The position numbers and the translations under genes were made by a program. A stretch of DNA of 64,000 bases. Source: Rhodococcus jostii RHA1. GTDB lineage: Bacteria > Actinomycetota > Actinomycetes > Mycobacteriales > Mycobacteriaceae. The stretch covers positions 1,984,001 through 2,048,000 of the forward strand of contig NC_008268.1 in NCBI RefSeq assembly GCF_000014565.1, written 5' to 3'. Positions 1-64,000 of this stretch are shown piece after piece. The notes under the pieces are model-generated. The model did no database searches and was not told the DNA's origin. It worked only from the letters and a program-made list of their open reading frames with translations. Position 1 is the first letter of the stretch. Each line of letters begins with the position of its first letter.

Positions 1-3080
<3,080 letters not shown>

Positions 3081-3096
3081 CCGCTTCTCTGCCGGA

Positions 3097-4140
3097 ATGG
3101 TTCGGCAGACTGGGAGGGTGACCCTCAACCTGGTGCAGACCCGTGTGTGGCGCGATGGCGAGTGCGTCGGCAAGGATTTTCCGCTTGCCGACGTGTCCGA
3201 ACAGGTGAAGGACGAGAATGCGCTCGTGTGGGTCGACCTGTGCGATCCCGACCACGAGTGCCTGGCCGAGCTTGCGGCCGAGTGGTCGCTCGATCCGAAC
3301 GCCATCGAGGATGCCGTTGCCCGCGGTGAGCGGCCGAAGGCGACGCGCTATGCGGGCCATGCGTTCGTGACGGCGTACGCCACCTGGTTCGAGACCGACG
3401 ACGTCAGCACTCTCGGCGTCCTCGATTCTCGGCTTCGGCTCAGCCGCGTCTCCGCGTTCGTGGTGTCGAACGGGATCATCACGGTGCGGCGGGACGATCG
3501 ATTCGACATGTCGCAGGTGGTGGAGCGCTGGGAGGAGGACCCCGCACTGCTCACACCGGGTTCCGGCGCACTCGCGCTCCTGCACGGACTGCTCGACGCC
3601 ATCGTGGACGGGCAGTTCGAGACGATCGAGACGATCGACGACGCGATCGAAGCGCTCGAGGAGGGCTTGTTCGACGAGTCCGCGCGGACCCGGGAGATTC
3701 AGCAGCGCACGTACCGGCTGCGGAAGGAACTGGTGCAACTGCGTCGCGTCGTGCTGCCGATGCGGGAGGTGGTGGGCGCCGTCATGCGCGGGCGCGCCGA
3801 ATCAGGACGCGACAAGTCACCGGTTCTCGACAGCTTGTACACCGATCTCTACGACCACGTGACGCGCGCCGCGGAGTGGACGGAGTCGTTGCGCGACATG
3901 GTGGTGACCGTCTTCGAGACGAATCTGTCGCTCCAGGATGCCCGGCTCAACACCGTCATGAAGAAGCTCACCGGTTGGGCGGCCATCATCGCGGTTCCCA
4001 CCGCGGTGACGGGGTGGTTCGGTCAGAACGTCTTGTTTCCCGGAGTGGGGCAGCTGTCGGGGATGATCGCCAGCACCATCGTGATCGTGACGTCGGCCAG
4101 CCTGCTCTACATCCTGTTCCGCCGACGCGACTGGCTGTAG
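3097..4140 (+). CDS. CorA-family magnesium/divalent-cation transporter
   Basis: A 347-residue CorA-like channel protein: an acidic alpha/beta cytoplasmic domain, a long helical stretch (roughly 200-280), then two C-terminal membrane helices (AAIIAVPTAVTGWF and GMIASTIVIVTSASLLYILF) and a basic tail (RRRDWL). The conserved GxN loop signature is present as GQN rather than the usual GMN, as in some divergent CorA/ZntB-like members, so cation selectivity is uncertain. The start could be ATG 3097 or GTG 3118. GGGAGG lies directly before 3118, too close for that start but suitable for the GTG at 3133. It begins 16 bp after the hydroxylase stop, but nothing suggests a shared function. Confidence 0.85.
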   Translation: MVRQTGRVTLNLVQTRVWRDGECVGKDFPLADVSEQVKDENALVWVDLCDPDHECLAELAAEWSLDPNAIEDAVARGERPKATRYAGHAFVTAYATWFETDDVSTLGVLDSRLRLSRVSAFVVSNGIITVRRDDRFDMSQVVERWEEDPALLTPGSGALALLHGLLDAIVDGQFETIETIDDAIEALEEGLFDESARTREIQQRTYRLRKELVQLRRVVLPMREVVGAVMRGRAESGRDKSPVLDSLYTDLYDHVTRAAEWTESLRDMVVTVFETNLSLQDARLNTVMKKLTGWAAIIAVPTAVTGWFGQNVLFPGVGQLSGMIASTIVIVTSASLLYILFRRRDWL

Positions 4141-4157
4141 TCGGGACGGACACGCCC

Positions 4158-5735
4158 TCAGGGCGCCGTCTTCGCTCCTGGTGACCCGGTCTCGCCCGCG
4201 GGAACGGCGGCGGCCTCGGTCATCAGGCGGGTGATCTCGGCACGGTCGGCGTCACCGGGCAGCCCCCAGCCCAGCCGGTAACCGTAGAGGTCGGCGAGCG
4301 TGATCGAATGCCGGTTGCCGTCCGCGACCTCGACGTCCGACGCGGTGATCAGGCCGGGGTGCGCGACACCACACGCCTCGGCCACCTTGAATACGTCCCG
4401 GCGCAACGCCCTCAGGTAGTTCGCGGCCCGGACTGATTTGATGCCGGCGTCGAGTCCGTGTGCGAGCCAGGGGTTTTGCGTCGCAACACCCGTCGGGCAC
4501 CGATCGGTGTGGCACTTCTGCGCCTGGATGCACCCGACCGCGAGCATTGGCTCACGCGCCACATTGATCAGGTCGCATCCGAGCGACATCGCCGCCACGG
4601 CATTGTCGGGCAGGCCCAGCTTGCCCGAGCCTATGAACGTGATGCCGTCGGTCAAACCGGCTTCCGCGAACTTGGCGTACACGCGCGCGAAGCCGCTACG
4701 GAACGGCAGCGAGACTGCGTCGGTGAACACCAGCGGTGCCGCGCCGGTACCGCCCTCACCCCCGTCGATGGTCACGAAGTCGACACCCCGCCCGGAGTTG
4801 CTCATCGCCTCGACGAGCAGGTCCCAGAACGTCGGGTCACCGACCGCGGACTTGATCCCGACCGGCAGCCCCGTCTCGGCGGCGAGGAGCTCCACCCAGT
4901 CGAGCATGCTGTCGACGTCACGGAAGGCCGTGTGCCGGGACGGGCTGATGCAGTCACGGCCCTCCGGTACGCCTCTGATCTCGGCAATCTCCGGTGTCAC
5001 CTTCGCCCCCGGCAGGAGACCGCCGAGGCCCGGTTTCGCGCCCTGGCTGAGTTTGATCTCGATGGCCCGTACCGGCGCCGACTCGACCAGCGCCCGAAGC
5101 CGCGCCAGGTCGAACCGGCCGTCCTCGTCACGGCAGCCGAAATACGCGGTCCCGATCTGGAAGATCAGGTCTGCGCCGTTCCGGTGGTATCGGGAGATTC
5201 CTCCTTCGCCGGTGTTGTGCAGGCAATCGGTGGCAGCGGCACCACGGTTCAGAGCGACCACGGCCGCCGACGACAGTGCCCCGAAACTCATCCCCGAGAT
5301 GTTCACGATGGAGCGCGGGCGGAAGGCATGCGCCCGGCCGCGGGCGGCACCGAGCACCTTCGCCGACGGAATCGCGAGATGTTCGTCTGCATGCGGCATC
5401 GCCGAGGGAGGAATCTCCGAGAACGTCCGGTGCTTGATGATGGTGTAGCCGTCGGTGAACTCGATGTCGTTGTCCGTACCGAACCCGAACGTGTCGGTCA
5501 CCCGCTTCGACGACGCGTACACCCAGCGACGCTGATCCCGGGTGAAGGGACGTTCCTCGTCGTTGCCGGTCGTAATGTACTGCCGAAGTTCCGGGCCGAG
5601 CGACTCGAGCAGATAACGTCCGTGCCCGACCACGGGAAAATTCCGGAGTAGCGCGTGACGTCGCTGAACAAGGTCGTACGACGCGATCGCAGCCGCGGCG
5701 GCAGCCGGAATCGCCAGGGCGTTCCACCGCTTCAT
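4158..5735 (-). CDS. FMN-binding glutamate-synthase-like protein
   Basis: A 525-residue protein with a short hydrophobic N-terminus (ALAIPAAAAAAIASYDL), then a glutamate synthase central/FMN TIM-barrel domain. Visible features are the SGMSFGALS segment, an FMN phosphate-binding region (TIDGGEGGTGAAP) and a cysteine cluster, CIQAQKCHTDRCPTG, resembling the 3Fe-4S ligands of GltB. It has no amidotransferase domain and no small-subunit gene nearby, so it is an orphan member rather than a classical GOGAT. Related stand-alone proteins have no settled reaction. ATG 5735 is preferred over upstream in-frame starts because a GGTGA lies just before it. Confidence 0.85.
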   Translation of the reverse strand: MKRWNALAIPAAAAAAIASYDLVQRRHALLRNFPVVGHGRYLLESLGPELRQYITTGNDEERPFTRDQRRWVYASSKRVTDTFGFGTDNDIEFTDGYTIIKHRTFSEIPPSAMPHADEHLAIPSAKVLGAARGRAHAFRPRSIVNISGMSFGALSSAAVVALNRGAAATDCLHNTGEGGISRYHRNGADLIFQIGTAYFGCRDEDGRFDLARLRALVESAPVRAIEIKLSQGAKPGLGGLLPGAKVTPEIAEIRGVPEGRDCISPSRHTAFRDVDSMLDWVELLAAETGLPVGIKSAVGDPTFWDLLVEAMSNSGRGVDFVTIDGGEGGTGAAPLVFTDAVSLPFRSGFARVYAKFAEAGLTDGITFIGSGKLGLPDNAVAAMSLGCDLINVAREPMLAVGCIQAQKCHTDRCPTGVATQNPWLAHGLDAGIKSVRAANYLRALRRDVFKVAEACGVAHPGLITASDVEVADGNRHSITLADLYGYRLGWGLPGDADRAEITRLMTEAAAVPAGETGSPGAKTAP

Positions 5736-5786
5736 GAATTCACCGTACGCGCGCGCCGCCACTCGGATCGGCTCCTCGCGCCAATT

Positions 5787-6410
5787 TCACCCCGGCACGG
5801 ACCCCGGAGTGGGAGCCTCCTGCGACACCGCAAGCAGCACCCGCAGATTGTCGGTGACCACCCGAGCGGAGATGCTCGGATCGATGGCGCGCTGAATACC
5901 CAGTCCGACACCGAGACTGAGGATGCTGCCTGCCGCATCCTCCGCGGGCACGGGCAACACGACCCCGAGTGAGTCGGTGAACGACTTCAGCAGTGTCACC
6001 GTGATCTCCCGGGCCACCCCGAGAGTGGCGGTGAGTGCGTCGCGGAGTTCGGGATCGTGCCGGGACAGCACGATCAGCTCGAACTCCAGCATGGTCCAAC
6101 CGACGTCGCCGAGTGTCTTCTCCGCCCAGGCCTGGAACGCCTCGAGCCGCTCCTCCATCGTGTCGCCGCCGCCGAGCGCCTCGGCGATCTCCTGCCCCTT
6201 GGTGGCGTGGATGAGCCCCAGCACCTCGAGGCACAGTTCCTTCTTGTTCTTGAAGTTGGAGTACACCGCACCCTTGGAATAGCCGGCCTCGTCGGCCACT
6301 TTCTCGAGCGATGTGGCCGCGTACCCGTCGGCCAGGAAGAGGTCGCGGGCAGTCGCGACGAGATGCGCCCGTGTGCGCGCCTGGCTCTCCGACCTGGTCA
6401 ATCGCGCCAT
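5787..6410 (-). CDS. TetR-family transcriptional regulator
   Basis: 207 residues. The N-terminal TetR helix-turn-helix reads ATARDLFLADGYAATSLEKVADEAGYSKGAVYSNFKNKKEL, here quoted only to locate it at residues 20-60; the C-terminal half is a variable ligand pocket. ATG 6410 is chosen over GTG 6416 because AAAGG lies six bases upstream of it. It is divergent from the patatin/monooxygenase pair, with a 13-bp palindrome between them, the usual arrangement for a TetR repressor controlling itself and its neighbour. Confidence 0.9.
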   Translation of the reverse strand: MARLTRSESQARTRAHLVATARDLFLADGYAATSLEKVADEAGYSKGAVYSNFKNKKELCLEVLGLIHATKGQEIAEALGGGDTMEERLEAFQAWAEKTLGDVGWTMLEFELIVLSRHDPELRDALTATLGVAREITVTLLKSFTDSLGVVLPVPAEDAAGSILSLGVGLGIQRAIDPSISARVVTDNLRVLLAVSQEAPTPGSVPG

Positions 6411-6456
6411 GCTCACCCTTTCTCCGAAGCCAATGCGAGAATATTCTAATTTTCAT

Positions 6457-6469
6457 ATACCGCCGGTAT
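6457..6469. promoter_or_regulatory. Probable TetR operator, ATACCG-C-CGGTAT
   Basis: A perfect 6+1+6 palindrome, extendable to 19 bp (6454-6472) with one mismatched pair, in the 82-bp gap between the TetR gene and the patatin gene. A second palindrome, AGAATATTCT, lies at 6438-6447. The placement suits repression of both promoters by the adjacent TetR protein. Confidence 0.55.
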
Positions 6470-6480
6470 CTGGTTTCTGC

Positions 6481-6486
6481 TAGCTT
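6481..6486 (+). promoter_or_regulatory. Candidate -10 (TAGCTT) for leaderless patatin transcript
   Basis: TAGCTT ends six bases before ATG 6493, and there is no Shine-Dalgarno. This spacing is what a leaderless actinobacterial mRNA would show. No convincing -35 was found. Confidence 0.35.
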
Positions 6487-6492
6487 CTAGAT

Positions 6493-7428
6493 ATGACTTC
6501 GAGTGACATACAACCCAGCCGCGGACTGGTGATCGGGTGCGGCGGCACGCTCGGCGCGGCCTGGACCGTGGCGGCCCTGGTCGCCGTGAGCGACGCGCTG
6601 GGCTGGGACCCGCGCGACGCCGACGTACTCGCGGGCACGTCCGCGGGCGCCGAACTCGTCACCATGCTGGGCGGCGGGGCGGGCGTCGACGAACTGCTCG
6701 CGATGCAGCTCGGTGGGCTCACCCACCCGGCGCTCGACGGGCACCTCGCCGCCGCACCGGGACGGTTCCCGCCGCTCCCCGGACCGGGCCTCGGTTCGCC
6801 CGGCTTGTTGCGCCGCGGGCTCCCACCCCTGACCGCCGCGAGCGGCCTCCTCCCCCACGGCCGCGGCGATGCCGCGTGGCTCGACCGGCTCGCCCAGCGG
6901 TTCACCTGCCACTCCGGTTGGGTGCGCCACCCCGCGACGTGGCTGGTGAGTATGGACTACGACACGGGAGAGCGCATCGCATTCGGCTCACCCGGTGCAC
7001 CGACCGCCACCCTGTCCGAGGCGCTGCGGGCGTCGTGGGCGATTCCCGGCTGGTATCCGCCGGTCCCCATCGGCGGCCGCCGGTGCGTCGACGGCGGTGC
7101 GGCGTCCACCGCATCCGCCGACCTGGTGCTGCCCCTCGAACTCGACGAGGTGATCGTGCTGGCACCGATGGCGTCGACGGGCCGCATCGCCGGCCGCGGG
7201 GCGGCCCGCGTCGAACGCCTGATGCTGCGGAACTGGATGAGTTCCGGACTGGACGCCGAGATCGCGAAGCTGGAGGCGGCCGGCACCCGGGTGATCCGGC
7301 TCGACGCGACCGCCGAGGACCTCGCCGTCATGGGTCCGAACTTCATGGACGGACGGCGCCGGCTCGCCACCCTCGAACATTCCCTCGTCACCACCCGCGC
7401 TCAGCTCGCGAACGGAGTACGCGCATGA
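6493..7428 (+). CDS. Patatin-like phospholipase/esterase
   Basis: 311 residues with the patatin Ser-Asp dyad: nucleophile Ser50 in GTSAG and Asp200 in VDGG. The glycine-rich oxyanion loop is GCGGTLG near residues 15-21, slightly different from the usual GGGxxxG. Expected activity is hydrolysis of acyl esters or lipids. The stop overlaps the start of the next gene by 4 bp (ATGA), so it is translationally coupled to a Baeyer-Villiger monooxygenase. That pairing suggests the esterase cleaves the ester or lactone the monooxygenase makes (inference). Likely controlled by the divergent TetR regulator. Confidence 0.85.
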   Translation: MTSSDIQPSRGLVIGCGGTLGAAWTVAALVAVSDALGWDPRDADVLAGTSAGAELVTMLGGGAGVDELLAMQLGGLTHPALDGHLAAAPGRFPPLPGPGLGSPGLLRRGLPPLTAASGLLPHGRGDAAWLDRLAQRFTCHSGWVRHPATWLVSMDYDTGERIAFGSPGAPTATLSEALRASWAIPGWYPPVPIGGRRCVDGGAASTASADLVLPLELDEVIVLAPMASTGRIAGRGAARVERLMLRNWMSSGLDAEIAKLEAAGTRVIRLDATAEDLAVMGPNFMDGRRRLATLEHSLVTTRAQLANGVRA

Positions 7429-8906
7429 CGCATTACGACATTCTGATCGTCGGTGCCGGGATCTCCGGCATCGGAGCAGCAATTCGCCTGAAGCAGAGCG
7501 GAATCGACAACTTCGCCATCCTCGAGAAGGGTGACGCGCTGGGCGGGACCTGGCGCGACAACACCTACCCGGGTTGTGCGTGCGACGTCCCCTCCGCGCT
7601 GTACTCCTACTCGTTCGCACCCAACCGGGAGTGGTCGCGGTTGTTCGCCGGACAGGATGAGATCCGCCGGTACATCGAGCGCACCGCCGCCGAACACGGG
7701 GTCCCCGCACACGTGAAGTTCGGCACCGAGATGCAGCGCGCCCAGTGGAGCGAACAGAGCAGGCGGTGGACGGTGGACACGTCCGCAGGCACGTTCACCG
7801 CCAACGCCGTCATCGCCGCCGCCGGACCCTGGAACGAACCGCTCGTTCCCACCGTCCCCGGACTCGACACCTTCACCGGCGAGGTGTTCCATTCCTCCCG
7901 CTGGAATCACACCTACGACCTCACGGGCAAACGCGTCGCCGTCGTCGGAACCGGTGCATCCGCAGTGCAATTCGTCCCGGCGATCCAGCCGACGGTCGAG
8001 TCGCTGCATCTCTACCAGCGCACCGCGCAGTGGGTGCTACCGAAACCGGATCACACGCTGCCCGGTGTCGAGCGCGCGATCCTGCGCCGCGTACCGGGTG
8101 CGATCCGCGCCCTGCGACGCGTCGAGTACGCGATCATGGAATCGCTCGGACTCGGTTTCCGGCACCCGTGGATCCTGCGGGTGATCCAGCAGGTCGGCAA
8201 GGCGCAACTCCGCGCACAGGTACGCGATCCGAAGCTGCGCAAGGCCTTGACCCCCGACTACACGCTCGGCTGCAAGCGACTACTGCTGTCGAACACCTAC
8301 TACCCCGCACTCACCCGCCCCAACGTCGAGGTGCACGCCAACGCCGTTGAGTCGGTGCGCGGGAACGTCGTCGTCGGCAGCGACGGCGCCGAACGGGAAG
8401 TGGACGCCATCATCTTCGGCACCGGGTTCCACATCCTCGACATGCCGATCGGTTCCAAGGTGTTCGACGGCGACGGCCGCAGCCTCGACGATCACTGGAA
8501 GGGCAGCCCGCAGGCCTACCTCGGCACCACCGTCGCGGGCTTCCCCAATGCGTTCGTCCTCCTCGGACCCGCGCTGGGCACCGGCCACACGTCGGCGTTC
8601 ATGATCCTCGAGGCGCAACTCGACTACCTGATCCAGGCCGTCACCGCGGCTCGGAGCAACGGGTGGACCAGGATGGAACCGCGCCGGGAAGTGCAGGACG
8701 CGTTCAACGCCCAGGTGCAGGAAGCCCTGGCCACCACCGTCTACAACGCCGGTGGCTGCCAGAGCTACTTCCTCGACGTCAACGGCCGCAACAGCTTCAA
8801 CTGGCCGTGGTCGACCGACCGCATGCGGCAGCGGCTCGGCCGGTTCGACGAGGCGGCGTACGACGTCTCGCGTGAGCCGGCGTCGGCTACAGCGACTTCG
8901 CGATGA
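7425..8906 (+). CDS. Flavin-containing (Baeyer-Villiger type) monooxygenase
   Basis: 493 residues. The N-terminal FAD motif GAGISG is at 10-15, a GGTWRDNTYPGCACD segment follows, a second Rossmann motif (GTGASA) binds NADPH, and between them is FTGEVFHSSRWN, which fits the class B monooxygenase fingerprint FxGxxxHxxxW. The family oxidises ketones to esters or lactones; the substrate here is unknown. It begins inside the stop codon of the patatin gene, and the two form a two-gene operon. Its last 20 bp overlap the convergent acyl-CoA dehydrogenase gene. Confidence 0.88.
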   Translation: MTHYDILIVGAGISGIGAAIRLKQSGIDNFAILEKGDALGGTWRDNTYPGCACDVPSALYSYSFAPNREWSRLFAGQDEIRRYIERTAAEHGVPAHVKFGTEMQRAQWSEQSRRWTVDTSAGTFTANAVIAAAGPWNEPLVPTVPGLDTFTGEVFHSSRWNHTYDLTGKRVAVVGTGASAVQFVPAIQPTVESLHLYQRTAQWVLPKPDHTLPGVERAILRRVPGAIRALRRVEYAIMESLGLGFRHPWILRVIQQVGKAQLRAQVRDPKLRKALTPDYTLGCKRLLLSNTYYPALTRPNVEVHANAVESVRGNVVVGSDGAEREVDAIIFGTGFHILDMPIGSKVFDGDGRSLDDHWKGSPQAYLGTTVAGFPNAFVLLGPALGTGHTSAFMILEAQLDYLIQAVTAARSNGWTRMEPRREVQDAFNAQVQEALATTVYNAGGCQSYFLDVNGRNSFNWPWSTDRMRQRLGRFDEAAYDVSREPASATATSR

Positions 8907-10032
8907 TTCCCTTCATCACCTCGTTGGCGCCCGCGTAGATCTTCTGGACGCGGGCGTCCTCGTACATCCGGGCGATCAGGTACTCACGCATGTACCCGTA
9001 CCCGCCGTGCAACTGCACGCACCGGTCGATCACCGCGCACTGCTGCTCGGTGAGCCAGTACTTGACCATCGCCGCCTCGGACGGGTCCAGTTCCCCGCGC
9101 AGGTGCGCCTCGATGCAATGGTCCAGGAACACCGCACACGTGCGGGCGATGGTCTGGCACTCGGCGAGCTCGAACGCCGTGTTCTGGAACTCGAACAGAC
9201 TGTGCCCGAACGCCTGCCGCGACCTCGTGTACGCAACGGTGTCCTCCACCGCACGAGTCATCGCCCCGGACGCCTGCGCGCCGATGATCAACCGCTCCTG
9301 CACCAGCTGCGCCATCAGCTGCCCGAAACCCTGCCCCTCCTCACCGAGCAGGTTCGACACCGGCACCCGCACATCGGTGAACGACAACTCCGACGTGTCG
9401 GCGCCGTGCTGACCGACCTTGTCCAACACCCGCCCGACGGCGAACCCGGGGCAGTCCCGCAGATCCACGATCAGCAGCGCCACCCCCTTGGCGCCGGCCT
9501 TCGGGTCGGTCTTGACCGCCAGCACGATCATGTCGGCGGACGCGCCGTTGGTGATGAACGTCTTCGACCCGTTGACGACGTACTCGTCGCCGTCCCGGAT
9601 CGCGGTGGTCTTGATCGCCTTGAGGTCCGAGCCGGCGCCGGGCTCGGTCATGCCGATGGCGCCGAGGATCTCCCCGGTCGCCATCGACGGCAGCCAGGTC
9701 CTCTTCTGCTCCTCGGTGCCGTACTCGAGGAGGTAGTGCGCGACGATCCCCGAATGCACCGAGATGCCGAGCGCGAGGTCGCCGGCATAGCCCTGGGCCT
9801 CGAACACGGCGAGGTCGTGGGCGAACGTGCCGCCACCGCCGCCGTACTCCTCCGGGATCGAGCAGCACAGCAACCCCAGCTCGCCGGCCGCGAGCCACAC
9901 CGCACGGTCGATGCGGTGCTGGGCGTCCCACTTCTCGTTGTGCGCGACCACCTCGCGTTCGAAGAACCCGACCGCGAGCTCGGACAGGGCCTTCACCTCG
10001 TCGTCGTGCCACGACGGGATGTGCTTCTTCAT
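8887..10032 (-). CDS. Acyl-CoA dehydrogenase, long-chain (LCAD) type
   Basis: 381 residues with the usual ACAD layout: GMTEPGAGSD binds FAD, and the C-terminal segment IYAGANEVMK carries no YEG glutamate. In long-chain and isovaleryl-type enzymes the catalytic Glu instead lies on helix G; QERLIIG around residue 240 provides it. This points to a long-chain acyl-CoA substrate. ATG 10032 (MKKHIPSWHDDEV) is the natural N-terminus. The thiolase gene lies 14 bp upstream in the same direction, making a short beta-oxidation operon. Confidence 0.88.
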   Translation of the reverse strand: MKKHIPSWHDDEVKALSELAVGFFEREVVAHNEKWDAQHRIDRAVWLAAGELGLLCCSIPEEYGGGGGTFAHDLAVFEAQGYAGDLALGISVHSGIVAHYLLEYGTEEQKRTWLPSMATGEILGAIGMTEPGAGSDLKAIKTTAIRDGDEYVVNGSKTFITNGASADMIVLAVKTDPKAGAKGVALLIVDLRDCPGFAVGRVLDKVGQHGADTSELSFTDVRVPVSNLLGEEGQGFGQLMAQLVQERLIIGAQASGAMTRAVEDTVAYTRSRQAFGHSLFEFQNTAFELAECQTIARTCAVFLDHCIEAHLRGELDPSEAAMVKYWLTEQQCAVIDRCVQLHGGYGYMREYLIARMYEDARVQKIYAGANEVMKGIIAKSL

Positions 10033-10046
10033 CGTCTGCCTCGGTT

Positions 10047-11228
<1,182 letters not shown>

Positions 11229-11320
11229 GACGTGCCCTTCCGTCTCTCTACCAGTACGGTGAGATAGTAGGACTTCAAAGTACCCGGCTGTTCACGCAGG
11301 TCCTCCGACACGTCGCCGGG

Positions 11321-12877
11321 TCAGGTTCCGCGGATCAGATCGGCGCACTTCTCGGCCATCGTCATGACCGTGATATTGGGATTGACGTAGGGCAGTTTCG
11401 GCATGGCGGACGCGTCCACCACCCGCAGATCGCGAACGCCCTTCACTCGCAGTTCCGGATCGAGAACGGCCATCGGATCGGTGGCCGCACCCATCCTGGC
11501 GGTCCCGGCGGGGTGGTACACCGTGTTGTGCGTCCGGTGCGCGTAGTCGATCAGTTCGTCGTCGGTGACCGCCTCCGGCCCGGGGGCCAGTTCCCTCGTG
11601 ATCCAGCCGCGGAGAGGTTCCTGCTCGGCGATGCGGCGCGCCAGCCGGATCCCGGCAAGCATCACGGCCTCGTCGTGGCCGTCCGGGTCGGTGAAGTACC
11701 GGGGATCCACTCGCGGACGATCCCGGAAGTCGCGGGAACGCAGACGTACCGTTCCGCGAGAGAGTCCCTGCGTGACGTTCGGGGTGAGGCAGAAACCGTT
11801 GTCCGTGGTGGGGTAACCCCACCGGAGTGTGTTCATGTCGAACGGCACGCTGCCGTAGTGCATCATCAGGTCCGGATGGTTCAGCCCCTCCTCGGTGGTG
11901 GCGAACAATCCGATCTCCCACCACTGTGTGGACGTCTCGACCATCGGCCGGGACGCGTCCCAGAACACCAGCCCTTCGACGTGATCGTCGAGGTTCTGCC
12001 CGACCCCGGGAGCGTCGACCCGAACCTGCACACCCATCTCACGCAGGTGCACCGTCGGCCCGATACCCGAGAGCATCAACAGTTTCGGTGTGTCGATGGC
12101 CCCGGCGGTGACGATCACCTCGCGGCGCGCCGAGACCGTGTCGTATCCGGTGAGATCGGGGCGCTGGTACCGCACGCCGGTCGCCGCCAGCGCGTCGTCG
12201 ATGACGATCTCGCTGACCCGGCAGTCGGTGCGCACCTCCAGGTTGGGGCGTGACCCGAGAATCGGATGCAGGTAGGCGTGCGACGTCGACATGCGCGTGC
12301 CGTCCTCGGACGCGTTGATTTGGAACCACCCCGCCCCGTCGAGCACCGTCGTGCCCCGGTTGAACTGCACGGTGGGCAACCCGACCTTCGCCGCGGCCTC
12401 GAGCAGGGCCACGCCGCAGGGGTCGTGCGGCGGGACGTCGCGCAACCGCACCGGACCGCTGCGGCCGTGCTGCTCGCCGGGGGCGTCGTTGTTCTCCACG
12501 CGCGCCACGAGCGGCAGCACGTCCTTCGCGCCCCAGCCGGTGGCACCCGCCGCCGCCCAGTCGTCGAGTGTCTCGGCGGGTGGCCAGAACGCGATGCACG
12601 AATTGTGGGAGGAGCATCCGCCGAGCACCTTGGCGCGGGCGTGTCGCATGAAGCTGTTGCCCTTCTCCTGCGGCTCCACCGGATAGTCCCAGTCGTAGCC
12701 GGAGTCCAGCAGATGCATCCACTGCGACAGCTCGAGGACGTTGCGGTCACCGACGTCGGACGGCCCGGCCTCCACGAGGCAGACGGTCACCGAGGGGTCC
12801 TCGCTGAGCCGCGCGGCGAGCACACATCCGGCCGTTCCCCCGCCTGCGATGACATAGTCGAACACGGTGTCCGTCAT
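11321..12877 (-). CDS. GMC-family FAD oxidoreductase (choline dehydrogenase-like)
   Basis: 518 residues. The N-terminal ADP-binding motif is GGGTAGCVLAARL, the GMC signature region is KVLGGCSSHNSCIAFWPP, and the active-site His region is TVYHPAGTARMG followed by PNITVMTMAEKCADLI. It oxidises an alcohol to the aldehyde with FAD. The operon partner is an aldehyde dehydrogenase that would take the aldehyde to the acid, and the APC permease between them overlaps this gene by 4 bp. Choline to glycine betaine is the likeliest pair of reactions, but another amino alcohol is possible. Confidence 0.85.
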   Translation of the reverse strand: MTDTVFDYVIAGGGTAGCVLAARLSEDPSVTVCLVEAGPSDVGDRNVLELSQWMHLLDSGYDWDYPVEPQEKGNSFMRHARAKVLGGCSSHNSCIAFWPPAETLDDWAAAGATGWGAKDVLPLVARVENNDAPGEQHGRSGPVRLRDVPPHDPCGVALLEAAAKVGLPTVQFNRGTTVLDGAGWFQINASEDGTRMSTSHAYLHPILGSRPNLEVRTDCRVSEIVIDDALAATGVRYQRPDLTGYDTVSARREVIVTAGAIDTPKLLMLSGIGPTVHLREMGVQVRVDAPGVGQNLDDHVEGLVFWDASRPMVETSTQWWEIGLFATTEEGLNHPDLMMHYGSVPFDMNTLRWGYPTTDNGFCLTPNVTQGLSRGTVRLRSRDFRDRPRVDPRYFTDPDGHDEAVMLAGIRLARRIAEQEPLRGWITRELAPGPEAVTDDELIDYAHRTHNTVYHPAGTARMGAATDPMAVLDPELRVKGVRDLRVVDASAMPKLPYVNPNITVMTMAEKCADLIRGT

Positions 12878-14433
12878 GGCAGTTCGCTCTCCGCCTCGTC
12901 CTTCGACGACGCCGCGTGCGAGGCGAGACAGCCGATGTGGTTGCGGCCCTTCACCGCATACCAGAGGAGACCGAGCCCGAGAATGATGCCGATGTAGACG
13001 AACGCACCCCACGTGTTGTACCAGGGAGTGCCGTACACCTCGGGGCGCGGCCACGCGAGATTGAGCGCCATCCCCACTCCCCACAGCACGGCGAAGATGT
13101 TCACCGGAAGCCCCCACCGGCCCATCGTGAAATAGCCGCTCTCCGCGAGTTCCTTCGGCGGCCACTGCCCCTGCAGGCGTTTCTTCAGCAGTGGCCCGGT
13201 GACCATGAGGTACGCCAGGTAGATCATGATGATCGCGATCGATGTCAGCACGGTGAAGATCTGCGGCTGACCGATGTTGATGACGAGGATGAACGCCGCG
13301 AGCACACCGATCACGATGGCGGGGACCACGGGCGTCTGATGCTTCGGGTTGACGTGGGCCAGCCGCTCCCCGAAGGGCAATGCGTTGTCGCGGGCCATCG
13401 CGAACGTGAGCCGGATGGCCGCGGCGTGCACCGCGAGCGAACACACCGTGACCGCGACGACGATGCAGACCAGGAAGATCTTCCCGAGCGGTCCCCACAT
13501 CACCTGCTCGACGATGTACTGCAGGCCGCCCTCGCTGCTGCCGATCAGCGGATCCTCGAGGTCGGGGGCTGCCATGACGGCGAATACCAGAATCGCCCCG
13601 CCGATGACGAACGACGCGAGGATCGCCCGCAGGATGGCCTTGGGTGCCGTCCGTCGTGGGTCGACGGTTTCCTCGCCGAGCGAACTCGCGGTGTCGAATC
13701 CGTACATCACGTACCCGGAGGCGAGTGACGCCACGAGGAACACCGTCAGATATCCACCGCTCTCCCCGGCGCCGTACCCGTGGGTGGAGAAGAACACGTC
13801 CGGACCGCGAGTGATGTTGGCGGCGAGGATGATCGCGATGAGGACGGCCGCGATCAGTTCGACGAACACACCCGTGCTGTTGATGAGAGCCATCAGCTTG
13901 ACGCCGAACGCGTTGACCGCCGTGGTGAACGCGATCATGATGGTGCCGAGAATGACGGCGTTGGTGGCGAAGTCGTACTCACCGCTGCCGTCACCGATGA
14001 TCTGGAATCCGCTCCACAGCCTCGGCAGGTTGAGTTGCAGGGCGAGCACGACGGCCGAGAGGGTCACGATCGACGCGGTGAGCATCAGCCAGCCCGACGA
14101 CCATCCCACGATCCTGCTGCCGAGCAGCTTGGCCCAGTTGTAGACCGAGCCGGCGACGGGGTACTTGGCGGCGAGCTCCATGAAACACAGGGCGACGGCC
14201 ATCTGCCCGACGAACACGATCGGCCAGGACCACAGGTACGCCGGTCCGGCGGTGCCGAACCCGAAGTAGAACAGCTGGAACGTGCCGGTGAGAATCGAGA
14301 TGTAGCTGACTCCCGCCGCGAAACTGGCGAATTTGCCGAGGCTGCGGTCCAATTCCTGTTTGTACCCCAGTTCGCCGAGTCCACTGTCCCCCGGCGCACC
14401 TCCGTCACCCACTGCTCCGTGCCGAGTAGCCAT
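12874..14433 (-). CDS. APC-superfamily amino acid/amine permease
   Basis: 519 residues with about 12 membrane segments. The N-terminus is soluble and glycine-rich, then GKFASFAAGVSYISILTGTFQLF starts TM1 (position only). ELAAKYPVAGSVYNW is the APC family consensus, and a central EETVDPRRTAPKAILRA loop is typical of GABA/choline-type amino acid permeases. It sits between the aldehyde dehydrogenase (27 bp upstream) and the GMC oxidoreductase (4-bp overlap), so it probably imports the substrate of those enzymes. Confidence 0.88.
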   Translation of the reverse strand: MATRHGAVGDGGAPGDSGLGELGYKQELDRSLGKFASFAAGVSYISILTGTFQLFYFGFGTAGPAYLWSWPIVFVGQMAVALCFMELAAKYPVAGSVYNWAKLLGSRIVGWSSGWLMLTASIVTLSAVVLALQLNLPRLWSGFQIIGDGSGEYDFATNAVILGTIMIAFTTAVNAFGVKLMALINSTGVFVELIAAVLIAIILAANITRGPDVFFSTHGYGAGESGGYLTVFLVASLASGYVMYGFDTASSLGEETVDPRRTAPKAILRAILASFVIGGAILVFAVMAAPDLEDPLIGSSEGGLQYIVEQVMWGPLGKIFLVCIVVAVTVCSLAVHAAAIRLTFAMARDNALPFGERLAHVNPKHQTPVVPAIVIGVLAAFILVINIGQPQIFTVLTSIAIIMIYLAYLMVTGPLLKKRLQGQWPPKELAESGYFTMGRWGLPVNIFAVLWGVGMALNLAWPRPEVYGTPWYNTWGAFVYIGIILGLGLLWYAVKGRNHIGCLASHAASSKDEAESELP

Positions 14434-14460
14434 GGTTCTCTCGCCTCTCCGTGCGCCGAC

Positions 14461-15966
14461 CTAGCCGTTGTCGAACCACCCCGCCGCCGTGGGCGAGGTG
14501 TTGTGCCAGATATGTTTGGTCTCCTGGTATTCCGCCAGACCGGTGGGGCCGAGTTCGCGCCCGTTCCCCGACATCTTGAAGCCGCCCCACTCGGCGGCCG
14601 CGGTGTAGTAGCCGAAGTCGTTGAGCCACACCGTGCCGTGGCGAAGACCGCGCACCATCCGCTCGCCCCGCGCGCTGTCGGCGGTCCGGACGCCGGCGGC
14701 GAGGCCGTACTCGGTGTCGTTGCCCAGCCGCAGCGCCTCCTCCTCCGTGGTGAAGCGCTCGACGGTGAGGATCGGGCCGAACGTCTCCTCCTGCACGAGG
14801 CGCATGGTGCGGTCGCAGTGGTCGAAGATGGTGGGCAGGTAGTAGCTCCCGTCAGCCAACGCGGGATCGGCGGGCCGGGCACCCCCGGTCACCAACCGGG
14901 CGCCCTCGGAGAGGCCGAGCGCCACGTACCGTTCGACCTTCTCCCGGTGGGCCTCGGACACCAGCGGGCCGGTTCGGCTCGTGGGATCGAGACCGTTGCC
15001 CATCCGGATCTTCTCCGCCCGCGCGGCCAGTGCGGCGACGAACCGGTCGGCGATGGACTCCTCGATGATCAGGCGGGTTCCCGCCGAGCACACCTGACCG
15101 GAATGCAGGAACACCCCGGTGAGCACCTGGTCCACCGAATCGTCTCCGTCCGCGTCGGCGAAGACGATGTGCGGATTCTTGCCACCGAGTTCCACCGCCA
15201 CCTTGGTGACGTTCTTCGCCGCGGTCTCGAGGATGACGCGTCCGGTCGCCAGCCCGCCGGTGAACGAGATGAAGTCGACGTCGGGGGTGCCCGTGAGCGC
15301 GGCGCCCAGCACGGCGCCACTGCCCTGCACGAGGTTCACCACCCCGGCGGGGACACCTGCTTCGGCGATCAGTGCGGTGAACGCGATGGTGCTGAGCGGG
15401 GTCACCTCGCTCGGTTTGAGGACCATGGTGCACCCGGCGGCCAGCGCGGGCGCCACCTTCCACGAGATCTGCAGCAGCGGGTAGTTCCACGGTGCGATGA
15501 GCACGCACACGCCGATCGGCTCGCGCACCACCCGGCTGATCACCTCGGGCCGGCCGACATCGACCAGAGCGTCGGCTTCGACCGCGGCGAGTTGCGCGTA
15601 GTACCGGAACACCGACACCACGTCGTCGATGTCGATCCTGCTCTCCTCCAGAGTCTTTCCGGTGTCGAGCGTCTCGATGCGTGCGAGGGTCTCCTTGTCG
15701 CGCTCGAGGAGATCGGCGATCCTCGCGACCAACGCCGTGCGCTCGGCGACGGGCGTGCAGGGCCAGGTTCCCTGGTCGAAGGCGGCGCGGGCCGCGGCGA
15801 CGGCGCGGGTCGCGTCCTCCGGGGACGCCTCGTCGACGGTGGCGACCACCGATCCGTCGGCCGGATTGATGCAGTCCCGGGTCTCACCGGAGCTGGAGCG
15901 GATCCACTGCCCGTCGACGAACAGGCCCGTGTTCAAGAGGTCATCGATCGACTGGTCCTGCATCAC
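14461..15966 (-). CDS. Aldehyde dehydrogenase (betaine-aldehyde dehydrogenase-like)
   Basis: 501 residues, complete ALDH fold: the NAD-binding PWNYPLLQ segment, catalytic Glu in VELGGKNP and catalytic Cys in GQVCSAGTR. It oxidises an aldehyde to the acid using NAD(P). First gene of a three-gene unit with the permease and GMC oxidoreductase; together they look like uptake plus two-step oxidation of choline or a similar amino alcohol. No BetI-type regulator is adjacent. ATG 15966 is followed directly by a second ATG, and GGAG lies upstream. Confidence 0.88.
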
Positions 15967-16087
15967 TCAACTCCGTGTCTCGCCGGAACGAACGCACCCC
16001 CTTTACGGTATGCCGTCGGAGTCGCGGTGGGCGGGGATCGCGCACACATGTCCGATTCGCGACGGTATCCGTCGCCGAGAAGACTGT

Positions 16088-16102
16088 GTCCGGTAGCCGG
16101 AC
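16088..16102. other. Small inverted repeat GTCCGG-TAG-CCGGAC
   Basis: A perfect 6-bp inverted repeat with a 3-bp loop in the divergent gap between the aldehyde dehydrogenase and aldo/keto reductase genes. It could be an operator or a leader hairpin. Nothing further is visible in this 222-bp gap. Confidence 0.3.
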
Positions 16103-16188
16103 GCGCGTGCGCCTAGCGGCTGCGATAGCGTCGTCAGGCGAACTCTTCGCACATTCCCGGACAGGACACACCTAGAAACGGAGCACCC

Positions 16189-17136
16189 GTGGTCGCCATC
16201 GGCAACTCGGATCTGGACATCTTTCCCCTGGCCCTCGGTGGTAACACCTTCGGCTGGACCAGTGACGAACCGACGTCGTTCGAGATCCTCGACGCCTTCG
16301 CCGCAGGCGGCGGCAACTTCGTCGACACGGCGGACTCGTACTCCGCGTTCGCCGAGGGCAACTCCGGCGGCGAGTCCGAGACCGTTCTCGGTAACTGGAT
16401 GGCGTCCCGCGGCAACCGCGACCACATGGTGATCGCCACCAAGGTCAGCCAGCACCCGGAGTTCAAGGGCCTGGCCCCCGCCAACGTCCGCGCGGCGGCG
16501 GAGGCCTCCCTGAAGCGGCTGCAGACCGGCCACATCGACGTGTACTACGCCCACTTCGACGACGCCGACACTCCGCTCGTCGACACACTCGGCGCCTTCG
16601 ACGAACTGGTCCGCGACGGACTCGTCCGCCACGTCGCCATCTCCAACTACTCGCCCGAGCGCATCCGCGAGTGGCTGTCCCTGACGGCCGAGAACGGCTT
16701 CGCGGCCCCGATCGCGCTGCAGCCGCACTACAACCTGGTGCACCGCCACGACTACGAGCCCGAGGTGGCCGCGATCGCCACCGAGAACGGCCTGGGCGTC
16801 TTCCCCTACTACTCGCTCGCCGCCGGCTTCCTGGCGGGCAAGTACCGCACCCAGGCCGACCTGGACGGTCAGCCCCGCCAGCGGATGGCGACCCGCTACT
16901 TCTCCGAGTCCGGCCTCGCCGTCGTCGACGCCCTGGCCGAGATCGCCGACACGCACTCGGCGGAGATCTCCACCATCGCGCTCGCGTGGCTCCTCACCCG
17001 GCCCGGCATCACCGCGCCGATCGCGAGCGCGAGCCGCCTCGAACAACTTCCCGCTCTACTCGACGCCCCCACCGTGACCCTGACCGCATCCGAGATCAGC
17101 CTGCTGACGACTCTCTCGGACGCGATCGGCGCCTGA
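16189..17136 (+). CDS. Aldo/keto reductase
   Basis: 315 residues, a TIM-barrel NADPH-dependent oxidoreductase. The catalytic tetrad is visible as Asp46 and Tyr51 (VDTADSY), Lys85 (IATKV) and His122 (YYAHFDD). The spacing and the LGGNTFGW N-terminus resemble the YajO/AKR11-13 group. The substrate is unknown. GTG 16189 is preceded by AAACGGAG. It stands alone, convergent with the phosphatase gene 2 bp downstream. Confidence 0.9.
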   Translation: MVAIGNSDLDIFPLALGGNTFGWTSDEPTSFEILDAFAAGGGNFVDTADSYSAFAEGNSGGESETVLGNWMASRGNRDHMVIATKVSQHPEFKGLAPANVRAAAEASLKRLQTGHIDVYYAHFDDADTPLVDTLGAFDELVRDGLVRHVAISNYSPERIREWLSLTAENGFAAPIALQPHYNLVHRHDYEPEVAAIATENGLGVFPYYSLAAGFLAGKYRTQADLDGQPRQRMATRYFSESGLAVVDALAEIADTHSAEISTIALAWLLTRPGITAPIASASRLEQLPALLDAPTVTLTASEISLLTTLSDAIGA

Positions 17137-17138
17137 CC

Positions 17139-18056
17139 TCAGCTCAGCAGCTTGCCCCGGAGTCGATCGACGGTCGCCGCACTCAGACCGAGCCCCTCGG
17201 TGAGATAGCGGTCGACCGTCCCGTACTGCTCGGTGAGCCGGCCGAGCCCGGCCTCGAGGTAACTCCGGTCGACGCCCAGCAGCGGCTGGTAGATCTGCGC
17301 CACCGCCTCACCGCGGCTGGCGGCGATCTGGTCGTACGTGATCTTCATCGACGCGGCCGTGTACTCGTTGGTGAGCAGATAGTCGTCGAAGATGGTGTCC
17401 CGCGAAACGCCCGCGATGGAGAGCAGCAGCGCAGACGCCCAGCCGGTGCGGTCCTTGCCCGCCGTGCAATGGAAGATCTGCGGCCCCTCGGTGTCGGCCA
17501 ATGACGTCAGGAGTTGCGCGAACCCGGCCCGGGTCGCCGGGTCGTCGACGAAGCTGCGGTTCATCTGCCGCATGAACGCGACGGCGTCGGCGGGCGACTT
17601 CAGTTGCGCGACTGCCGCCCCCAGGTCTCCCGACAGGATGGGGATACCGAGGTACCGCGGCCCGGCCGGGAGCCGGTCGGGCTTCGCCGCCACCTCCTCG
17701 ACGGTCCGCACGTCATACACCGCGGTCAGGCCGAGCCCGGTGAGAACAGCGAGATCCTGATCGTTCGGAACCAGCGCGTTCGAACGGTAGAACAGCCCCC
17801 TCGTGACGTGTCCTCCGCGAGCGGTGGCGTACCCCCTGCGCGATCCCCCGACATCGCGGAAGTTGTCGACCGACGCCAGTCGCGGAGTCTCGGCGACCGC
17901 GCCCGCGCTCCCGAAGTCGGACGAACCGAATCCCGGGATACTGATTCCCGGCAGCGACAGCGGGTCCGCCGAAGCGAGCGCAGGCGTGCCGAAACCCGCG
18001 AACAGGACGCTGCCGGTGAGCAGCGCCGCGGCGGCGGAGGTGACGCGTCGAGACAT
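17139..18056 (-). CDS. Secreted tyrosine/serine protein phosphatase
   Basis: 305 residues. A Sec signal peptide (MSRRVTSAAAALLTGSVLFAG region, cleavage near ALASA-DP) leads into a PTP domain with the P-loop HCTAGKDRTG, the CX5R catalytic motif. NFRDVGG at the domain start is typical of the PtpB/Y_phosphatase3 family, which dephosphorylates phosphotyrosine, phosphoserine or phosphoinositides. The export signal suggests action in or outside the envelope. ATG 18056 is used because the upstream extension is not signal-like. Confidence 0.88.
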   Translation of the reverse strand: MSRRVTSAAAALLTGSVLFAGFGTPALASADPLSLPGISIPGFGSSDFGSAGAVAETPRLASVDNFRDVGGSRRGYATARGGHVTRGLFYRSNALVPNDQDLAVLTGLGLTAVYDVRTVEEVAAKPDRLPAGPRYLGIPILSGDLGAAVAQLKSPADAVAFMRQMNRSFVDDPATRAGFAQLLTSLADTEGPQIFHCTAGKDRTGWASALLLSIAGVSRDTIFDDYLLTNEYTAASMKITYDQIAASRGEAVAQIYQPLLGVDRSYLEAGLGRLTEQYGTVDRYLTEGLGLSAATVDRLRGKLLS

Positions 18057-18276
18057 GGGGGAAGCCTTTCGATGGGCCGTCGGGGAGATCCGCCCGTCCG
18101 GCATGTCCGGAACATCAGCGGGTAATCCACATCACAGTGGTCGGACGTTTCCCGTGGCTACGAGTTGTTCCGATCACCGGGAGAACCCGTTTCCCGCCGG
18201 CGGCGCCCGCAGCAGACTCGGGCCGTCGGCAGCCGACGTGCCCGACGAACGTGATTCATTGACGACGAGGATGTGA

Positions 18277-19059
<783 letters not shown>

Positions 19060-19094
19060 GATCGAATTCGGAAAACACACGAGGAGCACAGACG

Positions 19095-19886
19095 ATGAAT
19101 CGATTCGACAACCGGCGGATCCTGGTGACCGGAGCCGCATCGGGCATCGGACAGGCCACCGCCCTCCGCCTGCTCGAGGAAGGCGGCACCGTCGTGGCAG
19201 CCGACGTGTCCGAGGACGGCCTCGCGCGGACGGCGGAACTGGCCGAGGCGGCAGGCACGGCAGGGCGACTCAGCGTGGCCGCAATCGACATCGGCGACGA
19301 GAAGTCCGTCACCGACGGCGTGAACAGCAGCGTCGAGAAACTCGGCGGACTGGACGTACTCGTGAACGCCGCCGGCATCCTCCGCGCCTCGCACACCCAC
19401 GAAACGTCGCTGGACGTGTGGAATCAGGTGATCGGGATCAACCTCACCGGCACGTTCCTCATGGTCCGCGAATGCCTGCCCGCACTGCTGAACAACGAAC
19501 GCAGCGTCGTCGTGAACTTCAGTTCCACCTCCGCCGCGTTCGCGCACCCCTACATGGCCGCGTACGCCGCGAGCAAGGGCGGCATCCAGTCGTTCACCCA
19601 CGCGCTGGCCCTCGAATACGGCAAGCAGGGTCTGCGCGCCGTCGGTGTCGCACCCGGCAGCATCAAGACCGGCATCACCGACGCCACATCCGGATACGTT
19701 CCGTCCGACGCCGATTGGAGCCTGTTCGCCAAGCTCTCCCCCATCCTGCCCACCACCCTGGAATCGGGCGGCGCGGCCATGGGCGGACCCGAGCAGGTCG
19801 CCGGAGTCGTCGCCATGCTCGCCTCCGAGGACGGCGCGTTCGTCACCGGAACCGAGATCCGCATCGACGGCGGGACCCACGCCTGA
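19095..19886 (+). CDS. SDR-family oxidoreductase
   Basis: 263 residues with TGAASGIG, a degenerate NNAG given as NAAG, Ser in NFSSTSA, YAASK and IDGGTHA. GAGGAG lies eight bases before ATG 19095. It follows the preceding SDR in a probable two-gene operon; the two share the fold but differ in the substrate-loop region, so they may catalyse successive or opposite-stereochemistry steps (inference). Confidence 0.9.
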   Translation: MNRFDNRRILVTGAASGIGQATALRLLEEGGTVVAADVSEDGLARTAELAEAAGTAGRLSVAAIDIGDEKSVTDGVNSSVEKLGGLDVLVNAAGILRASHTHETSLDVWNQVIGINLTGTFLMVRECLPALLNNERSVVVNFSSTSAAFAHPYMAAYAASKGGIQSFTHALALEYGKQGLRAVGVAPGSIKTGITDATSGYVPSDADWSLFAKLSPILPTTLESGGAAMGGPEQVAGVVAMLASEDGAFVTGTEIRIDGGTHA

Positions 19887-19931
19887 CCGGTGAGCCCTTG
19901 CGCGTGCGACGGCGGCACGTAGGTTGGACAC

Positions 19932-20744
19932 ATGAGCCTGCCCACCCCTGCCGCCGACCGCACCGCGCTCGTCACCGGAGCGTCGTCCGGGATCGGCGCG
20001 GCCCTCAGCCGTGAACTCAGCCGCCGCGGTCACCAGGTGGTGCTCGTCGCCCGCCGGGCCGAGAAGTTGGAGGAACTGGCCACCGAACTGCGGGCGGCCG
20101 GCGGTCGGGCGCATGTGCTGGGTGCCGATCTCTCCGACCGCTCGGCCCGCGCGACGCTGCTCGACCGGGTCGGCGAGCTCGGACTCACCCTCGACATCCT
20201 CGTCAACAACGCCGGCCTGTCCACGCTCGGCCCGGTGGCCGCATCCGATCCGGACGCCGAGATGAACATGATCGAGGTCGACGTCATGGCCGTCGCCGAC
20301 CTCTGCAGCCGCGCCCTGCCCGGCATGGTGCAACGACGCCGCGGCGCCGTCCTCAACGTCGCGTCCACGGCCGCGTTCCAGCCACTGCCCGGACAAGCCG
20401 CCTACGCCGCCGGAAAGGCATTCGTCCTCTCCTACACCGAGAGCCTCACCGGCGAACTGAAGGGCACCGGCGTCACGGCGACCGCCCTCTGCCCCGGTCC
20501 CGTCGACACCGGTTTCGGTGAGACAGCCGGCTTCGCGAAGGAAGACGCCGAAGCCGCACTGCCCAGCTTCATGTGGGAAAGCCCCGAATCCGTGGCCAGG
20601 ACCGGAATCGACGGCCTCGACAAGGGGCACATGATCGCCATCCCCGGCCTCGCGAACCGGGCCGCCTCCGTGTTCGCCCACCTCGCGCCGAACAAACTCC
20701 TCGTCCCGGTCCTGGCCAGCCGTCATCCCGGTTTGCGGACGTAG
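19932..20744 (+). CDS. SDR-family oxidoreductase (DltE-like)
   Basis: 270 residues. TGASSGIG, the basic VARRAEKLEELA segment that favours NADP(H), NNAG, NVASTAAF and YAAGK are visible. The C-terminus is of the SDR_c type seen in DltE/YqjQ-like ketoreductases. It starts 45 bp after the previous SDR and could be co-transcribed. The substrate cannot be read from the sequence. Confidence 0.88.
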   Translation: MSLPTPAADRTALVTGASSGIGAALSRELSRRGHQVVLVARRAEKLEELATELRAAGGRAHVLGADLSDRSARATLLDRVGELGLTLDILVNNAGLSTLGPVAASDPDAEMNMIEVDVMAVADLCSRALPGMVQRRRGAVLNVASTAAFQPLPGQAAYAAGKAFVLSYTESLTGELKGTGVTATALCPGPVDTGFGETAGFAKEDAEAALPSFMWESPESVARTGIDGLDKGHMIAIPGLANRAASVFAHLAPNKLLVPVLASRHPGLRT

Positions 20745-20771
20745 AAACTGCCGCCGGTTTACCCTGGCCTG

Positions 20772-21188
20772 GTGGAGATGACTACCGCTACTCGCCGATT
20801 CACACAGAGCACCGCGACCGTGGCCGTCGCCGCAGCCGCCCTTCTCGGGAGCGCCGGTGTGGCCGCCGCCGACGAATGGCCGCCGGTACCCACCGAGCCC
20901 AGTCCGGTCGCGCCGTTCGACAACCAGAACTTCCTCACCCCCACCGATCTCGACTATTGGAATCCGTTCGTCAGCGCGAACCGGCTCACGTCGCCGTTCG
21001 GAACCGCCAACCGCATCGTCTGCACCGCTTTCCACGGCGTGCTGCTCGACTGCTGGCAAGCCGATCAGAACGGGCAACCACACAAACTCGTCAAGTTGTC
21101 CATGGACTTCCCCGGATCGCTCGGCGCCACCCTCCCCGGCGGAGGTCCCGGACACTTCGTCTACCCGGGCTTCATTCCGGGTATCTGA
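20772..21188 (+). CDS. Small exported protein of unknown function
   Basis: 138 residues. A basic N-terminus and hydrophobic core (STATVAVAAAALLGSAG) end at AAA-DEWPP, a likely signal-peptidase site. The mature part is about 105 residues, rich in Pro and aromatics, with two cysteines (IVCTAF and LDCWQ) that could form a disulfide. I do not recognise a family. It resembles the many small secreted proteins of mycolic-acid bacteria. GTG 20772 and ATG 20778 are both possible starts. Confidence 0.7.
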   Translation: MEMTTATRRFTQSTATVAVAAAALLGSAGVAAADEWPPVPTEPSPVAPFDNQNFLTPTDLDYWNPFVSANRLTSPFGTANRIVCTAFHGVLLDCWQADQNGQPHKLVKLSMDFPGSLGATLPGGGPGHFVYPGFIPGI

Positions 21189-21195
21189 ACCCGAC

Positions 21196-21807
21196 TTACA
21201 ACGGGTCGCCCGCGACCCGTCCTGCCGGCAGCGTGCGGCCGCAGATCATCAGCGCGAGATCCTCGCCCGTTCCCCGTAATTCGGCGCCCCACCCGTACGA
21301 CCAGTCGAGGTCGGTGGCCCGCAGGCCACGTCCCTCGATGCCGACGCCGAAATTCGAGTGCCCGCCACCCGCCGTGAGGTCGTTGAGAACGACCCGCATC
21401 GTCCCCTCCGGTACGTGTCGCGGCAGCCCGAGCGGCACGGTGGCGTCGAGACCGTGGATCACCACGTGGTTGAGCGCGCCGTGGTAGCCACCGCCCGGCG
21501 GAGTCCAGCGGCGCATGATGTCCGCGCGCAGGCAGGCGACGAGTTCCTCCGGCGCCAATTCGGCGTCGCTACGGGCGATCTCGTTGGACAGCCGGGTGAA
21601 ATCGAACTCCCACTCACGCAGGCGCGCCATGAACTGCTCCTCGGAGTAGCGCGCCGCCATGGTGAGATGCGCGACCACTTCTCGAATCCGCCAGCCCTCG
21701 CACAGCGACGGTGTGTCCCATTCCGCATCCGAGATGCCGTCGAGCAGATCGGCGAGTGCCGAGAACTCGTTCGCAACCGCCCGTTGCAGATCGGCATCAT
21801 CGGTCAT
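21196..21807 (-). CDS. TIGR03083-type DinB-like protein (maleylpyruvate isomerase family)
   Basis: 203 residues. The N-terminal four-helix DinB/MDMPI fold shows WDTPSLCEGWRIREVVAHLT, the typical metal-site segment with the helix carrying the first His, and HVVIHGLD supplies the others. Members often use mycothiol as cosubstrate; the reaction here is unknown. ATG 21807 is preceded by a G-rich stretch, and an in-frame ATG also exists at 21828-21831. It is divergent from the DUF222/HNH gene. Confidence 0.8.
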   Translation of the reverse strand: MTDDADLQRAVANEFSALADLLDGISDAEWDTPSLCEGWRIREVVAHLTMAARYSEEQFMARLREWEFDFTRLSNEIARSDAELAPEELVACLRADIMRRWTPPGGGYHGALNHVVIHGLDATVPLGLPRHVPEGTMRVVLNDLTAGGGHSNFGVGIEGRGLRATDLDWSYGWGAELRGTGEDLALMICGRTLPAGRVAGDPL

Positions 21808-21892
21808 CGCACCCAGCCCCCACATCATTCTCGACGAGAGTTCCCACACCACCGTAGCCGGGTATTGCCCTGGTCGAACATGATTGGTAAAG

Positions 21893-21908
21893 TCGAACAT
21901 ACATTCGA
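21893..21908. promoter_or_regulatory. Candidate LexA/SOS box TCGAAC-N4-ATTCGA
   Basis: Fits the mycobacterial LexA consensus TCGAAC-N4-GTTCGA with one mismatch. It lies 20 bp before the GTG at 21928 that starts the DUF222/HNH gene. An additional TCGAACAT half-site lies at 21874-21881. In M. tuberculosis, 13E12-family DUF222/HNH genes are LexA-controlled, so this site fits established biology. Confidence 0.65.
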
Positions 21909-21927
21909 ACCTTGGGGGAGGTTGGTT

Positions 21928-23217
21928 GTGGGGGAATTGATTGCAGCGGATCTGGCCGAGTTGCGTGCGTTCACGGCGCGGCTGCGGAGGGTTTCCGTCG
22001 ACGGAGATGCGGGGTTGGGGATCGAGTGGCTCGACGCGATCGAGGCGTTGAAATCGGTCGGGTGCGCGGCGCAGGCGGTGATCACCGACGGCGTCGTCAC
22101 GAGTATCCGTGCGGACCGCAAGGCTCGGGGGTTGCCGCGAGCCGACTGGGACCGCGGCATCGCGTGGCAGATTGCGTTGGCGCGCAGGGAATCCCCAAAT
22201 CGCGGCGGGCGGCATCTCGAATTCGCGCAGGCGCTGGTGCACGAGATGCCGCACACCCTGGCGATGTTGCAGACCGGCCGGTTGAACGAATGGCGTGCCA
22301 CCCTGCTCGTGCGCGAAACAGCGTGCCTGTCCGCGGCGGATCGGGGCATCGTAGACCGCCGGTTGTGCTCGGACCCGGCCACTCTCGACGGCGTCGGCGA
22401 CCGCGGTCTGATCGCACGGGCGAAAGCGTTGGCGGTGGAACTCGATGCCGCGGCGGTCGTGGCCCGGCATCGTAAGGCGGTGTCGGAGCGTCGGGTGACG
22501 ACACGGCCGGCGCCGGACTCGATGGCCTACCTGAGCGTGTTGATGCCGGTGGAGCAGGCGGTGTGTTTGCAGGCCACGCTGGGTCGGGATGCGGACAGTC
22601 TCATCGCGACCGGGAACAGCGGTGGCCGTACCCGCAATCAGCTGATGGTGGACTTGCTGTTCCACCGCGGCACCGGGCAGGCGGTGGCGTCGGGTGTTCC
22701 CGTGGCGGTGAATCTGGTGCTCTCGGACGAGACCCTGCTGGCGGGCGGTCACGAGGCCGCGCACTTGCAGGGGTTCGGGCCGGTGCCGGCGGGAATCGCC
22801 CGGCAGCTGGTGGCCGACGTCGTCGACAGTGATATCGCGACGTCGCTTCAGCGGGTGTATGCGTGCCCGCAGTCGGGGGCGTTGACGGCGATGGAGTCGC
22901 AGTCGCGCACGTTCCCGAAGGGCCTGCGAAAGCTGATCGACCTGAGGGATCGGACGTGCCGCACCCCGTGGTGCGATGCGCCGATCCGGCATCACGACCA
23001 CATCCGCTCACACCGAGAATCCGGTGCCACGACGGCGGACAACGGGACCGGCCTCTGCGAGGCCTGCAACTACGCGAAGGAAGGCGACGGATGGTCCGCC
23101 CGCCCCATACACAACCCCGGCGGCACCCACCTCATCGACCTCGGCACCCCGACCGGGCACCACTACCGATCAACCGCGCCGCCGCTCCCGACCCCGGCGC
23201 ACCTACGCGCGTCATGA
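21928..23217 (+). CDS. DUF222 / HNH endonuclease protein (13E12 family)
   Basis: 429 residues. An N-terminal DUF222 helical domain (about 1-300) precedes a C-terminal HNH nuclease motif: CRTPWCDAPIRHHDHI, then an LCEACNYAKE segment, giving the paired Cys and the HxDH-N-CN core. GTG 21928 is chosen because GGGGGAG sits seven bases upstream and because the longer frame from ATG 21880 would put the SOS box inside the gene. The family is multi-copy in actinobacteria and is mobile or repeat-like in M. tuberculosis; no inverted ends or target duplication are visible here. Confidence 0.87.
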   Translation: MGELIAADLAELRAFTARLRRVSVDGDAGLGIEWLDAIEALKSVGCAAQAVITDGVVTSIRADRKARGLPRADWDRGIAWQIALARRESPNRGGRHLEFAQALVHEMPHTLAMLQTGRLNEWRATLLVRETACLSAADRGIVDRRLCSDPATLDGVGDRGLIARAKALAVELDAAAVVARHRKAVSERRVTTRPAPDSMAYLSVLMPVEQAVCLQATLGRDADSLIATGNSGGRTRNQLMVDLLFHRGTGQAVASGVPVAVNLVLSDETLLAGGHEAAHLQGFGPVPAGIARQLVADVVDSDIATSLQRVYACPQSGALTAMESQSRTFPKGLRKLIDLRDRTCRTPWCDAPIRHHDHIRSHRESGATTADNGTGLCEACNYAKEGDGWSARPIHNPGGTHLIDLGTPTGHHYRSTAPPLPTPAHLRAS

Positions 23218-23625
23218 CGCGGTGGGCGTTACCCTCTCGGTCGCCGGGGTGATCCGTAACAGCACCCGCGGCTTCTGCCGACGCGCGAGGATGCGTTCGA
23301 CCAACATCACGATCCGGTATTTCAGCCCGTACTCGTCCCGGACGGTGTCGGCCATCCTTCGGCTAATGAACTCGTCGGCGACGATCTCGGCCACTGCGAC
23401 TACCGGGTCTACCCCGGTTTCCACTTTTCCCCGCCGCGAACATGGGCGAATTTCGACGCTCGGGTTGTTGCGTAGCCGCTTCACCTTTCCGCTGTCCTCC
23501 GGAGTGGTGACGACCAGAGCGTCGCCGTCGCGCGCGATCCAGACCGGCGTCGACACGGGCTCCCCGGACCGGCGGAACGTGGTGAGGGAGACGAAAGATT
23601 CGTCTCCCAGCGCGGTGAATGTCAC
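23212..23625 (-). CDS. PPOX-class F420-dependent oxidoreductase-like protein
   Basis: 137 residues. The split-barrel flavin/F420 fold is recognisable from SLTTFRRSGEPVSTPVWIARDGD and VKRLRNNPSVEIRPCSRRG, typical of the Rv-type PPOX/pyridoxamine-oxidase family (TIGR03666-like). It may reduce a deazaflavin-linked substrate. It starts in a 4-bp overlap with the preceding unknown gene, and its end overlaps the convergent HNH gene by 6 bp. Confidence 0.85.
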   Translation of the reverse strand: MTFTALGDESFVSLTTFRRSGEPVSTPVWIARDGDALVVTTPEDSGKVKRLRNNPSVEIRPCSRRGKVETGVDPVVAVAEIVADEFISRRMADTVRDEYGLKYRIVMLVERILARRQKPRVLLRITPATERVTPTAS

Positions 23626-24797
23626 TTGTTCCCACCTGACCAGGACGTGAGTTCGGCGATGTCTCCGTACAGCGTCGACTGGTAGGTGAGCATCAGCTCC
23701 TCCACCCCGCCGAACTGATCGCCGACGTGATGGGTGTTCTCCGCCGACAGCTCGCGGTCACCGGAGCGTGCGATGAGTTCGTCGATGCGGCTGTCGAGAC
23801 TCATCGCCCGGTTGACCGCCAGCACGGACCGCAGTTGCACCTCGGCTCGGGACAGCAGGTCGCCGATTCGTGCGAGTGCGGCGACGCGGTCGACCAGTTG
23901 ATCCCACACCGGCTTCAGTGCGTTCTGCCGGGCCTCGATCTGTTGACGGGCTGTGTCGGAATGGGTGGCACGCAGCGCTTCGTCGAGTTCGGTCCGGATT
24001 CCGCGCAGCGCCACGGTATCGACGGCGATCTGCGTCAGTTCCTCGGCGAGGTCGAGTTGGTACCGCTGGATCGCGAAGTGCTCCGAATGCCAGACTGCGG
24101 AACCGTCGATCCTGTCGAAGAGCATCCCCGCCAGGTAGAGCAGGGTGTCGTACGAGTCGGCGAATCTGTCGTTGTCGAGATCGACGCCCTTACCGATGGC
24201 CTCGGCGACGCGGCGGCCGACTGCGGCCATCGGGGTGTTTTCGGCGGCCCGGCCGAGGCGTTCCGCCGCGGTGCCGCGCGCGTAATTGCCTGCACGTTCG
24301 AGCGCGGTGCCGGCGATCGGCGCCGGTGTGCGTTGCAGCGCCCGGAACAGCGCCTCACGCTGTTCGAGATCGAGATGGACACCCTCACGCCGATCCCGGC
24401 GCATCGCCCGGACGCCGTTGCCGTAGTGCGCCGGCGACATCACGACCGCAGCCCGAGACGACTGCAGCTTGCGGGCCAGTTCGGTGGCACGGTATTTGAA
24501 CAGTAGTTGCGCCGGTCCGGGACGCAGACTGTCGGCGCGGCGCGCCACCTGGTGGTACTCGTCCGTCAGCAGGCGCAGCGCCCCGAAGCCGCCGATCGAC
24601 GGGATGGTGCGGCCGGCGCGACGCCGGTGGCTGAGTACCTGCCGGGTGGGCGAATCGAGGTGTCCGGCGGCGATCAATACGGCAGCGGCGTCCGACAACG
24701 GGGCGTGCGTGCCCGTGATCGCGGATCGTTCACACCATTGGCGGACCTGCAGGGAGATGCGTGCACGCCGCTCCTCGTACTCGGTGCTTTCCGACAT
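23622..24797 (-). CDS. Conserved protein of unknown function, helix-rich
   Basis: 391 residues, soluble, rich in Arg, Glu and Ala, with long amphipathic helices (for example the segment after residue 270 with QQIEARQNALKPVWDQLVDRV). I do not recognise a family, and no signal peptide or membrane span is seen. AGGAGG is ideally placed before ATG 24797. It overlaps the F420-type gene by 4 bp, so the two form an operon. Confidence 0.75.
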   Translation of the reverse strand: MSESTEYEERRARISLQVRQWCERSAITGTHAPLSDAAAVLIAAGHLDSPTRQVLSHRRRAGRTIPSIGGFGALRLLTDEYHQVARRADSLRPGPAQLLFKYRATELARKLQSSRAAVVMSPAHYGNGVRAMRRDRREGVHLDLEQREALFRALQRTPAPIAGTALERAGNYARGTAAERLGRAAENTPMAAVGRRVAEAIGKGVDLDNDRFADSYDTLLYLAGMLFDRIDGSAVWHSEHFAIQRYQLDLAEELTQIAVDTVALRGIRTELDEALRATHSDTARQQIEARQNALKPVWDQLVDRVAALARIGDLLSRAEVQLRSVLAVNRAMSLDSRIDELIARSGDRELSAENTHHVGDQFGGVEELMLTYQSTLYGDIAELTSWSGGNK

Positions 24798-24893
24798 CGG
24801 ACCTCCTGGCCGTTCACTGGTCACCACTGTCCCAGAATTTCGTCGGACGCGCCGCGACCACTCGAGGCGGGGTGCGGATCTAGGCTCTCCCTC

Positions 24894-25526
24894 ATGACCT
24901 TCACGTTGCGTGAGGTACTTCTGTTCGCGACAGCGTTGGTGGTGGCCGGTTGCGGTCGCGCGGTCGACGGATCCCCCGAGACCGGCGCCGTCGCGGGGCC
25001 CGCGACCACCCCGACGGTGACGACCACACCGAAGACCACCGCACCGAAGACGACCACCACCACCACGACCACCACCACCACGACCACCACCACGACCACC
25101 ACCACGAACACCCCGGCCCAGGCAAACCCGCAGACGTTTGCGGGCACCGCGGCGGGGAGCTACTACTTCACGACACCGAGCACCAAGTTCCACTGTGCGA
25201 TCCTCACCGGCGGCGACGTCCCGACCGCCGGCTGTCACGGCCCGATGCCGGCGTCGGCGCCGAAGGTTCCGGGCGCCGGCGCGTCCGGCACCCCGGTGAC
25301 GCCCAACGCGATCGAGGTCGCCGGTGGCCGCCCCGGTCAGTTCGCCAGCGCCGGCGACCCCCGGTACTACCCGCTCGACCGATCTGCCGCCCCCGCACTG
25401 TCGTACGGCACCGCGTTACACGTGAACGATTTGACGTGCCTCGTCGACGAGACGTCCGGGGTCACGTGCCGCAGCGACGCGGGCCACGGATTCACGCTCT
25501 CGGACAGCGCGTTTCGAGTGTGGTGA
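24894..25526 (+). CDS. Putative lipoprotein with a polythreonine linker
   Basis: 210 residues. A lipobox, LVVAGC, follows a short hydrophobic signal, so the protein is probably lipid-anchored at the Cys near residue 20. Residues 53-70 are 18 consecutive threonines encoded by a low-complexity ACC/ACG tract, likely an O-glycosylatable spacer. The distal domain (AGSYYFTTPSTKFHCAI to FTLSDSAFRVW) has four or five cysteines and belongs to a family of secreted actinobacterial proteins I cannot name. Divergent from the unknown 391-residue gene. Confidence 0.75.
   Translation: MTFTLREVLLFATALVVAGCGRAVDGSPETGAVAGPATTPTVTTTPKTTAPKTTTTTTTTTTTTTTTTTTTNTPAQANPQTFAGTAAGSYYFTTPSTKFHCAILTGGDVPTAGCHGPMPASAPKVPGAGASGTPVTPNAIEVAGGRPGQFASAGDPRYYPLDRSAAPALSYGTALHVNDLTCLVDETSGVTCRSDAGHGFTLSDSAFRVW
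25050..25103 (+). repeat. ACC/ACG microsatellite coding 18 Thr
   Basis: 18 Thr codons (14 ACC, ACG at regular intervals) in the lipoprotein gene. The near-perfect trinucleotide run is a candidate for slippage; changes of three bases would only alter the linker length. Confidence 0.85.
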
Positions 25527-25532
25527 GCCGGC

Positions 25533-26768
25533 TCAGCCCAGTTCGTCCGAGCGCCGTTCCATCAGTGTGCGCAGCTGGGCGTTCTCCTTCGCGGTGAAGC
25601 CGATCGTCTCGATCTCCTCGATGCCACGCCCGATGCCCTTGCGGACGCCGTCGAGCATTCTGGTGACCGCGCGTTCGGGAACACCCAGCCGCCCGCCGGA
25701 CTCGACGAAGTGCCTGCGGTTCAGCTTGTTCGCCTTGCCGTAGAAGTCGAGGGCCATCGGGTCGCGCCATCCGAGGTACGGCTGGGTGCACAGCAGGTCG
25801 TAGGCCGGTGTGACACTCCACAACCCCGATGCGGCGAGCTGCACCGAGAAGTTCTTGCCGTGCAGGTCACCGTTCCCGATCGCGTACGAATAGGCCACCA
25901 GCCGAAGCAGCTCCAGGGTGGCGACCCGGGCCGAACCGCCGCCGCGCTCACACACGCCGGCGAGTGCGGTGATCACGCTCTCGGTCTTCAGCCGGTACTT
26001 GGCGGCGGGGAACATCCCCATCACCTGGCACGCATCCTCCTGCGGTGTGCGGATGACGCGGCCGGACGGATCGACCCGCCGGTCGAAACGGGCGACGAGC
26101 AGACCGGCATTGCCCTTCCCGTCGCGCACCAGCTGATGGTCGGCGACGGGCAACCCGCACTTTGCGGCGAGTCCCATGAAGAAGTGCTCGTTCTCGACCA
26201 ACTGCGGATATCCCTGCGGTGGCGAGAGTTTGAGGATGGCGGGACCCTTGTCGGTCGCGATCGGCGTCGAGTACATCTGAGCCGACACCTTCGCCTGCAC
26301 ACCGGGCAGCGAGGTGGGGTCCAGTTTCACCGCCTCGTGCCCCGACATCTGCTCGAACAACGCCCGCAGGTCCTGGCGCTCGACCGCGTCGGGGTCGAAC
26401 ACCGGTGCGGTCTCGGGCGGCGGCGCCCCGGCGGGAAGCACGCGCACGTCGCCGATCGTGTCGGCCCCGACCGCCATCAGGATCGTGAGGTGATCGTCCT
26501 CGGACGTCTTGGTGGCCGCCACCGCACCCCGCAGCCGGATTCCCTCCGGGAGGAGACCCGCGAAGAACGGCGGAACGCTGCCCCCACTCGCGCGCACCTC
26601 GGTCGACGACGTGGGGATCGTCCACGCGACCTGCGGGGCGCGTGGGTCCTGCAGGTACGTGGCGTCGTAGCGGAAGACGACGTCGCCGCCCTCCCGCGCG
26701 AGACTGCCCGCGAGGCGCTCACCCTTGTAGACGTCGGCACGGTCGACGTTGCTGAGGTTCTCGACCAT
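25533..26768 (-). CDS. hipA: HipA-like kinase (type II toxin)
   Basis: 411 residues. HipA N-terminal domain, a P-loop-like TSLPGVQAK segment corresponding to the region with the autophosphorylated Ser in E. coli HipA, and the catalytic loop GNGDLHGKNF with Asp and Asn. HipA kinases phosphorylate glutamyl-tRNA synthetase or other tRNA synthetases to cause dormancy; the target here is unknown. The start overlaps the HipB stop by one base (TGATG), as in a coupled antitoxin-toxin pair. Confidence 0.88.
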   Translation of the reverse strand: MVENLSNVDRADVYKGERLAGSLAREGGDVVFRYDATYLQDPRAPQVAWTIPTSSTEVRASGGSVPPFFAGLLPEGIRLRGAVAATKTSEDDHLTILMAVGADTIGDVRVLPAGAPPPETAPVFDPDAVERQDLRALFEQMSGHEAVKLDPTSLPGVQAKVSAQMYSTPIATDKGPAILKLSPPQGYPQLVENEHFFMGLAAKCGLPVADHQLVRDGKGNAGLLVARFDRRVDPSGRVIRTPQEDACQVMGMFPAAKYRLKTESVITALAGVCERGGGSARVATLELLRLVAYSYAIGNGDLHGKNFSVQLAASGLWSVTPAYDLLCTQPYLGWRDPMALDFYGKANKLNRRHFVESGGRLGVPERAVTRMLDGVRKGIGRGIEEIETIGFTAKENAQLRTLMERRSDELG

Positions 26769-27016
26769 CAGGACGCCACCTCCACGCCCGAGCGGGTGAC
26801 GAGCGCCAGACGGCAGCCCATCGCATCCGCGACGGCGTCGACGAGATCCAGTTGCACGGTCCCCCGACCCGATTCGATCGACTGCACGCTGGACCTCGAC
26901 ACCCCGGCCAGGTCGGCCAGCTCCGCCTGCGTCAGCCCGAGCTGATGTCGCCGCGCCACGAACCCGTCGGCGACCCCGCCGGTCTCGGTTCGCTCGCGGC
27001 GGCGCGGGGTTGCCAT
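26768..27016 (-). CDS. hipB: HipB-like XRE-family antitoxin
   Basis: 82 residues with a Cro/C1-type helix-turn-helix at about 18-60 (LGLTQAELADLAGVSRSSVQSIESG). It precedes and is coupled to HipA and would bind HipA and repress the operon. ATG 27016 has AGGGAGG upstream. Two inverted copies of a 12-bp motif lie in the upstream gap and may be its operators. Confidence 0.88.
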   Translation of the reverse strand: MATPRRRERTETGGVADGFVARRHQLGLTQAELADLAGVSRSSVQSIESGRGTVQLDLVDAVADAMGCRLALVTRSGVEVAS

Positions 27017-27051
27017 GAAGCCTCCCTGATCGGTGCAATGCTTGTCGACGG

Positions 27052-27063
27052 ATGCTTAAAGCC
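27052..27063. promoter_or_regulatory. HipB operator candidate, left copy ATGCTTAAAGCC
   Basis: A 12-bp motif whose core GCTTAAAGC is itself nearly palindromic. It occurs again in inverted orientation exactly 100 bp further on (27152-27163). It lies 36 bp upstream of the hipB start. Confidence 0.55.
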
Positions 27064-27151
27064 AGTGTGCGCCGATTCTGTCTTGAAGTCCATATCTATG
27101 ACTGCGATAGCAAGCTTAAGGTGCGAGAAGAACGGAAAATGGATGGCCTCC

Positions 27152-27163
27152 GGCTTTAAGCAT
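27152..27163. promoter_or_regulatory. HipB operator candidate, right copy GGCTTTAAGCAT
   Basis: The perfect reverse complement of the 27052-27063 motif. A related AAGCTTAAG lies between them at 27112-27120. The site is 51 bp before the endonuclease IV start, so it could also affect that gene. Confidence 0.5.
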
Positions 27164-27202
27164 GCGAACACAAGCACAAGGCACCTCGTCACACCCACCC
27201 CC

Positions 27203-27208
27203 TACCCT
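27203..27208 (+). promoter_or_regulatory. Candidate -10 (TACCCT) for leaderless nfo transcript
   Basis: TACCCT ends six bases before the ATG at 27215, and no Shine-Dalgarno is present, as expected for leaderless initiation in actinobacteria. Confidence 0.35.
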
Positions 27209-27214
27209 GGATAC

Positions 27215-27985
27215 ATGCGCATAGGAGCACACGTCCGCCAGGACGAAGATCCGATCGGATACGGCGAACGGCTCGGCGCCGACGTCATCCAGATGTTCCT
27301 CACGGACCCACAGAAGTGGGACAAACCGCCGACGCATCCGCGGACCGACGAGATCCGGAACAGTCCCATCGACGTCGTCGTGCACTCGTCGTACGTGATC
27401 AACGTGGCCAGCCTCAACAATCGGCTCCGGATGCCGTCCCGCAACGCCGTCGCGCAGCAGGCGCAGGCCGCCGCCGACATCGGCGCGTTCGGCCTGGTGG
27501 TCCACGGCGGGCACGTCCGCGACGGCGAGGACGTGAACGCAGGGATCGTCAACTGGCGCAAACTCTTCGAACGCCAGGCCGACAAGGGCGGATTCCCGGT
27601 CCCCATCCTGATCGAGAACACGGCAGGCGGCGACTTCGCGATGGCACGGCACTTCGACGCCATCGACCGGCTGTGGCAGGAGGTCGGCGATTTCGGCGCC
27701 GGATTCTGCCTCGACACCTGTCACGCGTGGGCGGGCGGCGAGGAACTGGTCGGTGTCGTCGAACGCATCAAGGCCATCACCGGACGCATCGACCTGGTGC
27801 ACCTCAACAACTCCCGCGACGAGTTCAACTCGGCCCGCGACCGGCACGCCAACCTCGCCGAGGGAACCATCGACGCCGAACTGCTCGCCGAGGTCGTGCG
27901 CACCGCCGATGCGCCCGTCGTCCTCGAGACGCCGTCCGAGGGGCTGGCCGAGGACCTCGCGTACCTGCGGGAAACCGCGGGCTAG
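27215..27985 (+). CDS. nfo: Deoxyribonuclease IV (AP endonuclease)
   Basis: 256 residues, TIM-barrel EndoIV. Metal-ligand segments are in order: VVHSSYVINVAS, VVHGGH, LIENTAGGD, CLDTCHAWAGG and the C-terminal HLNNSRDEFNSARDRHANL segment. It cleaves abasic sites in base excision repair using zinc. The frame is open further upstream to 26852, but that part is antisense to hipB; MRIGAHV at 27215 is the family N-terminus. The last 4 bp overlap the convergent SulP gene. Confidence 0.93.
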   Translation: MRIGAHVRQDEDPIGYGERLGADVIQMFLTDPQKWDKPPTHPRTDEIRNSPIDVVVHSSYVINVASLNNRLRMPSRNAVAQQAQAAADIGAFGLVVHGGHVRDGEDVNAGIVNWRKLFERQADKGGFPVPILIENTAGGDFAMARHFDAIDRLWQEVGDFGAGFCLDTCHAWAGGEELVGVVERIKAITGRIDLVHLNNSRDEFNSARDRHANLAEGTIDAELLAEVVRTADAPVVLETPSEGLAEDLAYLRETAG

Positions 27986-29445
27986 TCGCCCAGCCGGCCG
28001 GTCAGCCTGCGGTACCGCTCCTCGCTGACCGGGTTCAGGCCCTCCACGGTGACATCGGTGCCGCGGCTCGCGTACTTGGTGGTGATGCCATCGAGCGCGG
28101 CCACGGTGGACGCGTCCCAGATGGTGGCGCCCGACAGATCGATCACGACGCGGCCGGGGTCGTCGGCGTAGTCGAACGAGAACACGAGGTCGTTGGACGA
28201 GGCGAAGAAGAGCTGACCGCTCACCCGGTACATCTTCACGTCGCCGTCGAGTTCGCCGCGCACGTCCACCATGTGGGCTACCCGGCGTGCGAACAGAACC
28301 ATCGCCACCAGCACGCCGACACCCACACCGATCGCGAGGTTGTCGGTGGCCAGGGTGCCCGCCACGGTGCTGAGCATCACCATCGTCTCGCTCAGCGGCA
28401 TCCGCCGAAGCGTGCGGACGCTGTGCCAGTCGAAGGTCGTGGCGGCCACCAGCACCATCACGGCGACGAGCGCCGCCATCGGAATGGTCCCCACCACGTC
28501 GCCGAGCCCGACCACGAGAATCAGCAGAAACGCACCGGACAGGAACGTCGACAACCGGGTTCGCGCACCACCGGTCTTGACGTTGATGATGGTCTGCCCG
28601 ATCAGTGCGCACCCGCCCATGCCGCCGAAGAGACCGGTCACGATGTTCGCGACGCCCTGCCCCCACGACTCCCGCGTCTTGTCCGAGTGCGTATCGGTGA
28701 CGGAGTCCACGAGCTTGGCGCTCATCAGCGATTCGAGCAGTCCGACGACGGCCATCGCCAGCGCGAACGGCGCGATGATCTTCAGGGTGTCGACGGTGAG
28801 GGGAACGTCCGGCAACCCGATCAGAGTCGGCAGTCCGTCTGGCAGTTCACCCTGGTCCCCGACGGTGGGCACCGCGACACCGGCGAGGACGGTGAACGCG
28901 GTGAGACCGACGATCACCAGCAGCGGGGCGGGCACCGCCGTGGTCAGCTTCGGGATCCACACGAGCAGCGCCAGACCGGCGGCGAGCAGCGCGTACACCG
29001 CCCACGGCACATTCGTCAGATACGGGAACTGGTGCACGAAGATCAGGATTCCCAGCGCGTTGCAGAACCCCACCATCACGCTGCGAGGCAGGAACCGCAT
29101 GAGCCGCGCCACCCCGAGGACGGCGAAGAGGATCTGCATCGCACCGCCGAGGAAGACGGCCGCAATGAGGTACTGCAAACCGTGTGACGCCATGAGCGGG
29201 GCCAGCACCAGCGATACCGAACCGGTGGCCGCCGAGATCATCGCGGGACGCCCACCGGTGAATGCGATGGTCATCGCCATGATCGCGGCGGTGAACAAGC
29301 CCACCCGGGGATCGACCCCCACGATGATGGAGAACGACAACGCTTCCGGGATGAGGGCCATCGCCACGACGAGCGCGGACAACGACTCGATACGAAACAC
29401 CGTCGGATGCAGCCACACCGGCCGTCGGAGAGCGAGAGAGGGCAC
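27982..29445 (-). CDS. SulP-family anion permease with STAS domain
   Basis: 487 residues. Ten or more membrane segments with the SulP consensus (GLFTAAIMAMTIAFTGGRP region and the QG-NI segment GQGVANIVTGLFGGMGG), then a C-terminal STAS domain (RVVIDLSGATIWDASTVAALDGI) from about residue 400. SulP proteins carry sulfate, bicarbonate or other anions; the specificity is not readable. Divergent from the ABC transporter operon. Confidence 0.9.
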   Translation of the reverse strand: MPSLALRRPVWLHPTVFRIESLSALVVAMALIPEALSFSIIVGVDPRVGLFTAAIMAMTIAFTGGRPAMISAATGSVSLVLAPLMASHGLQYLIAAVFLGGAMQILFAVLGVARLMRFLPRSVMVGFCNALGILIFVHQFPYLTNVPWAVYALLAAGLALLVWIPKLTTAVPAPLLVIVGLTAFTVLAGVAVPTVGDQGELPDGLPTLIGLPDVPLTVDTLKIIAPFALAMAVVGLLESLMSAKLVDSVTDTHSDKTRESWGQGVANIVTGLFGGMGGCALIGQTIINVKTGGARTRLSTFLSGAFLLILVVGLGDVVGTIPMAALVAVMVLVAATTFDWHSVRTLRRMPLSETMVMLSTVAGTLATDNLAIGVGVGVLVAMVLFARRVAHMVDVRGELDGDVKMYRVSGQLFFASSNDLVFSFDYADDPGRVVIDLSGATIWDASTVAALDGITTKYASRGTDVTVEGLNPVSEERYRRLTGRLGD

Positions 29446-29542
29446 GGGGAGACAAACCTACTTCCTGAGGAGACCGGAAGATCCTATCCGGGTAGCGTTC
29501 GACCAGTACGGTTAGCTGATCCGCCGACAGAGGAGGAACCCC

Positions 29543-30331
29543 GTGCGACGCACACTTCCGGCCGTCCTGATCACCGTCCTGACCGCGCTGTCGCTGGCGG
29601 GGTGTGGGAACTCCGACTCGGGGCCGGTCATCGACCAGGTTCGCGAGGCCGGGGTCCTGAAGGTCGGCACCGAGGGCACGTACACACCGTTCAGCTACCA
29701 GGGCCCCGACGGTCAGCTCACCGGGTACGACGTGGATGTCATCCGCGCGGTCGGTGACAAACTCGGCGTCTCCGTCGAGTTCACGCAGACACCGTGGGAC
29801 TCGATCTTCGCGGGCCTCGAAGCGAAACGCTACGATCTCGTCGCCAACCAGGTGACCGTCAACGACGAACGCACCCAGAAGTACGACCTGTCGACGCCGT
29901 ACACCTACTCCGAGGGTGTGATCGTCACCCGCGCCGACGACAACTCGATCACCTCGCTCGCCGACCTGAACGGCAAGACGACGGCGCAGTCCGCGACGAG
30001 CAACTGGGCGCAGGTCGCCAGGGACGCGGGCGCGAACGTCGAATCCGTCGAGGGCTTCGTGCAGGCCATCACCCTGCTCAAGGACGGCCGGGTCGACGCC
30101 ACCGTCAACGACAATCTGGCCGTCGCCGAATATCAGAAGCAGACGAGCGACACCGGTGTGAAAGTGGCCGCTGAAACCGGTGACACGAGCGAGCAGGCGT
30201 TCGCGGCCCGCAAGGACAGCGGTCTGATGCCCGACATCGACAAGGCCTTGGACGAACTGCGCGCCGACGGAACGCTCGCCCAGATCTCGCAGAAGTACTT
30301 CGGCACCGACGTCTCGGCACCGACCAACTGA
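29543..30331 (+). CDS. Amino acid ABC transporter substrate-binding lipoprotein
   Basis: 262 residues. Lipobox LAGC near residue 20, then a family 3 solute-binding fold (GVLKVGTEGTYTPFSY, GYDVDVIRAVGDKLG, DLVANQVTVNDERTQKYDLS) similar to cystine/polar amino acid binders FliY/TcyA. It captures the ligand outside the membrane. GTG 29543 is preceded by GAGGAGGAA. First gene of a binding protein-permease-ATPase operon. Confidence 0.92.
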   Translation: MRRTLPAVLITVLTALSLAGCGNSDSGPVIDQVREAGVLKVGTEGTYTPFSYQGPDGQLTGYDVDVIRAVGDKLGVSVEFTQTPWDSIFAGLEAKRYDLVANQVTVNDERTQKYDLSTPYTYSEGVIVTRADDNSITSLADLNGKTTAQSATSNWAQVARDAGANVESVEGFVQAITLLKDGRVDATVNDNLAVAEYQKQTSDTGVKVAAETGDTSEQAFAARKDSGLMPDIDKALDELRADGTLAQISQKYFGTDVSAPTN

Positions 30332-30341
30332 AAGCCTGCCT

Positions 30342-31010
30342 GTGGACGACGCAACAGTCCAGCTGATCCTGGACAACCTGTGGCCGATGCTGAAGGCCAC
30401 GGTCACCATGACGATTCCGCTGACGATCATCAGCTTCACCATCGGGCTCGTCATCGCGTTGCTGATGGCGCTCGCCCGGATCTCGTCGATCAGACCGCTG
30501 TCGGTGATCGCCCGGTTCTACGTGTCCATCATCCGCGGCACGCCGCTCCTGGTGCAGCTGTTCATCGTGTTCTACGCGCTGCCCCAGTTCGGCGTGGTTC
30601 TCGACCCCTTCCCGGCGGCTGTGATCGCGTTCAGCCTCAACGTCGGCGGGTACGCCGCCGAGGTGATCCGGTCGGCGATCCTGTCGATCCCCAAGGGGCA
30701 GTGGGAAGCCGCGCAGACCATCGGGATGGGGTACACCACCACACTGCAGCGGATCGTCCTGCCGCAGGCCGCACGGGTCGCGGTGCCGCCGCTGTCCAAC
30801 ACACTCATCTCGCTGGTGAAAGACACCTCGCTGGCATCGACGATCCTGGTGACCGAACTGCTGCGCGTCGCCCAGCTCGCCGCCGCGCCGACATTCGACT
30901 TCTTCGCCCTCTACAGCGTCGCCGCGCTGTACTACTGGGTGATCTGCATCTTCCTGTCGGCCGTCCAGGGCCGGCTCGAAGCCCGACTCGACAGGTATGT
31001 GGCCAAATGA
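30342..31010 (+). CDS. Amino acid ABC transporter permease
   Basis: 222 residues, HisM/ArtQ-type permease with about five membrane helices and the EAA loop (EAAQTIGMGYTTTLQRIVLPQAARVAVPP region). It forms the channel for the adjacent binding protein, and a single permease gene suggests a homodimer. GTG 30342 is ten bases after the binding-protein stop. The end overlaps the ATPase gene by 4 bp. Confidence 0.92.
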   Translation: MDDATVQLILDNLWPMLKATVTMTIPLTIISFTIGLVIALLMALARISSIRPLSVIARFYVSIIRGTPLLVQLFIVFYALPQFGVVLDPFPAAVIAFSLNVGGYAAEVIRSAILSIPKGQWEAAQTIGMGYTTTLQRIVLPQAARVAVPPLSNTLISLVKDTSLASTILVTELLRVAQLAAAPTFDFFALYSVAALYYWVICIFLSAVQGRLEARLDRYVAK

Positions 31011-31768
31011 CCGGCACCCCTCCCCTGCTTCAGGTATCCGGCGTCGAGAAGTCGTTCGGCGACCATCACGTCCTGCGCGACATCAGCTTCGACGTCGGGG
31101 CCGGAACGGTGACCGTCATCATCGGGCCGTCGGGCTCCGGCAAGACGACGGTGCTGCGCACCCTCAACGCCCTCGACGTGGCGGACCGCGGGACGATCTC
31201 CATCGGCGACGTGTCCGTGGACTTCGGCGCCAAGGTGGACCGGTCGACGCTGGCCGCGTTCCGCGGGCAGAGCGGCATGGTGTTCCAGGCCCACAACCTG
31301 TTTCCGCACAAGACGGTGATCCAGAACGTCACCGAGGGGCCGATTGTGGTGCAGAAACGCCCCAAGGACGAGGCGCGCGCGGACGCGATGCGGTTGCTCA
31401 CCCAGGTCGGCCTGGCGGAGAAGGCGGACCAGTACCCGTACCAGCTGTCGGGCGGTCAGCAGCAGAGGGTCGGTATCGCCCGGGCGCTCGCCCTGAAACC
31501 GAAACTGATGTTGTTCGACGAGCCCACGTCCGCACTCGACCCCGAACTGGTCGGCGAGGTGTTGCGGGTGATCCGGGATCTCGCGACCGAGGGCTGGACG
31601 ATGGTGATCGTCACCCACGAGATCCGGTTCGCGCAGCAGGTGGCCGACCAGGTGTTGTTCGTCGACAACGGTGTCGTACTCGAACGCGGCACACCGAGAG
31701 ACGTACTCGCCAACCCGACCGGGCCGAGACTGCGCCAGTTCCTGCACCGCATCCTCGACCCGCTGTGA
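31007..31768 (+). CDS. Amino acid ABC transporter ATP-binding protein
   Basis: 253 residues. Walker A GPSGSGKTT, Q-loop FQAHNLFPHKT, signature LSGGQQQRV, Walker B LMLFDEPTSALD and switch His in VTHE are all present. It energises the polar amino acid (probably cystine-type) importer encoded just upstream, with an ATGA overlap. Confidence 0.94.
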   Translation: MTGTPPLLQVSGVEKSFGDHHVLRDISFDVGAGTVTVIIGPSGSGKTTVLRTLNALDVADRGTISIGDVSVDFGAKVDRSTLAAFRGQSGMVFQAHNLFPHKTVIQNVTEGPIVVQKRPKDEARADAMRLLTQVGLAEKADQYPYQLSGGQQQRVGIARALALKPKLMLFDEPTSALDPELVGEVLRVIRDLATEGWTMVIVTHEIRFAQQVADQVLFVDNGVVLERGTPRDVLANPTGPRLRQFLHRILDPL

Positions 31769-31772
31769 ACGG

Positions 31773-32267
31773 TCAGCGCAGGGATTTCTCCATGAGCACG
31801 ACGCTCGGCCACTCCACGTCGAAGTCCCTGCGACCCACCAGGAAGAAACCCTGCTCCTCGTAGTAGTCGCGTAGCCGGGCGTTGGTTTCGACGCACTCGA
31901 GCCGGACGACGGACGCGTCCTCGGAGCGGGCGTGCTCGTCGACCCACCGGAGCAACTGGGCGCCGAGTCCCGCGCTGGCGTGCCGGCGGTCGGTCATGAC
32001 CCGGGCCACGTAGGCGGCCGGTATGTCGTCCTCGATCCACACGTCGGGGTCGGACCGCAGCACCCGCAGTGCCCCCACCACGATTCCCGCGAACAGCGCG
32101 ACACGCCATTCCCCGAACTCGATCTGTTCACGAACGTCGGCGAGCGACACCTCACCCCGGGCGGGTGCGTCGAGTTCCCTTGCCAGGATCCAATCCTCAG
32201 CGTCCCAGTGCATCTGAACGATGTCTTCAGCCTGCTCGAGTACTGCCCGCTCCACGGTGACCGCCAT
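31773..32267 (-). CDS. GNAT-family N-acetyltransferase
   Basis: 164 residues. The acetyl-CoA-binding motif A region is RVMTDRRHASAGLGAQLLRWVDEHA, followed by LECVETNARLRDYYEEQGFFLVG. Substrate unknown. It is convergent with the ABC ATPase gene 4 bp away and divergent from the lipase gene. ATG 32267 is chosen; upstream codons in frame do not look coding. Confidence 0.85.
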   Translation of the reverse strand: MAVTVERAVLEQAEDIVQMHWDAEDWILARELDAPARGEVSLADVREQIEFGEWRVALFAGIVVGALRVLRSDPDVWIEDDIPAAYVARVMTDRRHASAGLGAQLLRWVDEHARSEDASVVRLECVETNARLRDYYEEQGFFLVGRRDFDVEWPSVVLMEKSLR

Positions 32268-32345
32268 GCACACACAGTAACCACCCCGCGACGAAAACAA
32301 ACCACCGCTGTACCTGTGTCGATCTGCGAAGATGTGACTGGAGTT

Positions 32346-32369
32346 ACAGTTACATTCTGGGACAGTTAC
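32346..32369. repeat. Direct repeat ACAGTTAC, 16-bp period, upstream of lipase
   Basis: Two copies of ACAGTTAC at 32346-32353 and 32362-32369, just before the lipase start. They may be activator half-sites. The period is not a whole number of DNA turns, so cooperative binding on one face is uncertain. Confidence 0.35.
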
Positions 32370-32386
32370 CTCAGGCGGTGGTAGCG

Positions 32387-33634
32387 ATGAAGCTGTTTCG
32401 TGCAGTGGTCCTGATGACACTCTCCACCTGCGCGGCCGCGTTCGTCTGCGCCCATCCCCCACGTGTCGCCGCCCAGCCCCTGGGCGCCGAATCCATTCTC
32501 CCGTCCCCCATTCTGGACGACGACTTCTTCGCGTGGCCGCCGAATGTCGCGGAGTTCGACGCCGGTGAGATCATCCGCTCGCGGGAAGTGACGCTCCGGG
32601 CGTTCCCGAACACACTGGTGCCGCACCGGGCTCACCAGATCATGGTGCGTTCCAACGATTCCAAGCACCGTCCCGTGCCGGTGACCGCGACAGTCCTTGT
32701 ACCGACCGCGGCGTGGACGGCGACGGAACCGAGACCGGTGGTCGCCTACAACATGCCCATCGACTCCCTGGGCGCCCGGTGCACCCCGTCCTACAAGATG
32801 GTGCACGACTGGCAGACCCTGGACCTGGACATCCCACCGGTGCTGTCGCTGTTCCTCGCGAAGAACTACGCGGTGCTCGTGCCCGACCACGAGGGGCCGC
32901 GGATGGCGTACAGCGCCGGACGAATGGCCGGTCATGCCGTGCTCGACAGCATCCGCGGCATGAAGCGTCTGCCCGGCCTCGGGCTCTCCGACAGTCCGGT
33001 CGTCGCGACGGGTTACAGCGGTGGTGCGATCGCCACCGGCTGGGCGGCGCAACTGCAACCGTCGTACGCGCCGGACGTCGAACTCGCCGGCGCCGCCGCG
33101 GGCGGCATCCCCGCCGATTTCGGTTTGCTGCGCAGGACGATGAACAGCCAGCTCGGTTCGGGTCTGTACCTGTCCGCTGTCCTCGGGCTCGCCCGCGAAT
33201 ATCCGGAGATGCTGACATTGGCGAATCCGCTCGGTGTGCTGCTGGCGACGTCCCCGCTGAAGGACCAGTGCATCCTGGCCCTCGCACCGGCCGGGATCGC
33301 GTTGCTTCCCGCCGAACTGTTCGCGGCCGTACCCGACCCGTTCGGCGATCCCACGGCCCGAACGGTGGTCGCCGAGAACAGGATGGGCGCGCTCACCCCG
33401 GTCACGCCTGTGCTGCTGTATCACGGGTCGTCGCGAGTGTTCCTCGGCGACGAATGGATTCCGGAGGAGGGGGTGATCACGCTGCAGCAGGAGTGGTGCC
33501 GCGGTGGCGGCGACGTCACCTACGCCCCACAGTTCGGCGAGCACCTCACCGCGGCCGTGTTCGCGCTGCCCGAGGTGGTGCGCTGGATCGACGAACGACT
33601 GGCCGGCGTGCCGGCGCCCACGGGATGCCGCTGA
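32387..33634 (+). CDS. Secretory lipase (LIP family)
   Basis: 415 residues. A signal peptide (MKLFRAVVLMTLSTCAAAF core, cleavage near VAA-QP) precedes an alpha/beta hydrolase of the fungal-type secretory lipase family common in mycolic-acid bacteria. The nucleophile Ser lies in GYSGGA, and the C-terminal His is likely in FGEHLTA. It would hydrolyse triacylglycerol or other esters outside the cell. GTG 32378 is an alternative start three codons upstream. Confidence 0.85.
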   Translation: MKLFRAVVLMTLSTCAAAFVCAHPPRVAAQPLGAESILPSPILDDDFFAWPPNVAEFDAGEIIRSREVTLRAFPNTLVPHRAHQIMVRSNDSKHRPVPVTATVLVPTAAWTATEPRPVVAYNMPIDSLGARCTPSYKMVHDWQTLDLDIPPVLSLFLAKNYAVLVPDHEGPRMAYSAGRMAGHAVLDSIRGMKRLPGLGLSDSPVVATGYSGGAIATGWAAQLQPSYAPDVELAGAAAGGIPADFGLLRRTMNSQLGSGLYLSAVLGLAREYPEMLTLANPLGVLLATSPLKDQCILALAPAGIALLPAELFAAVPDPFGDPTARTVVAENRMGALTPVTPVLLYHGSSRVFLGDEWIPEEGVITLQQEWCRGGGDVTYAPQFGEHLTAAVFALPEVVRWIDERLAGVPAPTGCR

Positions 33635-33637
33635 CGG

Positions 33638-34489
33638 TTATCCGTGCACGTGCGGCAACAGCAGATCGGCCTGACCGACCTCGACGACCCGCGCCTCGTC
33701 GAGCCACTTCGCGGTCTGCTCCCGAGCTCGCGTGATCAGCTCGTCGGCGTCGCCGAAATCGGCGGGACTCGTGTCCAGTGGGCACAGCGGGGGAACCACC
33801 CGGATGTCGGCGACGCTCTCGTACCGCTCGATGTCGAGGGCGAGCCGCTGATTGATCGCGAGGGTCACACCGAGCAACCCCATGCCCAGGGCACTTCCGG
33901 GGACCTTCGACAGGGTGCACGCATATCCGGTCGGGAGTACCCACACGGTCGTGGCCCCCAACTCGATGGCATGGGAAATGGGCGTGTTGTCGACGACCCC
34001 GCCGTCCATCAGCGCCCGGCCGTCGATCACCACGGGTGGGAGGATGCCGGGCAGCGCCGCGCTGGCGGTCACGGCGTCGACGGCCGGCCCCGTCGACAGC
34101 CGGACGTCCTTCCCGGTCAGCACGTCGGCGGCGATGACGTGCAGCGGGATGGGCGCGTCTTCCATCCGTTCGAACCGGAGATTCTGCTCCAGCAGCCTCC
34201 GGATGGCGCGGTTGGACACCAGATGGTTCCGGAGGCCGACGAAACCGGTGAATCCGGTAAGCAGTCCGGTGGGGAACACCGCACTGCGGGTGAGACCACG
34301 CCACAGGTCTGCGAGTTCACGCAGATCTGCATCGGAGGAGCCGCCGGCGAGCCAGGCACCGTTGAGCGCGCCGACGGACGTGCCGACGACGAGGTCCGGC
34401 CGAATTCCCCTGCCGATCAGGGTCTGCAACATGCCGACCTCGAGGGCACCGAGGCTCGCCCCACCCGACAGAACGAAAGCTGTTGTCAT
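33638..34489 (-). CDS. Patatin-like phospholipase (RssA/NTE type)
   Basis: 283 residues. Oxyanion loop SGGASLG at 8-14, nucleophile Ser38 in GTSVG and catalytic Asp162 in DGG are the complete patatin dyad. No signal peptide. It is convergent with the lipase gene 3 bp away and lies 17 bp after the start side of the FadD gene in the same direction, so released fatty acids could be activated by its neighbour (inference). Confidence 0.9.
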   Translation of the reverse strand: MTTAFVLSGGASLGALEVGMLQTLIGRGIRPDLVVGTSVGALNGAWLAGGSSDADLRELADLWRGLTRSAVFPTGLLTGFTGFVGLRNHLVSNRAIRRLLEQNLRFERMEDAPIPLHVIAADVLTGKDVRLSTGPAVDAVTASAALPGILPPVVIDGRALMDGGVVDNTPISHAIELGATTVWVLPTGYACTLSKVPGSALGMGLLGVTLAINQRLALDIERYESVADIRVVPPLCPLDTSPADFGDADELITRAREQTAKWLDEARVVEVGQADLLLPHVHG

Positions 34490-34506
34490 GCCGCCACCGT
34501 AACGGG

Positions 34507-36306
34507 TCAGCCCCGCCGGTACAGGCTCGCGATGTCGTCGGCGAAGCGCTCGGTCACCACGGGACGCTTGATCTTCAGGGTGGCGGTCAGCTCCCCGTCG
34601 GCCTCCGTGAGGTCGCGGCCGAGGACGACGAACCGTTTGATCGACTCCGTGTGGGAGACGGTGGTGTTCGCGTCGTCCACCGCGTCCTGCAGGTCCCCGC
34701 GCAGCTCCTCGTCGTCGCGCAGGTCCGCCGCCGTGGCGTCGGACGGCTTGCCGTGCGCGGACTTCCACTTGTCGAATTCCTGCGGATCGACGGTCAGCAG
34801 GGCACCGATGAACGGGCGGCCGTCGCCCACCACGACCGCCTGCGAGACGAGGGTGTGCGAGCGAAGCCGGTCTTCGAGAGGCCCCGGCGACACATTCTTG
34901 CCGCCGGCGGTGATCAGCAGATCCTTCTTGCGGCCGGTGATGGTGAGGTAGCCCTCGTCGTCCAGGTCGCCGAGATCGCCGGTGCGGAACCAGCCGTCGT
35001 TCAGCACGTCCCGGGTGGCGTGTTCGTTGCGCCAGTAACCGCCGAACACGACGCCGCCGCGCAGTTCGATCTCACCGTCTTCGGCGATGCGCACGCTGTT
35101 GCCGCCCAGTGGCTGACCGACCGTTCCCATCTTCTGGGCGCCGGGAACGTTCACGCAGTGCGCGGCAGTCGATTCGGTGAGACCGTAACCCTCGTAGACC
35201 GGAACACCCATGCCGCGGAAGAAGTGACCGAGCCTCGGCATGAGGGCGCCGCCGCCGGAGATCGCCCACCAGCAGTCGCCGCCCAGTGCTGCGCGGAGTT
35301 TCGCGTAGACGAGTTTGTCGGCGAGCGCACGCTCGAGCCGGAGCCGCAGCGACGGACCGCCCGTGTCCTGGGCCTCGCTGTACGCCACCGCCGTGGCTTC
35401 GGCGAAGTCGAAGATCCGCTTCTGCAGGCCGCCCGCCGACGCCGCCTTGCGCGCCGCACCGTCCCGCACCTTCTCGAACACGCGGGGTACACCGAGAATG
35501 GTGTTGGGCCGGAAACGTTCGAATTCGCCCGTGACCGTGCCGAAGTCGGACCAGTGTGCCTGCGTCGCGCCGGCCTCGAACATCGCCAGCGACACTGCGC
35601 GCGCCAGCACGTGCGCCAGCGGAAGGAACGTGAGGACGCGGTTGCCGGGCCGTGCGACGTCACCGATCGGTGCCGCGAGCAACGCCCGCACCTCCGACAG
35701 GAAGTTCCGGTGGGTGAGGATGCAGCCCTTGGGACGGCCCGTGGTCCCGGACGTGTACACGAGCGAGGCGAGATCGTTGGCGGTCAGCGCCACTACGCGT
35801 TTGAACACCTCGGAATCGTCGATGGACAATCCGTCCTTGATGAGCGTGCCCACCGCGTCCTCGTCGATGGTGAGGATGCGCTTCAGCGTGTAGGGGATGC
35901 CGTCGCCCTCGAAACTCGACGCGTGGGCCGGAGTCTCCACGAGCGCGGCGACCGCCCCCGAATCCTCGATGATCCACCGGATCTGATCGTGCGAGGACGA
36001 GTCGTAGATCGGGACGGACGCGGCGCCCGCCGCCCAGATCGCGTAGTCGAGCAGCGACCATTCGAATCTCGTCGACGACAGCAGTGCCACGCGGTCGCCG
36101 GGCTGGACACCGTTGGCGATCAACCCCTTCGCGGCCCCGATGACGAGCGCACCGAAGTCCTTGGCCGTCACGTCGACCCACCCGCCGGACTCCGGACGCG
36201 TGTACATCACCCGATCCGGATGGCTCTCGGCGTGCGCGAACACCCTCAGCACGGCGTTCTCGTGGTCGGAGACGGTGAACGTCGGGGCGCTGGTGTACTC
36301 ACGCAC
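34507..36306 (-). CDS. Long-chain fatty-acid-CoA ligase (FadD15-like)
   Basis: 599 residues, an ANL-superfamily adenylate-forming enzyme. AMP motif YTSGTTGRPKG, LPLAHVLARA, GYGLTEST and the hinge GWFRTGDLG, with C-terminal Lys in LKIKRPVV. It activates fatty acids to acyl-CoA. It overlaps the MarR gene upstream by 8 bp and is followed by a patatin lipase gene, so a MarR-FadD-lipase operon is likely. Confidence 0.93.
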   Translation of the reverse strand: MREYTSAPTFTVSDHENAVLRVFAHAESHPDRVMYTRPESGGWVDVTAKDFGALVIGAAKGLIANGVQPGDRVALLSSTRFEWSLLDYAIWAAGAASVPIYDSSSHDQIRWIIEDSGAVAALVETPAHASSFEGDGIPYTLKRILTIDEDAVGTLIKDGLSIDDSEVFKRVVALTANDLASLVYTSGTTGRPKGCILTHRNFLSEVRALLAAPIGDVARPGNRVLTFLPLAHVLARAVSLAMFEAGATQAHWSDFGTVTGEFERFRPNTILGVPRVFEKVRDGAARKAASAGGLQKRIFDFAEATAVAYSEAQDTGGPSLRLRLERALADKLVYAKLRAALGGDCWWAISGGGALMPRLGHFFRGMGVPVYEGYGLTESTAAHCVNVPGAQKMGTVGQPLGGNSVRIAEDGEIELRGGVVFGGYWRNEHATRDVLNDGWFRTGDLGDLDDEGYLTITGRKKDLLITAGGKNVSPGPLEDRLRSHTLVSQAVVVGDGRPFIGALLTVDPQEFDKWKSAHGKPSDATAADLRDDEELRGDLQDAVDDANTTVSHTESIKRFVVLGRDLTEADGELTATLKIKRPVVTERFADDIASLYRRG

Positions 36307-36781
36307 GGGTGTCGTCTCCGATGCTGTCGTGGTCTGTGTCGCCGCCCTGGCGGAATTTCCGGAGGTGCCGTGCGAACGCGGCGATTTCGCTGTCCGACCA
36401 CGTGGCCACCCGGTCGCGGACTTCCTCCACGCGGCGTGCGTCGGCGCCGGCCAGCACCGCGACGCCGCCGTCGGTGAGGCTCAACGGATGACCGCTGCGG
36501 AGTGGTCCCGGCTCGGCGTGCACCCACCCCTCGTCGATGCAGCCCCGGAGTTGACGCGACACCGTGGAGCGGTGCACGCCGAATGCGTCCGAGATCTGGG
36601 TGGCCCGGCATCCCGGATTGCGGGCGACGAAGGAGAGCAGCGAATGTTGAGCGAACGTCGGGGATCCGACGGGAGGACGGTCATCGGCAACCAGTTGACG
36701 GACGAGGCGGACGAGTTCGTCATGGACGGCCACCACGCCCGACGCGGACGTTTCCTCCGGCTCGACCTCGTTGTGTTGCAC
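36299..36781 (-). CDS. MarR-family transcriptional regulator
   Basis: About 160 residues with a winged helix (ATQISDAFGVHRSTVSRQLRGCIDEGWV) and the wing LSLTDGG. GTG 36781 gives VQHNEVEPEE and has a possible -10 (TACAGT) shortly upstream, suggesting leaderless translation; GTG 36823 is the longer alternative, giving 174 residues. It is the first gene before fadD and probably controls the fadD-patatin unit in response to an acyl ligand. Confidence 0.82.
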   Translation of the reverse strand: MQHNEVEPEETSASGVVAVHDELVRLVRQLVADDRPPVGSPTFAQHSLLSFVARNPGCRATQISDAFGVHRSTVSRQLRGCIDEGWVHAEPGPLRSGHPLSLTDGGVAVLAGADARRVEEVRDRVATWSDSEIAAFARHLRKFRQGGDTDHDSIGDDTRA

Positions 36782-36999
36782 ACCGCAACTGTATCCGACC
36801 ACCCTGGCCTCGACCACCCGCACCCCGATTCCCGTTGCCCTTCGCTCGACTCACGTTCTGCCCATACTGCTATCGATCGTTCGGAAATTCATTCGGCCCG
36901 AATCGTCACACGGTCACAATTGGAGAACGCTTTCCGTCCACCGCTACCGGCCGGACAACGGGCGCCGTCAGAAATCCGTTGCGGCCGCGGGCCCGTCGA

Positions 37000-37005
37000 T
37001 ACACT
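37000..37005 (+). promoter_or_regulatory. Candidate -10 (TACACT) of acetyltransferase gene
   Basis: TACACT lies eight bases before ATG 37014 with no Shine-Dalgarno, consistent with a leaderless or very short leader transcript. Confidence 0.35.
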
Positions 37006-37013
37006 CTGTCCGC

Positions 37014-37517
37014 ATGCTGATCAGACGCGAGAATCCGGGCGACATCGACGCGGTGGCGGAGGTGCACCGGCAGGCCTTCGACGGCGACGCACCCCTCGAG
37101 GTCGGCCTCGTGACCCGATTGCGGTCGAGCGACGCGTGGATTCCGCAACTGTCCCTCGTCGCCGAACTGGCGGGGTCCGTCGCCGGCCACGTGTGCCTGA
37201 CCCGCGCGACCGTCGACTCCACGGACGTACTCGCGCTCGGCCCGATCGGCGTGCTCCCCGACGTCCAGCGCGACGGCGTGGGTTCGGCACTGATGCACGC
37301 CGCGCTCGGCGGCGCCGACGCCAGGGACGAACCCCTGGTGGCACTGCTCGGTCACCTCGACTACTACCCGCGGTTCGGCTTCGTCTCCGGAACGTCGGTC
37401 GGGATCGAGCCGGACCAGCCCTCGTGGTCGTCCCACTTCCAGGTCCGCCGGCTCGCACGCTGGAATCCGAGCATCACCGGCACGTTCAGGTACGCCGCAC
37501 CCTTCTACGACCTGTGA
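37014..37517 (+). CDS. GNAT-family N-acetyltransferase (YhbS-like)
   Basis: 167 residues. IRRENPGDIDAVAEVHRQAF at the N-terminus and the acetyl-CoA segment LGPIGVLPDVQRDGVGSALMHAAL with LGHLDYYPRFGF identify the YhbS-type GNAT group. The substrate is unknown. The frame is open upstream to 36771, but that part overlaps MarR and is not coding-like. Confidence 0.87.
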   Translation: MLIRRENPGDIDAVAEVHRQAFDGDAPLEVGLVTRLRSSDAWIPQLSLVAELAGSVAGHVCLTRATVDSTDVLALGPIGVLPDVQRDGVGSALMHAALGGADARDEPLVALLGHLDYYPRFGFVSGTSVGIEPDQPSWSSHFQVRRLARWNPSITGTFRYAAPFYDL

Positions 37518-37584
37518 CGTCGTATCCGCTGGTAGTTTGAGGTGGCACGTGTCACGGGGGTGAGCGGAACCGAGGTAGGAAACG

Positions 37585-38013
37585 ATGGAGCACGCGGCCG
37601 AGGGCGCCGGAACAGCCGGGCCGGTGGATGCGTCCGTCACGACGACCATCGTCCGCCGGGTCCTTCCCGGCTGCGACGAGGAGTTCGCCGACTGGATCCA
37701 GACCGGACTCGGGCTCGCCCGGCTGTTTCCGGGATTCCTCGGCGGAGGATGGCTGAAGGAGAGCAGCACCTCCGATGTCTGCGTGATCGTGCTGAAGTTC
37801 GAAACCCAAGCCGCGCTGGACAACTGGTTGACATCTTCGCTGCGGAACGGGTGGCTGAGGACCGGCGGGAACATCGCGGTCGAGGAGCCGGACGAGCCGG
37901 CGTCGGACGTGGAGAGCCTGTTCGAACGCCCTCGACGCCGGACCGCCGCCGGCCACGGTCAGGCGGGCTCCCCGGGGATCTGCGCACCCGACGGCATCCC
38001 CTCCCCCAAATAG
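37585..38013 (+). CDS. Small ABM-like (antibiotic biosynthesis monooxygenase) protein
   Basis: 142 residues. The middle part (TTTIVRRVLPGCDEEFADWI, FPGFLGGGWLKESS, VCVIVLKFETQAALDNWL) fits the dimeric alpha-beta-barrel ABM fold found in small oxygenases and YgiN-like proteins. GAGGTAGGAAACG before ATG 37585 is a good ribosome-binding site. The final 18 or so residues overlap the convergent SRPBCC gene by 55 bp and look unlike the family, so the C-terminus may be extended by loss of an earlier stop. Confidence 0.72.
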   Translation: MEHAAEGAGTAGPVDASVTTTIVRRVLPGCDEEFADWIQTGLGLARLFPGFLGGGWLKESSTSDVCVIVLKFETQAALDNWLTSSLRNGWLRTGGNIAVEEPDEPASDVESLFERPRRRTAAGHGQAGSPGICAPDGIPSPK

Positions 38014-38474
38014 GTCTGATAGAACGGCCGCCAGTCCGCGGACGCATCTCCACGGTGACCGGGCGCGTCGGAGCCGTCGAGGTGCCGGTCGAGGTCGGCG
38101 AGGCAGACGCTCCACCCGGCGGCGTTCCTGGCTGCGGTGTTGCGGACCTCGAGAACGTTGACGAGCGTCAGGGCGCACCCGTCCGCGGTCGGCTCGACCT
38201 CGAAGTGGATCTCGTCCCCGCCCCACGTGAAGGCGAGCGTGTACGGGGCGCCGTAGACGAGGACCGTCCCCGTCTCGGGGTCGCTGTGCGGCTCCGGGAA
38301 GAACTCGATGTCGCCGCCGGCGTAGGTGTCGAGGCGGACCCGTGACGGAAACCAGTGCGCGAGCTCGTCGGGCTCCGACACCGCCTCCCACAGCCTCGGG
38401 ACGGGGAACGGGTACGTGCACCGGAACCGCACGGCGGGACGACCCTTGAACTCGAAATACCTTCCGTGGATCAC
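37959..38474 (-). CDS. SRPBCC/AHSA1-type ligand-binding protein
   Basis: 171 residues. FKGRPAVRFRCTYPFPVPRLWEAVSEPDELAHWFP and YTLAFTWGGDEIHFEVEPTADGC are typical of the START-like AHSA1 domain, a hydrophobic cavity fold. No function is assigned. GTG 38474 has GGGAGT upstream. It overlaps the ABM-like gene at the 3' end. Confidence 0.85.
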   Translation of the reverse strand: MIHGRYFEFKGRPAVRFRCTYPFPVPRLWEAVSEPDELAHWFPSRVRLDTYAGGDIEFFPEPHSDPETGTVLVYGAPYTLAFTWGGDEIHFEVEPTADGCALTLVNVLEVRNTAARNAAGWSVCLADLDRHLDGSDAPGHRGDASADWRPFYQTYLGEGMPSGAQIPGEPA

Positions 38475-38590
38475 CGGCCCACTCCCTCGCTGTCGTACCT
38501 GACGACAGCTTGACACGGGAGACCGACGTCCACACCGAAGTTGGCCGACAATTCCGCGCACCCTCCTCCCTTCCTGTCGGACAACTCCCC

Positions 38591-38596
38591 TACGGT
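38591..38596 (+). promoter_or_regulatory. Candidate -10 (TACGGT) of the SWIM-MoxR-VWA operon
   Basis: TACGGT ends six bases before GTG 38603 with no Shine-Dalgarno, the arrangement of a leaderless transcript. It would be the promoter for the five-gene operon to 45823, because no later intergenic space exists in it. Confidence 0.4.
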
Positions 38597-38602
38597 GGCG
38601 GA

Positions 38603-39931
38603 GTGACGTCGCCTTGGTCGGAGGGACAGGTCGCATCGGTCGCCCCCGATGCCGGCTCGCTCGCTGCCGCCGGAAAGCTGTCGACCGCGTGGTCGGAGAC
38701 GGGCAGCAACGGCGGCGCGCTCTGGGGACTGTGCCAGGGCAGCGGCAAGAGCCCCTACCGATCGGTCGTCGACCTCTCCGGCCCGGCCTACAACTGCTCG
38801 TGCCCGAGCCGGAAATTTCCCTGCAAACACACGCTCGGCCTGCTGCTGATCTGGTCGCAGGGCCGGGTCCCGGAGCAGTCCGAACCGCCGCCGTTCGCGG
38901 CGGAGTGGCTGAGCCGCCGGGCGGGGCGGGCAACCGCGCCGGCGGCTGCGGCCACCACGACGGCCGGTGCGAAGGCCACCGAACGCCGGGCCGAGCGGGT
39001 GACGGCGGGCCTCGACGAACTCGACCGGTGGCTCACCGACCAGATCCGTAGCGGGCTCGGCGCAGCCGACATCTCGGCATCCGCGTTCGACGCCATCGCG
39101 GCCCGCATGGTCGACGCGCAGGCGCCCGGCATCGCGTCCGCCCTGCGCCGCCTGCCGATCGTCGTGGCCACCCGCGCCGACTGGCCGGACCGGTTGCTCC
39201 GCGAGTACGCCAGGCTGCACCTCCTCGTCGTCGCCCATCGCCGGCTGAACGAGCTACCGGAACCACTGCAGGCGTCGGTGCGCTCGCACGTGGGGTACCC
39301 GGTGGCCACCGACCGCGTGCGCAGCGAGCCGGGAGTCCGCGACCGGTGGATGGTCCTGGGTATGCAGACCACCGAGGAGAAGCGCCTCTTCACCCGCAAG
39401 GTGTGGTTGATCGGCCGCGACCACGGTCGCCGCGCGATCCTCCTGGACTTCGCGCACGGCTCCGCGAACTTCTCGACAGTGGTCCCGCCGCTCGGGTCGC
39501 TCGTCGACGCCACCCTGCACTTCTACCCCGGCGCCGCGCCGCTGCGCGCCCAGTTCGGCGACGCTCACGAGGCCCCCGAACCGTTCACCACCGTCGCACC
39601 GAGCGACGTCGACACCGCTCTCGACCACTTCGCCGCCGCGGTCGGCGCCGACCCGTGGGTCCGCTCGTGGCCGGCGCTGCTCACCGGCGTCACCCCGGCA
39701 ATCGACGACGGGCACTGGTTCCTCGTCGACGCGCAGGGGCGCGCGCTGCCGCTGTCCGGCGAAGACCCTGTCCTGTGGCGGCTCCTCGGAATGTCCGGCG
39801 GCCGTCCCGTCACCCTGTTCGGGGAGTGGACAAGCGAATCGCTGGTTCCCGTGTCGGTGTTCGATCGCGGCGACGTGTACCCGCTCGGGGCCGGCACGCC
39901 CTCGGCCGCGGCGGCGGGGAGCCGGCGATGA
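38603..39931 (+). CDS. SWIM zinc-finger protein
   Basis: 442 residues. A SWIM zinc finger is present at residues 65-76: Cys65-x-Cys67-x6-Cys74-x-His76, a zinc-binding fold that mediates DNA or protein contact. The rest is alpha/beta and has no motif I know. Its C-terminal end overlaps the DUF5691 gene by 4 bp (ATGA). SWIM-domain genes sit at the head of this conserved SWIM-DUF5691-MoxR-DUF5682-VWA block in several actinobacteria, so it is likely a substrate- or nucleic-acid-recognition component. GTG 38603 is chosen; longer reading to 38510 gives a non-coding-like lead. Confidence 0.85.
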   Translation: MTSPWSEGQVASVAPDAGSLAAAGKLSTAWSETGSNGGALWGLCQGSGKSPYRSVVDLSGPAYNCSCPSRKFPCKHTLGLLLIWSQGRVPEQSEPPPFAAEWLSRRAGRATAPAAAATTTAGAKATERRAERVTAGLDELDRWLTDQIRSGLGAADISASAFDAIAARMVDAQAPGIASALRRLPIVVATRADWPDRLLREYARLHLLVVAHRRLNELPEPLQASVRSHVGYPVATDRVRSEPGVRDRWMVLGMQTTEEKRLFTRKVWLIGRDHGRRAILLDFAHGSANFSTVVPPLGSLVDATLHFYPGAAPLRAQFGDAHEAPEPFTTVAPSDVDTALDHFAAAVGADPWVRSWPALLTGVTPAIDDGHWFLVDAQGRALPLSGEDPVLWRLLGMSGGRPVTLFGEWTSESLVPVSVFDRGDVYPLGAGTPSAAAAGSRR

Positions 39932-41403
39932 GCGAACTCCTGTCCGCCGCCTTGCTCGGCACGGCACGGACTGCCCCCTCGTTCGAGGATCTGGCCACCG
40001 GCGAACTGGCACAAGCGGTCAGCGGCGACCCGGCGGAGACCCTGCTGGGCGCCGCCGCGCTCGAGAACGCATACCGCGACGGCGGAGTCGCCGCCTCCGC
40101 GCGCGTGCTGCCCGCCCCCGCCGAGGACGACCCGCGGCTGCAGTTGCCGCCGGCGTCCGCGTCGCACCTGATGCAGTTGCTCGCCGCCAAGTCGTGGACG
40201 CTCACCGAGTGGTTCGCGGTCGTGGCCGAGCGGAACTACCGCGCGCCGGATCATCTCGTCGCCGACCTGATGGCCGTGGCCCGCACCAACGACGCCCACC
40301 GCGAGAGCATCCTCCGGCTGGTGGGGCCCCGCGGCCAGTGGCTCGCCGCGCAGAACCCGGACTGGTCGACGCTGGTCCGCCGATCCGATCGCACCGACGT
40401 GTGGACGCACGGCGCACACCAGGAACGACTGCAATGGCTCACGACGATGCGGGCGGTGAACCCGGCGATCGCGATGGCCGAACTGAGCCGCACCTGGGAT
40501 TCCGAACGGGGCGAGCACCGGGCGGCGTTCATCGCCGTTCTGGGAACGGGGCTCGGCGACGCCGACTCCGCATTGCTCGAGCACGCACTCGACGACCGGC
40601 GGAAAGAAGTGCGCCAGCAGGCGGTCCAGTTGCTGCGCCAGCTGCCGAACTCCGCGTACGCCGGGCGCATGGCCGCTCGCGCCCGGGCATGGGTACGGGT
40701 GGAGAAGAAGCCGCTGCGCACCCGTCTGGTGGTGAACATGCCCGGCTCCCTGGACGATTCGGCCCGTCGCGACGGCATCGAGGACGTCCACTTCAAGAAC
40801 AAGGGAATCCGCAGCTGGTGGTTGCGGATGGTGGTCACCGCCGCCCCCTTGTCGGTGTGGGAAGGCATGATCGGCTCCGCCTCCACCGCGTGGGAGATCC
40901 GGATCGAAGACCAGTGGCGGGAGGTGATGACGGAGGCGTGGACCACCGCGACCGTGCTGCAGCGCAATCCGCGCTGGGCGTCTGCTCTGCTGCACCGGGA
41001 GGGGCGGACAACCGAACGTCGCGTCGTACCGATCGTCCCCGCCCGCGAACGCCTGGCATACATCCTGTCGGGTCGCGCCGACTCCTACCTGCTGGGCGTC
41101 GACGGCGCCGCCCTGTTGGACGGTCTGCCCCACCCCTGGCCGCTCGACCTGGCCGAGCGGGTGATCGCCCGCCTCGAGGACGTCGCCGGGCGGCACGCCG
41201 AGACCGGCAAGGATCTTGGGCAGTTCTCCCGGCACAGCCACTACTCGACCCTCCGCAGCGCCGAGACGCATTTCCCGTTCGCTGCGGCGCCGCTCCTCCG
41301 CGCGGCCGCCGAACGCACCCGTGATCCCGGCTGGCACCAGGCATTCGCCACCGTCGCCACCAACATCGACCATCGCAGAACAGTCCTGAAGGAGCTCGAG
41401 TGA
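39928..41403 (+). CDS. DUF5691 protein of unknown function
   Basis: 491 residues. Mostly helical, with repeat-like segments in the middle (MAELSRTWDSERGEHRAAFIAVL, LEHALDDRRKEVRQQAVQLL) that read like HEAT-type repeats; such folds scaffold protein complexes. No catalytic motif is seen. It is joined to both neighbours by 4-bp overlaps, so it should be made in step with the SWIM protein and the MoxR ATPase. Confidence 0.82.
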   Translation: MSELLSAALLGTARTAPSFEDLATGELAQAVSGDPAETLLGAAALENAYRDGGVAASARVLPAPAEDDPRLQLPPASASHLMQLLAAKSWTLTEWFAVVAERNYRAPDHLVADLMAVARTNDAHRESILRLVGPRGQWLAAQNPDWSTLVRRSDRTDVWTHGAHQERLQWLTTMRAVNPAIAMAELSRTWDSERGEHRAAFIAVLGTGLGDADSALLEHALDDRRKEVRQQAVQLLRQLPNSAYAGRMAARARAWVRVEKKPLRTRLVVNMPGSLDDSARRDGIEDVHFKNKGIRSWWLRMVVTAAPLSVWEGMIGSASTAWEIRIEDQWREVMTEAWTTATVLQRNPRWASALLHREGRTTERRVVPIVPARERLAYILSGRADSYLLGVDGAALLDGLPHPWPLDLAERVIARLEDVAGRHAETGKDLGQFSRHSHYSTLRSAETHFPFAAAPLLRAAAERTRDPGWHQAFATVATNIDHRRTVLKELE

Positions 41404-42503
41404 CCGAGATCGCGGCCGCCCAGGCCGACCTGCTACGACCCCACGCGGAGCAGGCCTACGCCGACGAACTCGCCGCCCTCGCCGCGCACGACACCCGGCC
41501 CCGGCCACCGTCGTGGAAATTGTCTCCGTGGGCGGTCGTCACGTACCTGCTCGGCGGCGAACTCGACGACGGCACCGTCATCACCCCCAAGTACGTCGGT
41601 CCCCGTCGGCTCATCGAGGTGGCCGTCGCGACGCTCGCGACCGACCGCGCGCTGCTTCTGCTCGGCGTCCCCGGAACCGCCAAGACGTGGGTTTCCGAAC
41701 ACCTGTCGGCGGCGGTCTCCGGCGAGTCGACGCTGCTCGTCCAGGGAACGTCGGGGACGCCGGAGGAGGCCATCCGGTACGGCTGGAACTACGCGCGGTT
41801 GCTCGCCGAGGGCCCGACAGCGGGTGCACTCGTTCCGTCCCCCGTCATGACGGCCATGCAGGGCGGGCGGATCGCACGGGTCGAGGAACTCACCCGCATT
41901 CCCGCCGATGTGCAGGACGCGCTCATCACCGTGCTGTCGGAGAAGACGCTGCCCATCCCCGAACTGGGCACCGAGGTGCAGGCCGCCAAGGGTTTCAATC
42001 TGATCGCCACCGCGAACGACCGCGACCGCGGGGTCAACGAACTGTCGTCCGCGCTGCGCAGGCGGTTCAACACGGTGGTCCTGCCGCTGCCCGCCGACGA
42101 GGAGGATGAGGTCGCCATCGTCGCGCGGCGCGTCGAGCAGCTCGGGTCCTCGCTGGAACTACCGAAGATCCCGGCGACCGTCGACGAGATCCGGCGCGTG
42201 GTCACCGTGTTCCGCGAACTCCGGTCGGGCGTCACCGGCGACGGCCGCACCAAGCTGAAGTCGCCGTCCGGAACGCTGTCCACGGCGGAGGCGATCTCCG
42301 TCGTCACCAACGGACTCGCCCTCGCCGCGCACTTCGGCGACGGGGTGCTCCGCCCGTCCGACGTCGCCGCCGGCATCCTCGGGTCCGTGCTGAAGGACCC
42401 GGTCGCCGACAAGGTGGTGTGGACGGAGTACCTCGAGGCCGTGGTCCGCGAACGGGAGGACTGGGCCGACTTCTACCGGGCGTGCCGCGAGGTCACCGGG
42501 TGA
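41400..42503 (+). CDS. MoxR-type AAA+ ATPase
   Basis: 367 residues. Walker A GVPGTAKT at 89-96. The Walker B position reads VEELTR (161-166) in place of the usual DEINR: Asp is replaced by Glu162, while the catalytic Glu163 is kept. Sensor 1 is in LIATANDRD and the arginine region is LRRRF. MoxR ATPases act as chaperones or unfoldases with VWA partners, often to insert metals or activate enzymes. The VWA gene is two genes downstream. GTGA overlaps join it to both neighbours. Confidence 0.9.
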   Translation: MTEIAAAQADLLRPHAEQAYADELAALAAHDTRPRPPSWKLSPWAVVTYLLGGELDDGTVITPKYVGPRRLIEVAVATLATDRALLLLGVPGTAKTWVSEHLSAAVSGESTLLVQGTSGTPEEAIRYGWNYARLLAEGPTAGALVPSPVMTAMQGGRIARVEELTRIPADVQDALITVLSEKTLPIPELGTEVQAAKGFNLIATANDRDRGVNELSSALRRRFNTVVLPLPADEEDEVAIVARRVEQLGSSLELPKIPATVDEIRRVVTVFRELRSGVTGDGRTKLKSPSGTLSTAEAISVVTNGLALAAHFGDGVLRPSDVAAGILGSVLKDPVADKVVWTEYLEAVVREREDWADFYRACREVTG

Positions 42504-44668
42504 ACTCCGACGTCCGTGTCTTCGGCATCCGCCACCACGGGCCCGGTTCGGCACGATCGGTGCGGCGCGCGCTCGACGAATTCGTCCCCGACGCCGTCCT
42601 GATCGAAGGGCCCGCGGACGCCGATCCGCTGGTCGCGTTGACCGCCTCCGACACCATGGAACCTCCGGTGGCCCTGCTCGCGTATGCCACCGGGGAGCCC
42701 CGGACGGCGGCGTTCTGGCCGTTCGCCGTGTTCTCCCCGGAGTGGCAGGCGCTGTCGTGGGCGGCTGGGCGCGGCGTCGAAGTCCGCTTCTGCGACCTGC
42801 CCGCCGCCAACACCCTCGCCGCCGACGACTCCGAGCCCCGTGCCGAGGATCCGCTGACCCAGTTGGCCGCCGCGGCGGGCTACGACGACACCGAACGCTG
42901 GTGGGACGCCGTCATCGAATCGGGTTCGGGTCCCGACTCGTTCGACGCGATCACCGAGGCCATGACCGCCCTGCGGGACACCGTCGAACTCGACGAACCC
43001 ACCAGCAGGCGCGAGGCGTACATGCGGCAGACGCTGCGGAAGGTGATCAAGGGCGGCGCGCAGCGGATCGCGGTGGTGTGCGGTGCCTGGCACGCCCCCG
43101 CACTAGCCGGACCTCTCGGACCGGCCACCGCGGACGCGCGAATCCTCAAGGGACTCCCCAAGATCAAGACCTCGCTCACGTGGGTGCCGTGGACGCACTC
43201 GCGGCTGTCCGCCGCGTCCGGGTACGGCGCCGGGATCACCTCCCCCGGCTGGTATCACCACCTGTTCACCGCACCGGACCGGACGATCACCCGATGGCTC
43301 ACGAAGGTCGCGCGGGTACTGCGGGACGAGGACCTTCCGGTGTCGAGCGCGCACGTCATCGAATCCGTCCGTCTCGCGGACACGTTGGCAGCAATGCGTG
43401 CGCGGCCGCTCGCCGGTCTCTCCGAGGTCACCGAGGCCACCCGCGCCGTGATGTGCGACGGCGACGATGTCCTGCTCGACCTCATCACGCGTCGTCTCGT
43501 CGTCGGCGAGGCACTCGGCGCCGTCCCGGAGAACACCCCGACAGTTCCCCTCGACGCCGACCTGCGGGCGCGGGCGAAAACCCTGCGGCTCAAGCAGCAG
43601 GCCACCGAGAAGACCATCGACCTCGACCTGCGCAGAGACAACGACGTCGCGCGGTCCCGGCTCCTGCACCGCCTGCAGATCCTCGGTGTCGACTGGGGCA
43701 CGCCGGCCGACAGCGACGTCCGCGGCACCGGCACGTTCCGTGAAACGTGGTCCCTCACCTGGAAACCCGAACTGGCGGTGTCGATCATCGAGGCGTCGCT
43801 GTGGGGAACCACCGTCGAGGCCGCGGCTACAGCGACGGTGCGCGAGGGGGCGTCGTCCGCTGATGTCTCCCTCGCCCAGCTCACCGGGCTGCTCGAACAG
43901 GCCCTGCTGTCGGATCTCGGCGATGCGCTGGCCGAGCTGCTGCGCGCACTGGAGACGGCTGCCACGCTCGACCACGACGTGATGCACCTGATGGATGCCC
44001 TGCCCGCGCTCACCCGCACGCTGCGATACGGAGACGTCCGCGGCACCGACGTCTCGTCCCTCACCCGCGTCACCGACAGCCTGCTCGTCCGCATCTGCGC
44101 CGGACTGCCCACCGCGATATCGGGTCTCGACGACGACAGCGCACTCGACCTGCGCCGCGCCGTCGACGACGTCCACGCGGCGGTGATGCTGCGCGACGAC
44201 GATCGTGCGTCGGCGCGGTGGCTCGGCACACTCGCCGGCCTCGTCGACCGCAGCGACGTGAACGGCCTCGTGATCGGACGCATGGTCCGATTGCTCCGCG
44301 ACGCAGGCACCGTCAGCGAAACCGAGTCCGCCACCCGACTGTCGCGGGCACTGTCCGTCGGCGCGGATCCCTCCGCCAAGGCGGGGTGGGTCGACGGCTT
44401 CCTCGGCGGCGCAGGGCTGCTGCTGGTCCACGACCGGCAATTGCTGCATCTGCTCGACGGATGGGTGTCGGGACTGCGCGAGCAGGACTTCGTCGACGTT
44501 CTGCCACTGCTGCGGCGCACGTTCGGCGGGTTCGAAACCGGGGAACGCCGGGCCATCGGGCAGTCCGTGGAGGGCGGGTCCACGGAAGATGCCCGCGCCG
44601 AGGTCGACGCTAGGCGGGGCACGATCGCGATCCGGACCGTCGCGGACATTCTGGGGGTGACGTCGTGA
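42500..44668 (+). CDS. DUF5682 protein, TIKI/TraB/EreA-like motifs
   Basis: 722 residues. The N-terminus carries GIRHHGPGSARS (9-20) then PDAVLIEGP (Glu36), and further on AVVCGAWHAPAL. The order GxxH, Glu, then G-x-x-H resembles the TIKI/TraB/PrgY and EreA/ChaN metal-hydrolase fold; this is my inference from pattern only. The C-terminal two thirds is helical and of unknown role. It shares 4-bp GTGA overlaps with the MoxR ATPase before it and the VWA gene after it, so it is probably the enzyme or client that the MoxR-VWA machine acts on. Confidence 0.85.
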   Translation: MNSDVRVFGIRHHGPGSARSVRRALDEFVPDAVLIEGPADADPLVALTASDTMEPPVALLAYATGEPRTAAFWPFAVFSPEWQALSWAAGRGVEVRFCDLPAANTLAADDSEPRAEDPLTQLAAAAGYDDTERWWDAVIESGSGPDSFDAITEAMTALRDTVELDEPTSRREAYMRQTLRKVIKGGAQRIAVVCGAWHAPALAGPLGPATADARILKGLPKIKTSLTWVPWTHSRLSAASGYGAGITSPGWYHHLFTAPDRTITRWLTKVARVLRDEDLPVSSAHVIESVRLADTLAAMRARPLAGLSEVTEATRAVMCDGDDVLLDLITRRLVVGEALGAVPENTPTVPLDADLRARAKTLRLKQQATEKTIDLDLRRDNDVARSRLLHRLQILGVDWGTPADSDVRGTGTFRETWSLTWKPELAVSIIEASLWGTTVEAAATATVREGASSADVSLAQLTGLLEQALLSDLGDALAELLRALETAATLDHDVMHLMDALPALTRTLRYGDVRGTDVSSLTRVTDSLLVRICAGLPTAISGLDDDSALDLRRAVDDVHAAVMLRDDDRASARWLGTLAGLVDRSDVNGLVIGRMVRLLRDAGTVSETESATRLSRALSVGADPSAKAGWVDGFLGGAGLLLVHDRQLLHLLDGWVSGLREQDFVDVLPLLRRTFGGFETGERRAIGQSVEGGSTEDARAEVDARRGTIAIRTVADILGVTS

Positions 44669-44710
44669 CCGAGGACGCGGAGCGGTTACGTCGGTGGCGG
44701 CTGCTGGGGC
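44665..44710 (+). pseudogene. Out-of-frame N-terminus of the VWA gene (apparent frameshift)
   Basis: GTG 44665 overlaps the DUF5682 stop as in the other gene joints and encodes VTEDAERLRRWRLL, a plausible VWA-family N-terminus. After the GGGG run at 44706-44709 the VWA frame (GNAAEESTGG...) is one base ahead. A run of three G would join the two parts into a 385-residue protein. It may be a sequencing error, a real mutation or recoding; the sequence alone cannot decide. Confidence 0.65.
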
Positions 44711-44761
44711 AACGCCGCCGAGGAATCCACCGGAGGTCTCGCGTCCAAGGCGGACGCGGCG

Positions 44762-45823
44762 ATGGACGGCGCTCTGGCCGCCCTCTACGACACCAGCAGC
44801 GAAGGGTCGAAGAGCCGCCGTCGCGGCGCGGGTCTCGGCGGATCGGCGCCGAAGGTCGCGCGCTGGCTCGGCGACATCCGCACCTACTTCCCGAGCAGCG
44901 TCGTGCAGGTGATGCAGAAGGACGCCATCGACCGGCTCGGCCTCACCCAGCTGCTCCTCGAACCCGAACTGCTCGACGCCGTCGAACCGGACGTCCACCT
45001 CGTCGGCACGCTGCTGAGCCTGAACCGGGTGATGCCCGAGACCAGCAAGGCCACCGCCCGGATGGTCGTCGAGAAGGTGGTCCGGGAGGTGGAGGAACGG
45101 ATCGCGCAGAAGACCAGGACAGCCGTCACCGGTGCCCTGAACCGGTCTGCCCGCATCACCAACCCCAAGTACCGCGACATCGACTGGAATCGCACCATCC
45201 GCGCCAACCTCGCGCACTACCTCCCCGAGTACAAGACGGTGGTGCCGGAACGACTGCTCGGATACGGCCGCCGATCGCAGGCCGTGCACCGCGACGTCGT
45301 CCTCGCCATCGACCAATCCGGGTCGATGGCGTCGAGCGTCGTGTACGCGTCCGTGTTCGGCGCGGTCCTCGCCTCGATGCGCGCGCTGAAGACGTCGCTG
45401 ATCGTGTTCGACACGGCGGTCGTCGACCTCACCGACAAGCTGTCCGATCCCGTCGACGTGCTGTTCGGCACGCAACTCGGCGGCGGCACCGACATCAACC
45501 GGGCCATCGCCTACAGCCAGTCGCTGATCGACAGACCGACCGAATCGCTGTTCGTGCTGATCTCGGACCTGTACGAGGGCGGGATCCGCGCGGAGATGCT
45601 GCGGCGGATGTCGGCGATGAAAAACGTAGGCGTCCAGGTGGTTGTTCTGCTGGCGCTGTCCGACGACGGCGCCCCGTCGTTCGATCACGACAACGCGGCG
45701 GCCCTCGGTGCGCTCGGCATCCCCGCATTCGCCTGCACCCCGGACAGGTTCCCGGAACTGCTGGCGCTCGCACTCGAACGCGGCGACATCGGCAGGTGGG
45801 CGGACAGTCTTCAGACGGAGTGA
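44762..45823 (+). CDS. VWA-domain protein (MoxR partner)
   Basis: 353 residues from the first ATG in the frame. A von Willebrand A domain is in the C-terminal half with an intact MIDAS: AIDQSGSMASS (DxSxS), GGGTDINRA (Thr) and LISDLYEGG (Asp). The N-terminal helices (KVARWLGDIRTYFPSSVVQVMQKDAIDRLG) are those of the MoxR-linked VWA family. It would bind Mg and work with the MoxR ATPase two genes upstream. The natural start appears to be GTG 44665, with an apparent frameshift in between; ATG 44762 has only a weak ribosome site. Confidence 0.82.
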   Translation: MDGALAALYDTSSEGSKSRRRGAGLGGSAPKVARWLGDIRTYFPSSVVQVMQKDAIDRLGLTQLLLEPELLDAVEPDVHLVGTLLSLNRVMPETSKATARMVVEKVVREVEERIAQKTRTAVTGALNRSARITNPKYRDIDWNRTIRANLAHYLPEYKTVVPERLLGYGRRSQAVHRDVVLAIDQSGSMASSVVYASVFGAVLASMRALKTSLIVFDTAVVDLTDKLSDPVDVLFGTQLGGGTDINRAIAYSQSLIDRPTESLFVLISDLYEGGIRAEMLRRMSAMKNVGVQVVVLLALSDDGAPSFDHDNAAALGALGIPAFACTPDRFPELLALALERGDIGRWADSLQTE

Positions 45824-45830
45824 CCGGGGG

Positions 45831-46034
45831 TCAGCCGGCGGCCATCCGGCGGTCGCTGTGCAGTTCGGGGTGCGCGTCGGCGCGGATCCTGAGCAGGACC
45901 AGTCCGGAGACCGAGGCGACGATCAGCGACGCGACCGTCCAGGGAACGTGCAGTTCGGAGATCCCGACTCCCGCACCGACGAGTCCCACGAAAAGCAGGC
46001 TCCACATGATCGCTTTGACTGGACCGGACCCCAT
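45831..46034 (-). CDS. Small two-helix membrane protein, unknown
   Basis: 67 residues. Two hydrophobic helices (AIMWSLLFVGLVGAGVGI and WTVASLIVASVSGLVLL) with a basic C-terminal tail. AAGGAGC is well placed before ATG 46034. Not recognised. Its stop lies 7 bp from the convergent VWA stop. Confidence 0.7.
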   Translation of the reverse strand: MGSGPVKAIMWSLLFVGLVGAGVGISELHVPWTVASLIVASVSGLVLLRIRADAHPELHSDRRMAAG

Positions 46035-46169
46035 GGCAATGCTCCTTCACCGAGATTACGTACATCCCCCGTGAGTTCTGGTGTGCGCGCAGAACGTTAG
46101 CTGCGTCACACTGGGGTCCCCGTGCGACACGTCGAAAACGCTCTTTCCGATACCAATCCGAGACCTGGA

Positions 46170-46215
46170 CCCGTGAGTACTTATTAACCGCCCGCGGTTA
46201 ATAAGTACTCACGGG
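46170..46215. terminator. Long perfect hairpin, 22-bp arms, 2-bp loop
   Basis: The arms at 46170-46191 and 46194-46215 are exact reverse complements with CC between them. The element lies five bases before the 3' end of the acyl-CoA dehydrogenase gene (46221) and so sits immediately downstream of that minus-strand operon. There is no U-tract. The size is unusual for an intrinsic terminator. Confidence 0.65.
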
Positions 46216-46220
46216 CGCGG

Positions 46221-47348
46221 CTAGATGATGCTGACGGTCCCCTGGGTGGTCGCCGACGCGAGCACCCGCAGGTGGTCGTCGGACCCGCCGAGGGTGTGCT
46301 CGATGGCCGTCAACCGGCTCACGTAATGCCCGACCGGATACTCGGCCGTCATGCCGATGCCGCCGTGCATCTGGATCGCTTCCTGCCCGATCGTGCGGGC
46401 GGAGCGGCCGATCTGCAGCTTGGCGCGGGAGGCGACCACCGGATCGACGGTTCCGTCGGCCAGCGACATCGTCGCGTAGAGACTCATGCTACGAGCCAGT
46501 TCCAGCAGCACGTACATGTCGGCCGCACGATGCGTGAGCGTCTGGAACTTCGCGATCGGGACACCGAACTGCTTGCGGGTCTTCAGGTACTCGGTGGTCA
46601 GTCGCAGCGCTTCCTCCATCGCGCCGACGGCCTCCGCACACAGTGCCGCCTGCGCCCGGATCTGCGCGCTCTCGATCGCCGACGACGCGTCGCCGCCCGT
46701 ACCGAGAGGCTCAGCCGGGGTGTCCGACAGTTCCACCTGCGCGGCCCGCAGTCCGTCGTGGGTCGCGTAGGCGGTGCGGGTCAGGCCGCTGGCATCGGCG
46801 TCGACGAGGAACAGTCCGACCCCACCGTCCGGGAGTGCCGCCGTGACGACCAGAGTGTTCGCGCTGCCGCCGTGCGGAACGGGGTTCTTGGTGCCCGTGA
46901 GGGTCCACGCGTCGCCGTCCTTCTTCGCGATCGTGGACACCTGGGTGGACGGCCAGCGCACACCCGGTTCCCGATCGGCGAAGGCCAGCAGGAGGTTGCC
47001 CTCCGACACGTCCGGCAGAATCCGGCGACGCTGCTCCGTGCTGCCGGCCGCAGCGATCAGGCCGCCGGGCACGAGCACGGCGTCGAGGACGGGTTCGGGC
47101 GCGAGGCGGCGGCCGATCTCGGTCATCACCGACGCGACCTCGACAGGTCCGGCGCCCATACCGCCGTCTTCCTCGTCGAAGCTCAGACCCAGCAGTCCGA
47201 CCTCGGCGAGTTGCTTCCACACCTGAGGGCTCCACCCCTGCTCGGTGTCGGTGACGGCGTTGCGCTTCTCCGCGTCGTAGCTGCGCCCGAGCAGTTCGCG
47301 GGTGGTGTCGCGCAGCAGTTTCTGTTCGTCGGTCAGTTCGAAGTCCAT
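46221..47348 (-). CDS. Acyl-CoA dehydrogenase, small partner subunit
   Basis: 375 residues. ACAD fold with an atypical middle (KNPVPHGGSANTLVVTAALPDG) and C-terminal MHGGIGMTAEYPVGHYVSRLTAIEHTLGG, without the canonical Glu-bearing YEG segment. Such degenerate ACADs pair with a second subunit to make alpha2beta2 enzymes, as known for ChsE1-ChsE2 in M. tuberculosis. The partner gene lies nine bases upstream. Substrate unknown; CoA-thioesters of branched, cyclic or sterol side chains are candidates. Confidence 0.85.
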   Translation of the reverse strand: MDFELTDEQKLLRDTTRELLGRSYDAEKRNAVTDTEQGWSPQVWKQLAEVGLLGLSFDEEDGGMGAGPVEVASVMTEIGRRLAPEPVLDAVLVPGGLIAAAGSTEQRRRILPDVSEGNLLLAFADREPGVRWPSTQVSTIAKKDGDAWTLTGTKNPVPHGGSANTLVVTAALPDGGVGLFLVDADASGLTRTAYATHDGLRAAQVELSDTPAEPLGTGGDASSAIESAQIRAQAALCAEAVGAMEEALRLTTEYLKTRKQFGVPIAKFQTLTHRAADMYVLLELARSMSLYATMSLADGTVDPVVASRAKLQIGRSARTIGQEAIQMHGGIGMTAEYPVGHYVSRLTAIEHTLGGSDDHLRVLASATTQGTVSII

Positions 47349-47357
47349 GTCACGCCC

Positions 47358-48533
<1,176 letters not shown>

Positions 48534-48604
48534 CGGAATTCCTTCGCACTCGAGGTCGGATTCATGTTCTGGTCCCGACGTTACTCCCTCGTGCGGCTCA
48601 CGGG

Positions 48605-49048
48605 TCAGGCGGTGCGAAGGACGAGCAGGTACGCACCACCGGCGGCGTCGATCTGCGTCTCGACGTTCAGTTCCGGTGCGAGGCGGGACAACCTGTCGAG
48701 CAACCACTCCGCCGCGTCCTCGGCGTCCGATTTGCCCGGGCACCGCGCCACCGCGACCCGTCCGCCCTTGCGGCCGAGTTGTTCGACGACACCGATGATC
48801 GGGGCGGGATCGACGACGAACAACCGGTCGGGCCACGGCACGACCGGTTTGACGGCACCCTTCTTGGTGTTGCACGCCCGGTGCGCGAGGCGTTCGACGC
48901 CGCCCTTCGCCTTGGCCTTCTTCGCGGTGACGACGCTGTCGATGCTGGGGCCACGCGGATCGTTGACCGACATGTCGGGGTCCACCGGTTCGTCACACAG
49001 CCAGCAACGCCACGACTCGCGGTCGCCGACCTCTCGAAGAGTACTCAT
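48605..49048 (-). CDS. HNH-like zinc-binding protein of unknown function
   Basis: 147 residues. An N-terminal CWLCDEPVDP pair of Cys and a later LAHRACNTKKG segment look like an HNH or treble-clef zinc site (CxxC ... H..CN..K). The C-terminal part is alpha/beta with no motif. The full His-Asn-His core is not clear, so nuclease activity is uncertain. ATG 49048 is preferred over TTG 49057. Confidence 0.72.
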   Translation of the reverse strand: MSTLREVGDRESWRCWLCDEPVDPDMSVNDPRGPSIDSVVTAKKAKAKGGVERLAHRACNTKKGAVKPVVPWPDRLFVVDPAPIIGVVEQLGRKGGRVAVARCPGKSDAEDAAEWLLDRLSRLAPELNVETQIDAAGGAYLLVLRTA

Positions 49049-49059
49049 GGGCGCCAACG

Positions 49060-49575
49060 CTACCCGGACGACTGAACCGGATCGAAGCCGGAAATCAGCC
49101 AGTTGTCGCCGGACTTGGTGAGCTCGACGGTGATGCTCGTCGCCGTCACCGCCGCTTCCGGTTTCGCGGCGCTGGTGGTGGTCTGGTTGACGAACAGCAG
49201 CACCGTCGCCGTGTCGGCCGCGACCTCGACGGGACCGGAGGCGGCCACCGTCGCCTGGGTCGCGACCTGGCTCTCCTTGGCCGCCGGGACGACGACGTCC
49301 GTCGTGAACTGTGTGTAGTAGTCGAGGAACTCCCCCGTCAGGCGTTCCTTCGCGGTGCCGACGTCGTTCTCCACCGTGTCCGGCTTGTAGGTCAGCAGGG
49401 CGATCGCGCCCTGCGACGCGGTGTCGGTGACGGTGGCCCGGACGGCGTCGTCGACGCGCCGGTCGGGTCGGTAGAGCGTGAAGTAAAGAACCCCCGCCAG
49501 CACGGCCGCGACGACGGTGAGCGCGCCCAGGATCAGGAGGAGTCTGCGCGACTTCGGCGATGCGTCGGTACTCAC
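49060..49575 (-). CDS. Mce-associated membrane protein
   Basis: 171 residues. One N-terminal membrane helix (LLLILGALTVVAAVLAGVLYF) and a periplasmic SnoaL/NTF2-like domain (VDDAVRATVTDTASQGAIALLTY, TATVLLFVNQTTT, WLISGFDPV) typical of Mce-associated proteins, which support lipid-importing Mce complexes. It is coupled by a 4-bp overlap to a second such gene. No mce genes are present in the window. Confidence 0.82.
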   Translation of the reverse strand: MSTDASPKSRRLLLILGALTVVAAVLAGVLYFTLYRPDRRVDDAVRATVTDTASQGAIALLTYKPDTVENDVGTAKERLTGEFLDYYTQFTTDVVVPAAKESQVATQATVAASGPVEVAADTATVLLFVNQTTTSAAKPEAAVTATSITVELTKSGDNWLISGFDPVQSSG

Positions 49576-50099
49576 TGCACGAACCCTGCCTTCACGATCT
49601 TGTACGTGCCGTCCTCGAGTTGCATCGTCACCCGCATCCGCTGACCGCGCGGCTCCTCGGCCGCGCCGCCCGCATTGGACACCTTCTGCGCGACCGCGAC
49701 GAGCACGTCCGCGGCGTCGCCGTTCTGCGTCTCGATCGCAGCCTGGCGCACCTCCCCCTGGGACTTGACCTTGGCCTCCTGCATGACCGCGATGAGGTCC
49801 TTGGATCGGGCTTCGAATTCGTCGCGGAATTCTCCGGTCGAGCCGTCGAGCACCTTCTGCACGTCTTCGTCGGCCCGCTCGTAGTCCATCGTCGTCAGAT
49901 TCACGACGCCCTGCCGCGCTGCTTCGAGGATCTCGGATCTCTGCTGAGCCTCCTGCTCCGCCTGCCGGTGTGTGTAGCCGAAGTAGCCGCTGACCGCGAC
50001 GAATGCGAGTGCGAGGACGGCGAGAACCGCCACACCCGCGGTGACGGCGGAAGTCCTGGCCTGGGGAGCGGCGTCCTCACCGGTGGGCTCTTCCGCCAT
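49572..50099 (-). CDS. Mce-associated membrane protein
   Basis: 175 residues. One membrane helix (AVTAGVAVLAVLALAFVAVSGYFGY) and a periplasmic domain (EILEAARQGVVNLTTMDYERADEDVQKVLDGSTGEFRDEF) of the Mce-associated family. ATG 50099 has AAGGAA upstream. First of the two-gene unit; orphan Mce-associated pairs occur widely in mycolic-acid bacteria. Confidence 0.82.
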   Translation of the reverse strand: MAEEPTGEDAAPQARTSAVTAGVAVLAVLALAFVAVSGYFGYTHRQAEQEAQQRSEILEAARQGVVNLTTMDYERADEDVQKVLDGSTGEFRDEFEARSKDLIAVMQEAKVKSQGEVRQAAIETQNGDAADVLVAVAQKVSNAGGAAEEPRGQRMRVTMQLEDGTYKIVKAGFVQ

Positions 50100-50288
50100 G
50101 GGGTTCCTTCCGTCGTGCCGTGCCTTTGTTACCTGCATCACGTCAGATGCTACCGGGTAGTCATATCAAATATTTTTGGGTGCCTCCCGTCACGGGATCC
50201 GCGGACGGAAAGGCGCGTGGGAGACCCCGCGTACGGTCGGTGATCATTACTGTTGAGGAGAAGCCAGGCGACTCGAAGGGGATCCACG

Positions 50289-50750
50289 ATGACCAGCGAT
50301 TCAGGCGCACGCAGCCGCGTGCAGTTCGGTGCCGGGGCGACGCCGGAACTCGTCAGTTCCGAGGGACGGACCATCATCGCGGACGCCGTGGTCGCCAAGA
50401 TCGCCGGGATCGCCACCCGTGAGATCAACGGCGTCTACGACGTGGGCGGCGGCACCGCACGCGCTGTCGGCGCCCTCCGCGATCGGATCCCCGGCGCCCG
50501 CGTCAACCACGCCCAGGGCGTCGCCGTCGAAGTCGGCGAGAAACAGGCCGCCATCGACATCGGCATCGTCGCGGAATACGGCGTCGCACTGCACGAACTC
50601 GCGGTCGGCATCCGCCGCAACGTCATCGCGGCCGTCGAGCGCATGACCGGGCTCGAAGTGACCGAAGTGAACATCACCGTCTTCGACGTCATGCTGTTCG
50701 ACGAATCCGAGGCCGCATCCGAGCTCGACGGCAAACCGAGGGTGCAGTGA
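50289..50750 (+). CDS. Asp23/Gls24-family envelope-stress protein
   Basis: 153 residues. The Asp23 domain is clear (IIADAVVAKIAGIATREINGVYDVGG, then IDIGIVAEYGVALHELAVGIRRNVIAAVERMTGLEVTEVNITVFDV). Asp23 proteins sit at the membrane via AmaP and respond to envelope stress. First gene of a five-gene run with 4-bp overlaps ending in an AmaP-like protein. ATG 50289 has AAGGGG upstream. Confidence 0.9.
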   Translation: MTSDSGARSRVQFGAGATPELVSSEGRTIIADAVVAKIAGIATREINGVYDVGGGTARAVGALRDRIPGARVNHAQGVAVEVGEKQAAIDIGIVAEYGVALHELAVGIRRNVIAAVERMTGLEVTEVNITVFDVMLFDESEAASELDGKPRVQ

Positions 50751-51061
50751 CCGGACCACTTCCACCGGACACCCACGCCGAGGACATCTCCGAACGCATC
50801 GTCGCCGCCGTCCTCGCAACCCCCGGAGTGGCAGCGATGCACGGCGGCGCGTTCGGTGAAGTCGCGACCTACCTGCCCGGACGCCGGGTGACCGGGGTGA
50901 CCGTCGGCCCCACGTCCTGTGCGGTCCACCTCGCGGCTCGCTACCCCGCCAACGTCGTCGACACCGCCGAAAGAGTGCGGGCCGCAGTGGAATCGCTGGT
51001 GGACGTCCCCGTCGACGTGACCATCGAAGATCTCCTGACAGAGACAGGACAATCTCAATGA
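50747..51061 (+). CDS. Short Asp23-like protein
   Basis: 104 residues. ISERIVAAVLATPGVAAMHGG and VTGVTVGPTSCAVHLAARYPANVVDTAERVRAAVESLVDVPVDVTIEDL reproduce the Asp23 pattern in a reduced form. GTG 50747 overlaps the previous stop by 4 bp, and its own stop overlaps the next gene's ATG. Confidence 0.75.
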   Translation: MTGPLPPDTHAEDISERIVAAVLATPGVAAMHGGAFGEVATYLPGRRVTGVTVGPTSCAVHLAARYPANVVDTAERVRAAVESLVDVPVDVTIEDLLTETGQSQ

Positions 51062-51237
51062 ACAGCACAATCACAGGCCTGATCGTCGGGTTACTTCTCG
51101 CCATCGCCGGCATCCTCGGTGGTTTCAGCGGATTCGTCTTCGCCGTCCTCCTCGGAGCGCTGGGCATGGCCGTCGGCGCGCACCGCGACGGCCACCTCGA
51201 CCTCGGCGCCATCCTCCGAAGCCGCGGCCGTGGCTGA
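51058..51237 (+). CDS. 59-residue membrane protein (DUF2273-like)
   Basis: MNSTITGLIVGLLLAIAGILG begins a protein with two close hydrophobic segments (to about residue 41) and a short charged tail. Such small integral membrane proteins accompany Asp23/Gls24 genes (DUF2273/GlsB type). ATG 51058 overlaps the previous stop (ATGA), and the stop at 51237 overlaps the next start by 8 bp. Confidence 0.75.
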   Translation: MNSTITGLIVGLLLAIAGILGGFSGFVFAVLLGALGMAVGAHRDGHLDLGAILRSRGRG

Positions 51238-52210
51238 ACCCTTCACCGCACCCCCCGCCGGTCCCCACGACGACGCGGCGCTCGACGACACCGCCCTGCG
51301 CGGCGAATTGGTCATCAAGGAGCGCGCCGTCGTGAAGATCGCCGTCGCCGCAGCGCTCCAGGTACCCGGCGTCGTCAAGCAGTCCGGTGGGCTCTCCCGC
51401 CTGACGGGGCGGGAACTCCCCCGCGCCGACGTCTCGACGGGAGCGGGCGCCGTCGCGATCAACCTGTACATCGCCGTGCAGTGGCCGTGCCACCTCGACC
51501 TCGTCAACCGCCGGCTCCGCGCGCAGGTGCACCGTCAGGTCGAGCAGATGACGGGCATGCCGGTCATCGAACTCAACATAGTGGTCGTCGGAACGGAATC
51601 CGCCGCCCCCGAGGACAGTTCGACCGAAGGCCGCTACTCCGAGCAAGGCGATCCGGCCGTGCCACCCGCTCCGGTGGCGCCCCTCCGGCCACGCACGCCG
51701 CGCGCCACCCCGGCCGCTGTGCCCGCCGCGATCATCGTCGCCGTAGGAGCCCTCGGTCTCGCGGTCGTCGCAGCGCGTGAGCTGCTCATCATGCGCGGCA
51801 CCTTCGCCAACGCGCCCTGGATCCGCAACACCGTGCAATGGCTGGGCCGGCTGCACTGGTCCGAGTGGATCGTCCCCGTCGCCGCAGGCGCGATCGTGCT
51901 GGGGGTCGTGTTCATCGTCGCGGCCCTCAAACCGCGGCCGCGCACCCACCTGCCGCTCGCAGTCGGTGACACCCCGATCGTCTGGCTCCGCCCCACCGAC
52001 CTCGCTCGCAACTCCAGTAGCCACGCCAAGACCGTTCCCGGGGTGCTGTCGGCGCACACGACGGTCGACCGCAAGCACGTCACCGTCCGCGTGGTGCGCA
52101 CCGAGTCGACACCCGCCGGCGACGTGGCCATCTCCGTCCGCGAGGCCGTGGAACCGACGCTGTCGCTGCTCGGCACGTCCCCCGAACTTCGAGTGCAGGT
52201 GAAACCGTGA
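51230..52210 (+). CDS. Asp23-domain membrane protein with DUF6286
   Basis: 326 residues. N-terminal Asp23 domain (VVKIAVAAALQVPGVVKQSGG to MPVIELNIVVVG), then a Pro-rich linker, two membrane helices (AAIIVAVGALGLAVVAA and WIVPVAAGAIVLGVVFIVAAL) and a C-terminal domain like DUF6286 (HVTVRVVRTES, PTLSLLGTSPELRVQV). A bipartite anchor for envelope-stress complexes seems likely. GTG 51230 is used because the upstream frame is antisense-like. Confidence 0.8.
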   Translation: MAEPFTAPPAGPHDDAALDDTALRGELVIKERAVVKIAVAAALQVPGVVKQSGGLSRLTGRELPRADVSTGAGAVAINLYIAVQWPCHLDLVNRRLRAQVHRQVEQMTGMPVIELNIVVVGTESAAPEDSSTEGRYSEQGDPAVPPAPVAPLRPRTPRATPAAVPAAIIVAVGALGLAVVAARELLIMRGTFANAPWIRNTVQWLGRLHWSEWIVPVAAGAIVLGVVFIVAALKPRPRTHLPLAVGDTPIVWLRPTDLARNSSSHAKTVPGVLSAHTTVDRKHVTVRVVRTESTPAGDVAISVREAVEPTLSLLGTSPELRVQVKP

Positions 52211-52782
52211 GACATCGGACCGCAGCCGTCAACCGGGTCATCGTCCTGCTCGTCGGGCTCGCACTCCTCGGATTCGGCGCGTACGCCCTCGCCTGGGACC
52301 TGCACGTTCCGATCGTCCGCGAATGGGTGTCGCGGTACGACCGCGCGCGCGTCACCGCACTCCCCGACCAGGACTGGTGGGGCTGGGCGCTCGCCGCGAC
52401 GGTCGTCGTGGGGCTGGTCTTCGGGATCGTGCTCCTCGCCCTGGACCTCACCCGGCGACGCACGTCCCCCGTCGCCGTTCCGGATCGCGAATCGGGCACC
52501 TACGTCACCGTCGACCTCGGCTCCCTCGCCAACGGGGTCGCCAGCGAACTCGCGCAGTACCCCGGCGTCCGGCAGACACGCGCTCGCGCCGTCATCGAAC
52601 GCGGACTCCCCACCCTGTCTATCGTCGTGACCGCCGACCCCACCCTCGACTTGTACGACTTCACCCGCAAATCCGAGGACGTCGCATCCTGGGTCGCATC
52701 GACCCTCGGCGGTGAAGAAGTCGCCACCCAGGTCCTGCTCCACCTCGACCGCGCCGACCACCCGGTGCACGTCGAAAGCTGA
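52207..52782 (+). CDS. AmaP-like alkaline-shock membrane protein
   Basis: 191 residues. Two membrane helices (RVIVLLVGLALLGFGAYAL and ALAATVVVGLVFGIVLLAL) separated by a short loop, and a C-terminal domain shaped like that of AmaP, which anchors Asp23 to the membrane. Last gene of the operon, ATGA-type overlap with the preceding one. Confidence 0.75.
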   Translation: MRHRTAAVNRVIVLLVGLALLGFGAYALAWDLHVPIVREWVSRYDRARVTALPDQDWWGWALAATVVVGLVFGIVLLALDLTRRRTSPVAVPDRESGTYVTVDLGSLANGVASELAQYPGVRQTRARAVIERGLPTLSIVVTADPTLDLYDFTRKSEDVASWVASTLGGEEVATQVLLHLDRADHPVHVES

Positions 52783-52803
52783 CACGGGGCGTTGCGGTCT
52801 CGG

Positions 52804-52809
52804 TAGGTT
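52804..52809 (+). promoter_or_regulatory. Candidate -10 (TAGGTT) of YciI-like gene
   Basis: TAGGTT lies seven bases before ATG 52817 and there is no clear Shine-Dalgarno, consistent with a leaderless transcript separate from the AmaP operon. Confidence 0.35.
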
Positions 52810-52816
52810 CGGTGCC

Positions 52817-53089
52817 ATGGAATACGTGGTGTTCTACGCGACCGATCCGACCACCGCCGCCCGGATTCCGGAGATCTATCCACGACACCGGGAGTACCTC
52901 GACGCGTTCGCCGCGGAAGGTGGGCTGCTCGGTATCGGACCGTTCGACGACCCGGCGAGCAACGGGTCCATGGCGGTCTTCAGCAGCCGCGAGCGCGCAG
53001 AACAATTCATCGCCCGCGACCCGTTCGTCCTCGAGGGCATCGCGCATCCCAGCGACATCCGAGAATGGGATGCGTTGAACTACCGCTGA
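52817..53089 (+). CDS. YciI-family protein
   Basis: 90 residues. MEYVVFYATDP, HREYLDAFAAEGGLLGIGPF and FIARDPFVLEGIAHPSDIREW match the YciI ferredoxin-like fold, with a conserved His in the HREYL segment and Asp in RDPF. Small putative enzymes or stress proteins of unclear reaction. It ends 16 bp before a strong hairpin. Confidence 0.88.
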   Translation: MEYVVFYATDPTTAARIPEIYPRHREYLDAFAAEGGLLGIGPFDDPASNGSMAVFSSRERAEQFIARDPFVLEGIAHPSDIREWDALNYR

Positions 53090-53104
53090 GTGTCACACCC
53101 CGAA

Positions 53105-53148
53105 AACGCCAATGGCGCCCACCCCGGAGGGTGAGCGCCATTGGCGTT
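53105..53148. terminator. Bidirectional terminator after tuf
   Basis: Perfect 14-bp arms (53105-53118 and 53135-53148, AACGCCAATGGCGC and its complement), and a further inner CACCC/GGGTG stem with CGGA loop. It lies between the convergent YciI and tuf genes and can serve both. Confidence 0.85.
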
Positions 53149-53160
53149 GGTGGAGCTAGA

Positions 53161-54351
53161 TCACTTGTTGATCTTCGTGACCTTGCCGGCGCCGACGGTA
53201 CGGCCGCCTTCGCGGATCGCGAAGCGCAGGCCCTCGTCCATGGCGACGGGCTGGATCAGCTTGACGGACATCTCGGTGTTGTCACCGGGCATGACCATCT
53301 CGGTGCCCTCGGGCAGCGTCACAACGCCCGTCACGTCCGTGGTACGGAAGTAGAACTGCGGACGGTAGTTGTTGAAGAACGGCGTGTGGCGGCCGCCCTC
53401 GTCCTTGGACAGGATGTACGCCTGGCCCTCGAACTCGGTGTGCGGGGTGGTGGTGCCGGGCTTGACGACAACCTGTCCACGCTCGACATCTTCGCGCTTG
53501 ATACCACGAACCAGCAGACCGACGTTGTCACCGGCCTGGCCCGAGTCGAGGAGCTTGCGGAACATCTCGATACCCGTGACCGTGGTCTTGGTCTTGGTTT
53601 CCTTGATGCCGACGATCTCGACATCCTCATTGACGTTGATCACGCCACGCTCGATACGACCGGTGACGACGGTGCCACGACCGGTGATCGTGAAGACGTC
53701 CTCGACGGGCATGAGGAAGGGCTTCTCGGTCTCGCGGACCGGGTCCGGGATGGACTCGTCGACCGCAGCCATGAGCTCGAGGATGTTCTTGGTCCACTCC
53801 GGGTCGCCCTCGAGCGCCTTGAGTGCGGAGACCTTGACAACCGGAGCGTCCTCGTCGAACTCCTGCGCAGCGAGGAGCTCACGGACCTCCATCTCGACGA
53901 GCTCGATGATCTCGTCGTCGTCCACCATGTCGGCCTTGTTCAGGGCGACGAGGATGTACGGCACGCCGACCTGGCGGGCGAGCAGCACGTGCTCACGCGT
54001 CTGGGGCATCGGGCCGTCGGTGGCCGCGACCACGAGGATGGCGCCGTCCATCTGCGCCGCACCGGTGATCATGTTCTTGATGTAGTCGGCGTGACCGGGA
54101 GCATCGACGTGCGCGTAGTGGCGCTTCTCGGTCTGGTACTCAACATGCGAGATGTTGATCGTGATACCGCGAGCCTTCTCCTCAGGAGCCTTGTCGATCT
54201 CGTCGAAGGCCGAGGCCTCGTTGAGATCCGGGTACGCGTCGTGCAGAACCTTGGTGATGGCCGCGGTCAGCGTGGTCTTGCCGTGGTCGACGTGACCGAT
54301 GGTGCCGATGTTCACGTGCGGCTTCGTCCGCTCGAACTTCGCCTTCGCCAC
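53161..54351 (-). CDS. tuf: Elongation factor Tu
   Basis: 396 residues, full length. GTP-binding motifs [16 protein letters not shown] (most EF-Tu have DCPGH) and NKADM are present. It brings aminoacyl-tRNA to the ribosome. Last gene of the str operon. GTG 54351 is preceded by AGGAGGA. Confidence 0.97.
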
Positions 54352-54440
54352 TGTGTGTCCTCCTGGACTGATTGATGCTTGCGGTATGCAGCAGTGCGGT
54401 TGTTATTACTGGGTCGTGCTTCGGCCGGCTGGAACCGAGG

Positions 54441-56543
<2,103 letters not shown>

Positions 56544-56668
56544 AGGATTCTTCCCCGCTCGTAGCTCGTGTATCGGGTGTCGGCCTCCCCGGTGTTCCAC
56601 CAGCGGGGCCGTTGTCTCGAGTTGTAGATCAGCCGGTCCCCGGTAGGGGCCCGACGTGCGACGACGCC

Positions 56669-56695
56669 GGAGCAGTCACGGTAGGTGACTGCTCC
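56669..56695. terminator. Hairpin between rpsG and fusA
   Basis: Perfect 11-bp arms (GGAGCAGTCAC and its complement) with a 5-base loop, nine bases after the rpsG stop. It lacks a U-tract; it may be a partial terminator, attenuator or RNA-processing site within the str operon. Confidence 0.6.
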
Positions 56696-56704
56696 GACGT
56701 GACG

Positions 56705-57175
56705 TCACCAGCGGTAGTGGGCGAATGCCTTGTTGGCTTCGGCCATCTTGTGAGTGTCCTCACGGCGCTTAACAGCGGCACCCAAGCCGTTGCTGGCATC
56801 GAGGAGCTCGTTGGCGAGACGCTCGACCATGGTCTTCTCGCGGCGCTGCCGGGAGAAGGTCACGAGCCAGCGGAGCGCGAGGGTGGTGGAGCGGCCCGGA
56901 CGGACCTCGACCGGCACCTGGTAGGTGGCGCCACCGACACGGCGGCTGCGGACCTCGAGGGCAGGCTTGACGTTGTCCAGTGCGCGCTTGAGGGTGACGA
57001 CCGGGTCGGTGCCGGTCTTCTCGCGCGCCTGCTCGAGTGCTTCGTAGACGATGCGCTCGGCGGTGGACTTCTTGCCGTCCAGGAGAATCTTGTTGACGAG
57101 CTGCGTCACCAGGGGCGAACCGTAGACCGGGTCGTTGATGAGCGGACGCTTCGGAGCGGGGCCCTTACGTGGCAT
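56705..57175 (-). CDS. rpsG: 30S ribosomal protein S7
   Basis: 156 residues, full length ([25 protein letters not shown]... YQVPVEVRP... [21 protein letters not shown], positions only). Primary 16S rRNA-binding protein of the small-subunit head and, in other bacteria, a translational regulator of str. The ATG overlaps the rpsL stop by one base (TAATG). Confidence 0.97.
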
Positions 57176-57549
57176 TAGCTCTTCTCCTTCTTGGCGCCGT
57201 AGCGGCTGCGGGCCTGCTTGCGGCCCTTGACACCCTGGGTGTCGAGCGAGCCACGGATGATCTTGTAGCGCACACCGGGGAGGTCCTTCACACGACCACC
57301 GCGGACGAGCACCATCGAGTGCTCCTGCAGGTTGTGACCCTCGCCCGGGATGTAAGCGGTGACCTCGACGGAGCTGGTCAAGCGCACACGCGCGACCTTA
57401 CGGAGCGCCGAGTTCGGCTTCTTCGGGGTGGTGGTGTACACGCGGGTGCACACGCCACGACGCTGCGGGCTGCCCTTGAGGGCTGCCGTCTTGACCTTCG
57501 CGGTCTTGTCGCGGCGGCCCTTGCGGACCAGCTGGTTGATGGTTGGCAT
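57175..57549 (-). CDS. rpsL: 30S ribosomal protein S12
   Basis: 124 residues, full length. [12 protein letters not shown] and the [22 protein letters not shown] end are conserved. The PKKPNS segment has wild-type Lys at the usual streptomycin-resistance position, so this copy should be streptomycin-sensitive type. First gene of the str operon. Confidence 0.97.
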
Positions 57550-57668
57550 TTACCGGCTTTCTTCGTGTTGAACAGACTGCTCTGGACAAGCAACCTTGGC
57601 TGTTCTGAAATTAGGGATCTAGCAGTTGGGGCAAGAGAGCTGCTGCCCCTCACCCGCACCTCGAGCTG

Positions 57669-57684
57669 CACCCGAGGTCGGGTG
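57669..57684. promoter_or_regulatory. Inverted repeat CACCCGA-GG-TCGGGTG upstream of rpsL
   Basis: Perfect 7-bp arms with a 2-bp loop, 120 bp upstream of rpsL. If the transcript begins farther upstream, it would form a leader hairpin; otherwise it may be a protein-binding site. Confidence 0.4.
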
Positions 57685-57724
57685 TGTCGCATACCCCCAC
57701 ACAGGCAGCCGGATGCTCGTTCCA

Positions 57725-57738
57725 TGCAGATATCTGCA
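57725..57738. promoter_or_regulatory. Perfect 14-bp palindrome TGCAGATATCTGCA
   Basis: An uninterrupted palindrome flanked by partly complementary GTTC/GAAC bases, 176 bp upstream of rpsL. Its symmetry suggests a dimeric regulator site; the protein is unknown. Confidence 0.4.
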
Positions 57739-57911
57739 CGAACGCGCGCACGGCAATACCTCGCTAGGCACACAGATCGGCCCGGGCATGCCGGACACGA
57801 CCCACAACGATACCCGGCGGCGCGCCGGAAGGTCAAAGTGGGCTGGCAGTGGTAAGGGCTGACCTGCGATGTGGGGTACTGCTCGGAGCTGTCGGTACGG
57901 ACACGGGCACA

Positions 57912-58451
57912 TCAACTACTCAGATTGAGCGTCAGATCCGCAAGCGTCGATGCCGCTTCACACGGGTCTGCCGCCCCCGTCTGGAACTGTACCCACCAGC
58001 CGACGACGCCCGCGGAGGGAGATCCGACCGTCACTCCGCACGCCCCCGGATCGCCGGGGGGACGCATCACGACGGCCTTGCGGCCCTGGATGGTGGAGGA
58101 CTCCACGGTGTACCCGAGCTTCTCGCCGGTCGACTTCTCCGTGTCGAGGGAACCCGTCTCGAACCAGTTGAACGTCACCTTCACGGGACCGTTGGCGCCG
58201 ACCGCGTCCCAGCGGCAGATCGCGCCGAAGAAGCCCCGTTCGATGGCGTCTGCACCGACGGTCTGGGCGATCTGTTCGTCCGCGACAGCGTTGCATTCCT
58301 CCAGCAGGGCCGTGAATTGTTCGGTGTCCCCGGACGAGGACGCCCCCTCCGCCCTGGGCGAGCCCTCGATCGTCGACCCGCACCCCGCGATCAGCCCGAC
58401 CGCGGTGGCCGCGGCCAGTACCCGCACCGCACGCCACGTCCCGCTGCTCAT
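57912..58451 (-). CDS. DUF3558-type lipoprotein
   Basis: 179 residues. Lipobox LIAGC, then a small secreted domain (CNAVADEQIAQTVGADAIERGFFGAICRWD and ADPCEAASTLADLTL) with conserved cysteines, as in DUF3558 lipoproteins common in actinobacteria. Function unknown. GGGGGAG precedes ATG 58451. It lies 11 bp downstream of a related gene. Confidence 0.82.
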   Translation of the reverse strand: MSSGTWRAVRVLAAATAVGLIAGCGSTIEGSPRAEGASSSGDTEQFTALLEECNAVADEQIAQTVGADAIERGFFGAICRWDAVGANGPVKVTFNWFETGSLDTEKSTGEKLGYTVESSTIQGRKAVVMRPPGDPGACGVTVGSPSAGVVGWWVQFQTGAADPCEAASTLADLTLNLSS

Positions 58452-58462
58452 CACTCCCCCGC

Positions 58463-58987
58463 TCACTTGGCCCTCGACACGCTGAGTTCGGCGAGATCGC
58501 GCGCCACCGTGCACGGGTCCGCCGCGGGTTGCGCGTCCGCGTACATCACCGACCAGTGCACGAAGTCGCCCCCGAACTCCACACCGAGTTCGCACAGAAT
58601 TCCTTCGGACGACGCAATGAATCCGGGATGCCCCTGGATGTCGATGTCGGTGGCCGGCCTGCCGATCAGCTCGGAACCCGCCCGCTCGCGGCCGATGGGA
58701 CTGCCGCGGTACCAGGAGAACGTGACGCTCGGACCGCCTATTCCCGCGGTTTCCCACTCGCAGCCGACGGAATTACGCGTCACGCCGGTGAAGGGCGGCA
58801 TCCCGAACGCCTTCGCCACCTCGTCGTCGGTGACCGAACCGCACTGACCGAAGAACGGGCCCGGGTCGGTCACCTGCGGGAGTTGCTGCGCGGCGGGTTC
58901 GGTACCGGAATCGTCTCCGTCTCCCCCACAGCCGGCCAGACCGGCCGCGACGGCGATCAGGACGAGCGCTCCCCATTTCCGGCCCAT
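58463..58987 (-). CDS. DUF3558-type lipoprotein
   Basis: 174 residues. Lipobox LAGC, then FGQCGSVTDDEVAKAFGMPPFTGVTRNSVGCEWE and ADPCTVARDLAELSV in the same order as its downstream neighbour. The two are likely paralogues from a tandem duplication, and both would be anchored outside the membrane. Confidence 0.82.
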   Translation of the reverse strand: MGRKWGALVLIAVAAGLAGCGGDGDDSGTEPAAQQLPQVTDPGPFFGQCGSVTDDEVAKAFGMPPFTGVTRNSVGCEWETAGIGGPSVTFSWYRGSPIGRERAGSELIGRPATDIDIQGHPGFIASSEGILCELGVEFGGDFVHWSVMYADAQPAADPCTVARDLAELSVSRAK

Positions 58988-59025
58988 GGTCGGTGACTCT
59001 ACCGATCCCCGCGCTCTTTGCCCGA

Positions 59026-59763
59026 TCAGTCGAGAACGGCCACGTCGAGACTCCGCGGCTCTACCGATTCACCGCTCCGCGGCTCTACCGATTCACCGCT
59101 CCGCGGCTCTACCAACTCACCGCTCCGCGGCTCTACCAACTCACCGCTCCGCGGCTCTGCCAACTCACCGCTCCGCGGTAGTGCCGCGTCCAGCTGCGCC
59201 GCCCACTGGCGCACGATCTCCGCCCGTCGTTTGGAGTCGTCCGTGAGCACGTCGGCCAGACCGAGTCCGCGGGCGAGATCGAGGGTGGCCTGGACAAGCC
59301 GGTGCGCCACCGGATCGGCGTCGTCGAACCCGAAGTGCTCGACGGCGGTGCGGTGCGCGACCCGCCCGAACCGTTCCTCGAGCGGCACGATCCGGGCCCG
59401 GAGTTCGGGGTCGGCGGCGGCGGCCGTCCAGACCTGCAGCGCCGCCTTGAACAGGGTGCCCGTGTAGTAGTCGACGAGCCGCGACACCACGGCCTCGGTG
59501 CGTCCCTCCCCGGTCGGCAGGTCGGTGGCCTCGCGGCGGGCCTGCTCCATCCGGGCGTCGAACATGACCTCGAGGGCCGCGGTGATGAGGTCCTCGCGGG
59601 TGGGGAAATGGTGCTGGGTCGCGCCGCGGGACACGCCGGCGCGCTGGGCCACGAGGCTCACCGTGGTGGCACCCCAGCCCGACTCGGCGAGGCAGTCGAT
59701 GGTGACCTCGAGGAGATGTCCGCGCGTGACCCGGCTACGGTCCTGCTTCGGTTCGCGGGTCAT
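59026..59763 (-). CDS. TetR-family regulator with repeated C-terminus
   Basis: 245 residues. N-terminal HTH (VTIDCLAESGWGATTVSLVAQRAGVSRGATQHHFPTREDL) and a ligand domain to about residue 195. The end consists of five tandem octapeptides of type PRSGE(S/L)VE, from a 24-bp DNA repeat; TetR proteins of this size usually end before that point. It follows the ECH-ACAD-carboxylase operon by about 60 bp on the same strand and may regulate it. Confidence 0.87.
   Translation of the reverse strand: MTREPKQDRSRVTRGHLLEVTIDCLAESGWGATTVSLVAQRAGVSRGATQHHFPTREDLITAALEVMFDARMEQARREATDLPTGEGRTEAVVSRLVDYYTGTLFKAALQVWTAAAADPELRARIVPLEERFGRVAHRTAVEHFGFDDADPVAHRLVQATLDLARGLGLADVLTDDSKRRAEIVRQWAAQLDAALPRSGELAEPRSGELVEPRSGELVEPRSGESVEPRSGESVEPRSLDVAVLD
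59051..59170. repeat. 24-bp tandem repeat, five copies
   Basis: Units at 59051, 59075, 59099, 59123 and 59147, beginning CTCCGCGGCTCT, with a sixth partial copy after 59171. Units 1-2 and 3-4 are identical to each other, and unit 5 differs by a base. In frame with the TetR gene. Confidence 0.95.
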
Positions 59764-59803
59764 GTGTCACTTCCTCTCGTCGCGCTGCGCGCCCGTGAGC
59801 GGG

Positions 59804-59825
59804 TGACGAGTCCTGAGACTCGTCA
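59804..59825. terminator. Hairpin over the enoyl-CoA hydratase stop codon
   Basis: Arms TGACGAGTC (59804-59812) and GACTCGTCA (59817-59825) with a CTGA loop, overlapping the stop codon at 59823-59825 of the hydratase gene. It could end that operon before the TetR gene. No U-tract. Confidence 0.5.
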
Positions 59826-60623
59826 ACCACGCACGGGGCCGGAGGCCCATCTCGGCGGCCGCTTCTGCAGAAACGCCATCATGCCCTCCCGCGCCTCCTC
59901 GGATTCGAACAGCCTCGCCGACTGGGCGGTCAGCTCGTCGGTGTAGCGGTCGAAATCGGCGAGCACGCTCCGGGTCGTGAGGGTCTTCGACTCGGCCAAC
60001 CCCTGCGGCGAGGCCTGCCGCAACTGGTCGAGCAATTCCTGGACGGTGTCCTCGGGATCCTCGTCGGACTCGCTGATCAGCCCGATGGCCTCCGCCTCGT
60101 GGGCACCGAACTTCTCGCCCGTGAGGAGGTAGCGGCTCGCGGCGCGCGAATCGATGCGGGGCAGCACGGTCAACGAGATGATCGACGCGGCGAGTCCGAG
60201 CCGGACCTCGGTGAGCGCGAACGTGCTGCGCGGGCCGGCGACGGCGATGTCGCAGGCCCCGACCAATCCCATGCCCCCGGCCCTGACGTGACCGTCGATC
60301 CGGGCGATCACCGGCTTCGGCAACTCGACGATCGCCCGTAGCAGTGCGGCCATCTGCCGGGTGCGTGAGCCGACGTCGCCGGACGTCTCACTCAGATCCG
60401 CCCCGGCGCAGAACGTGCTGCCGGTGTGGGTGAGGACGACGCCGCGGACGTCGTTGTCCGCGGCGGCGTCCCGCAATCCCTGCAGCAGTTCGTCCACGAG
60501 CCTGCCGGAGATGGCGTTCCTGTTGTGGGGCGAATCGAGGGTGAGGGTGGCGAACCCCCGGTTCACCTCGTACCGGACGTACCGGTCGGATTCCACGTCG
60601 GTCATGTGCTGTCCGTTCGACAT
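59823..60623 (-). CDS. Enoyl-CoA hydratase/isomerase (EchA7-like)
   Basis: 266 residues. Crotonase fold with the oxyanion segment AGADLSETSG and the HVRAGGMGLVGACDIAVAG loop. It hydrates an enoyl-CoA, possibly one derived from the acyl-CoA made by the adjacent dehydrogenase. Its ATG overlaps the ACAD stop by one base (TGATG). The gene order is that of M. tuberculosis echA7-fadE12-accA2-accD2. Confidence 0.85.
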   Translation of the reverse strand: MSNGQHMTDVESDRYVRYEVNRGFATLTLDSPHNRNAISGRLVDELLQGLRDAAADNDVRGVVLTHTGSTFCAGADLSETSGDVGSRTRQMAALLRAIVELPKPVIARIDGHVRAGGMGLVGACDIAVAGPRSTFALTEVRLGLAASIISLTVLPRIDSRAASRYLLTGEKFGAHEAEAIGLISESDEDPEDTVQELLDQLRQASPQGLAESKTLTTRSVLADFDRYTDELTAQSARLFESEEAREGMMAFLQKRPPRWASGPVRG

Positions 60624-61813
60624 CAGTACGACTTCGGCAGCCCGAGCGAGTGCTGGGAGACGAAGTTGAGGATCATTTCCCGGCTCACCGGGGCCACACG
60701 GGCGATGCGTGCCGCACCGAGCATCGCCGCGAGACCGTATTCCTTGGTGAGACCCGCGCCACCGTGCGTCTGGACGGCCTGGTCGAGTGCCTTGATGCTG
60801 GCCTCGGCGGCGGCGTACTTGGCCATGTTGGCGGCCTCGGCGGCGCCGAAGTCGTCGCCGCTGTCGTAGAGGACGGCCGCCTTCTGCATCATCAGCTTGG
60901 CGAGTTCGAGTTCGATCTTGATCTGCGCCAGCGGATGCGAGATGCCCTGGTGCGCGCCGATCGGCTCCTTCCACACCGTGCGGTCCTTCGCGAACCGCAC
61001 CGCGGCGTCCAGCGCGTAGCGGCCCATGCCGATCGCCATGGCGGCGCCGAGGATGCGTTCGGGGTTGAGACCCGCGAACAGCTGCATCAACGCCGCGTCG
61101 GCCTCGCCGACGAGCGCGTCGGCGGGCAGCCGGACGTCGTCGAGGAACAGCATGAACTGGTGGTCGGGCTCGACGATGTCCATCTCCATCGGCGTCTTCA
61201 CGAAGTTCTCGGCGTCGGCGGGGACGATGAACAGTGCAGGCTTCAGCTTGCCGGTCTTCGAGTCCTCGGTCCGCGCGACGATCAGCACGGCGTCGGCCTG
61301 GTCGACCCCGGAGATGTAGATCTTGTTCCCCGACAGCAGCCAGTCTTCGGCTTGACCATCACCCCTCGCTTCGCTCGACCGGACCCGCCGCGCAGTGGTC
61401 GTGATCTGGTGCGAGTTCGAACCCGCGTCGGCCTCGGTGATGCCGAACGCCATGATCTTCGAGCCGTCGGCGAGGCCGGGGAGCCAGGTCTGCTTCTGCT
61501 CCTCGGTGCCGTACTTGCCGATGATCGTGCCGCAGATGGCCGGCGACACGACCACCAGCAGGAGGCCGGCGCCGTGGGCCGCGAGTTCTTCCTGGACGAG
61601 GGCGAGTTCGTAGATGCCTGCGCCGCCGCCCCCGTATTCTTCGGGGAGATTGACGCCGAGGAAGCCGAGTTTGCCGGCCTCGTTCCACAATTCGGTCAGC
61701 GGTTCGCTGCGCCGCGCCCGGGGCAACACGTAGTCGACGTAGTTGAACCGCTCCCCGAGCCTCGACACGGAGGCGCGGAGTTCCTTCTGTTCTTCGGTCT
61801 CGATGAAGCTCAT
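60623..61813 (-). CDS. Acyl-CoA dehydrogenase (FadE12-like) with short insertion
   Basis: 396 residues. GITEADAGSN binds FAD; the NPERI segment (LFAGLNPERILGA) provides a helix-G glutamate of the isovaleryl/long-chain type. Between ITTTAR and DWLLSGNKIYISG there are about 14 extra residues (RVRSSEARGDGQAE), encoded partly by a DNA element (61358-61383) also found in the neighbouring carboxylase gene. Start overlaps the carboxylase stop by 4 bp. Confidence 0.87.
   Translation of the reverse strand: MSFIETEEQKELRASVSRLGERFNYVDYVLPRARRSEPLTELWNEAGKLGFLGVNLPEEYGGGGAGIYELALVQEELAAHGAGLLLVVVSPAICGTIIGKYGTEEQKQTWLPGLADGSKIMAFGITEADAGSNSHQITTTARRVRSSEARGDGQAEDWLLSGNKIYISGVDQADAVLIVARTEDSKTGKLKPALFIVPADAENFVKTPMEMDIVEPDHQFMLFLDDVRLPADALVGEADAALMQLFAGLNPERILGAAMAIGMGRYALDAAVRFAKDRTVWKEPIGAHQGISHPLAQIKIELELAKLMMQKAAVLYDSGDDFGAAEAANMAKYAAAEASIKALDQAVQTHGGAGLTKEYGLAAMLGAARIARVAPVSREMILNFVSQHSLGLPKSY
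61358..61383. repeat. Short repeat element, copy 1 (in ACAD gene)
   Basis: 26 bp ending TCGCTCGACCGGA on the plus strand. Nearly identical to 62980-63006 and translated in a different frame from that copy; it gives SSEARGD in the ACAD. Confidence 0.7.
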
Positions 61814-63819
61814 AGTTCTCCTTCAGGCTGCGCTGCTTCGACTACTGCAAGGACCGTTCCCACGTCGACCTGCTGACCGGCGGTCACGGAAAGTTCGGTG
61901 AGGACGCCGGAGGCCGGTGCCTTGATCGTGTGTTCCATCTTCATCGCCTCGAGCCACACGATCGGCTGACCGGCGGTCACGGAGTCGCCTGCCGCGGCGC
62001 CGACGCGGATGACGGAACCCGGCATCGGCGCGAGCAGCGACCCCTCGGCGACGACGGCGCTCGGATCGGTGAATCGCGGTGCGGCGTGCAGGCTCACCGG
62101 GCCCAGGGCGGAGTCGACGAACACGTCGTCGCCGTACCGGGACACCTCGAACGAGCGGCGCAGCCCCGCGACGTCCAGTGCGACGTGACGGGCCGTGGCC
62201 GACACGAGCGCGACGTCGTCGAAACCCTCGGCCTTCAGCCCGTACCGGGTGAGCAGGTACCGGATCTCGATGTCACCGCCTCCGCCCGTGAACGTCTTGC
62301 TCTGCGGCGCGGACGCCAGGTTCCGCCATCCGCTGGGCAGCGAGGTGTTCACCGTCGCGACGTCGCGGTTGTGCGCGGCGTCCGCGAGTGCGGCGGCCAG
62401 CGCCGACAGTCGCTCGGTGTCGGCCGAGGCCAGCGGACGGGCCAGCACGTCCAGCCCGTGGGTGTCGAAGAACGCGGTGTCCGTGTCGCCGGCGAGGAAT
62501 GCCGGGTGGCGGAGCACGTTGACGAGGAGGTCGCGGTTGGTGCGCAGTCCGTGAATCTGCGCGCGGCCCAGGGCCGCAGCCAGCCGGGTGGCCGCCTGCG
62601 TGCGGGTAGGCGCGAACGAGATGACCTTCGCGAGCATCGGGTCGTAGTGCACGCCGACGGTGGAGCCGTCGACCACGCCGGAGTCGAGGCGGATCCCCGG
62701 GGAGCGCAGGACGTCGAATTCGACCGCGTTCTCGGGCAGGTCCAGACGGTGGACCGGTCCGCTCTGCGGCTGCCAGTTCTGCGCCGGATCCTCGGCGTAC
62801 AGCCGGACCTCGATGGAATGGCCGGACACGGCGGGCGGTTCGGGGTCGAGCCTGCCGCCCGCAGCGACCTGCAACTGCAGGTCCACGAGGTCGAGGCCGG
62901 TGGTGCACTCGGTGACCGGGTGTTCCACCTGCAGCCGGGTATTCATCTCGAGGAAGAAGAAGTTCCCCTGGTCCGGGTCATCTCCCCCTCGCTCCGCTCG
63001 ACCGGAAGCCAGGAACTCGACCGTCCCCGCACCCTCGTAGTCGATGGCCTTCGCCGCGAGCCGGGCGGCCTCGAACAGTCGCTCGCGCATCCCGGGGACG
63101 GCGTCGACCAACGGTGACGGCGCCTCTTCCACCACCTTCTGGTGCCGACGCTGGATGGAGCATTCACGCTCCCCCACCGCCCAGACGGTTCCGTGCCGGT
63201 CGGCCATCACCTGGACCTCGATGTGCCTGCCCGTTTCCAGGTAGCGCTCGCAGAACACGGTCGGGTCACCGAAGGCCGATTGCGCTTCGCGGCGGGCCCC
63301 TTCCAGCTGTTCCGGGAGGTCCGCGAGTTCACGCACGACACGCATGCCGCGTCCGCCACCGCCTGCGGACGCCTTGACGAGCACCGGCAGGTCCGCTTCG
63401 GTGACGGCGTCCGGGTCGAGTTCGGTCAGCACCGGGACTCCGGCGGCGGCCATCATCTTCTTGGACTCCACCTTCGAACCCATCATTTCGATGGCGGGCG
63501 CTGGCGGGCCGATCCACGTCAGGCCCGCCTCGTGGACGGCGCGCGCGAAGTCCGCGTTCTCGGAGAGGAACCCGTAGCCGGGGTGGATGGCATCGGCGCC
63601 GGCGAGCAGTGCCGCCTCGATGACGAGGTCACCGCGCAGGTAGGTGTCGGCGGGACTGTTGCCCGGCAACCGGACCGCGGTGTCGGCCTCGGCGACGTGC
63701 GGGCTGAGGGCGTCGGCGTCCGAGAACACGGCGACGGTCCCGATGCCTGCGCGGCGGCAGGTGGCGAAGACGCGGCGGGCGATCTCACCACGATTGGCAA
63801 CCAGTACGGACTGGATCAT
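61810..63819 (-). CDS. Acyl-CoA carboxylase alpha subunit (AccA2-like)
   Basis: 669 residues. Biotin carboxylase domain (ANRGEIARRV, KASAGGGGRGMR, NTRLQVEHPVTE), a linker domain and a C-terminal biotin carrier with biotinyl lysine in EAMKMEH. It carboxylates biotin for the partner beta subunit, cut off at the window's end. AGTVEFLASG-RAERGGDDPDQ-GNFFFLE contains an insertion that includes the 62980-63006 element. ATG 63819 lies 8 bp after the AccD-type stop. Confidence 0.92.
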   Translation of the reverse strand: MIQSVLVANRGEIARRVFATCRRAGIGTVAVFSDADALSPHVAEADTAVRLPGNSPADTYLRGDLVIEAALLAGADAIHPGYGFLSENADFARAVHEAGLTWIGPPAPAIEMMGSKVESKKMMAAAGVPVLTELDPDAVTEADLPVLVKASAGGGGRGMRVVRELADLPEQLEGARREAQSAFGDPTVFCERYLETGRHIEVQVMADRHGTVWAVGERECSIQRRHQKVVEEAPSPLVDAVPGMRERLFEAARLAAKAIDYEGAGTVEFLASGRAERGGDDPDQGNFFFLEMNTRLQVEHPVTECTTGLDLVDLQLQVAAGGRLDPEPPAVSGHSIEVRLYAEDPAQNWQPQSGPVHRLDLPENAVEFDVLRSPGIRLDSGVVDGSTVGVHYDPMLAKVISFAPTRTQAATRLAAALGRAQIHGLRTNRDLLVNVLRHPAFLAGDTDTAFFDTHGLDVLARPLASADTERLSALAAALADAAHNRDVATVNTSLPSGWRNLASAPQSKTFTGGGGDIEIRYLLTRYGLKAEGFDDVALVSATARHVALDVAGLRRSFEVSRYGDDVFVDSALGPVSLHAAPRFTDPSAVVAEGSLLAPMPGSVIRVGAAAGDSVTAGQPIVWLEAMKMEHTIKAPASGVLTELSVTAGQQVDVGTVLAVVEAAQPEGEL
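62980..63006. repeat. Short repeat element, copy 2 (in carboxylase gene)
   Basis: 27 bp that shares TCGCT(T/C)CGCTCGACCGGA and the preceding ATC-C4/5 run with 61358-61383. Gives GRAERGGD in this gene, in another frame from copy 1. Confidence 0.7.
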
Positions 63820-63827
63820 GTCGGGCC

Positions 63828-64000
63828 TCACATCCGGAAGACGCCGAAGTTCTCGGCGCCTTCGATCGGGGCGTTGGCAATGGCCGACAGGCACATTCCC
63901 ACCACGGTTCGGGTGTCGCGCGGGTCGATCACGCCGTCGTCGTAGAGGCGACCGGACAGGAACATCGGCACGGATTCCGCCTCGATCTGGTTCTCGATCA
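63828..64000 (-). CDS. Acyl-CoA carboxylase beta subunit, C-terminal end only
   Basis: The minus-strand reading from the window's edge is IENQIEAESVPMFLSGRLY, then DDGVIDPRDTRTVVG and a stop after GVFRM, the typical end of the AccD1/AccD2 carboxyltransferase subunit. The rest lies beyond 64000. It is the gene before the alpha subunit in the same direction, as in accD2-accA2 of mycobacteria. Confidence 0.85.
   Translation of the reverse strand, partial: IENQIEAESVPMFLSGRLYDDGVIDPRDTRTVVGMCLSAIANAPIEGAENFGVFRM

What the first reader, a model, noticed from the sequence alone, without database searches (positions are those of the whole stretch)
38603..45823. Five-gene SWIM-DUF5691-MoxR-DUF5682-VWA machine
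Five genes are joined by four consecutive 4-bp ATGA/GTGA overlaps, so the products should be made in fixed proportion. MoxR AAA+ and VWA with intact MIDAS are a known chaperone pair. DUF5691 is probably a scaffold and SWIM a zinc-binding recognition module. The job of the whole block is, as far as I know, not established; possibilities are enzyme activation, regulated proteolysis or a conflict system.
Basis: partly seen in the sequence, partly recalled or inferred. Interest (0 to 1): 0.85.

Follow-up and report, generated by a model that had tools for sequence, protein, structure and literature searches.

The report
ATP-driven machine around a TraB-like protein
Five neighbouring bacterial genes appear to encode one ATP-powered protein machine, related to a little-studied E. 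coli gene cluster (yehL-yehM-yehP-yehQ), whose central unknown protein looks like a hydrolase of the TraB/TIKI kind.

Summary
The five genes are real and at the stated coordinates. Three of the four claimed 4-bp overlaps are true. The fourth (GTGA, 44665-44668) opens a frame that is not the VWA frame: this copy is 2 nt shorter there than four relatives, while 13 of 13 congeneric loci checked (11 distinct) read through intact. The block is a unit: 69 of the 80 loci kept carry all five genes, 68 of them on one strand in one order. SWIM and DUF5691 are fused in 22 of 80; DUF5682 and VWA are fused in six other loci. MoxR-DUF5682-VWA is the shared core: with DUF5691 in four phyla, with DUF4132 in E. 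coli yehI-L-M-P-Q and relatives. So this is the YehL subfamily of MoxR systems, in a DUF5691 variant. New inference: the DUF5682 N-terminus is a TraB/TIKI-like domain (two GX2H motifs, near-invariant E36/E81/D99/R171/E172) and DUF5691 a HEAT/ARM-type solenoid. Most likely a MoxR/VWA motor remodels or gates a DUF5682 hydrolase, with SWIM-DUF5691 as recognition scaffold. Activity and substrate are unproven; the fold evidence is below database cut-offs. Near-universal presence in E. coli and no PADLOC match speak against a typical phage-defence island.

The parts
38603..39931 (+). SWIM zinc-finger protein (442 aa from GTG 38603; alternative TTG 38510, 473 aa); SWIM motif CSCPSRKFPCKH at residue 65 of the 442-aa form
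   Evidence: PF04434 2.5e-5; ORF and motif
39928..41403 (+). DUF5691, 491 aa, predicted all-helical HEAT/ARM-type solenoid
   Evidence: PF18944 1.1e-120; AlphaFold2 pLDDT 86.2; fold lists are mostly HEAT/ARM proteins, none with Foldseek E<=0.001
41400..42503 (+). MoxR AAA+ ATPase of YehL type, 367 aa; Walker A, Walker B (VEE), sensor 1, arginine finger intact
   Evidence: AAA_5 1.3e-37; 40% to E. coli YehL, 5e-79; motifs; tree
42500..44668 (+). DUF5682, 722 aa: N-terminal alpha/beta TraB/TIKI-like domain plus C-terminal helical repeats
   Evidence: PF18934 6.4e-269; 27% to E. coli YehM, 6e-42; model pLDDT 85.5
42500..43189 (+). predicted TraB/TIKI-like domain of DUF5682 (residues about 1-230): G9-x-x-H12, E36, S79/E81, D99, R171/E172/M175, G195-x-x-H198
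   Evidence: conservation; weak TraB/ChaN Pfam matches; fold matches
44762..45823 (+). VWA_CoxE protein as encoded here, 353 aa from ATG 44762, MIDAS intact
   Evidence: PF05762 2.1e-50; 35% to E. coli YehP, 1e-70; frame check
44665..44761 (+). N-terminal coding stretch of the VWA gene, out of frame with the rest in this copy (2 nt shorter than in L032-L035)
46170..46215 (.). perfect palindrome (22-bp arms, 2-bp centre) between the convergent VWA and acyl-CoA dehydrogenase genes; possible bidirectional terminator (inferred)
   Evidence: the terminator scan, which needs a T run, found nothing

Best explanation
A YehL-type MoxR/VWA remodelling motor dedicated to DUF5682. MoxR forms an ATPase ring; the VWA protein couples it to DUF5682, which carries a TraB/TIKI-like hydrolase domain (predicted site H12, E36, E81, D99, R171/E172, H198) on a helical-repeat body. 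SWIM-DUF5691 is a zinc plus HEAT/ARM recognition scaffold that brings the substrate, or holds the enzyme in check. ATP hydrolysis twists the VWA-DUF5682 connection and so opens, activates or unloads the enzyme. Shown by computation: the genes, their linkage, the fusions, intact motifs, the YehL grouping. Predicted: both folds and the site. Inferred: physical complex, hydrolase activity, ATP gating, role of SWIM-DUF5691. Confidence by layer: one complex 0.85; TraB/TIKI-like fold 0.75; active hydrolase 0.5; ATP-gated by the motor 0.4.
Against: No TraB/ChaN match reaches its Pfam cut-off, and unrelated families score as well: RepB_primase_C best 0.001 in 4 of 61 members, CBM46 0.0038 on the YehM N-domain. 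Profile-profile comparison of the DUF5682 N-domain with an enterobacterial YbaP-only profile found nothing (0.1% probability, like the controls). No Foldseek match below E 0.001 in PDB or BFVD; helical repeats fill the PDB list. The first GX2H motif lacks the Glu of the 2His/2Glu set described for RRSP/Ere enzymes (PMC6254334 passages). TIKI-fold proteins include non-enzymes, so a fold does not prove activity. This copy's VWA gene has a broken N-terminal frame. SWIM-DUF5691 is not always co-directional with the core (8 of 18 genomes opposite), so it may be less tightly bound to it. No interaction or activity data.
Confidence: 0.43

Rival explanations
1. A cofactor or metal-insertion chaperone like NorQD/CoxDE: MoxR-VWA acts on an unlinked client enzyme, DUF5682 is the client-docking adaptor or metal handler with no hydrolase role, SWIM-DUF5691 gives client specificity.
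For: The VWA is of CoxE type; characterised MoxR/VWA pairs mature enzymes (PMC13036017 part 1, PMC3893208 passages). DUF4132/MolR, next to E. coli yehL-Q, has been tied to molybdate metabolism (one passage of PMC8533742, which itself reports moeA/moeB not differentially expressed). ChaN of the same fold class is named a haem-binding protein (Pfam name).
Against: No client gene was seen to recur beside the block: no flanking family reached more than 4 of 22 genus labels among 3703 flank ORFs. A near-invariant polar site in DUF5682 is more than an adaptor needs.
Confidence: 0.25
2. A stress or conflict (anti-phage or DNA-damage) system: the complex is a gated effector released on infection or damage.
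For: MoxR-vWA ternary conflict systems exist with other third components (PMC7159879 passages). E. coli molR is listed as LexA-regulated (PMC11039860 passage), and a LexA-like CTGGATAAAATTACAG ends 9 bp before the yehF start codon (L001 450-465; 12 such relaxed hits in the locus against 5.9 expected). Some copies sit on plasmids near IS, toxin-antitoxin or restriction genes.
Against: yehL-Q matches 5301 of 5426 E. coli genomes, 5162 over at least 80%; 20 of 27 congeneric genomes sampled carry DUF5682; no PADLOC model at E<=0.01 for 5 window or 6 E. coli proteins. The only phage-collection hit is an unverified scaffold whose neighbouring ORFs look cellular by eye. No SOS-like box of the three patterns tried upstream of the window operon.
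Confidence: 0.15
3. A co-regulated operon without one complex: the proteins act in one pathway but do not form a machine.
For: Gene overlaps alone show only translational coupling; the SWIM-DUF5691 pair is divergent from the core in L101, L126 and L129, and DUF5691 and DUF5682 lie on opposite strands in 8 of 18 genomes.
Against: Two different fusions, adjacency kept across phyla, and the known MoxR-VWA physical partnership.
Confidence: 0.1

Closest known systems
E. coli yehL-yehM-yehP-yehQ (with yehI DUF4132), YehL subfamily of MoxR
   Same: Homologous core: MoxR 40% to YehL, DUF5682 27% to YehM, VWA 35% to YehP; a SWIM protein in the cluster; YehL falls among the DUF5682-linked MoxRs.
   Different: E. 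coli has DUF4132 (YehI) beside the core and no DUF5691 (control), and its SWIM gene comes last. YehQ aligns to the window SWIM protein only around the motif, 0.5% probability; DUF4132 and DUF5691 show no similarity, 0.3%.
NorQ-NorD, CoxD-CoxE and RavA-ViaA MoxR/VWA pairs
   Same: MoxR ring ATPase plus MIDAS-bearing VWA partner; VWA with an N-terminal partner domain in the fused forms.
   Different: Here a separate DUF5682 takes the place of the N-terminal domain, and SWIM-DUF5691 is added. E. coli RavA was not matched by the MoxR profile at E<=1.
MoxR-vWA ternary conflict systems (VMAP, iSTAND, FtsH, beta-propeller; Kaur et al. 2020, PMC7159879 passages)
   Same: MoxR-vWA pair with an obligatory third protein.
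   Different: Third component is DUF5682; none of theirs was matched by Pfam; bpMoxR match is below cut-off.
TraB/PrgY/GumN, ChaN, TIKI, Ere superfamily
   Same: Two GX2H motifs, Glu at the end of strand 2, Arg on the helix before the last GX2H, order of strands and helices as far as recalled.
   Different: Below Pfam cut-offs; extra HEAT-like C-terminal body; coupled to an AAA+ motor.

Membership tests
YehL subfamily of MoxR | MoxR sequence groups with E. coli YehL rather than other MoxRs | tested here: met
   29 DUF5682-linked MoxRs including YehL on one side (100/100) of 4 other CoxE-linked MoxRs of the same genome; two of these outgroup rows are under half filled and all are long; RavA could not be included
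YehL subfamily of MoxR | local gene structure with VWA, DUF5682/YehM and SWIM genes | tested here: met
   the original definition (Snider and Houry 2006) was not seen; PMC3893208 (passages) names the subfamily and cites a source
MoxR-VWA chaperone pair | Walker A/B, sensor 1, arginine finger; MIDAS DxSxS-T-D; neighbouring genes | tested here: met
   (80 of 80 and 79 of 79 rows; R220 and R221 79 of 80, T96 77 of 80 with S in 3)
MoxR-VWA chaperone pair | hexameric ring and physical binding of VWA | not testable with these tools
   needs purified proteins
TraB/TIKI/ChaN/Ere superfamily | Pfam curated score (PF01963, PF04187) | tested here: not met
   17.3 and 17.1 bits in the best members printed, against cut-offs 26.8 and 27.7; the member with E 0.0015 was not printed
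TraB/TIKI/ChaN/Ere superfamily | two GX2H motifs, Glu after strand 2, Arg in the penultimate helix (motif rule recalled; YbaP shows it) | tested here: met
   G9IRH12, E36, R171, G195AWH198
TraB/TIKI/ChaN/Ere superfamily | 2His/2Glu set of the Ere/RRSP branch (ExH in the first motif) | tested here: not met
   residue 10 is I or V in nearly every row, not Glu; TraB-branch YbaP also lacks it
TraB/TIKI/ChaN/Ere superfamily | three-dimensional core | tested here: inconclusive
MoxR-vWA ternary conflict systems | VMAP, iSTAND, FtsH or beta-propeller third component | tested here: not met
   Pfam scan of the five proteins: none matched; bpMoxR 22.5 against cut-off 27. By Pfam only
known anti-phage defence system (PADLOC 2.0.0) | match to a PADLOC model | tested here: not met
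   (only IetA at E 0.025-0.027 for MoxR)

The most novel reading that the evidence does not exclude
DUF5682 defines a so far undescribed class of ATP-gated enzyme: a TraB/TIKI-fold hydrolase (perhaps a peptidase or esterase) permanently coupled to a MoxR/VWA motor, with an exchangeable recognition module (SWIM-DUF5691 or DUF4132/WGR plus YehQ-type SWIM), conserved from E. coli to actinobacteria and possibly linked to DNA-damage control in the E. coli lineage.
Probability: 0.3. Interest if true: 0.82.

Novelty: new variant of a known kind. Interest (0 to 1): 0.6.

Why it matters
E. coli K-12 encodes two MoxR ATPases, RavA and YehL (PMC3893208 passage). RavA is studied; no functional study of YehL and its partners appeared in the listings I searched (and 118, which showed 40 of 650 papers, mostly an author's surname). 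Showing that the same core runs from E. coli to actinobacteria, and that its unnamed protein has a TraB/TIKI-like site with near-invariant residues, turns 'two DUFs and a motor' into a testable enzyme hypothesis in a laboratory strain. If true, it would add a motor-coupled hydrolase to the MoxR/VWA repertoire of chaperones.

Tried and rejected

Other phyla are seen through 9 of the 36 matching plasmid records and E. coli. Of the 11 loci without all five genes, ten have DUF5682 within 2.65 kb of an upstream contig end or 11 bp of a downstream one, but L109 (cyanobacterium) also lacks a VWA match in the 10 kb that follow, which no contig end explains; L078 lacks DUF5691 in a full-length locus. 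The 13 congeneric loci used for the VWA frame are 11 distinct (L033=L151, L035=L154 over 2000 bases). In one search the junction lists show the 12 commonest classes only. The dN/dS figures are a rough count of my own script. Genus labels were typed from record titles. G000's MoxR outgroup had 4 usable rows of 7 tried, and RavA fell out.
Full report
OBSERVATION. The window lies in a 9.7-Mb genome (G000:C1:1984001-2048000). Its DUF5682 protein is 97% identical (best segment) to that of Rhodococcus opacus ATCC 51881. Five genes run on the + strand: SWIM 38603-39931, DUF5691 39928-41403, MoxR 41400-42503, DUF5682 42500-44668, VWA to 45823. The first three junctions are ATGA, GTGA and GTGA overlaps. 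The fourth GTGA (44665-44668) is there, but the frame it opens is not that of the VWA domain, which is reachable only from ATG 44762. In L032-L035 the same stretch is 99 nt and in frame; here it is 97 nt. Thirteen of 13 congeneric loci checked, 11 of them distinct, read in frame through the MIDAS motif. So the VWA protein here either starts late (353 aa, MIDAS intact, N-terminal stretch lost) or the sequence has an error; I cannot tell which.

IS IT A UNIT? A scan of GTDB species genomes kept 80 loci, the best of 558 confirmed. All five genes are found in 69 of 80. Of the other 11, ten have DUF5682 within 2.65 kb of an upstream contig end or 11 bp of a downstream one; one of these, the cyanobacterial L109, also lacks a VWA match in the 10 kb downstream, and L078 is full-length but lacks a DUF5691 match. 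In 68 of the 69 all genes are on one strand in the order SWIM-DUF5691-MoxR-DUF5682-VWA (three with an extra hit); in L101 the SWIM-DUF5691 pair is divergent. The one-strand rule is not general: in the wider draw below, DUF5691 and DUF5682 lie on opposite strands in 8 of 18 genomes, all of one unnamed genus. No other gene family was seen to recur in the flanks: the widest of 3703 flank ORFs reaches 4 of 22 genus labels. In L036, L037, L061, L062 and L063 nucleotide similarity to the window (hits over 250 bases) is confined to parts of the block, while L032-L035 are alike beyond it. In one draw of 296 actinobacterial genomes, DUF5682 is in 21 and DUF5691 (over cut-off) in 18, all 18 shared and 1.2-3.3 kb apart; Fisher p=4.7e-26. 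Three DUF5691 matches below cut-off (G049, G153, G187) were dropped from that count. All five genes look to be under purifying selection, rough dN/dS 0.055-0.255 against L034 and L035.

ARCHITECTURES. Profiles run on 31 further loci show a common core MoxR-DUF5682-VWA with changing partners. Type I, SWIM-DUF5691-core: Actinomycetota, Deinococcus (L132), Hymenobacter (L133), Rhizobium and Methylosinus plasmids (L134, L135; DUF5691 scores there are low, 52-70 bits, but the records name the domain; the Methylosinus VWA is in three frames and the Rhizobium SWIM in two). Type II, DUF4132 with core and YehQ-type SWIM: E. coli yehI-L-M-P-Q (L001), Iodobacter (L137), Agrobacterium vitis (L136), an unnamed actinobacterial genome (L116); L121 has DUF4132 and the core. 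Type III, MoxR plus a DUF5682-VWA fusion: L112-L115 and L120 (unnamed) and Streptomyces atratus L139. A fourth, divergent form (L117, L119) has VWA-MoxR followed by a DUF5682-like gene; in L118 my profile missed that gene although the Pfam search had found it. Fusobacterium L141 has the core and a weak SWIM match. Fusions: SWIM-DUF5691 in 22 of 80 loci (Nocardia, Phytohabitans), in L125 and in Hymenobacter; DUF5682-VWA in type III. These fusions are the strongest sequence evidence that the pairs work together. A MoxR tree puts 29 DUF5682-linked MoxRs, YehL among them, on one side of a 100/100 branch from four other CoxE-linked MoxRs of the same genome.

MECHANISM. MoxR keeps Walker A K95, a Walker B of the form VEE (E162/E163), sensor 1 N206 and arginine-finger R222 in 80 of 80 rows; VWA keeps all five MIDAS residues in 79 of 79. 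In NorQD the VWA finger enters the MoxR pore, and ATPase work is proposed to twist the linker of NorD (PMC13036017, part 1 of 7). Type III proteins have DUF5682 in the place of NorD's N-terminal domain. I infer that the motor remodels DUF5682 through VWA, and that SWIM-DUF5691 selects what DUF5682 acts on. Whether DUF5682 is an active hydrolase is open: TIKI-fold proteins include hydrolases and a member without the catalytic set (PMC6254334 passages).

DISTRIBUTION AND ROLE. E. coli yehL-Q matches 5301 of 5426 genomes, 5162 over at least 80% of length. In the window's genus 20 of 27 sampled genomes carry DUF5682; six of the seven without it are 4.4-4.9 Mb, the seventh is 74% complete. PADLOC finds nothing at E<=0.01. 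This is not how a defence island usually behaves. A stress link is possible for type II: molR is listed as LexA-regulated (PMC11039860 passage) and a LexA-like box precedes yehF, but that yehL-Q share that control is not shown. In Deinococcus radiodurans an operon with a DUF4132 protein (DRA0166) was strongly upregulated on DdrO depletion (PMC8533742 passage).

NOVELTY. The MoxR subfamily is known by name (YehL; PMC3893208 passages), so this is a new variant of a known kind. No held paper mentions DUF5682 or DUF5691, and no functional study of yehL, yehM, yehP or yehQ surfaced in the listings seen (the last shows 40 of 650). New here, as far as those searches go, are the cross-phylum equivalence of the two architectures, the two fusions, the TraB/TIKI-like site of DUF5682 and the solenoid of DUF5691.

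Noticed in passing
window 44665-44761: The VWA gene's N-terminal stretch is 2 nt shorter than in four relatives, so the frame from the overlapping GTG does not reach the VWA domain; intact copies exist in all 13 congeneric loci checked (11 distinct). Real mutation or sequencing error is open.
   Followed up: partly
window 46170-46215: Perfect palindrome with 22-bp arms between two convergent transcription units; possible bidirectional terminator without a T run.
   Followed up: partly
window 45831-46034, minus strand: A 67-aa ORF that looks to have two hydrophobic stretches, convergent with and immediately downstream of VWA.
   Followed up: no
L001 450-465 (NC_000913.3 2196449-2196464): LexA-like sequence CTGGATAAAATTACAG just upstream of yehF, the first gene of the E. 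coli WGR/DUF4132/yehL-Q string; fits the literature listing of molR as LexA-regulated.
   Followed up: partly
L140 (MT835988.1): An 'unverified Bacteriophage sp.' scaffold carries MoxR-DUF5682-VWA, but other ORFs look cellular by eye; probably host DNA.
   Followed up: partly
L135 (Methylosinus trichosporium plasmid) about 11.2-12.4 kb; L134 (Rhizobium plasmid) about 5-6.5 kb: The VWA gene of L135 matches in three reading frames and the SWIM gene of L134 in two, so they seem degenerate there.
   Followed up: no
E. coli metG/DUF4132/yeh region: The region is a reported insertion site of a resistance transposon in ST131 (PMC9334617 passages), and a few records in the plasmid collection labelled E. 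coli carry yehM.
   Followed up: no
L112-L120, L139: Several actinobacterial genomes hold two or three DUF5682 paralogs in different architectures, some fused to VWA; in Streptomyces atratus L139 a 1640-residue 'DNA-binding protein' gene lies just before MoxR.
   Followed up: no
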